From contig JANWZJ010000011.1 of assembly GCA_025054525.1 (NCBI GenBank), forward strand, positions 1 to 40,632: a stretch of 40,632 bases of DNA. Reading direction: 5' to 3'. Below are positions 1 through 40,632 of the stretch, piece by piece (the stretch's first letter is position 1; each line of letters opens with the position of its first letter). Both the position numbers and the translations under genes were made by a program. The notes beneath the pieces were generated by a model that had not been told where the DNA came from, did not search any database, and saw only the letters and a list, made by a program, of their open reading frames with translations. This DNA comes from Bacteroidia bacterium (GTDB lineage Bacteria; Bacteroidota; Bacteroidia; SpSt-205).

Positions 1-535
1 TAGTGCCCATATCCGGTGCGGGAATATCTTTGTCAGGACCGAAGACTTCGGACATCGCCCGCGTATAAGCCCGGGTAAGACGCTCCAACTCACCCACTGA
101 CATTTTCTTCGGCTCACAGGTAATCCCTCCCTTTGCCCCTCCGTAAGGGATATTCACAACGGCACACTTCCAAGTCATCCAAGCAGCCAGCGCCATGACT
201 TCCCGCATATTGACCTCAGGCGCGTAGCGAATACCGCCTTTGCCCGGACCCAGCGCTCGGGAATGAATCACCCGATAGGATTCAAAAATCCGTACCCGGC
301 CATCATCCATCGCTACGGGCAAATAAGCAATATGAATCTCTGAAGGGCGACTGAGTTCTTCTATTTCTTCGGACGAAAGGTTCAAACGCTCCGCTGCCGC
401 ATAAAAACGGCTTAGCATGGAGGCATAAGGGTCGCTGGGATGCACGGCGGGAGAAACAGGGGTTTCTTTCTTAGGTTCGGCAGGAGCGGGTGCCTGCTCT
501 ACAGTAGGCATAGTGTCATCTTTCTTGCGGCTCAT
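1..535 (-). CDS. gdhA: Glu/Leu/Phe/Val dehydrogenase (glutamate dehydrogenase), N-terminal part; 3' end lies outside the window
   Basis: Own translation from ATG at 535: [16 protein letters not shown]...[40 protein letters not shown]...[19 protein letters not shown], typical of GDH. Absent from the ORF track because it is truncated. Confidence 0.92.
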
Positions 536-539
536 GCCG

Positions 540-547
540 CAAAGATA
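540..547 (-). promoter_or_regulatory. Candidate -7 element TATCTTTG, 4 nt before the gdhA ATG
   Basis: Matches the Bacteroidota TAnnTTTG consensus; fills most of the ACAD-gdhA spacer. Confidence 0.55.
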
Positions 548-553
548 CTAAAC

Positions 554-1747
554 TCACTCCAGCCCCGCTTCTCGCAAAATCCCCCGAGCAATCACAAGCT
601 GTTGAATCTCCGAAGTCCCTTCTCCTATCGTACAGAGTTTGATATCCCGATAAAACTTTTCTACGGGATAATCTTTGATGTAACCATACCCACCAAAGAC
701 TTGTACAGCTTCGTTGCAGATTTTTACACCTATCTCGCTGGCATAATACTTAGCCATCGCGGAATACCGCGTAACAGGCTCTCCTTTATTCTTGAGATAG
801 GCAGCTCGGTAGGTGAGGAGTTCCGCAGCAGCAATTTCCATGGCCATATCGGCGAGTTTGAAAGCTATTGCTTGATGCTCTATGAGGGGCTTGCCAAACT
901 GCTGGCGCTGTTTAGCATATTGTAGGGCCGCCTGATAAGCCCCTCTTGCTATGCCCAAAGAAAGAGCAGCGATGGAGATTCGCCCGCCATCTAATACCTG
1001 CATAGCCTGGTGAAAGCCCTCCCCTACCTCCCCAATGCGCTGGCTATCCGGGACCCACACGCCGTCCAAACCTATCCAACTTGTTTCGCTGGCTCGCATG
1101 CCCAGTTTATCTTCTTTCTTGCCAGGCACGAGTCCAGGGGTTCCCCTCTCAATAATAAATGCCGTAGCATTGCGAGAGGTGCGACGCTCGCCCGTACGCG
1201 CTATGATTACATATACATCCGCCGAAATACCATGGGTGATAAAGTTTTTTTGCCCTGTAATTCGCCAGCCCCCTTTTTCGGGGACGGCTACTGTATCCAT
1301 ATTAGAGGCATCTGAACCGGTATTCGGCTCTGTAAGGGCCCATGCGCCTATCCATTCGCCTGAAGCCAACCGAGGCAGGTACTTCTGTTTCTGCTCTTCG
1401 TTTCCATGGTAATAGATATGCCCTGTGCATAGCGAGTTATGCGCGGCTACCGACAGCCCAAAAGCCCCATCTACTGCCCCCAGTTCCATCAGAGCAGCTA
1501 CATATTCAAAGTATGATAAGCCTGCGCCTCCATATTCCTGGGGAATGAAGATTCCCAGTAAGCCTAACTGCCCAGCTTCTTTCAGCACCTCTATAGGAAA
1601 CGTTTGGGTCTCGTCCCAGTGCCGCACATGGGGCTTGATGCGCTCCTCGGCAAACTTGCGAGTGATTTCCTGGACTTGGCGGACGGTCTCGGGCAGCTCT
1701 AATGAAAAGCCTGTTGCGTCAGCCGCCTCTACAGCAGGGTTCATCAT
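554..1747 (-). CDS. Acyl-CoA dehydrogenase
   Basis: ORF 554..1765. Motifs GAWALTEPNTGSDASNMDT, YAKQRQQFGKP, QVFGGYGYIKDYPVEKFYRDIKLCTIGEGTSEIQ. Start trimmed to MMNPAVEAAD, which overlaps the upstream stop (ATGA). Confidence 0.93.
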   Translation of the reverse strand: MMNPAVEAADATGFSLELPETVRQVQEITRKFAEERIKPHVRHWDETQTFPIEVLKEAGQLGLLGIFIPQEYGGAGLSYFEYVAALMELGAVDGAFGLSVAAHNSLCTGHIYYHGNEEQKQKYLPRLASGEWIGAWALTEPNTGSDASNMDTVAVPEKGGWRITGQKNFITHGISADVYVIIARTGERRTSRNATAFIIERGTPGLVPGKKEDKLGMRASETSWIGLDGVWVPDSQRIGEVGEGFHQAMQVLDGGRISIAALSLGIARGAYQAALQYAKQRQQFGKPLIEHQAIAFKLADMAMEIAAAELLTYRAAYLKNKGEPVTRYSAMAKYYASEIGVKICNEAVQVFGGYGYIKDYPVEKFYRDIKLCTIGEGTSEIQQLVIARGILREAGLE

Positions 1748-3429
1748 CGCAAAGTTAAGGAACAAATTTTACCATGCGTTGAAGCGGCAGGCTTATAGTC
1801 GGGTTCGGCGCGAAGAGCCGCCTCCAAATGCCCACACGCTTCCTGAGAGCGCCCCAGCTGAGCTGCAAAAAAAGCAGCGTTATAGTGGAACTGAGGATTC
1901 CAAGGCTGTACTTGGCATAACGAGTCCAGAAGGTGGTAGGCATGCTCTGTGGAAATTCGCCCCAGTTCATACCCTAAAAGCACATACCGAAAGGAAGCCT
2001 CCGGGTAAGCTGGCGCATCTCGCATGAGCTCACGCCACACAGTGAATGCTTCTTCTTTTTTCCCCGCACTCTCTAAAAGAAGACCGTAAATTTCCCGCAT
2101 TAGCAAAGAACTATCCCGCTGTATTGCGCGCTGCGCATAAGGTAGGGCTTGGGCGGCTTGGCCCTGCAAGAGAAGAAACTGAGCTTTCACCCCATCCTTT
2201 AGATACTGAGGGGGAAAATGACTCAAAGTCTCCAGCACCCAAGGTTCGGTTTTTTCTTGGCTATACCATTTGAGGTAGGCTTCGGCTATCCAAGCAGAGT
2301 CAGGGTGGGGTTCGGTGGCGCAGAGGAGTTTGGGGCGCAAAAGAGGCTTTGTTTCCCCCCTCCGTACTACCCGAATATAATGGTCTGTAAAGGTGGTATG
2401 CGGTATATCGCTGGAAGTACCTTTGGGCATGTGGCACCCTATACAACCACCCGAGGAATGTGCGGGATTCCGACAGCCCTGCTTATGACAGCTCAAGCAC
2501 CGCTGCTCATAAGAAGGCACTGCTTGGATAGGATGGGGATGATGGCAGGAAGTACAAGTAAGTTTGCCTTTCTGGAAGCAGGCAGAGCGTAAAAGTCGTT
2601 CCGCATGTGAAGCTATCCCAAAACTCCCCAGCTCTGCCCGCTCCGGTAGAAAAATCGCATAATAGGCAGATAAGGTATCTCCCGGTTTCCAACCCTGGCG
2701 CTTTTCTACGGTGATTCCTTCCAAGTGGCACCGACTGCATACGTCCATTTGACGAAGGGGCTGCCATTTGCTCCAGAAATAGGTAGTATCCTGCGGATTC
2801 TGCACATGATAGCTGCCAGGCCCATGGCAAGATTCACAACCTATTGCCCCTCCTATTCGGGTATAACGATTGTAAGTGTAGGGGATAGGCTGCCAGCCGC
2901 TTGCATGGCAAAAGAGACACGCAGGCTGTATTTCTCGGGAGAAGCGACTGTTTTTTCCCTCGTCGTAGCCCGGAGAGAGCCCCCACCGCCGAACACGCGC
3001 ATACCATGTAATCGGTGCCTCGTAGAGAAAGCCATTCCGCCAGAGCAAGTAAGAGCGCGTTTGATGACCTGAACCGATGATGAAGTCTATTTTTTCTCGG
3101 CGAAGGTACAGGGTGTCTTTCCCTTGAAGCCGCCACTCGTAGATGTAGAGCGAGTCGCCTTCTTGGACTGCTCGGTAGTAGAAGTTGCGATGGGAGTCAT
3201 ACACAGGAGGCTGGCTAAAATCTTCTATGAAACCCTGTGAAGCGTGAGCGGGTGAGAGGGAGTGGGCCTTCCAGGTGCGCCGGTAAGCCTGGTAGATATC
3301 CGCATGGCAAGTGGCACAAGTGCTATCTCCGATATACTTTGCGGGGGGAAGGGCGATTTCATGCGCAGGGGAGCAGGAGAAATAGTAAAGCAAGGCGAAC
3401 ACCCCCAGCCCACCGATGAGCCTGCGCAC
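1744..3429 (-). CDS. Multiheme cytochrome c / TPR lipoprotein with seven CXXCH motifs
   Basis: CATCH, CLFCH, CESCH, CSRCH, CTSCH, CLSCH and CIGCH, followed by TPR-like repeats; lipoprotein-like signal VRRLIGGLGVFALLYYFSC; GTG start. Confidence 0.85.
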   Translation of the reverse strand: MRRLIGGLGVFALLYYFSCSPAHEIALPPAKYIGDSTCATCHADIYQAYRRTWKAHSLSPAHASQGFIEDFSQPPVYDSHRNFYYRAVQEGDSLYIYEWRLQGKDTLYLRREKIDFIIGSGHQTRSYLLWRNGFLYEAPITWYARVRRWGLSPGYDEGKNSRFSREIQPACLFCHASGWQPIPYTYNRYTRIGGAIGCESCHGPGSYHVQNPQDTTYFWSKWQPLRQMDVCSRCHLEGITVEKRQGWKPGDTLSAYYAIFLPERAELGSFGIASHAERLLRSACFQKGKLTCTSCHHPHPIQAVPSYEQRCLSCHKQGCRNPAHSSGGCIGCHMPKGTSSDIPHTTFTDHYIRVVRRGETKPLLRPKLLCATEPHPDSAWIAEAYLKWYSQEKTEPWVLETLSHFPPQYLKDGVKAQFLLLQGQAAQALPYAQRAIQRDSSLLMREIYGLLLESAGKKEEAFTVWRELMRDAPAYPEASFRYVLLGYELGRISTEHAYHLLDSLCQVQPWNPQFHYNAAFFAAQLGRSQEACGHLEAALRAEPDYKPAASTHGKICSLTLR

Positions 3430-3430
3430 G

Positions 3431-3502
3431 AGCCATCTGGCGGATTCGAACCGCCGACCTGCTGATTACGAATCAGCTGCTCTACCGCTGAGCTAAGATG
3501 GC
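3431..3502 (-). tRNA. tRNA-Thr(CGT), no encoded CCA
   Basis: GCCATCTTAGCTCAGCGGTAGAGCAGCTGATTCGTAATCAGCAGGTCGGCGGTTCGAATCCGCCAGATGGC-T; full cloverleaf, anticodon CGT. Confidence 0.95.
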
Positions 3503-3508
3503 TGAATG

Positions 3509-3582
3509 TGGGAACTGGTGGATTCGAACCACCGACCTCCTGCTTGTAAGGCAGGCGCTCTGAACCCCTGAGCTAAGTTCCC
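3509..3582 (-). tRNA. tRNA-Val(TAC), no encoded CCA
   Basis: GGGAACTTAGCTCAGGGGTTCAGAGCGCCTGCCTTACAAGCAGGAGGTCGGTGGTTCGAATCCACCAGTTCCC-A; anticodon TAC. Confidence 0.95.
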
Positions 3583-3587
3583 TATCG

Positions 3588-3595
3588 CAAAAGTA
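3588..3595 (-). promoter_or_regulatory. Candidate -7 element TACTTTTG for the tRNA-Val/tRNA-Thr/cytochrome unit
   Basis: TAnnTTTG located 5 nt upstream of the tRNA-Val 5' end. Confidence 0.6.
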
Positions 3596-3606
3596 CGCTT
3601 TCTGCG

Positions 3607-5337
3607 TCAGTGGAGGCTTTTTAGTTCCCGCAGGCGATTACGCACTCGCTTGAGGTGTTGCACCATGAAACGGAAGAGCGGCGCTAAGTCCTCCGGCTCA
3701 AAGAAGAAGCGAGCCCCTGCAGCTTCGTAGATTTCAGGGACGGTCTTGAGATAGCCCAAGGAAAGGGCATGCAGGTACTGCTCTATCGCCCGATCGGGGT
3801 TTTGGTCGTAGTTGCGCCATACCTGCAGGGCACCGAGCTGGGCCAAACCATATTCTATGTAGTACAGCGGAATCTCAAAAACATGCAGCTGCTTATGCCA
3901 GAGGATTTCCAGAGTACCCTCTGGCCATTCTACCAGGTCGCCATGGAAGCGGCGATACAAAGCTACCCACTGCTGCTGGCGTTCTGCCGCTGTGTGATGA
4001 GGATGACGATACATCCACTCTTGGAACGCATCCACCGTGGCTATCCAAGGAAATATGGTAATGATACGGCTTATTTGCTGAAACCAAGCGCGAACGCCTT
4101 CCTCTTCGTTGTAGAAGACTTTCGGGTAGAGAGCCAGCAGCTCCATACTCATAGACGCAAGCTCAGCCACCTCCGAAGGATAATCCCGCTGCAATAAGAA
4201 AGGAAGGTGCCTACTTTGGAAAGTATGCACCGCATGGCCTACCTCATGGACGAAAGTGATTAGGTCATTGTGCGTGCCCGCAGCGTTCATGAAGATAAAG
4301 GGTAGTCCTGACTCTTGGAGGGAATAGTTATAGCCGCCGGGGGCCTTGCCTGGGCGGGAAAATAGGTCTAAATGCCCAATTTCCCACATGTAGCGTACCA
4401 TTTCGGCGATGCGAGGATGGATTTGATGGAAAAGGGCTATGCCTTTGGTAATGAGCTCTTCCTCGCTCCGAAAAGGCCGCAGAGGATTCTGGAGATTACA
4501 CACATCTGCTTTGAGGTCCCAGGGGTATAAGCGCTCTACCCCCAGTTTATTCTTTTGATACAGAAGTAAGCGGCGATAAAGCCTGCGTACTGAATTTTCT
4601 ACCAGCGCGTGGAAGTTGTGGCAGAGTTGCACACTCCAGTCAAAACGACCCAGCTGGCGGAAGCGGTAATCATAATAGTTCGTGAAACCTGCATTATGAG
4701 CAATCTGGGTGCGTAGCTGGATGAGTTGAGTCATGAGATTTTCTAAGCGTTCGGCATGGGCGGCTCGGGCTTCATGGATTTTGCGCCATACTTCTTCCCG
4801 GCGCGCTCTATCAGGTGACTCTAAGAAGAGATTAGCCTGCGATAAGGTGAAGGTTTTGCCATCTACCTCCACGGTAAGCTGACCAATAATCTCATTATAT
4901 TCCTTAGCCAAGAGTTCGGCTTGAGTCTCCAGGGGAATATTTTCAGGGCGATACAGGGCGAGATAGTTTTGGACGATGCGATTGAAGTTGAGGAATTCTT
5001 CTTCGGGGAGGAGGGAGCGCCAGGGAGACTCCCAATAGCGCTGGTAGAGATGGTATCGGGCTTCCGTGAAGCGCGGCTGGATTTCCTTAATGTACTTCTC
5101 GTAAGCGGAGCGGCTTTGTTGGTCTTGGGTGTTCTGAGTGAAGCGGATGAAGTACCATGCCGATTCCTCGCTAAGCACCGCTTCCAGCTCATTCATGCGG
5201 CGCAGCCACGTATAGAAGTCTGAAAAACTTTTCCATCGGGTAGTTTTCAGCTCCTCTACGAAAGGAGCGATAGCTTCCCAGTTTTGTACCTCCAGCTTGG
5301 GAGGGAGCCACTGTCGTACAGGCCGAGTAACCTGCAT
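3607..5337 (-). CDS. M3 family oligoendopeptidase
   Basis: Zinc motif TFVHEVGHAVHTFQSRH plus downstream ELASMSMELLA, typical of M3/PepF. Start at the ATG giving MQVTRPVRQ; the track's start at 5343 is TTG. Confidence 0.9.
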   Translation of the reverse strand: MQVTRPVRQWLPPKLEVQNWEAIAPFVEELKTTRWKSFSDFYTWLRRMNELEAVLSEESAWYFIRFTQNTQDQQSRSAYEKYIKEIQPRFTEARYHLYQRYWESPWRSLLPEEEFLNFNRIVQNYLALYRPENIPLETQAELLAKEYNEIIGQLTVEVDGKTFTLSQANLFLESPDRARREEVWRKIHEARAAHAERLENLMTQLIQLRTQIAHNAGFTNYYDYRFRQLGRFDWSVQLCHNFHALVENSVRRLYRRLLLYQKNKLGVERLYPWDLKADVCNLQNPLRPFRSEEELITKGIALFHQIHPRIAEMVRYMWEIGHLDLFSRPGKAPGGYNYSLQESGLPFIFMNAAGTHNDLITFVHEVGHAVHTFQSRHLPFLLQRDYPSEVAELASMSMELLALYPKVFYNEEEGVRAWFQQISRIITIFPWIATVDAFQEWMYRHPHHTAAERQQQWVALYRRFHGDLVEWPEGTLEILWHKQLHVFEIPLYYIEYGLAQLGALQVWRNYDQNPDRAIEQYLHALSLGYLKTVPEIYEAAGARFFFEPEDLAPLFRFMVQHLKRVRNRLRELKSLH

Positions 5338-5363
5338 ATACAAAGAAACAGAATTCCTCTGAC

Positions 5364-6782
5364 CTATCTGAGCGAAGAACCCAAGCGTAGGAGGGCGAAG
5401 CGCGCCTTACGAGCGATGCCTAAGCGATGGGCGGCTTCGGCATAACGCAGAGCTAAAGTATAGTACTGTTTAGCCGAGTCCAGACGGGCTTCCTGTTCGT
5501 ACAGCTGCGCTAAGTAGAAGGCTGCATAGGCTTGCGTAGAGCTGCGAAAGGGAGTAGAATAGCCCTGCAGAGCCTTCCAGTAGGCTTGTTTGGCTTGAGA
5601 AAAGGAGTCTTGGCGGTGATAGAGGCGCCCCAACGTGTAGAATAAAAGCAAGCGCTGAATGGGGGTTAAGGAGCGATTTAGCAAAGGAGCCAAGGTATCT
5701 TGGGCAAGCGTGAAGCGATGAAACTGAGCGAGCCAGCGTCCCGCCCATAGCCGCTGCTCTGTATCATCGGGAGGCCACCGCAACCACTGATGCGCCAATT
5801 CCCGAGCGATTCCATCTTCTTCCCAAAGAGAAAAAGGCAAGGCAATCGCTAAACGCCATAGTTGCCGGGCCTCGTCAGAGTTTCCTTGAAGCCATGCGAT
5901 GTAGCCCCGCCAAGCATACTGGGCGACCTTTCCGAAAGGATGCACCTGCCGAACGACAAAGGCTTGCCAACTGCGTTCCGCTTCGGCGAGCCGGCCTTGG
6001 TACAGGTATAGTTTGCCCAGCCAATAGTAGGGATAGGGAAAGCGCCTTATCTGCGGCATATGCGTAAGGCGTAATAAGAGGCTCTCCGCTGCATAGCTTT
6101 TCCCCTCTTCCCAGGCTTGTAAGGCAAGCATAAACTGCCAGAGATAGGGAGGGGAGGTCTGGGAAAAATGAATAGTCTGACAAGTATCCAGCCAAGACTC
6201 TACGGGAAGCTCCAGCATTCGCGCCACCATGAAGTAGAGGAAGGCTTTTTCTATAGCGGCTTCTGCAGGGGGAAGGGCTTGCCTGCGGAGATACTCTAGG
6301 CCCCGTTGCACCCGGGTCTCCGGCTGAATCCAAAGCCAGTTTCGGTAAGGAGCGGGTAAAGTAGCGAAGAGTATTTCCCAGAGTCCTTTCCAAGTCTGGC
6401 TTAGGGGGTGGGTAGGAGAGCTGCGATGAGCGTGGCGCCAGCTCTGCCAGGCATAATAGGCTGCTTGCCACCACCGCTGCCGCCCCCCATAATAGATAGC
6501 TCGCTGCCCATAAATATCCGCTAAGAATGGGTCTGTACCAGCCAATTGGGTAAGGTGGGCTTCGCATAAGGAGGCTATAGCAGGGAAGTCCTCAATTTCC
6601 TGTGAAGTTTGGGGAAAGACTGCGCGAAAGAAAGCTACCCGGCTCCGATACCACCATCCCCACGCCGTAAGCGTATCTTGGGTCGGCTGTAAGGTTAGAT
6701 TCCAGAGCGCATAATAAGCGTCGGGCTGTGCCGCGAGGAAGTTACTCCATAGTAGAAGCCACTTCCTCAAAGAATGAAGCAT
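5364..6782 (-). CDS. Tetratricopeptide-repeat-like protein
   Basis: Repeated helical TPR-like units (YYWLGKLYLYQGRLAEAERSWQAF, LYTLGRLYHRQDSFSQAKQAYWKAL, AFYLAQLYEQEARLDSAKQYYTLAL). Confidence 0.7.
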   Translation of the reverse strand: MLHSLRKWLLLWSNFLAAQPDAYYALWNLTLQPTQDTLTAWGWWYRSRVAFFRAVFPQTSQEIEDFPAIASLCEAHLTQLAGTDPFLADIYGQRAIYYGGRQRWWQAAYYAWQSWRHAHRSSPTHPLSQTWKGLWEILFATLPAPYRNWLWIQPETRVQRGLEYLRRQALPPAEAAIEKAFLYFMVARMLELPVESWLDTCQTIHFSQTSPPYLWQFMLALQAWEEGKSYAAESLLLRLTHMPQIRRFPYPYYWLGKLYLYQGRLAEAERSWQAFVVRQVHPFGKVAQYAWRGYIAWLQGNSDEARQLWRLAIALPFSLWEEDGIARELAHQWLRWPPDDTEQRLWAGRWLAQFHRFTLAQDTLAPLLNRSLTPIQRLLLFYTLGRLYHRQDSFSQAKQAYWKALQGYSTPFRSSTQAYAAFYLAQLYEQEARLDSAKQYYTLALRYAEAAHRLGIARKARFALLRLGSSLR

Positions 6783-7533
6783 CTACTAAGAAACGGCCAC
6801 AGCTCTCGCAGATATAGACTTGATTGCGCTGGGTAAGTTCCCAGTGAAGCTGACGAGGTAGAAGCCGATAACATCCTCCACATGCTACCATATTACTCTC
6901 TTGGTCTATGCACAAAATAGGTACAAGGGCTTTGCTTTCTCGCATAGAGCGCCGCCTTCGCTCAAAAAGCTGATACAGGCGCGGATTTTTCATTTGAAGC
7001 TCTTCACTTACCGTACGAATCCGCTCCAAAAGTTTCTCTTCCTGAGCCGTCGTTATTTGAAGTACATGACGCAGTTTTTCCTCTTTATCCAGAATGATCT
7101 CTTGCGTTTCTGCCAGGGCATTTTGCTTGGCATCTAACTCTGCTTGCTTTTCGCTCAGCTCCTTCTGCAAACGACTTATTGTCTTGATATTGCGCTGGAT
7201 AGTGAGATTCGTCTCCTCTAAATCATTCTTGACTCGGAAAAACTCCTGCTCATTTCGGATGGAGTTGAGCATTTTTTGAAGTTTCTGCTGCTGGTCTCTT
7301 AGGCTTTCGTTACTGGTGAAGAGGGAGCGAATCTCATGCTCTATCCGATGCACTTGCTCTGCGAGCTCATTGGCTTCATGCTTGAGGGCCATAGCTTTGG
7401 CTTGGAGGTCCTCTATCTGAAAGGGTAAATCCCCTTGCTGCTGACGCACGTGATGCAATCGGTTATAGAGGACTTGCAGTCGGATGAGAATAGTAAGAAG
7501 TTCTTGAGCTTGACTTACTTCTACGGCGGTCAT
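6742..7533 (-). CDS. Coiled-coil protein with C-terminal C4 zinc ribbon (CT398-like)
   Basis: Long coiled coil then CGGCYRLLP...VYICESCGRFL. Start MTAVEVSQAQ overlaps the Nif3-like stop (ATGA). Confidence 0.85.
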   Translation of the reverse strand: MTAVEVSQAQELLTILIRLQVLYNRLHHVRQQQGDLPFQIEDLQAKAMALKHEANELAEQVHRIEHEIRSLFTSNESLRDQQQKLQKMLNSIRNEQEFFRVKNDLEETNLTIQRNIKTISRLQKELSEKQAELDAKQNALAETQEIILDKEEKLRHVLQITTAQEEKLLERIRTVSEELQMKNPRLYQLFERRRRSMRESKALVPILCIDQESNMVACGGCYRLLPRQLHWELTQRNQVYICESCGRFLVDASFFEEVASTME

Positions 7534-8312
7534 ATCCAGTGTTGAATGGGACTTGTTCGGATTCGTGTAGTAAAAACAGGGAGAAAAGGAAACTTTTGGT
7601 GGAGGAAATCGGCGAAGATTTGGGCGATCCATCGCTCGGACTCGTAATGCCCAATATCAGCCAGCCAAATGCGCCCTTCTGCTTCGAAGAAGCGATGATA
7701 AGGAATATCAGCCGTAAGGAAAGCATCTACTCCTGCATGTAGAGCTTCGGGAAGGAGAAAACTCCCTGCTCCTCCACACACCCCCACTCGTCGGATAGTA
7801 GGCTGAGAGCCGGCGGTGTAGCGGATAGCAGGGAGTTCTAACTTCTTCTGAAGATGGCGAAGGAACGCTTCTGCTTCTAACGGCTGAGGATATTCACCGA
7901 TATAGCCTGCGCCGTGCGTACCTCCATTTGTGCGAAGGAAGCCCACAGGACGCAAATCCAACACCTTACATAGCACATAGCTCACCCCATCGGGCGCTTG
8001 ATCTATGTTGGTATGGATGGCATATACGCTGATTCCTGCCTGAATAAGCAGATAGGTGAGCCGGTCAGCGGGCAAGCCCCAGTGCAAGCGGTTTTTCTCT
8101 CCAAACCATAAGGGATGATGACTAACAATCAGATTAGCGTGAAGAGAACGCGCTTCTTCCAGGACTGCTGAGGTAATATCCAGCGTAGTAAGCACCCCAC
8201 TGAGCGGCATATCCGGGTCCCCCCACAAAAGCCCGACATTATCATAGCTATCTGCCCATTGAGGGGGTGCCCAGGCTTCTAAAGCTGTGATGACTTCACG
8301 CAGCCGAATCAT
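7530..8312 (-). CDS. Nif3-like dinuclear metal center protein
   Basis: DNVGLLWGDP, LIVSHHPLWFG, IYAIHTNIDQAPDGV, GHYESERW motifs; short form without the insert domain. Confidence 0.9.
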   Translation of the reverse strand: MIRLREVITALEAWAPPQWADSYDNVGLLWGDPDMPLSGVLTTLDITSAVLEEARSLHANLIVSHHPLWFGEKNRLHWGLPADRLTYLLIQAGISVYAIHTNIDQAPDGVSYVLCKVLDLRPVGFLRTNGGTHGAGYIGEYPQPLEAEAFLRHLQKKLELPAIRYTAGSQPTIRRVGVCGGAGSFLLPEALHAGVDAFLTADIPYHRFFEAEGRIWLADIGHYESERWIAQIFADFLHQKFPFLPVFTTRIRTSPIQHWI

Positions 8313-11300
8313 GAAGTCGAAGGGCTTTTCCTACGAGAACCGCCAGACCTGCGAGTAGAACGCGTAGGCGCCACAGAAATAGGTGGCGCTGGCGCAGGTG
8401 CTTCTTCTGCAATAGAAGGCAACGGCAAGGATATAGTAGTCTCTTCCGCCCTTCGCCCTACATAGCCCGTGCCCGCAGGTATCTTTTGCCCTGTGATGAC
8501 ATTCTCCTTGAGACCTACTAACTCATCCGTTTTCGCGGTAACTGCCGCATCTATAAGCACCCGAATCGTCTCTTGGAACGAAGCCGCAGATAGCCAACTG
8601 CGCGTCGTGGAAGCCGCCCGACTGATACCTAAGAGCTTCGGCTGGGCAATCGCTGGGCGAGCAGGACGCGCCTTTATCAAGGGCAAACCTGTTTTCTCTA
8701 AGTAAGCATTCACTTCCTGAAGCCGAGAAGGCGTAATAAGCGAGCCTACCTGATATTCAGAAGAACCACCTGCATCCGTAACAATCATCTTGTTCTCTAA
8801 ATGCGCGTTTTCTTGGAAGAACTCAGACTTATCCACGACCTCCTCTGGCAAGAAAATAGTATCGCCAGGGTCTACTATTTCTACCTTCTGCAGCATTTGG
8901 CGCAGAATGATCTCCAAATGCTTCGTACTAATGCGCACGGCTTGGGGAGCATAGATAAGCTGGATATTGCGCAGAAGGTACTCAGCTACTGCAGATATAC
9001 CCTTGATGCGGAGAATATCATGCGGGCTAACCGGTCCATCACAGAGAGGCTGTCCTGCACGCACTCGGTCCCCATCATACACTAACAACAACCGTGCAAC
9101 AGGCACCTTGTGCAGAATACGCATCTTGCCATCCGTGGAGGCAACCTCTATTTCATGATAACTGGCCCGTCTTTTACCGATTCGCACGATACCGTCTATC
9201 TCAGCCAACACAGCAGCGGCATTCGGGGATCGGGCTTCAAATAGCTCAGAGACTCGTGGTAGTCCCCCCGTGATATCCGCCGTTCGGGCTGTTTGAATAG
9301 GTGTACGGGCTAAGATATCGCCAGCCTTTACCGCCTCGCCATGACGTATCATGATTCGCGCCCCACTCGGTAAAGGGAATCTGTCCTTGGCTTCTCCGTA
9401 TTCATTCAGAATGATGAGCCCTGGGGTGCGTGTCCGACTGGTGCGAGGAGGCTCTACGACGATATACTCTTCCCGCTGCGTCTCAGCGATTACCTCTCGG
9501 CGGTATGTTTCGCCTTCTTCTAAATCATTCCACTGAACCGTCCCGTCATGCCCCGCTACGATATGCCTTGCATATGGATCCCATGTGCATATCTCTTGCC
9601 CTTTACCGACGAGCTGTCCTGATTTGACCTTGAGCACGGATGCATAGGGTAAGTCCGCACGCCAAATCACCTGCTGCGTTTGGGGATGAAGAAGAAGGAC
9701 TTCTGAAGTACGACTGAGTACAACCTCCTCAGTCATGCCACTTCCTATCTCCCGATGGGCTGTGCGTAGCTCCGTAAACTCTACGATTCCTTCGTATTTC
9801 GCTTTGAGCGCACTCTGTCCTGCGATGCGCTGAGCGGTACCCCCCGTATGGAATGTACGGAGCGTAAGCTGCGTCCCTGGCTCACCTATGGACTGCGCTG
9901 CAATAATCCCTACGGCTTCTCCTACTTCCACCAACCGCCCGATGGCTAAGTGGCGCCCGTAGCACTTCTGACATATGCCCCGCTCTGCTTCACAAGTGAT
10001 TGGCGAACGAATTTCTACCGACTCTACGCCCGCCCCCTCTATCTTTTTGGCGATTTCATCGGTGATTTCCGCCCCTGCTTCGCAGAGTTTTTCGCCTGTC
10101 TCTGGATGATAAATATCATTGAGCGCGAACCGCCCCGCGATCCGAGAAGCCAACGACTCTACCAGCTCGTCGTTCTCATCATACAGAGCGGTAATGCGGA
10201 AACCGCGCAGCGTACCGCAGTCTTCCTCGGTTACCACTACATCTTGGGCTACATCCACTAGCTTACGAGTGAGATAACCTGCATCAGCCGTCTTGAGAGC
10301 CGTATCCGCCAAGCCTTTACGCGCACCATGGGTGGAAATGAAGTATTCTATCACATTTAGCCCTTCCCTCAGGCTGGAAAGAATGGGTGTCTCTATAATC
10401 TCACCACCGCCTAAGCGCCGATGGGGTTTATTCATAAGTCCGCGCAAGGCACAGAGCTGCCGTACCTGTTCCCGAGAACCACGCGCACCCGAGTGCATCA
10501 TCATGTAAATCGGATTGAAGCCCTCCTCGTGTTTCTCTAACTCCCGAATGAGCTGGTCTGTAATCTCGTTAGAAGTGCGCGTCCACAGGTCTATGATTTT
10601 ATTATACCTCTCACCCTCACTGATGAAGCCACTCTGATACTGCTCACGAATCTCCTCTCTCTCCTGGAAACCCTTCTGGATAAGCAGCTCACGATTAGAG
10701 GGAACAATCACATCATGTAAGGTGAATGAAAGCCCTCCCTTGAAAGCGGAGTTGAACCCTAACTCCTTAATCTTATCCAAGAAATCCGCAGTGCGACGAT
10801 GATCCGTGCGCCGAAAGACTTCCATAATCACATCCCGAATCGCACCTTTCGTAAGTAGTCCATTTACATAAGGCATCTCGGGGGGAAGCGTTTCATTGAA
10901 GATGACGCGACCGGCGGTGGTATAAATCCGTTTATAGCTACCTACTTGCTCTATTGCCTTATCTTCCTTCTCGTTGCCCAACACCCAAACCTCCTGTTCT
11001 GCGGGAAGACGCACATTCACGATAGCATGAAGGGCGATTTTTCCTGTATGATAGGCTTGAAGGACTTCTTTGAGACTGCTGAACTGCCTACCTTCGCCTA
11101 AGGCGCCCCGACGCAGCTTCGTAATATAATAGAGCCCTAATACCATATCCTGCGAAGGCACTGCGATAGGGGCTCCATTCGCTGGATGAAGGATATTATG
11201 ACTGGAGAGGAGAAGTATTTGCGATTCTAAGATAGCTGCTTGGCTTAGCGGTACGTGGACAGCCATCTGGTCTCCATCAAAGTCTGCATTATACCCTGTG

Positions 11301-12853
11301 CATACCAGCGGGTGCAGTTGAATAGCTTTGCCCTCTACGAGCTTGGGTTGGAAGGCTTGAATGCCTAAACGGTGTAAAGTTGGAGCGCGATTGAGCAAGA
11401 CGGGGTGTCCGCGCAAGATATTCTCCAAAATGGGCCAGATTCGGGGGTCTTTTCGCTCCACGAGGCGCCGACCACTTTTCTCAGTGCGCACGATTCGCTG
11501 CGCAAGTAAATCCCGAATAATGAAAGGCTTGAAGAGTTCAGCTGCCATGTCCTTAGGCAGACCGCACTCGTGAAGTTTGAGATGGGGTCCTACGACGATG
11601 ACCGAGCGCCCTGAATAATCCACGCGCTTTCCTAAGAGATTCTGCCGAAAGCGTCCTTGTTTGCCTTTGATATTTTCGCTGAGGGAGCGTAAGATACGAC
11701 CACTGGTGCTTTCGGCTGAAGCGCGAGTTTGATTGCGCTTACGCGCACTATCTAATAGCGCATCCACAGCCTCTTGGAGCATGCGCCGCTCATTATTGAG
11801 GAGGATTTCGGGGGTGCGGCTTTCCATCATCCGTTTGAGGCGATTATTGCGCTGGATGAGACGACGATAGAGATCGTTAAGGTCTGCCGCCGTAAAACGC
11901 CCCCCAGGCAAAGGAATAAGCGGGCGTAAATCCGGCGGCACCACCGGAATCACTCGTAAAATCATCCACACAGGCTTATTCTCCACACGCCGATTGGCGG
12001 TGCGAAACTCCTCTACCACCTTAAGGCGACGGAGAATGTCCGTGCGACGCTGTATCGAGATTTCCTTCTCTAAATCTTCTCGGAGCTTGGCAGCGAGTTT
12101 GTCTAAGTTGAGCCGTTTCAGAAGCTCCTCTAATGCTTGCGCTCCGAGTTTCGCCACGAACGATTCAGGCTGGATGGTAGGGTCCTCCTTGGCGGCTGCT
12201 TGCAGGGCCTTGACGATGCGCGAATACTCCTCCGCAGTGAGCAAATCTCCCTCCTGCAGATACAAGGTATTTTCCTGCTGACGAGAGCCCCGACTGGGAC
12301 GAGGTGCTACCCCATCTTCTATCATGCTGCGCGTCGCACCCCCTAACGGATTACGAGGAAGGCGATTGACATCCCCAGGCTGTAGCACTACATACCGATC
12401 ATAATAGACCACTTGCTCTAACTTTTTGGCATTATAGCCTAAAAGCATCCCCAGTTTAGGAGGGTTATAGCGGAAATACCAAGGATGAACAATAGGCTCC
12501 TGAAGCGTAATGTGTCCCGTGCGAACCCTACGCCACTTTTTCTCTATGACCTCCACACCACACTTATCACAGCGAATGCCCTTGTAGCGAATGCCTTTGT
12601 ACTTACCACAGTAACATTCGTAATCCTTGATGGGGCCGAAAATTCGCTCGCAGAAAAGCCCACCGATTTCAGGTTTGTGCGTGCGATAGTCAATCGTCTC
12701 CGCTCGCACGACTTCTCCTTTACTCCACTCCTGCTGAATGCGATCCGGTGAAGCCAAGGAGATCGTTACACGCCGAATAGGCGCTTGTATCATGACTGTA
12801 GAATGTTTAGGAGAAGGGTTGTTAGAGTTGGACATGGTACGAGTTTGTTCCAT
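8309..12853 (-). CDS. rpoC: DNA-directed RNA polymerase subunit beta'
   Basis: [16 protein letters not shown] catalytic motif, [11 protein letters not shown] zinc site, [10 protein letters not shown]; 1514 aa. Confidence 0.99.
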
Positions 12854-12868
12854 ATGAGGTAGGAAAGT

Positions 12869-15800
12869 TTATTCGGTTTTGATGTCCAAGGCTAAACCAC
12901 GCAGTTCATTAACGAGGACTTGGAAGGAATCGGGCACACCGAAGTAGGAGATATTTTCTCCTTTGATGATGGCTTCATGGGCTTTCATGCGTCCTTCTAT
13001 ATCATCGGATTTGATGGTAAGCATTTCTTGGAGGAGATTAGCGGCGCCGAAGGCTTCCAAGGCCCAGACTTCCATTTCACCTAAGCGTTGTCCGCCTTGA
13101 TGGGACCTTCCGCCCAGCGGCTGCGATGTAACCACCCCGTACGGCCCTACCGAGCGAGCATGCATCTTATCATCCACCATGTGATTGAGCTTGAACATGT
13201 AAATCACCCCTACGGTAGCGGGCTGGTCAAATCGCTCACCTGTCTGACCGTCATAGAGATAGACACGCCCATCGCGCGGCAGTCCCGCTTTTTCCAACCA
13301 GGCATTCACCTCCTCATAGCTGGGTCCTGCGAAAGGCGGCACCTCAAACTTCACCCCCAGTTTCTTCCCCGCCCAGCCCAAAATAGCCTCGTAAATCTGC
13401 CCGATATTCATGCGTGAGGGCACACCAAGGGGGTTTAGGACGATATCCACAGGCGTGCCATCCTCCAAATAAGGCATATCTTCTACAGGGGCAATCTTTG
13501 CAATAACCCCTTTATTACCATGGCGCCCAGCCAGCTTATCTCCCACCTTAATCTTGCGCTTGGTAGCTACATATACCTTGGCCATTTTGAGGACGCCATT
13601 TGGTAAATCATCCCCCGTAAGCAAATAAGTCTTTTCTCGCTGGGCATCCATCTGATAACGAGCCTGAAGCGTAACATAGTTCTGAAAAAGACGCTCTATG
13701 AGCTGATTGGTATGAGGATCATCCGTCCAGTCCGAAGGATTGAGGTCCTCAAACTTAGCTGCATTTAGCCAGTTTTGGGTAAGCTTTTTGCCAGGGGGAA
13801 GTTTTTCTGAACCCATGCGGTCCTTAATGGAAATCAACTTTTTACCCTCTAAAAGGCGAGTGAGCTTCTCAATCATCTGGGCTTTGAGCTGAGCGAGATT
13901 CTCGGTGAGTTGTTTGTCTATTTCACGCTCCTTTTGTTTGCGTTCCTCTGTAGAGAGCGGCTTACGGTCGCGCCGATAGAGGTGGGTCTCTATGACATAG
14001 CCATGCGAAGCAGGAGGCATCGTAAGGGAAGTACTCTTGACTTCGGTACTTCTGTCCCCGAAAATCTGGCGCAACAGCTTCTGCTCAGGCATCAGGTCTG
14101 AGCTCTGACCTCTCGGCGTAACCTTCCCCACCAAAATATCCCCCTCTCTCACCTCCGTACCTACCCGCACGATACCATCCTCATCTAAGAAGCGAATCCG
14201 TTCGTCGGACTCATTAGGGATTTCACGAACCAATTCCTCTGGACCTGCTTTCGTCTCCCGCACATCTACTTCAAACTCTTGAATCGCTATGCTCGTGAGC
14301 AGATCATCCTGAACGATGCGCTGCGAAATAACAATAGCATCTTCAAAGTTATAGCCCCGCCAGGGCATGAATGCAACAAGTAGATTTTTGCCCAGTGCTG
14401 CTTCTCCATTTTCCACGGAGAAACCTTCTACCAGCGGCTGTCCTTTCACTACACGCTGCCCTTTGCGTACAATAGGGCGAAGGTTGAGGCAGGTATTCTC
14501 ATTCGTGCGACGGAACTTAGGCACCTCATATACAACTACATTTGGCTGGAAAGAAGTAAGCTCCTCCTCCAGAGGACGCTCATATTCCACTTCTATCCGA
14601 GTGGAATCTACATAACGCACGACCCCTGGATATTCGGCATACAGAAGTACTCGGCTGTCCCGAGCCACATGCTTTTCCATGCCAGTGCCGACAATAGGCG
14701 CTTCTGGGCGAAGAAGAGGCACAGCTTGCCGTTGCATGTTAGAGCCCATGAGCGCTCGGTTGGCGTCATCATGCTCTAAGAAAGGAATCAAGCTTGCCGA
14801 AAGCCCCAGCATCTGATCCGAAGCCACATCGGTAAAATCCAACTCGTTGATGGGCTTTTCTGGATATTCCCCTTCGTAACGAACCTGCAGCTCCGAAGGC
14901 GTATGTCCATTCAAGAAAGGGCGCAGCGGCGCAATAGCATAATGCTCTTCTTGGTCCGGGGAAAGATAAACAACCTCTTGCGTGCGCGGCTTGCCCTTCT
15001 TAGGGTCAAAGGGATGATAAGGCGTCTCTAAGAAGCCCATTTCATTGACACGAGCATAGATAGCGAGGGAGTTGATGAGTCCGATATTAGCGCCTTCGGG
15101 AGTTTCTATGGGACATAAGCGTCCATAATGCGAATAATGCACATCCCGCGCCTCAAACCCTGCATGTTCTCGGGATAAACCCCCTGGTCCGATGGCAGTG
15201 ATTCGGCGCTTGTGGGAGAGCTCGGAGAGAGGGTTTGTCTGGTCTACAAGCTGGCTGAGCTGCCCCTGTGCGAAGAAAGAGCTGATGGGACCCGTAAAGA
15301 ACTTCGTAGCGATAAGATCAGAGGGCTTGACCTCGTCGCCCTCGTACGTGCTCATGCGCTCCCGTATATTGCGAGTGAAGCGATTGAGCCCTACGCCGAC
15401 CTGCGCATACATCTGCTCACCCACAGTACGCACCCGGCGATGCGCTAAATGATCCTCTTCGTCTCCTTCTCTTTCACCTTTGAGCAAGGCTTGGAGCGTT
15501 CGTACGATCGCTACTACATCCTCTAAACGCAAAATAGGGTCTGTATAGAGCTGCTTCCCGTATAGCTTACGATTGATTTGAAAGCGTCCTACGCGTCCGA
15601 GGTCATACCTTTTATCGGAGAGGAGCTGCTTTTCCACGAAGTTGCGGGCTGTTTCTTCATCTACACTATTAGCTTCGGAGCCCCGTAAGAGCTTATACAG
15701 CTCCACACAAGCAGAAGTGTGCGAGTAGCTCGGATCCTGCCGAAGCGTTGCAAAGATGACATGCTGCTCATCTTGATATTCTGGCTTGATGAGGTAGATA

Positions 15801-16690
15801 GTATCTATCATGTTTTCACGGAGGGTCTTCCAATCTTCCTCCCGAAGAATATGTCCTAACTCAAAAATAGGCTTGACGCGACGCACAGTCGTCATCTCGC
15901 CGCTCTCGTGATCGGTGATTTCTTCTTGTTCGGTACGACTGATACGAGAAGCCAGCTTTCGCCCTACATACGCTGCAAACTGCTTTTCAGAACGAATACT
16001 ACTTAGCTTAATTTCGTCTGCAAGGTCAAAATACTTCACAATATCTGCGTCAGAACTCAATCCGAGCACACGCAGCAGCACTGTTACAGGGGAACCCCGC
16101 TTGCGGTCAAAATATACCTTGGTAAAGCCCGTATGATCTGTATAGAACTCTACCCATGTACCTTTATGCGGTATGACGCGAGCCCCGAAAGTTTTCTCCA
16201 TCGTGCCCGCCCTCGTAGTAGCGGAGAAAAGAATACCCGGCGAACGATGAAGTTGATTGATGATGATTTTTTCTACGCCGTTTATGATGAAAGTACCGCG
16301 GGGCGTCATATAAGGGATAGTACCGAGATAGACCCATTCTTCTTTGGGGCGAAAACTTTCGGTGCGCCCTTCCTGCATAGCTTTGGGCATAGAAAGCACG
16401 AAACGCATTTTGAGCTGAACCCCATAGGTAAGTTTGCGCACTTTGCATTCTTCGGGGGTGTAGCGAGGAGGCTCCAATACATAGTCCGTAAAGTCCAGCT
16501 CGTATTCATCCCGACTATCTCGTACAGGAAAATACTCTCGGAAAACCTGATGCAACCCCTCGTCCTTGCGCTTTTCGGGAGGGGTATCCAGGTCCATGAA
16601 GCGTTTAAACGAGTCCAACTGAATGGAAAGCAGGTCCGGTACTTGGACGACCGAACGCTGATTAGAGAAACGAATCCGTTCCTTACTCAT
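12869..16690 (-). CDS. rpoB: DNA-directed RNA polymerase subunit beta
   Basis: RITAIGPGGLSREHAGFEARDVHYSHYGRLCPIETPEGANIGLI, GRHGNKGVI, GGQRLGEMEVWALEAFGAA. Confidence 0.99.
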   Translation of the reverse strand: MSKERIRFSNQRSVVQVPDLLSIQLDSFKRFMDLDTPPEKRKDEGLHQVFREYFPVRDSRDEYELDFTDYVLEPPRYTPEECKVRKLTYGVQLKMRFVLSMPKAMQEGRTESFRPKEEWVYLGTIPYMTPRGTFIINGVEKIIINQLHRSPGILFSATTRAGTMEKTFGARVIPHKGTWVEFYTDHTGFTKVYFDRKRGSPVTVLLRVLGLSSDADIVKYFDLADEIKLSSIRSEKQFAAYVGRKLASRISRTEQEEITDHESGEMTTVRRVKPIFELGHILREEDWKTLRENMIDTIYLIKPEYQDEQHVIFATLRQDPSYSHTSACVELYKLLRGSEANSVDEETARNFVEKQLLSDKRYDLGRVGRFQINRKLYGKQLYTDPILRLEDVVAIVRTLQALLKGEREGDEEDHLAHRRVRTVGEQMYAQVGVGLNRFTRNIRERMSTYEGDEVKPSDLIATKFFTGPISSFFAQGQLSQLVDQTNPLSELSHKRRITAIGPGGLSREHAGFEARDVHYSHYGRLCPIETPEGANIGLINSLAIYARVNEMGFLETPYHPFDPKKGKPRTQEVVYLSPDQEEHYAIAPLRPFLNGHTPSELQVRYEGEYPEKPINELDFTDVASDQMLGLSASLIPFLEHDDANRALMGSNMQRQAVPLLRPEAPIVGTGMEKHVARDSRVLLYAEYPGVVRYVDSTRIEVEYERPLEEELTSFQPNVVVYEVPKFRRTNENTCLNLRPIVRKGQRVVKGQPLVEGFSVENGEAALGKNLLVAFMPWRGYNFEDAIVISQRIVQDDLLTSIAIQEFEVDVRETKAGPEELVREIPNESDERIRFLDEDGIVRVGTEVREGDILVGKVTPRGQSSDLMPEQKLLRQIFGDRSTEVKSTSLTMPPASHGYVIETHLYRRDRKPLSTEERKQKEREIDKQLTENLAQLKAQMIEKLTRLLEGKKLISIKDRMGSEKLPPGKKLTQNWLNAAKFEDLNPSDWTDDPHTNQLIERLFQNYVTLQARYQMDAQREKTYLLTGDDLPNGVLKMAKVYVATKRKIKVGDKLAGRHGNKGVIAKIAPVEDMPYLEDGTPVDIVLNPLGVPSRMNIGQIYEAILGWAGKKLGVKFEVPPFAGPSYEEVNAWLEKAGLPRDGRVYLYDGQTGERFDQPATVGVIYMFKLNHMVDDKMHARSVGPYGVVTSQPLGGRSHQGGQRLGEMEVWALEAFGAANLLQEMLTIKSDDIEGRMKAHEAIIKGENISYFGVPDSFQVLVNELRGLALDIKTE

Positions 16691-16733
16691 ATGAGGGAGG
16701 TAGTGAAGTGCGAAAACAAAATAAGGATAGGGG

Positions 16734-16758
16734 GCTACTCTCTAAGGAAGAGTAGCCT
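16734..16758 (-). promoter_or_regulatory. Hairpin in the rplL-rpoB spacer (candidate attenuator or RNase III site)
   Basis: 9-bp perfect stem ggctactct/agagtagcc with a 7-nt loop; T-rich CCTTATTTTGTTTT downstream on the transcribed strand. Confidence 0.6.
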
Positions 16759-16785
16759 CCGGGAGAGGAAGAGGGGCAGCGGTTT

Positions 16786-17172
16786 TTACTTAACCTCAAC
16801 GACTGCCCCGAGTTCGCTAAGCTGTTGCCGAATCTGCTCAGCCTCTTCGCGTGAGATTTTTTCCTTGATGGGCTGAGGGGCTTTGTCCACGAGTTCTTTG
16901 GCTTCCTTGAGACCCAAGCCTGTGATATTTTTCACGACTTTGACGACATCCAGTTTGCGTTCGCCAGGTGCTTTGAGGATGACATCAAACTCGGTTTTGG
17001 CGGGGGCTTGGGGCTCTGCAGCGGCGGCAGCAGGCGCCGCAGCCACCATGACAGGAGCCGCAGCGGCAGCCGGCTTGATTCCATACTCGTTCTCTAAAAT
17101 GGCAGCCAGCTCATTCACCTCTTTCACGGTGAGATTGACGAGAGTTTCTGCAAGTGCTTTTAGGTCAGCCAT
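16786..17172 (-). CDS. rplL: 50S ribosomal protein L7/L12
   Basis: [42 protein letters not shown]-like C-terminal domain. Confidence 0.98.
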
Positions 17173-17187
17173 AGGTATAGGAGTTTT

Positions 17188-17721
17188 TCAGGAATTTTTT
17201 TCAGAGAGGGTTTTGAGGACTCCATGCAAGGTGTTCCCACCACTCTGGAGCGCAGAGATGAGCTGCTGCATAGGGGATTGCAATCGGGTGATGAGCTCAC
17301 CCAGCAGCTCTTGTTTAGACTTGATGCGGGTAAGGGCTTCCAAGTGCTGCGCTCCTACGAAAAGCGTCTCTTCCACATAAGCGCCCTTGAGCGCAGGAAA
17401 ATCAGCCTTCGTCTCTTGCTGGAAATTCTGAAGTACCTGAGCGGGTACTTTGGGATCGTCCTTGTAGAGGATGAGTGCGGTCATTTCGCGCAGGGCGGGC
17501 TCTAATGCCTCGACTTGGGCAATCCCTGCTTCTTTCATCGCCAAAGTAAGCAAGGTATTCTTGACGACTTGCATGCGCAGCCCTTTCTCGTAGAGCTTGC
17601 GCCGAAAAGCCAGTGTCTGCGCCGCATCCATATCGCCAGGATGGATTATATAAAATCCTGGCGATTCTCGTAAAGCAGCTGAGAGCCGTTGAATCAGCTC
17701 AGTTTTCTCTTGACGGGTCAT
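17188..17721 (-). CDS. rplJ: 50S ribosomal protein L10
   Basis: MTRQEKTELIQRLSAAL..., position between rplA and rplL. Confidence 0.95.
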   Translation of the reverse strand: MTRQEKTELIQRLSAALRESPGFYIIHPGDMDAAQTLAFRRKLYEKGLRMQVVKNTLLTLAMKEAGIAQVEALEPALREMTALILYKDDPKVPAQVLQNFQQETKADFPALKGAYVEETLFVGAQHLEALTRIKSKQELLGELITRLQSPMQQLISALQSGGNTLHGVLKTLSEKNS

Positions 17722-18404
17722 AGGCGTGTGCGATCTATAAGGAGTGAAGGGCTCATAGTAGTGGACATATACACAGAAAGAATATAGTTCCCTTTGAGTC
17801 CTGTGGGGCGAAGGGACTCCACGGTTTTGAGGGCTTCTACGGCATTCTCATATAACTTTTGATTGTCAAAGGAAGCCTTACCTATAGGAATATGAAGGAC
17901 ACCCGTTTTGTCGTTGCGAATTTCTATTTTACCTGCTTTGAGTTCTTTGATAGCTCGGGCAATATCGGGTGCCACTGTGCCGCTTTTGGGATTAGGCATG
18001 AGGCCGCGCGGACCGAGGATTTTCCCCAAGCGAGCAACCCGAGGCATAACATCTGGCGTACATACCACCGCATCAAAATCTAACCACCCCTGCTCTATGC
18101 GAGAAATATAAGCATCTAAGCCCGCATAATCGGCACCCGCAGCTAATGCCTCTTTTTCCTTGTCTGGTGCTACTAAGGCAAGCACACGCACAGAACGCCC
18201 TGTGCCATGAGGCAGACTCACGGTACCTCGTACCTGTTGATTCGGCTGGCGAGGGTCAATATTGAGGTCTATCGCCAGCTCAAAAGTAGAGTCAAACCGC
18301 TCAAAACGAACTTTTTTCAGCGTCTCTATGGCTTCTCTAAGCGCATAGGGACGGGCTTCAACCCGCTTGAGGGCAGCTAAGTATTTCTTTCCTCGGCGAG
18401 GCAT
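17718..18404 (-). CDS. rplA: 50S ribosomal protein L1
   Basis: MPRRGKKYLAALKRVE...FDSTFELAIDLNIDPRQPNQQVRGTVSLPHGTG...LGPRGLMPNPKSGTV. Start trimmed from the track. Confidence 0.97.
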   Translation of the reverse strand: MPRRGKKYLAALKRVEARPYALREAIETLKKVRFERFDSTFELAIDLNIDPRQPNQQVRGTVSLPHGTGRSVRVLALVAPDKEKEALAAGADYAGLDAYISRIEQGWLDFDAVVCTPDVMPRVARLGKILGPRGLMPNPKSGTVAPDIARAIKELKAGKIEIRNDKTGVLHIPIGKASFDNQKLYENAVEALKTVESLRPTGLKGNYILSVYMSTTMSPSLLIDRTRL

Positions 18405-18408
18405 AGGT

Positions 18409-18837
18409 TTAGCGTTCTCCTTGAATGATAAGTCCCATGCTACGGGCAGTGCCCGCAATCATTTGCATGGCGGCATCTATCGTATAGCAGTTGAGGTCTG
18501 GCATTTTTTTCTCAGCTATATCCCGAATTTGGGCCCACGTAACCGTACCTGCCTTCTTGCGGTTGGGCTCAGCCGAACCCTTCTCAATCTTGGCTGCTTT
18601 TTTGAGCAGTTCAGCCGCAGGCGGCGTCTTGAGGACAAACTCAAAGCTCTTGTCTTTGTATATCGTGATAATGACAGGGACAACTTCGCCCATCCGGTCT
18701 TGGGTGCGGGCGTTGAACTGCTTGCAGAACTCCATGATATTTACACCCTTAGAACCCAAAGCAGGCCCTATGGGCGGGGCAGGATTGGCTTGTCCTCCCT
18801 TAATCTGGAGCTTAACAACGGCTGCAACTTCTTTCAT
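18409..18837 (-). CDS. rplK: 50S ribosomal protein L11
   Basis: [35 protein letters not shown]. Confidence 0.98.
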
Positions 18838-19376
18838 ATCGGCTCAGCGTGAGAGTAAGGAATTTCTATGGGAGTTTCGCGGCGGAAAACTTGGATTTTG
18901 ACCTGGATTCGCTGCTTCTCGGGATAGACTTCTGTAACATAGCCCTTGAGCCCCGAAAAGGGGCCTTCTATGATGCGCACCTCTTGTCCCACTTCAAAGA
19001 TTTGGTCTCCCTCTCCTACGGAAGAGGTAGCACGAGCCCGTGAGAGAATGTGGGATATTTCTGCTTCGGGTAGGGGGGTAGGGACGGCCTTGCGTGTGGA
19101 AGAGACAAAGTACATCACCCCAGGCACGAGCCGTAGCGCATGATATAGCTCCGAAATATACTTCTCCGCCGCGACCTCTACAAAAAGATAACCCGGCATG
19201 AATACTTTTTCTCGTTCTTTCTTCTTGCCGCCGGGGGTATCCCTGAGCACGCGCTCTATCGGTACGACAATATCTTTGACCTGATGTTCTATCTGCTGCC
19301 TACGCAGCTCCGAGCGAATGAGGTCTGCGATTTTCTTCTCTTGAGAAACTCGTACTTTGAGCGCGTACCAAGGCAT
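18834..19376 (-). CDS. nusG: Transcription termination/antitermination protein NusG
   Basis: [14 protein letters not shown]...MPGYLFVEV...[21 protein letters not shown]. Confidence 0.97.
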
Positions 19377-19381
19377 AACCG

Positions 19382-19576
19382 CTAAAAGATAGAATAAATT
19401 CCTCGCATGACGCTGCTAAAGAGCAGGTCAATAAGCCCAATCACGATAGCAATAAGGAGGCTACCCACTAACACCGTAACGGTAGTACTGAAAAGCTGAG
19501 AGAAAGCCGGCCATTCCACTTTCTCCCGCCATTCTTGTGAGTAATCCCTCCAAAGTTTTGCGAGTTTTTCTCGCAT
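19382..19576 (-). CDS. secE: Preprotein translocase subunit SecE
   Basis: MREKLAKLWRDYSQEWREKVEWPAFSQLFSTTVTVLVGSLLIAIVIGLIDLL; the track ORF runs back into tRNA-Trp. Confidence 0.92.
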   Translation of the reverse strand: MREKLAKLWRDYSQEWREKVEWPAFSQLFSTTVTVLVGSLLIAIVIGLIDLLFSSVMRGIYSIF

Positions 19577-19578
19577 CG

Positions 19579-19651
<73 letters not shown>

Positions 19652-19660
19652 GAGAAGGGG

Positions 19661-19668
19661 CAAAGTTA
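19661..19668 (-). promoter_or_regulatory. Candidate -7 element TAACTTTG for tRNA-Trp/secE
   Basis: TAnnTTTG 9 nt upstream of the tRNA-Trp 5' end; its first three bases are the tuf TAA stop codon. Confidence 0.5.
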
Positions 19669-20853
19669 GTCTAAAATCTCAGTGATTTGACCTGCCCCTA
19701 TCGTCCTCCCCCCCTCGCGTATAGCGAAGCGGAGGTTTTTCTCCATCGCAATAGGATAAATGAGTTCTACTTCTATGCTCACATTATCCCCGGGCATAAC
19801 CATAGGTACATCAGCTGGGAGCTTGATAGTACCCGTTACGTCTGCCGTGCGGAAGAAAAACTGCGGGCGGTAGTTATTAGTGAAAGGGGTGTGGCGACCA
19901 CCTTCCTCTTTGGTCAAGATATATACTTCTGCTTTGAAGCGTTTGTGAGGCGTTATGGTATTAGGGGCGCATATGACCATACCCCGACGCACTTGATCCT
20001 TGTCAATTCCCCGAAGTAGAAGCCCTACATTATCTCCCGCTTGCCCTTCATCTAGCAGCTTGCGAAACATTTCTATGCCTGTAACGACAGAGGTCATCTT
20101 CTCTTCGCGCAGCCCCACGATATCTACTGGTTCGTTGAGCTTGATGCGTCCCCGCTCTATCCTTCCGGTAACGACCGTACCCCGTCCAGTAATAGAGACT
20201 ACATCTTCCACAGGCATCAAGAACGGCTTATCTATGATACGCTGGGGCGTAGGGATATAAGTATCTAAGGTCTGGATAAGTTCTATCACTTTAGCTTCCC
20301 ATTTGGGGTCTCCATTGAGGGCACCCAGGGCAGAGCCGCGAATAATCGGCGTCGTATCCCCAGGGTAGCCATAGAAGTTGAGAAGGTCGCGAATCTCCAT
20401 TTCTGCCAGCTCTAACAGCTCCTCATCATCTACCATATCTACCTTATTCAGGAAGACGATGATGTAAGGAACGCCTACTTGACGAGCGAGCAGAATGTGT
20501 TCTCGCGTCTGCGCTTTGGGCCCATCTGTAGCTGCCACGACGAGAATCGCCGCATCCATCTGCGCAGCCCCCGTAACCATGTTCTTGACGTAGTCAGCGT
20601 GTCCAGGGCAGTCTATATGCGCATAATGCCGCTTGTCGCTATTATACTCTACATGCGCAGTATTGATGGTAATACCTCGCTCTCTTTCCTCGGGTGCATT
20701 GTCTATGGAGTCATAAGTGCGCTCCTGTGCCAAGCCCTTTTTGGAGAGAACTTTCGTAATAGCGGCAGTGAGCGTAGTCTTGCCGTGGTCTACATGGCCG
20801 ATAGTGCCTACATTCACATGTTCTTTATCGCGGACGAAAACCTCCTTGGACAT
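19666..20853 (-). CDS. tuf: Elongation factor Tu
   Basis: [49 protein letters not shown]. Confidence 0.99.
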
Positions 20854-20854
20854 A

Positions 20855-20919
20855 TGGTGCTATTGCTCGGACTCGAACCGAGTCATCCCTCACAAAAGGG
20901 AGGCCCCTGGCTCAATAGC
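20855..20919 (-). ncRNA. tRNA-like element in the tuf leader: compact (62 nt + CCA), minimal D-arm, Thr(UGU)-like
   Basis: GCTATTG-AGCCAGGGGCC-TCCC-TTTTGTGA-GGGA-TGA-CTCGGTTCGAGTCCGAG-CAATAGC-A-CCA. Perfect 7-bp acceptor, perfect 5-bp T-stem with canonical TTCGAGT loop, encoded CCA; only 11 nt between acceptor and anticodon-like stem. Confidence 0.75.
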
Positions 20920-20928
20920 AGGTCGGTG

Positions 20929-20960
20929 CAAAGGTAGAGAAAATCAGGCAAATCCCCAAA
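20929..20960 (-). promoter_or_regulatory. tuf promoter: -33 TTTG, 20-nt spacer, -7 TACCTTTG
   Basis: ATTTGGGGATTTGCCTGATTTTCTCTACCTTTG; -7 lies 9 nt upstream of the tRNA-like 5' end. Confidence 0.7.
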
Positions 20961-20962
20961 TC

Positions 20963-21574
20963 CTACCGCCGAGAAAAGTAATACGCCGCCCGCAGCATAA
21001 ACCATGCGGGATTGATGCGTCCCTTCCGCTTAGACTTAATGTTGATGAAGCTGTAGGAGGAGCGCACCTCTACAGAAAATACATGATCTCCCTCCTGAGA
21101 AAAACCTAACCCTGCCAGAAGGGAACCTGCAAACTTGCTATAACTGCTTGCGTTTCGGAGTGCGGAGCCCTGTTCCAGACGCACCCGAGAGCTGAGGAGA
21201 ATATCAGACTGGATGCCCACACTAGCGCTAAGCCCTCCCCCTTCACGACCGAGCTTTAGCCACTGGGTGCGCACATAAAGGGGAATCTGCAGCGTAGAGA
21301 TGCGGTGGGTAGTGCGCCCAGCATAAGCATTTACGAAAGTATTGTCCTCTTGGCGCCAGCCTGCAAATGAAAAGAGAATATCCCCCCCTACCGCTGCGTA
21401 TTCGGTGAAAGGCTTTTCCACCGAGACTCCACCCCCCAGACCGACCACTACGTAGTCTTTGTCCATTTCTCCTTTCGCAGAGGTAACCTGAGGGCAGAGC
21501 ACACCTCCGATTCGCACGCCTTCTTGCGCCCATGTCAGAGAGACTACCCCAGCTATCGCCAGCAGGTATCGCAT
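20963..21574 (-). CDS. Outer-membrane beta-barrel (porin-like) protein
   Basis: Signal peptide MRYLLAIAGVVSLTWAQ, alternating beta-strand pattern, C-terminal FMLRAAYYFSRR. Confidence 0.65.
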   Translation of the reverse strand: MRYLLAIAGVVSLTWAQEGVRIGGVLCPQVTSAKGEMDKDYVVVGLGGGVSVEKPFTEYAAVGGDILFSFAGWRQEDNTFVNAYAGRTTHRISTLQIPLYVRTQWLKLGREGGGLSASVGIQSDILLSSRVRLEQGSALRNASSYSKFAGSLLAGLGFSQEGDHVFSVEVRSSYSFINIKSKRKGRINPAWFMLRAAYYFSRR

Positions 21575-21648
21575 GGAGCCATCGGCCGGGATCGAACCGG
21601 CGACCTCTTCCTTACCAAGGAAGTGCTCTGCCGCTGAGCTACGATGGC
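21574..21648 (-). tRNA. tRNA-Thr(GGT) with encoded CCA; the last A is also the A of the downstream ATG
   Basis: GCCATCGTAGCTCAGCGGCAGAGCACTTCCTTGGTAAGGAAGAGGTCGCCGGTTCGATCCCGGCCGATGGC-T-CCA; anticodon GGT. Confidence 0.95.
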
Positions 21649-21657
21649 AGACCTATA

Positions 21658-21665
21658 CAAAGGTA
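21658..21665 (-). promoter_or_regulatory. Candidate -7 element TACCTTTG for tRNA-Thr(GGT)/OMP
   Basis: TAnnTTTG 9 nt upstream of the tRNA 5' end, just after the TolC-family stop. Confidence 0.6.
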
Positions 21666-21672
21666 GGAAATA

Positions 21673-23004
21673 TCACTCATTCCAGACCAGCAGTGCCCGA
21701 AGTTGGGCTACCTCTACCCCATAACGAGCATATAACTCATACACTTGGAGGAGCGCCGAGAAGGCCTCTCGTTCTCGCCGATTCACTACAAAAAGGTCGC
21801 TTTCTCCGTTACGATACCGAATCAGTTCTAACTGTACGAGCTGTGCCAAGTGCTCACTAAGCTGCCGCTGCAAGTTAACTTGCCCCCACAGGGAGTCTAA
21901 AAGTCCTATTTGACCCATGGCTTTATTATAGAGAGTGCGCGCCTCATAAGCTTGCTCCATCTCTATCTGGCGAATCTCCAGGCGGGCTGCCAGAAGATTG
22001 CCCCGCGCTTGCCGCAGATACAACGGCATCGCAAATGTGATTCCAAACTTATAGTCCGAGCGCCAGTCTCGGGAGAGAGGATTATGCCACTTGAGCCCTT
22101 GCTGCAGCCAGAGATATTCGGCTTGTAGGCGAGGACGCAACTGCTCCAGAGCTCGGCGCCGCTCTAAATCTGCTACCTGTCGCTTGAGCGCGTACATCTG
22201 GATTTTAGGGTGGCGCACAATAAGGCTATCCCAGACACCCCTCGGCACATAAGGGATAGTGGAATCGGGTCGGTATTCTACCACGAAGGTCTGTGGCGAG
22301 GGAACGGGCTCTTGCCAAATGTGCCGCTGTACGGCTAAGGCTTTCTGCAAAAGTTCTGCGCGGCTTTGAGTTAGCTGCTGCTGACGCAATTGAAATTCTA
22401 CTAAGGCTTCCAAGGTATCGGCGCGCGTAGCTTCCCCCTGCGCTAAGGCTTGCCTTAGGAAAATCAGCCGGGCTTTCGCTATGCGCACCTGTTCTTCGTA
22501 GAGCCGTGCCTTATGATAGGCAGCAAACCACGCCCAATAATCCTGCGCTATCTCTAATAAAAGTCCTGCCCATGCCAGCCGCTGTTCTTGCTCTGCCACC
22601 CGTGCATAAATGCGCACTTTTTGGATGACGGCTCGGCGATAATCTAAAAGCAGCCCCTCTCCCAAAAGAGGTACGCTAAAGCCAAACCCCACTAAACCCG
22701 AAGAAGGCGTGATGTCCTCGGGATTGAGAGTGAATCCGCCTGTTTGCTCGTATAAGCCTTTGAAGTCTATGCCGTTCCAAACAGGAACCTTCAGCTCGCC
22801 TGCAAGAAGGTTGTAATAAAGCTGATTTTTGAATCGCTTCTCTGTAATATTTATTGAGAGAGTGGGGTCCCATATCCCTGCAGCGGCTTGCGCCTCCGCC
22901 TGAGCAATAGCGGGTCCTAAAGCGATACTTCGGGCAAGCGGATGATAGGAAAGCACCTGCTGGTACAAAGAAGGAAGCGTCAGTACCGCTTGAAGCCAAG
23001 TCAT
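21673..23004 (-). CDS. TolC family outer membrane efflux protein
   Basis: Coiled-coil OMF architecture; GLVGFGFSVPLLGEGLLLDYRRAVIQ. Start MTWLQAVLTLPSLYQQVLSYHP, ATGA overlap with the HlyD stop. Confidence 0.88.
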   Translation of the reverse strand: MTWLQAVLTLPSLYQQVLSYHPLARSIALGPAIAQAEAQAAAGIWDPTLSINITEKRFKNQLYYNLLAGELKVPVWNGIDFKGLYEQTGGFTLNPEDITPSSGLVGFGFSVPLLGEGLLLDYRRAVIQKVRIYARVAEQEQRLAWAGLLLEIAQDYWAWFAAYHKARLYEEQVRIAKARLIFLRQALAQGEATRADTLEALVEFQLRQQQLTQSRAELLQKALAVQRHIWQEPVPSPQTFVVEYRPDSTIPYVPRGVWDSLIVRHPKIQMYALKRQVADLERRRALEQLRPRLQAEYLWLQQGLKWHNPLSRDWRSDYKFGITFAMPLYLRQARGNLLAARLEIRQIEMEQAYEARTLYNKAMGQIGLLDSLWGQVNLQRQLSEHLAQLVQLELIRYRNGESDLFVVNRREREAFSALLQVYELYARYGVEVAQLRALLVWNE

Positions 23005-24359
23005 TTGGTAGGGGAGGCTTTCGTCTGATAGAATTGGGCGGTCATGTCTGGAGGGAAACCGTTGATTTGGCGCCAGATTTCGTACCAGATGGGCACATCC
23101 TCCAAAAGAAACCACCCCCGCACGCCTCCTCCCATTCGCAGGAGACTCGGCCAAGGTTTATCTTCAGTGGGATTGGGTTCTACCAGTACCCGAAAATAGC
23201 CTGTGCCGTTATCTACGTAGTCTATGGTATAGATGCGTCCCCCGAAGGTACCGTAGCTGAGTTGAGGCCAGCCAGAAAATACAAACGCAGGCCACCCATC
23301 AAACTGCAGACGCACTTCCTTGCCTGGCTTCAGGAGCGCAGCATCCAGAGGACGTACGAATAATTCAGCCGCCAGCTTATAGTTAGCAGGCATGAACACA
23401 GCCAGGGGCTCTCCTTCTTTGATAACCTCGCCAACTCCCGTTCGGACTGCACGCACAATATACCCTTGCTGCGGCGCCGTAACATAATGGAATCGCCACC
23501 GCTGCTCTACATTAGTGATTTCATTTCGGAGTTTGGCAATACTGCCTTCTACCTCATATAGGTAGGATTGGGCACTTTGTAAGTCCGATTCGGCTTTGGC
23601 GATTTTCTCCCGATAATCGGCAGTAACAAAGTCAATCTGAATGCGAGCATTTTGAACATCCGTACGGCTAATCATTAGGCGATTCTGGGCAGCTAAGAGC
23701 CGGGCTTGTGCATCTTGATAACGCTGTTTGCGCTGCTGGAACTCCGTGAGAGAACGCAGCCCCTGAACATATAAACTCTCTTGCCGAACATATTGGCTTT
23801 CTGCTAATTGTGCTTCTACTTTAGCGGCCTCCCATGCGGCGCTATCTGCTTGATACCGCAGTTCTGATTGTACTAAGGCGTTCCGCGCTCTTTCCAAGCT
23901 ATTTCGATAGGCTTCCCTCAACGCAGTAACCTGCTGTTCCAAAGACCTGATTTTCTCCCGCTGGGCTGCAGCCGTATTCTGCTTAGCCTCTAACTGCTCC
24001 CGCAGACGAAGCGGAAGCGCAGGGTCTAAATAGTAATCTTTGATTTCCCCTATCACTAATAAGGTCTCCCCTGCCTGTACTCTCTCCCCCTCCTGCACAT
24101 ACCAGCGAAGAATCCGCCCAGGTATCATCGCATGAAGAGTCTGAGGACGAACATCCGGCGACAGAGAAGTAACGCGCCCCACACCTGTTATATTCTGGGT
24201 CCAGGGCAAAAAGAGAAATATCAAAAAAGCGAGTGCGATGCCTCCCATGACACGAAGCCCACGCCTCACCCAAAAAGGCGGTTCCACAGCAAGCCCAATT
24301 GCGATTTTTAGTTCATTCGTGCGAGCTGTGGAGAACGAATCAAATAAACGCATCCGCAT
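23001..24359 (-). CDS. HlyD family membrane fusion / periplasmic adaptor protein
   Basis: Single N-terminal TM, lipoyl-like IPGRILRWYVQEGERVQAGETLLVIGEI, long coiled coil, VTAPQQGYIVRAVRTGVGEVIKEGEPLAVFMP. Confidence 0.9.
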   Translation of the reverse strand: MRMRLFDSFSTARTNELKIAIGLAVEPPFWVRRGLRVMGGIALAFLIFLFLPWTQNITGVGRVTSLSPDVRPQTLHAMIPGRILRWYVQEGERVQAGETLLVIGEIKDYYLDPALPLRLREQLEAKQNTAAAQREKIRSLEQQVTALREAYRNSLERARNALVQSELRYQADSAAWEAAKVEAQLAESQYVRQESLYVQGLRSLTEFQQRKQRYQDAQARLLAAQNRLMISRTDVQNARIQIDFVTADYREKIAKAESDLQSAQSYLYEVEGSIAKLRNEITNVEQRWRFHYVTAPQQGYIVRAVRTGVGEVIKEGEPLAVFMPANYKLAAELFVRPLDAALLKPGKEVRLQFDGWPAFVFSGWPQLSYGTFGGRIYTIDYVDNGTGYFRVLVEPNPTEDKPWPSLLRMGGGVRGWFLLEDVPIWYEIWRQINGFPPDMTAQFYQTKASPTK

Positions 24360-24361
24360 AC

Positions 24362-26464
24362 TTACGAGATATAATGATAGCTTTCCCGCATGTCCCGAAA
24401 AGAACCTGAGAACTCTACCCTGCCATCCTTGAATAAGATAACTCTATTGCACATCTCCATAACTCTGGGGTCCTGCGAAACTATGATAGCTGTATAAGGC
24501 TGCTTCGGCGAAAGAATATAGCGATAAATCCCGACTTTTTGTTCCCAGCTCAGCGTAGCAAAGAGATCATCCACGAATAACAGAGAGGGGTGTGTCAGCA
24601 AAGCGCGAGCTAAAATCAACTTGCGTTGATCTATGCCGCTTAGGATGCCTTTGCCCTGTGGAGGGAGCGACGTGAAAAAGCCTTGGGGGAGCTTATCTAT
24701 GGAAGCCTTGAGTCCTAACTCCTCGCATACTTCCATCACCTCCTCCCAAGAAATATCCGCATGAGCTAAAGTAAGATTTTCCCATATGGTAGCCTCTATA
24801 ATTTCACTGGGGCTGAGAGCATCTCCGATCCTACCCCGAAGGAAAAGTAAATCTGCCTGTCGTAAATTTACTCCTTCTATGTAGATTTCGCCCTGATATT
24901 CGGGGTACAATCCATAGAGCAGGTATAAAATCGTAGATTTTCCACTACCTGAGCTCCCCGTAAGGCAAACCTTCTCGCCTGCCTCTATCTCTAAGTTGAG
25001 GTCTCCTAAGAGTAGTTTTTCCGTACCATCTCGGGCTATTTTCAGACTGACATTCTGGAAGGATATAGAATAAGCTGGCTTTTGAGGGAGGGGAATGCCG
25101 GAGATTTTTTCTGTAGGAGGGGTAAATATTTGGCTGAACTTTTCCAGCCCCACTAAAAGGTCATAGAGTGCATCCAGATGACTAATTAGACTCTGGACAG
25201 CACCCATAATCAGAAATAGCACTAACTCGGAGGCAACAAACTGTCCTAAACTAATGCGCTGTTCAAGCACTAAAAATGCCCCCATGCTAATCATGATAAG
25301 GGCGATACTGATTTGATAGAAGTAGAGCAAAGCTTTCTGACGCAAAAGCTGGCTAAAATAATGCTGGCGCCCTCGGAGGTAGCGTTCTTCCAGCTCTTGT
25401 GTGCGCCTATATAGAAGTGGAGGAAATCCCGCCAACTTAAACGCCAAAAGAGCGCGAGCAGTTTCTTCTAACCAGGCCGCCATGCGATATTTCTCATCAG
25501 ATATAGCTTTTTTCTTTTTATATGCGCTGGGGAAGCTATAGTACAGAAATGTGCCCACCACTATCCCAAGCAGAAATACCGAGAAGGCAAAGAAAGGCGC
25601 ATAAAAAGAGAGCAAAACGATACCGAATATAATCACAAGTATATTTGCGGGTACATCTATGAGGAGCTTAGCTAAATTCTTCTCTATGGTAAAAATCTCA
25701 AAGTAGCGATTGATTAGGCTGGGGAGATTTTCACGCACGACGGCTGGATAGAACCAGCGAGGTACATGATGAACTATCTCTAAGGTGGAATGCAGAAAGA
25801 GCCGGCGCTGCAAGTGCTCAATAATCACATATTGCCCAATCCGCACCAAAGCGTAGGCAATCAGTACCACAGCAGCTAAAAAGATAAGCGTAGTTAGCCC
25901 CGTAATCCATTGCAGATACAGAGCCTGGATATAAGTGTAGATGGCTTGAACTACGACGGGTACGAGAAGAGATAGCCCCCCCGAAACCGCCGCATACAGG
26001 TAGATGTAAGCAACTAAACGACTTTCAGCAGAGAAAAGCCGGGCTAAACGACTCCATGGACTATCTGATTCCCCATGGAACGGAGAAGGATAGAGATTGC
26101 GAGGTATGATAAGATAAGCCAGCGAGTCTTCTCCTATTCCTCGCTGGATTACCTGTTCGGGAGTGAAGCGCCCCAAAAATCGTTCATCCTCCCAGAAGTC
26201 CCACTTACCTGGAAGGTTAGGCGCCGGAATAGCTAAATGAAATCGCTTCCAGTCCCTGCTAACTAAGAGGATGGGTAAATCTCTTCTTTCTAAATGCTCC
26301 AGAAATACTTCCCGAGTAAAGACTTGGGATATAGCGATGAGTCCTTCTTCTCCTAAGCGCTCCTGTAGAGAGTCAAAAGAGTGCGGCCAAGAAGGCTTCT
26401 GAGAAAGATTAGGGCTATGCTCACGCTGATAGAAGTCGCTTATGGCCTGGATATAGACCTCCAC
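24362..26464 (-). CDS. ABC exporter (TMD-NBD fusion) with a ~150-aa N-terminal extension and non-canonical NBD motifs
   Basis: Walker A GSSGSGKST, six-TM-like region, LSGIDQRKLILARALL, LLFVDDLF; GTG start; next to HlyD/TolC. Confidence 0.9.
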   Translation of the reverse strand: MEVYIQAISDFYQREHSPNLSQKPSWPHSFDSLQERLGEEGLIAISQVFTREVFLEHLERRDLPILLVSRDWKRFHLAIPAPNLPGKWDFWEDERFLGRFTPEQVIQRGIGEDSLAYLIIPRNLYPSPFHGESDSPWSRLARLFSAESRLVAYIYLYAAVSGGLSLLVPVVVQAIYTYIQALYLQWITGLTTLIFLAAVVLIAYALVRIGQYVIIEHLQRRLFLHSTLEIVHHVPRWFYPAVVRENLPSLINRYFEIFTIEKNLAKLLIDVPANILVIIFGIVLLSFYAPFFAFSVFLLGIVVGTFLYYSFPSAYKKKKAISDEKYRMAAWLEETARALLAFKLAGFPPLLYRRTQELEERYLRGRQHYFSQLLRQKALLYFYQISIALIMISMGAFLVLEQRISLGQFVASELVLFLIMGAVQSLISHLDALYDLLVGLEKFSQIFTPPTEKISGIPLPQKPAYSISFQNVSLKIARDGTEKLLLGDLNLEIEAGEKVCLTGSSGSGKSTILYLLYGLYPEYQGEIYIEGVNLRQADLLFLRGRIGDALSPSEIIEATIWENLTLAHADISWEEVMEVCEELGLKASIDKLPQGFFTSLPPQGKGILSGIDQRKLILARALLTHPSLLFVDDLFATLSWEQKVGIYRYILSPKQPYTAIIVSQDPRVMEMCNRVILFKDGRVEFSGSFRDMRESYHYIS

Positions 26465-26467
26465 CGC

Positions 26468-27898
26468 TTATACTAATTTTTCAGTAATTTTTCGCTGCAC
26501 TTCGCGAGGGTCTGCTTTGCCCCCAGAACGGCGCATTACCTGCCCCACAAAGTACCCTAAAAGTCCTGACTTGCCTTTTTTGTAGCTCTCTACTTTTTCT
26601 GCATTTTCCATAAGCACTTCTGTGATCCACTGCTCTAACTGACTCTCATCCTGCATTAGAAGTAGGTCTTTTTCACGAGCTATCTCTAAGGCTGAACGAA
26701 CAGGGCTCTGCACCAGAAGCGGGAAAAGTACCTCCCGAGCTGCGTTGAGATTGACTTGCCGCGACTCTACTAATCCAATCAGTTCGGCTAAACGCTGGGG
26801 CGGCAAAGGGAAATTCTGCATAGAAGTAGCCGTTTGATTGAGATATGCGCGAATGGGGCCGTTGAGCCAGACCGCTGCACTGCGAGGAGAAACTCCCGCC
26901 GCTAAAAGTCCGAGAAAATACTCTGCATACGGACGGTCTTCTACAACGAGAGTAGCATCATCTGGCGATAAGCCATACTCCTGCACCAGCCGTTCCAAGA
27001 GAGAATCGGGAAGCTCAGGAAGGGAGACACGCAGTTTTTCCAGCCAAGAGATGGAGATATTGATGGGGGGAATATCAGGCTCTGGGAAATACCGATAATC
27101 ATCGGCTGTTTCTTTTTCCCGCAGGGGCACCGTCTGGCTGCCGTCCCACGTACGGGTTTCTCGGACCACGGCTTCGCCTCGCTCTACAAGGGCTACTTGT
27201 CGGGCATACTCATACTCTAAAGCCTTACCCAAAGCACTGATAGAGTTGAGGTTTTTGATTTCCACCCGATTACCCCAAGTAGAACTGCCTACAGGACGCA
27301 CCGATATATTCGCATCACAGCGCAAACTTCCTTCTTCCATGTTGCCGTCGCATATGCCCAGGAAACGCACGAGCCGCCGAATATGCGCCAGATAGGCCAT
27401 GGCTTGTTGAGCCGTGCGTATATCAGGAGCACTTACAATCTCCACAAGCCCTATCCCCGCCCGATTGAAGTCCAATAAAGTATCAAAAGGGTCTTGATCA
27501 TGCAGGCTTTTGCCAGTATCCTCCTCCAGTTGAATCCGCTCTATACCTACCCTAAATCGGGTTCCATCTGGCAGCCGAATCACTGTCCAACCATTCCTTG
27601 CGATAGGGGCGGCTTCTTGCGAGATTTGATAGCCTTTAGGCAGGTCTGGATAAAAGTAGTTCTTACGGGAGAAGTAAAAGGTGGAGGGAATTTCGCAGTT
27701 GAGGGCTAAACCCAAGCGAATAGCTGCCTCTACACAGCTTTGATTGACCACGGGCAAAGTACCCGGATAACCGAGTGAGACCCAAGAGACGAAGCGATTG
27801 GGGTGTTCTCCGAAGGTAACCGCTTCTGGGGCAAATACCTTGGCGCGAGTTTGGAGCTGGGCGTGAATCTCCAAACCTACCACCATCTCATAGCTCAT
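26468..27898 (-). CDS. gatB: Aspartyl/glutamyl-tRNA(Asn/Gln) amidotransferase subunit B
   Basis: YEMVVGLEIHAQLQT...SLGYPGTLPVVN...YFYPDLPKGYQISQ...GICDGNMEEGSLRCDANISVRP. Start trimmed to MSYEMVVGLE. Confidence 0.97.
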   Translation of the reverse strand: MSYEMVVGLEIHAQLQTRAKVFAPEAVTFGEHPNRFVSWVSLGYPGTLPVVNQSCVEAAIRLGLALNCEIPSTFYFSRKNYFYPDLPKGYQISQEAAPIARNGWTVIRLPDGTRFRVGIERIQLEEDTGKSLHDQDPFDTLLDFNRAGIGLVEIVSAPDIRTAQQAMAYLAHIRRLVRFLGICDGNMEEGSLRCDANISVRPVGSSTWGNRVEIKNLNSISALGKALEYEYARQVALVERGEAVVRETRTWDGSQTVPLREKETADDYRYFPEPDIPPINISISWLEKLRVSLPELPDSLLERLVQEYGLSPDDATLVVEDRPYAEYFLGLLAAGVSPRSAAVWLNGPIRAYLNQTATSMQNFPLPPQRLAELIGLVESRQVNLNAAREVLFPLLVQSPVRSALEIAREKDLLLMQDESQLEQWITEVLMENAEKVESYKKGKSGLLGYFVGQVMRRSGGKADPREVQRKITEKLV

Positions 27899-27903
27899 CT
27901 CTA

Positions 27904-27911
27904 CAAAGATA
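27904..27911 (-). promoter_or_regulatory. Candidate -7 element TATCTTTG 5 nt before the gatB ATG
   Basis: TAA-C-TATCTTTG-TAGAG-ATG; matches TAnnTTTG. Confidence 0.5.
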
Positions 27912-27912
27912 G

Positions 27913-30084
27913 TTAGCCCTTGAGCAAAAATGAATCTGGCTTGCGTAGGTATCGGATAGGACACGTGCAGCGCGCCCCAGGCGCTATGCGCACTTGACTG
28001 CCCGATTCTACTTCTATAATACCTTCCCCCTCTAAGCGAGAGCCTTCTTCCAGGATGAGCTGGCTTCCCGCCCGCAGAAGAATGCGAGCCCCTTTCGCTA
28101 ATCGCATATAAGCACCTCTTTCTACAACAAAACGAGTCGTATCTGAGAAGAGAAAGCGTTTCGCTACGGAGTCATAGCTTATTGCCGTTCCGTAGGTAGG
28201 ACTATGCCCTTGGTCTAAAAGGAGAGTGGCTTTGAGAGAGAGGGAGGGAGCGTCAGCTTGGAAGGGATTAGGGCTGAGGTGGATCGTACCGCACCAGCGC
28301 ACAGGCTTGCGCACGGTGAAATCATCCCATCGTATCTCTATTAGCATCGCTTCGTCCTTCGGACGCACTTTGAGTATGTCTATGCGTAGCCCACTAAGCC
28401 AGATAATCCGATTATCATAGTCGGCAGGGCGATGAGGCGAGGCACCTCTAAACCCCTCTTCGGAGAGAAGCGTATAGACAGGCACAGGCGCGGGGTTTGT
28501 TTCCAAGGAAAGGTAAGTACGAGCCTCACCGTCCCATGCATCTTCTGCATCGCCTGCCCCATACCAAGCCGCACAAGCAGAATCCCCTCGCCATTCCCAT
28601 ATCCGCGGGGGCTCATGAGAAGGATGGGCTTTGCCATCTCCGTTCAAGTCATACCCCATGTAGAGCTCATTCATGCCAGTGAAAGGATTGGGTAGGCTGG
28701 CCGCGCGGTCTAAAGCCCATCCCTGTGGCGTCTGGCGAAACTCCATATCATAGTTACCCTCTGCAGACAGGGGGAAAATCCAACTACCCAGTCCATTAGG
28801 AAGGTGAGTGCCAGCATGATGCAATGATTGAGATTGTTTTTGGTCTTTGCCTACTTGGATATAGGCATAGAGGCCGGGGAAGCCTTGGAGCGCAAGGGGC
28901 GGCTGGTCAGAACAAGGCGTAGAAGGAGGCTTCCAAACTTCACTACGGCTACGAAAGCGATGATTCTCCAGCCATAAGTACTGAGATTTGACGGAGGCTC
29001 CTCCTTTTTCCGTATAAGGTAGGCGGATGCGCACAGCATCCCCAGTACTCATAAAGTCCCTGAGCCACACCCGCAGGGACTGGGGAGTAGAAGGGAGGCT
29101 AAGGTCGGTAGGAACTTCGGCTCCTTTTTCGTCTAAGGCACTAATGAGATACTGCTTCTGGGGATGCTTCCAGCCCATAATCCAGCGGTCATACCCAATC
29201 GCAAAGAGCGGATGCCCTCCCTGTGCGGTTAGCCCTGGAAAGGAAGGCATAAAAGGGAACGTATGCCAGCCAGCGCCCCCTGCCGTGTGCCAGTGATTGC
29301 CGCCGTAGAGCCCATGGAAAAACTCCACCAGAAACCCTACTATCATGCCAGTGGCCTCACCATGGCAAGTGGTGTAAGAAGAAGCACATTCTACGCCCCC
29401 AGTAAATGGACCGAAGGGCTGGCGCCAGTCGCATGTCCATAACCCAAAGCCATAGTTGCAGGGCAGTGGGGGCTTCTGTATATCCAACCGATAAGCCAAG
29501 TTCCTCCATACGATGAAGAGGATATCTAATCGGGGCTGATAGTCAGAAGCGGGATTAGAGGGAGTGCGGAGCTTAGGCAAGCCGAAGCGCTCTGGCAGAA
29601 GCTGCCATCTATCAAAAGCCTGCCAAGGCAGTCCCCTCGCTGTAGTGAAAGTCGTAGCAGGCAAATGACGCGCTACCAGTTCTACTTCTTGATAAAGGCT
29701 CCATGTGCCGCCCGCTGGTAAGTCTTTACAAGGCACGCGTACCACCTGCGGCAAGTAGTCCCCCAGCACTACCAACTGCCCAAAAGAGGCTTCAGCGTAA
29801 GTATAAGTTAGAATACCTTCGGGTTGCTGCCCAGGGGTGAGAAAGGCATCTAAGAGCTTGGGGGCCGAGGGAGGTACTTGTGAATGATTATCAGTCCCTA
29901 CGGGCCAGGTTCGCCCGAACTGGCGCTCATGAGGGTCCTCTCCACATTCCCCATAATCTACCTCCGCAAAAATGACCAGTATATACAAGGTATCACGCGT
30001 AGGAAGAATATACCCTTCCTCAGAGAAGGGAACCTGCCCTAAGAGAACGAGCGGAAGAAAGGTAAGGATGAGGGATTTTCTCAC
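27913..30084 (-). CDS. Secreted M6/immune-inhibitor-A-like metallopeptidase homolog with substituted zinc motif
   Basis: GTG start (GTGA overlap), signal VRKSLILTFLPLVLLGQ; FLVEFFHGLYGGNHWHTAGGAGWHTFPFMPSF resembles HEFxH...G(G)NxFHxxGG of M6-like proteins; C-terminal beta-helix-like repeats. Confidence 0.5.
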   Translation of the reverse strand: MRKSLILTFLPLVLLGQVPFSEEGYILPTRDTLYILVIFAEVDYGECGEDPHERQFGRTWPVGTDNHSQVPPSAPKLLDAFLTPGQQPEGILTYTYAEASFGQLVVLGDYLPQVVRVPCKDLPAGGTWSLYQEVELVARHLPATTFTTARGLPWQAFDRWQLLPERFGLPKLRTPSNPASDYQPRLDILFIVWRNLAYRLDIQKPPLPCNYGFGLWTCDWRQPFGPFTGGVECASSYTTCHGEATGMIVGFLVEFFHGLYGGNHWHTAGGAGWHTFPFMPSFPGLTAQGGHPLFAIGYDRWIMGWKHPQKQYLISALDEKGAEVPTDLSLPSTPQSLRVWLRDFMSTGDAVRIRLPYTEKGGASVKSQYLWLENHRFRSRSEVWKPPSTPCSDQPPLALQGFPGLYAYIQVGKDQKQSQSLHHAGTHLPNGLGSWIFPLSAEGNYDMEFRQTPQGWALDRAASLPNPFTGMNELYMGYDLNGDGKAHPSHEPPRIWEWRGDSACAAWYGAGDAEDAWDGEARTYLSLETNPAPVPVYTLLSEEGFRGASPHRPADYDNRIIWLSGLRIDILKVRPKDEAMLIEIRWDDFTVRKPVRWCGTIHLSPNPFQADAPSLSLKATLLLDQGHSPTYGTAISYDSVAKRFLFSDTTRFVVERGAYMRLAKGARILLRAGSQLILEEGSRLEGEGIIEVESGSQVRIAPGARCTCPIRYLRKPDSFLLKG

Positions 30085-30998
30085 GAGACGGGGACATTCT
30101 CTGTGAGCTGGCGGAATACTTCTTCCAGGGGGAGCTGCCGCCGTTCCAAGCGAGTCAAAGGCACTTTTTGAAGGACGGAAGCTTCGTAGATAGCTTTTTG
30201 GATTTCGGTACCTGCTCGGACGCGCACCTGCCACAGATGATGACTGACGGGAACAGCTTCCCCCTTCCCTTCTAAGAAGCCCCAGTCTAAGGTACCCCCT
30301 GCCGTCTCTACCCAGTACTCTTCCAGTCCCAAGTGTTTCGGAAGCTCGCGCATAGGCGTATCCAGCACAAGCTGACCTTTGTGAAGAATAAGCACATGAT
30401 CAGCGATGGCCTCTACTTCCGCTAAGATATGAGAGGAGAAAATGACAATATGCGACCTACCTAAACTGCGAATGAGCTGGCGGATTTCTATGACTTGATT
30501 AGGGTCTAGGCCGCTGGTGGGCTCATCCAAGATGAGTAGGGGTGGATCATGGAGCAGAGCCGCAGCTAATCCCACCCGCTGCCGATACCCCCGAGACAAC
30601 GCACCTATTAGTTTATGCGACTCAGGCGTGAGACCGACTTTTTCTATGAGTTCTTCTACTCTTTGCCGTAGGGTTTTACCGCTGAGTCCGTAGAGCTTAC
30701 CCCGAAAGAGCAAATATTCTCGCACGTACATGTCTATATAGAGGGGATTATGCTCGGGGAGGTAACCAGTGTGCCGTTGGAGCATGCGCAGGTCTTGGGG
30801 GAGTCGCCACTCTCCCAGACGCACCGAACCCGCTGTGGGCGCAAGATAACCTGTGAGAATCTTGAAGGTAGTGGATTTGCCTGCGCCGTTGGGTCCGAGG
30901 TAGCCGTATACACCGAAGCCCCGTAGCATAAAACAGACATCCCGCAGCGCCCACTGGCTGCCATAGCGGCGAGATAGCCCCTTCACCTCCAACTCCAT
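30081..30998 (-). CDS. ABC transporter ATP-binding protein (GldA-like)
   Basis: GYLGPNGAGKSTTFKILTGYL, LSRGYRQRVGLAAALLHDPPLLILDEPTSGLDP, VIFSSHIL. Confidence 0.88.
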   Translation of the reverse strand: MELEVKGLSRRYGSQWALRDVCFMLRGFGVYGYLGPNGAGKSTTFKILTGYLAPTAGSVRLGEWRLPQDLRMLQRHTGYLPEHNPLYIDMYVREYLLFRGKLYGLSGKTLRQRVEELIEKVGLTPESHKLIGALSRGYRQRVGLAAALLHDPPLLILDEPTSGLDPNQVIEIRQLIRSLGRSHIVIFSSHILAEVEAIADHVLILHKGQLVLDTPMRELPKHLGLEEYWVETAGGTLDWGFLEGKGEAVPVSHHLWQVRVRAGTEIQKAIYEASVLQKVPLTRLERRQLPLEEVFRQLTENVPVS

Positions 30999-32221
30999 CA
31001 GACTTCCAAGAGAAGGCGCACTGGGTCTTCCAATAGCTCCTTAACTCGCACTAAGAAGCTAACCGCTTCCTTTCCATCTATCACCCTATGGTCATATGAA
31101 AGCGCTACATACATCATTGGCCTGACCACGACTTGTCCATTCACAGCCACAGGACGCTCTTGAATCTTGTGCATGCCTAAGATAGCAGTCTGGGGAGGAT
31201 TGAGGATAGGGGTGGAGATTAGAGAGCCGAAAACCCCTCCATTCGTGATAGTGAAAGTGCCCCCCTGCATCTCTTCTATACTGATTTTGTTCTGACGAGC
31301 CCGAGCAGCTAAATCCGCTATCGTGCGCTCTATCTCTGCGAGAGAAAGCAAATGAGCATTTCGCACTATAGGCACGACCAGTCCTCTATCGGTACTTACT
31401 GCGATGCTAACATCCACATATGAGAAGTAAATCAGCTCATCCTCATGAAGCTGACTATTGACTTCGGGGAACTCCAGGAGTGCGGTGGCACAGGCTTTTG
31501 TGAAAAAGCTCATGAAGCCCAGTCCGATGCCATGCTTTTCTTGGAAGCGGTCTTTGTAGGCTTTGCGCAGGTCCATGATACGGCTCATATCCACCTCGTT
31601 GAAGGTGGTGAGCATGGCGGTTTGATTTTTGGCTTGGAGGAGGCGTCGGGCGATAGTTTGGCGGATAGGAGTGAGTTTTTTGCGCACTTCTTGACGTCCA
31701 TCGGGTGCAGGAGCTACTGGAAGGCTCGGTTTGTCGGCTGCTTCCGCAGGAGAAGTGGGCTTCTGCACAGGAGGGGCACTCGCTGCCAAAGCATCGGCTT
31801 TCGTAATCCGCCCACCAGGCCCAGTGCCTGAGACTTGGGTAGCTGATATGCCTTTTTCTGCTAAAATGCGAGCCGCAGCCGGCATCACAGAAGGCGCAGT
31901 CGTAGCAGACGGTGAAGCCCCCCCTCCATTAGAAGAGGACGGCACACTTGCAGGCACTGCTTTCTCCTCCGCCGCCGAAGGACGCGCAGCAGAGGGGTCT
32001 ATCCGCGCTATTACACTGCCAACAGGCACCTGCGAACCCGCTTCTACTAAAATCTCCAGCTTCCCTGCTATTTCCGCATATACTTCTAAGGCAGCTTTGT
32101 CAGATTGTATCTCTGCGATAAGCTCGTCCTTTTCTACCCAACTGCCCGTGGGTTTGAACCACTTATCCAGGAGCACTTCTGTAATAGACTCGCCTGGGCT
32201 GGGTACTCGTATCTCTATCAT
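30998..32221 (-). CDS. sucB: Dihydrolipoamide succinyltransferase (2-oxoglutarate dehydrogenase E2)
   Basis: Lipoyl domain [15 protein letters not shown]3-binding [22 protein letters not shown], catalytic [19 protein letters not shown]; adjacent to sucA. Confidence 0.95.
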
Positions 32222-34968
32222 ACGCGTTCGGGCACGATTTCTAAGGCACGGCGCAAGATATAGTTCTGCTGGCGCAAATGCCGACTATAGGAGCCTGTCG
32301 CCGGGCTGGCTGATGTCCTCCTTCCGATAGGTTTGGGCAGGGGAAGCCCATACTCCATGAACTTGCGCACGATGAAACTCCAATAGCCCATATTGAGCGG
32401 TTCTTCTTGCACCCAATATAGCTCCTCTACTCGGTACTCCGAAAGCACCTGCCTAATCTCCTCCTCAGGAAAAGGATAAAGCTGCTCTAAGCGTACAATC
32501 GCGGTGTCAAACTTATTGTGCTCTCGGCGCGCATGAACAAGGTCAAAGAAAATCTTACCTGTGCAGAGTACAAGTCTGCGTGCTTGGTCAGGAGGTACTT
32601 CAGAATCCAGGAGAACAGGACGGAAACTGCCTTGTGTCAAGTATGATACAGAGGCTACACACTCAGGATGGCGCAGAAGGCTTTTCGGCGTGAAAATTAC
32701 TAAGGGACGCCGCGTAGAACTTCGCATTTGTCGGCGCAGAGCATGGAAAAGATTCGCAGGATGCGTGAAGTTGCAGATATACATATTATTTTGAGCCGCC
32801 AACGATAAAAATCGTTCAGGGCGTGCACTGGAATGCTCAGGACCTTGCCCTTCATAGCCGTGGGGTAAGTAGAGCGTAATCCCATTTAGGCGCTGCCACT
32901 TAGTTTTAGCAGCGGCGAGATATTGGTCTATGATAATCTGAGCACCATTCGCAAAGTCTCCAAACTGCGCCTCCCATATCACCAGCGTATGCGGCGAAGC
33001 CAAAGCATACCCATACTCAAAGCCCAGCACTGCATATTCTGAGAGGGGCGAGTTATAGATGTAGAAAGAGGCTTGACGATGAGAAAGGTGATTGAGGGGG
33101 ATATAGCGTTCCTCGGTCTCTTGGTCTATGACCACGGCATGGCGGTGCGAAAAAGTACCTCGCTCCACATCTTGTCCAGAGAGGCGTACTGGGTTATTTT
33201 CCAGCAGGAGCGTACCATAAGCAAGCATTTCCACCGTGCCCCAATCTAATCCTTCTCCTCTGCGAACAGCCTCATAGCGGGCTTCATAAACCTTACGAAC
33301 AGTAGGATGGGGATTGAAGTTCTCGGGGAAACGAGCAGCTTGTTGGGCGATAAACTCTAAAATCTCCTTACGGGGTACGCGCGTATCGGGCTGAGGTTCT
33401 AAGATGTTATCATCGTACATTTGAATTCCCTGCCAAGTGCGCCGAGGCACGGCATCTACTTCTGACTCTTCTTCGGATCGGGCGCGCTCTAACTGCTTCT
33501 CATAAAACTCATTTCGTGCGCGTTCTAAGGCTTTGACTTCGGCATCCGAGACTACGCCTTCTTGTACAAGCCGCTGAGCATACACCTCAAAGGGTGAAGG
33601 ATGTTTGCTAATCGCTGCATACATGCGCGGCTGAGTAAAGCGGGGCTCATCTCCCTCGTTATGTCCATGTTTGCGATAGCCTATCACATCTATGAATACA
33701 TCCCGATTGAAGGCTTGCCTGAAGGCAATCGCCAGCCGCATCGCATGTACAACTGCTTCCGGATCATCTCCATTCACATGAAAGACAGGCGATAGCGTAA
33801 CCTTCGCTACATCCGTGGCATAAAAGCTGGCGCGAGCTTGTTTTTCACCTGTGGTGAAGCCGATTTGATTATTGAGGACAATATGGACGGTACCGCCTAC
33901 TTCATAGCCAGGTAGTAAGGACATTTGAAGGGTTTCATAGACGACGCCCTGGCCAGCCACAGCGGCATCCCCATGAATAATCACAGAAACAATCTTATCA
34001 TGGGTGCCTCCGTAGAGATGATCCATTTTGGCTCGGGTAGCGCCAGCTGCCACAGGGTCTACCGCCTCTAAATGGGAAGGATTAGGTAGCATGGAGAGAT
34101 GAATGCGCCTGCCAGCCACGAACGGGTCACTGGAATAGCCTAAGTGATACTTCACATCCCCATCAAAACTATCCGTAGCTATGCCCTTTCCTTCAAATTC
34201 TCCGAAAATCGCATGGAAAGACTTTTGCATGATATTAGCCAGTACATTTAGGCGGCCTCGGTGCGCCATCCCAAAGACAAACTCTTCTATGCCTAACTCC
34301 GCACCTGTTTCTACCAGCTCATAAAGAGCGGGGATTATTGCTTCACTGCCCTCTAAAGAAAAGCGCTTCTGCCCTACAAACTTTCGGTGAAGAAATCGCT
34401 CAAAAGTCGTGGCATTACATAGCCACTGAAGTATCTTTTTCTTATCTTCGACGCTGAATTGGGGAGCATTTTGAGGATTCTCTAACTTATCCTCCAGCCA
34501 GTGGAGAATCTCAGGAATCCGAATATATCGGTATTCTATACCGATGGTAGAGCAATAAACCTTGCGCAAGTGAGCTATGATGTCCCGCAGTGGCGCCGGT
34601 CCTAATCCCACCCTTTTCCCAGCTTGGAATACGGTGTCTAAATCTTCAGGTGACAGGTTGAACTTCTCCAAGGCGAAAACTTCATCCAGCCTCTTCTCCC
34701 AGTCTGCATAATCAGCGAGGGGATTGACTCGAGCATATAGATGTCCTTCATTACGATAAGCAGCGATTAGGAGGAGGACGCTGAACTCTTTATCTATATG
34801 AGAAGGGGGCGAGACAGAAGGCGTAATCGGCGGCTTCTCTAACGCAGCGAAGTATCCCTCAAAAAACCGCTGCCAATCCGCTGGCAGACTTTGGGGATCC
34901 GACTGATACTGCGCCAGTAGTCCCTCTATATAGGACGGATCTGCCCGAAACAAGTACGAAGTATTCAT
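32218..34968 (-). CDS. sucA: 2-oxoglutarate dehydrogenase E1
   Basis: [66 protein letters not shown]. Confidence 0.97.
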
Positions 34969-34980
34969 AGGTAGGAGAGT

Positions 34981-36390
34981 TTATTCCAGAGAGATTGCAT
35001 AATAAGCCTTCTCGCCCTTTTTGTAGAGGCCTTCTATGAGAAGACCGCCTTGTGCATTCTTGAGTATCTGTGAAACATCGTTGGGGGTAGAAACGGGCTT
35101 TTTATCTATGGCAGTGATCACAAACCCCGCACGCACACCAGCGGCTTGGAGGGGACCTGTGTTAATCTCAGTAACTTTGACGCCTTGCTTAACTCCCAAA
35201 GCTGAATTTTCCTCTTCGGAGAGGGCCCGAAGGCGCGCACCCAAAGAAGGAATAAGAACCGCCGATGCCTCATAAGGCGTATTCTCTTCGGAAGAGCGTC
35301 CTTTGAGACGGGCCACGGTCTCGTACCGTTTGTCTCCTCGGTAATACGCGATCTTAATCCTATCCCCAGGGCGATGACGAGCGACCATCTCGGTCAGTTC
35401 GGCTGCACTCCGAATAGGGCGTCCGTCTATCTCGGTGATAATATCCCCCGAACGAAGACCCGCTTCATCAGCAGCACTCCCATCATAAACATCATTTACA
35501 TAAGCTCCTTGGGAAATAGATACGCCGAGCTCTTTTTGACGCTCTGCGCTGAGATTCTCTATAGATACACCCAATAGTGCTCGTTGTACTTTACCATACT
35601 GTTTGAGGTCATCCACGACCTTTTTTGCGATGCTGGAGGGAACAGCAAAAGAATATCCTGCAAAAGCCCCCGTTGTGGAGGCGATAGCGGTATTAATCCC
35701 TACCAACTTGCCTTCTATATTGACCAGAGCCCCCCCACTATTGCCGGGATTGACAGCAGCGTCTGTCTGAATAAATGATTCTACACGGAATTTCTCTTTG
35801 AGCAAACCGAGAGTTCGTCCTTTAGCACTCACGATGCCTGCTGTTACAGTAGAGGTGAGATTGAAAGGATTCCCCACAGCCAGCACCCAATCCCCGACCC
35901 GTAAAGCATCTGAATCTCCAAATTCCAGCGTAGGAAGTCCTTCGGCATCAATCTTGAGTAAGGCTAAATCCGTAGAGGGGTCTGTACCAACGACACTGGC
36001 TCGGAACGTGCGATTATCGTAGAGCGTAACTTCAATACGAGAAGCCTTCTCTATGACATGATTGCAGGTCAAGATGTAGCCATCTGGCGAAATAATCACG
36101 CCTGAGCCTGTGCCGGGAATGCCTAAGTCTTGTTCTTCTTCATCCAGAAAAAAGCGATGGAAACTGGGGAGTTCGGCTTTGATTTGGGTGCGAATATGGA
36201 CGACAGCAGGCATGGCGATTTGGGCGGCTACGGTGAAATCCACAGGTGGATGTACTTCCCATCGCGCTGGCTGAAGATAGAGCGAAGGAGTAGGCTGTGG
36301 CGTAGGACTTGGCTTTTTTTTCTCTAAGAGCCACCAAGTCGTCGCGCTGGCTATCACAGCCACTATCACATGCCCGAGCAGCTGGCGCAT
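34981..36390 (-). CDS. HtrA/Deg family S1C serine protease with two PDZ domains
   Basis: [64 protein letters not shown]. Start trimmed to [22 protein letters not shown]. Confidence 0.94.
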
Positions 36391-36416
36391 ACGTAAGTTC
36401 TCAACAATTATCTTGC

Positions 36417-36424
36417 CAAAGGTA
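36417..36424 (-). promoter_or_regulatory. Candidate -7 element TACCTTTG upstream of the HtrA-family gene
   Basis: TAnnTTTG 26 nt before the ATG in the divergent intergenic region. Confidence 0.5.
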
Positions 36425-36482
36425 CAAAGAATTTTGGGCTTTTGACTTACTTCGGACGGTGCGACAGTTAGGTGCTTGGGGC

Positions 36483-37646
36483 ATGGGCTGTATAGCAGTG
36501 GGATTAGGGATTTCGCCCTCCCTGACCAGTATAGGGGTCGCTCTCGTAGCCATAAGCTCCCTTTGGCATAAGGAATCCCTTGCCTCCCTGAGAGATACAT
36601 TACATTTACACTGGCCCATAGCCACGCTCTATCTACTTCAAGCGCTAAGCTGGTTCTACACCGAAGATAACGCTCAATGGTGGGTGGAAATGCGAGTGAA
36701 GCTCCCCATGCTCTTTCTGCTACCTTTTAGCTATGCCGCATGGCGCGAACTCGCTACCTCAGCCCAACGCTGGATTCATCTACTCTATCACCTTACCCTC
36801 ATAGCAGTCGGAATGCATGCTTGGGTGTGGTCGCTTCTTCACCCCCAGGAAATGGCTTGGCTTACCTACTCGGGTAAATATGTGCGGTTCATAGGGGGCA
36901 TCTCTCATATCTACTATGCTGGGCTAATAGGCATGGGCTTTTTTCTACTGTGGCTTTTGCCGCTCCCTGCCTATGAAAGAACCATCCGATGGGTCATAGC
37001 GCTTCTCTACAGCGTCATTTTGCATGGATTGGCGCTGCGCACGGGGCTCATAGCCCTCTATGGAGTAGTTATTTTCTTTTTGCTCGGCTGGATGCTCAAG
37101 CACCCGAAGCGCTGGATCATAGGACTTTTGGTGATAGCAGGAGGCATAGGAGGGTTAGCCTGGGGCGTGCACTGCCTCAAGCCGCTGCGCAACCGATGGA
37201 ATCATATGCGCTGGGACCTACACCAGTACAAACCCGGACGCTATATCTCGCACACTTCCCTTACACGCCGGCTCGCTGCCTTAGAAGCAAGCTGGTACGT
37301 CTTTCGGTCCTCTCCGTGGTGGGGCATCGGCATAGCCGATAATCAAAAAGCTGTGTTTGCTGTAATTCCCAAACTTCCCTACCATTGGGAAAAACAACAC
37401 TACATCCTTCCCCATAATCAGTTCGTGGAATATGCCTTGGGATTGGGACTAATAGGGATTGGAGTATTCACGAGTTTTTGGGTCGGGGCTTGGCGAAGTA
37501 GCCGATGGATTATCTGGCGAGGTTGGCTCGTATTCTGGCTACTGCTTCTGCAAGGCGAAGCCTTCTTAGAGCGACAGGTAGGGGTAACCGCATTTCTATG
37601 GGGAACGGGCATCTTATGGGCATTACTGAAAGAAGAGCCGTTGTAG
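36483..37646 (+). CDS. Polytopic membrane protein, O-antigen ligase/polymerase (Wzy/WaaL)-like
   Basis: ~10 hydrophobic segments; [27 protein letters not shown]...[20 protein letters not shown] typical of the Wzy_C region. Start uncertain. Confidence 0.7.
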
Positions 37647-37655
37647 CTTTGAGGC

Positions 37656-38516
37656 ATGCGATGGGTTTCTCTATCGCCGGAGACGACTCTCTGGATAGAT
37701 GTGCTGGGCAAAAAATCTTCCCTCATAGGACGCAGTCATTTCTGCCGAGAACCCGCTTGGGCAGCCCAACTGCCGATTTGCACCCGAATGGGCGAACCCC
37801 AAGATTGGGAACAATATCTCATGCCTTACCTACCCGATTTTCGCACGATTTCCTCTCTCAAGCCCGAAGGTGTATTAGTCAGCTTAGAGAGCCCTCCGCC
37901 TGACTTCTCCCCCCAGCAAATACAGACTCTCCTTCAAAAAGCAGTGGGATATTCGGTGCGCCTACATAGCGTCTATGCAGAAAGCTGTGCAAACCTCTCC
38001 GCTCCTTTGCGGGCATTAGGCGAAGCCTTAGGCGCCCCTAATCAGGCTAATCGCTGGATAGACCAGGCCCAAGCCACCCTCAAGCGCTTGCGGAGTCAAG
38101 CAGGTTCTCTTGCCCCCCTCAGAGTAGCCATAGTGAGTGAGGACTTTCCAGTGCATCCCCTTTCTCCCTGGACTATAAGCGTTTTACACGAAGTAAAGCT
38201 GACGGCTATTCACGCAAATAGACTCCTTACTTTAGAGAAACTTCTGGAAGAAGACCCAGATTTAGTCATCTGGAGCACAAAGGGATATGGCATAGAAGAG
38301 GCTGGGATGCAGCTTGCGCGCTGGGCGAGTTATCCTCCCATACAGAGTTTGAGCGCCTTTCGCAAAAAAAGACTATACGCCTTCAAAGGCATAACAGGCC
38401 TATTTTACCTTTCTCCGCAGCTACCTCAGACCTGGGAAGCGCTGTATGAGTTGGCACACACTCCCTATGCCCGCAGTAATCGCCACATAGGCCGAGTCTG
38501 GAGCCCACTTTTATGA
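37656..38516 (+). CDS. Helical-backbone metal/cobalamin-binding (BtuF-like) protein without an obvious signal peptide
   Basis: MRWVSLSPETTLWIDVLG...ISSLKPEGVLVSLE...DPDLVIWSTKGYG...IQSLSAFRKKRLYAF. Confidence 0.65.
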   Translation: MRWVSLSPETTLWIDVLGKKSSLIGRSHFCREPAWAAQLPICTRMGEPQDWEQYLMPYLPDFRTISSLKPEGVLVSLESPPPDFSPQQIQTLLQKAVGYSVRLHSVYAESCANLSAPLRALGEALGAPNQANRWIDQAQATLKRLRSQAGSLAPLRVAIVSEDFPVHPLSPWTISVLHEVKLTAIHANRLLTLEKLLEEDPDLVIWSTKGYGIEEAGMQLARWASYPPIQSLSAFRKKRLYAFKGITGLFYLSPQLPQTWEALYELAHTPYARSNRHIGRVWSPLL

Positions 38517-40111
38517 GGTATATTTTCATCACAGGCGGGGTTGTCTCCTCCTTAGGCAAAGGAATCGTAGCCGCTTCGCTGGGCAAGCTCCTCCAAGCCC
38601 GAGGGCATCACATCACCCTCCAAAAGTTTGACCCTTACCTCAACGTGGACCCAGGCACACTAAATCCCTACGAACATGGCGAGGTATTCGTAACGCACGA
38701 TGGGGCAGAAACCGACTTAGATTTAGGGCACTATGAGCGCTTCTTAGGCATACAAACCTCCCGAGATCATAACGTTACCACGGGCAAAATCTACCAAACT
38801 CTCATAGAGCGCGAGCGTAAAGGGGATTATTTAGGCAAAACAGTGCAGATTATTCCCCATGTTACGGATGAAATCAAGCGGCGCTTCACCCTTCTCTCTC
38901 AAAAAGAGTCTTATGATATTGTGATTACAGAACTGGGGGGCACAGTCGGCGATATAGAATCCCTGCCTTATATAGAAGCCGCACGACAACTCCACTATGA
39001 ACTCGGACCCACACGAGTACTCTTCATTCATTTGACTTTGATTGTCTATTTAGAGGCTACGCAGGAACTCAAAACGAAACCGACTCAGCATTCTGTACGG
39101 GAGCTTCAGCGGTCAGGGGTTCAGCCGGATGTGCTAATTTGTCGCACCCCTAAGCCTCTCTCGCGTGAAGTGCGCAGCAAAATCGCCCTCCTCACCAACG
39201 TACCCCGCAACGCTGTGATTCAAGCTTTAGACTTACCTACTATTTACGAAGTACCCTTCCAACTCAGGAAGGAAAAATTAGATGAGGTGATTTTGCGTAA
39301 GTTTCGGCTGCCCGTACGAGCGGAGCCTGACCTTACCCGGTGGGAGGCATTCCTTCGGGGACTCCATCAACCCATGCATACTGTTCGCATAGCCCTCATC
39401 GGCAAATATGTAGAGCTTCATGATGCCTATAAATCCATTCAGGAAGCCCTTATCCATGCAGGCGGGTGGCAAGCCGTACAAATAGACTTATTATGGATAC
39501 ATTCTCAAGAGCTTACTCAGGAAAATATAGCTCGGCGATTGCGAGATGTGCAGGGAATTTTAGTTGCGCCGGGTTTTGGCGAGCGCGGCATAGAAGGTAA
39601 AATCACAGCCATTCGCTATGCCCGAGAACGAGGCATTCCCTTCTTAGGTATATGCTTGGGAATGCAAGTGGCTGTAATAGAGTTTGCTCGGCATGTGCTG
39701 GGTTGGAGCGAAGCCCATTCTACGGAAATGAATCCTCATACCCCTTATCCTGTCATAGACCTAATGCCTGAGCAGCGCCACCAACGCCAGAAAGGAGGCA
39801 CTATGCGTCTGGGTGCTTATCCCTGCGCCATAGAACCTGACACTTTGGCATGGGAAATATATCAAAAGCCCCTCGTGCATGAAAGACATCGCCACCGCTA
39901 CGAACTCAATAACACTTACCGCAAAGACTTAGAAGCAGCAGGGCTGAAAGTAAGCGGTATCTATCCCGAGAAAAACTTAGCTGAAATCATAGAGCTGCCC
40001 TCACATCCTTTTTTCATCGGTGTGCAGTTTCACCCTGAGTTTCAGAGTCGCGTGGAAGAACCGCATCCACTCTTTCGGGCATTCGTAGAAGCGGCGAGTC
40101 AGCACTCCTGA
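38513..40111 (+). CDS. pyrG: CTP synthase
   Basis: [31 protein letters not shown]...[24 protein letters not shown]...[10 protein letters not shown], glutaminase [15 protein letters not shown]. Confidence 0.99.
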   Translation: [532 protein letters not shown]

Positions 40112-40455
40112 AAGAAAATCCACGGCGGCGGCAAATGCTGAACGGGGTCCCAAAAACGCTGGGCAAACTCCACTATTCTGTCATTTTCTACCGCTACGCC
40201 TTCTGCTTCTAATCGCTCCTGCATGGTAGTGGGGGTAGGAAAATGCAACTTGCCTGTGAGATAGCCATCTCTATTCACCACGCGGTGGGCAGGTACAGGG
40301 GGATAGGCGGTATGACTGGCGTTCATCGCATAACCCACCATGCGAGCCGAAGCACCCAAGCCCAGATATCGTGCGATGCTACCATAGGTAGTTATACGAC
40401 CTGGCGGAATGGCTCGGACGACTGTCCAGACCTTTTCATAGAAGTCGAAGGGCAT
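40099..40455 (-). CDS. Alkyltransferase-like (ATL) / MGMT-family DNA-binding protein
   Basis: VWTVVRAIPPGRITTYGSIARYLGL...VGYAMNAS...VPAHRVVNRDGYLTGK; active-site Cys replaced by Ala. Confidence 0.9.
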   Translation of the reverse strand: MPFDFYEKVWTVVRAIPPGRITTYGSIARYLGLGASARMVGYAMNASHTAYPPVPAHRVVNRDGYLTGKLHFPTPTTMQERLEAEGVAVENDRIVEFAQRFWDPVQHLPPPWIFFQEC

Positions 40456-40632
40456 GGGAGAGCTGGGGGATTAGGAGAGTTTTTGGGGCTGCGCCAGCGC
40501 CTGTGGCGCTGGCGCAGCCCCCCCCCCCGCAAAGCAACAACCCCGCCGGTGCTTCCAAAAGCGGCGTGTACGTCTGTAGAAATCGGGCCCCCGTCGCACC
40601 ATCTACTACCCGATGATCGCAAGAAAGCGTAA
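40436..40632 (-). CDS. 2-oxo acid dehydrogenase acyltransferase (E2), C-terminus; 5' part outside the window
   Basis: Own translation: TLSCDHRVVDGATGARFLQTYTPLLEAPAGLLLC then G-tract tail; DHRVVDGA is the E2 catalytic signature. With G11 the frame stops at 40436..40438; a G10 version would stop at 40471..40473. Confidence 0.8.
   Translation of the reverse strand, partial: TLSCDHRVVDGATGARFLQTYTPLLEAPAGLLLCGGGGCASATGAGAAPKTLLIPQLSHALRLL
40485..40521. repeat. Perfect 17-bp inverted repeat with 3-nt loop
   Basis: GGGGCTGCGCCAGCGCC-TGT-GGCGCTGGCGCAGCCCC, overlapping a C11/G11 tract (40518-40528). Confidence 0.95.

Follow-up and report, generated by a model that had tools for sequence, protein, structure and literature searches.

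We found a tRNA-like fold that forms nearly the whole leader of tuf, the gene encoding EF-Tu, in a Bacteroidia bacterium and that ends a few nucleotides before the tuf start codon. Compensatory base changes across 11 species of the genus make it close to certain that this fold is conserved. The element is an RNA family new to Rfam and to the literature searched, and it stands before a highly expressed bacterial gene. The window, as used below, is the whole stretch of 40,632 nt that was analysed.

The tRNA-like element and its conservation

The element occupies positions 20919-20858 of the minus strand (62 nt to A73) and is followed by CCA, one further nucleotide and the ATG of tuf (19666..20853, minus strand; EF-Tu of 395 aa, 91-96% identical to that of ten other genus members). 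On this strand it opens with the 5' strand of an acceptor-like stem (GCUAUUG, 20913..20919) and an A at 20912, continues with a D-arm-like mini-hairpin (GCC-AGG-GGC, 20903..20911) and a C at 20902, and carries in the place of the anticodon arm the hairpin UCCC-UUUUGUGA-GGGA (DNA: TCCC-TTTTGTGA-GGGA; 20886..20901). The triplet TGA (20883-20885) separates this hairpin from the T-arm CUCGG-UUCGAGU-CCGAG (20866..20882), after which come the 3' strand of the acceptor-like stem (CAAUAGC, 20859..20865) and the discriminator A73 (20858) with the tail CCAU, the two together at 20854..20858. Within the tail CCA occupies 20857-20855 and a T at 20854 adjoins the ATG (20853-20851), A73 lying 4 nt upstream of the start codon. 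The acceptor stem, T-arm, hairpin and A73 described in an earlier sequence-only reading of this DNA were each located where that reading had placed them; they belong to the minus strand, a strand that the reading had not named, and the size of 62 nt and the CCA ending 1 nt 5' of the tuf start codon were borne out as well.

Upstream of the element, a -7 promoter box TACCTTTG of the type TAnnTTTG was identified at 20929..20936 (minus strand) together with a possible -33 box TTTG (20957-20960) at a distance of 20 nt from it. Each of the 11 genus members has an element built alike, flanked on its 5' side by a TAnnTTTG box and on its 3' side by the tuf ATG; the first acceptor base follows the box by 11 nt in ten members and by 9 nt in the window. 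Both the TAnnTTTG consensus and the position of its G at -5 are taken from published work (PMC7366714, PMC6847099). By this rule the tuf transcript would start at a purine 7 nt before the element, in the window 5 nt before it, at the G at 20924, which precedes the element with the pentanucleotide GACCU (20920..20924, minus strand); in 11/11 members the base five positions after TTTG is a purine. The tuf leader would then measure some 70-85 nt and be structured nearly throughout, unlike the leaders of most genes of the genus. At 20924-20929, and at the same place in the tuf loci L038-L047, most sequences resemble C(A/G/C)(C/G)(C/T)GC and are more alike than a spacer needs to be.

To compare the element within the genus, tuf was sought in 40 related genomes and the leaders of the 11 sequenced genus members were examined. 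They share a tRNA-type acceptor of 6-7 bp, broken by mismatches in some members, a T-arm with a UUCRANY loop, and a tail NC(U/C) that runs into the AUG. Double-sided changes affect acceptor pairs 3-7 (pair 3 UA/CG; pair 4 AU/GC/GU/CG; pairs 5 and 6 CG/UA/UG), with pairs 3-6 remaining paired in nearly all of the 11 species. Paired cells make up 92% of the total over the 11 sequences, compared with 37-52% in slid versions of the alignment, and 12 of 20 pairs are changed on both sides, a result as good as which was obtained in 0 of 500 shuffles (shuffled mean 6.4). The core alignment took the fixed T-arm and D-arm as its guide and the acceptor counts are thereby anchored; the counts for the middle hairpin, in which all four modelled pairs covary, are flattered because this part was aligned by hand. 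In the D-arm-like mini-arm 97.7% of cells are paired in the 11 members, with one compensatory change. The bases UUCGA of the T-loop are invariant (11/11), as is C74, and the T-loop stands 12 nt from base 73 in eight members and 11 nt in three.

The sequence-only reading had proposed a cis-acting tRNA mimic constituting the whole tuf leader and had named compensatory changes in the acceptor and T stems as its test, and the covariation supports it. Two of its details hold only in part. The encoded CCA is present in the window species, the only one with C75, and the other ten members read NCT at this place (encoded CCA in 1/11). The D-arm is indeed reduced to a mini-stem here; simple decay does not describe it, relatives having GCTC-GGG(G)-GAGC (4 bp, 3-4 nt loop).

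RNAalifold, applied to the hand-made core alignment, recovered the cloverleaf without a given structure. On a MAFFT alignment of the raw leaders, which misplaces the acceptor, it yielded no cloverleaf, and folding of single sequences gave the cloverleaf or most of it in only about half of the members. A lower folding energy of tuf leaders in the genus than in other Bacteroidia was dropped as evidence because the genome is GC-rich and other genes of the window behave similarly.

A functional but unusual decoding tRNA would account for the cloverleaf-like fold and for the CCA of the window species. The hairpin in the anticodon place, however, varies in the relatives between 3 and 9 bp, its loop has anything from 3 to 12 nt, and neither the loop nor any triplet in it is conserved, so that a 7-nt loop on a 5-bp stem with a conserved anticodon was not found across the 11 members. 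In the complete genome G006, moreover, every amino acid is already served by 44 other tRNAs. With so freely varying a hairpin and CCA in one member of 11, a role in decoding was rejected in practice, and we regard its probability as negligible.

Kinship with tRNA-Thr(GGU) and distribution

Pairwise alignment of the 11 elements with the 37 tRNAs of the window's genome placed tRNA-Thr(GGU) first or joint first for nine of them, at a mean score of 36.1 compared with 27.2 for the next tRNA. An intact tRNA-Thr(GGU) is located in the window at 21574..21648 (minus strand), and such a gene persists about 0.06-1.0 kb upstream of the element in 10 of the 11 loci. The same tRNA is the upstream neighbour of tuf in a second family belonging to the same order and, with few exceptions, in the remaining Bacteroidia loci examined. 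The simplest history would be that the element arose as a tandem copy of tRNA-Thr(GGU) which lost decoding, and the old synteny of tRNA-Thr(GGU) with tuf would explain why the mimic is found at this gene.

This kinship is also what a decaying, functionless tRNA pseudogene would display. Such a relic is very improbable, since it is contradicted by the covariation and would hardly retain compensatory changes, an invariant T-loop core and a fixed promoter spacing in 11 diverged species. Moreover, a normal tRNA occupies this position in none of the genus members, which rules out the alternative, raised with the sequence-only reading, of a normal tRNA that has merely decayed in the window species.

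Standard searches with ARAGORN and Rfam called the four true tRNAs of the window and did not call the element, which likewise stayed below the gathering cut-off of the tRNA family (RF00005). No Rfam family was matched at E<=1 in a 161-base scan of the window leader or at the element in ten genus leaders. A covariance model built from nine leaders detected the two withheld from training at scores of 55.6 and 47.0 bits. In each genus member its top match is the tuf leader and true tRNAs rank next; within the tuf loci the second-ranked match is tRNA-Thr(GGU) at 34-44 bits. In a survey of 395 Bacteroidia genomes E<=1e-7 was reached by the 11 members of the genus alone and the element was absent in the 384 others; the sister genus G011 falls outside this survey, the 5' end of tuf being missing from its assembly. 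There is one copy per genome in the genus and the mimic stands in front of tuf only. A scan of about 770 kb for further mimics gave only chance-like matches, although it demanded 12 nt from the T-loop to base 73 and can therefore miss members. Our literature search, in which older work on tufB was thinly covered, found no report of a tRNA-like tuf leader.

Start codons beside promoters and tRNA ends

The distance from TAnnTTTG boxes to start codons was 2-9 nt in 71 of 90 cases in G006 (400 kb) and in 59 of 86 in the window's genome (about 356 kb), with a sharp mode at 4, compared with 11 of 65 and a mode of 20 in the control Bacteroidia genome G033. With a stricter box, the difference from the control gave Fisher p values of 4e-12 for G006 and 4e-9 for the window's genome. 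The same short distances were found in 15 of 16 cases in the sister genus G011 and in 10 of 17 in the second family. The start codon was taken by script as the first in-frame one after the box, which biases these counts to short distances, but the same procedure gave no such peak in the control. At a distance of 4, and with the G of the box at -5, the first transcribed base would therefore be the A of the AUG. On the strength of these spacings the genus appears to be mainly leaderless. Spacing of this kind (mode 4) was seen in G000, G006 and the sister genus G011 and is rare in other Bacteroidia. In Flavobacterium johnsoniae, in which the G of TAnnTTTG lies at -5, 87% of leaders exceed 10 nt, and leaderless messengers make up 5.5% in F. 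psychrophilum (PMC6847099, PMC9723704). The anti-Shine-Dalgarno sequence of G006 is intact (the usual ACCTCC). As a separate observation, the 16S 3' end of the control G033 (L276, G033:C6) has an altered anti-Shine-Dalgarno region, GGAACATCTCATTTT, in comparison with ACCTCC in G006.

True tRNAs occupy the same position in front of several genes. In the window, always on the minus strand, an open reading frame for an outer-membrane beta-barrel (20963-21574) starts 2 nt past base 73 of tRNA-Thr(GGU) and overlaps its CCA; secE starts at 19576, 2 nt past the discriminator of tRNA-Trp (19578..19651); and the GTG of an open reading frame for a cytochrome/TPR protein (1744-3429) lies 1 nt past the discriminator of tRNA-Thr(CGU) (3430..3502), a pair also kept in G006. 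The gap between tRNA-Trp and secE is 2-3 nt in 11/11 genus members and 4 in the second family; elsewhere it is at least 6, usually 13-25 or more. Counting open reading frames of 120 codons or more, we found a start codon 0-6 nt past the tRNA for 11 of 37 tRNAs in the window's genome and 9 of 44 in G006, compared with 0 of 39 in G033 and 1 of 304 at other tuf loci. The mirror test, performed on the antisense 5' side, gave 0 for the window's genome, 1 for G006, 0 for G033 and 3 for the other tuf loci. Ten orthologous tRNA-gene pairs are common to the window's genome and G006, and the genes led by tRNAs include secE, ligA (DNA ligase), dxr, bL25, tig (trigger factor), fbp (fructose-bisphosphatase) and prs (PRPP synthetase). 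Start codons a few nucleotides past tRNA ends, above chance and conserved, are the mark of mitochondrial-type organization and were found in this genus. That start codons lie at tRNA ends and beside promoters throughout the genus is well supported at the sequence level.

Among the true tRNAs of the two members C74 is encoded in 34 of 37 and 43 of 44, and the complete CCA in 2 and 3, respectively. Since nearly all carry C74 and lack an encoded CCA, 3' maturation by the RNase Z route would be the norm. RNase P RNA is present in 11/11 members. The RNase Z gene is near full length in nine of them and in two pieces in a tenth, with the motif HLHADH in both sequences inspected, the matches scoring below the curated NCBIfam cut-off; G008, an assembly of 83% completeness, yielded no RNase Z match long enough to be useful. 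At G007:C6:124386-125280 RNase Z is split in two frames, by an assembly error or a real frameshift, in an assembly that is 81% complete.

Possible functions and relation to known systems

Enzymes that process tRNA ends read the acceptor, the T-arm, the distance from the T-loop to base 73 and C74, and do not read the anticodon arm or CCA. The element has kept the former and has left the anticodon arm and CCA free to vary, which fits processing and not decoding. We consider it an even chance that a relic tRNA has been kept here as a processing mark, whose excision by RNase P and RNase Z leaves a near-leaderless tuf mRNA. Of the two functions offered by the sequence-only reading, EF-Tu autoregulation and mRNA processing, the latter fits best. 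Transcription would start 5-7 nt upstream of the element, which would fold with its acceptor and T-arm stacked; RNase P would trim its 5' end and RNase Z would cut after base 73, freeing an RNA of about 62 nt. The remaining tuf mRNA would have a leader of 3-4 nt (CCAU-AUG in the window), suited to leaderless initiation like the messengers of genes led by true tRNAs. Overall this would amount to mitochondria-like tRNA punctuation in which a tRNA mimic provides the mark. An encoded CC hinders many RNase Z enzymes, and the CCA tail of the window species for this reason counts against the RNase Z cut. The low scores of the RNase Z matches, the lack of a usable one in G008 and the restriction of the mimic to tuf also weigh against this reading. 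A promoter beside the ATG, the arrangement of most genes here, would, furthermore, suffice for a leaderless tuf; that 11 species have nevertheless kept the element may point to an added function. It is conceivable, and here we are only tentative, that the lineage excises tRNAs and the tuf mimic to obtain leaderless essential messengers and that EF-Tu synthesis is thereby tied to tRNA supply, because pre-tRNAs and the tuf transcript would be in competition for the enzymes that process tRNA.

The acceptor/T-arm half of tRNA is the part contacted by EF-Tu, whose tight binding to tRNA requires a free CCA end carrying an amino acid. Excess free EF-Tu could bind this half of the element and block initiation 4 nt downstream. 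The retained half matches the contacted part, the mimic is found at tuf only with its fold adjoining the start codon, and in Salmonella, according to the part of PMC6134099 that cites Brandis 2016, tufB is autoregulated and mutations lie close to its start. However, an internal element with NCU offers no free charged CCA end, true tRNAs hold the same position before many genes unrelated to EF-Tu, and the choice of tuf is already accounted for by the synteny with tRNA-Thr. We thus hold autoregulation by EF-Tu to be unlikely.

A comparably low probability is given to a leader that remains uncut and promotes translation or protects the 5' end, as yjdF or cis-tRNA leaders may do. Tests of such leaders provide experimental precedent: in vitro, tRNA-like leaders increased translation 2- to 6.3-fold, an effect that depended little on ACCA, and ribosomes are bound by the yjdF aptamer in its liganded state (PMC9142559). 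In addition, the bases that make up the elbow of tRNA, GG and UUCGA, are conserved in the element, although its D-loop, at 3-4 nt, is rather short to form such a contact. The constructs of that precedent have a Shine-Dalgarno sequence and a spacer after the tRNA; here only 3-4 nt separate the fold from the start codon and the ribosome would therefore clash with an uncut fold. Most promoters of the genus, moreover, point to leaderless initiation.

The tRNA-like domain of tmRNA keeps acceptor and T-arm, has a reduced D-arm and carries another helix in place of the anticodon arm. The element shares all these features, but it has about 62 nt, lies in cis on an mRNA and is without a conserved charging end or a tag reading frame. 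The thrU-tyrU-glyT-thrT-tufB operon likewise places a tRNA-Thr immediately before tuf, an arrangement seen in Salmonella and in the Bacteroidia loci; there a working tRNA is followed by a separate tuf leader, whereas here the pseudo-tRNA is itself the leader. The autoregulatory leaders of ribosomal protein genes in Bacteroidia are alike in being structured leaders of genes for the translation machinery; the text of PMC7247131 mentions neither tuf nor tRNA, and EF-Tu occurs in its reference list only.

Mitochondrial tRNA punctuation and the tRNA-like leader of yjdF are the functional systems closest to the element, which is assigned to neither. The yjdF riboswitch likewise is a tRNA-derived, tRNA-like fold beside the start codon in a bacterial mRNA leader (PMC9142559). 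Its ligands are azaaromatic compounds, bound in an A-rich four-way junction, and it possesses a Shine-Dalgarno platform. The element has neither of these; it is also shorter and belongs to another gene and another phylum, and the yjdF family model gave no match at E<=1 at the element in ten leaders. In animal mitochondria messengers are bounded by tRNAs, start codons come right after tRNA 3' ends and the products are near-leaderless, with some mRNA junctions lacking a tRNA (PMC8601606). Here, by contrast, the setting is a bacterial chromosome in which most tRNAs retain a promoter each, punctuation is limited to some of the genes, the cutting is predicted and the mark at tuf is a mimic instead of a true tRNA. 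The element points to a lineage in which promoters and tRNA ends, in place of leaders, fix the start codons. If the cutting is true, the balance between a tRNA-binding factor and tRNA, an old question, becomes directly testable, and the genus would provide a chromosomal bacterial counterpart of mitochondrial-style punctuation.
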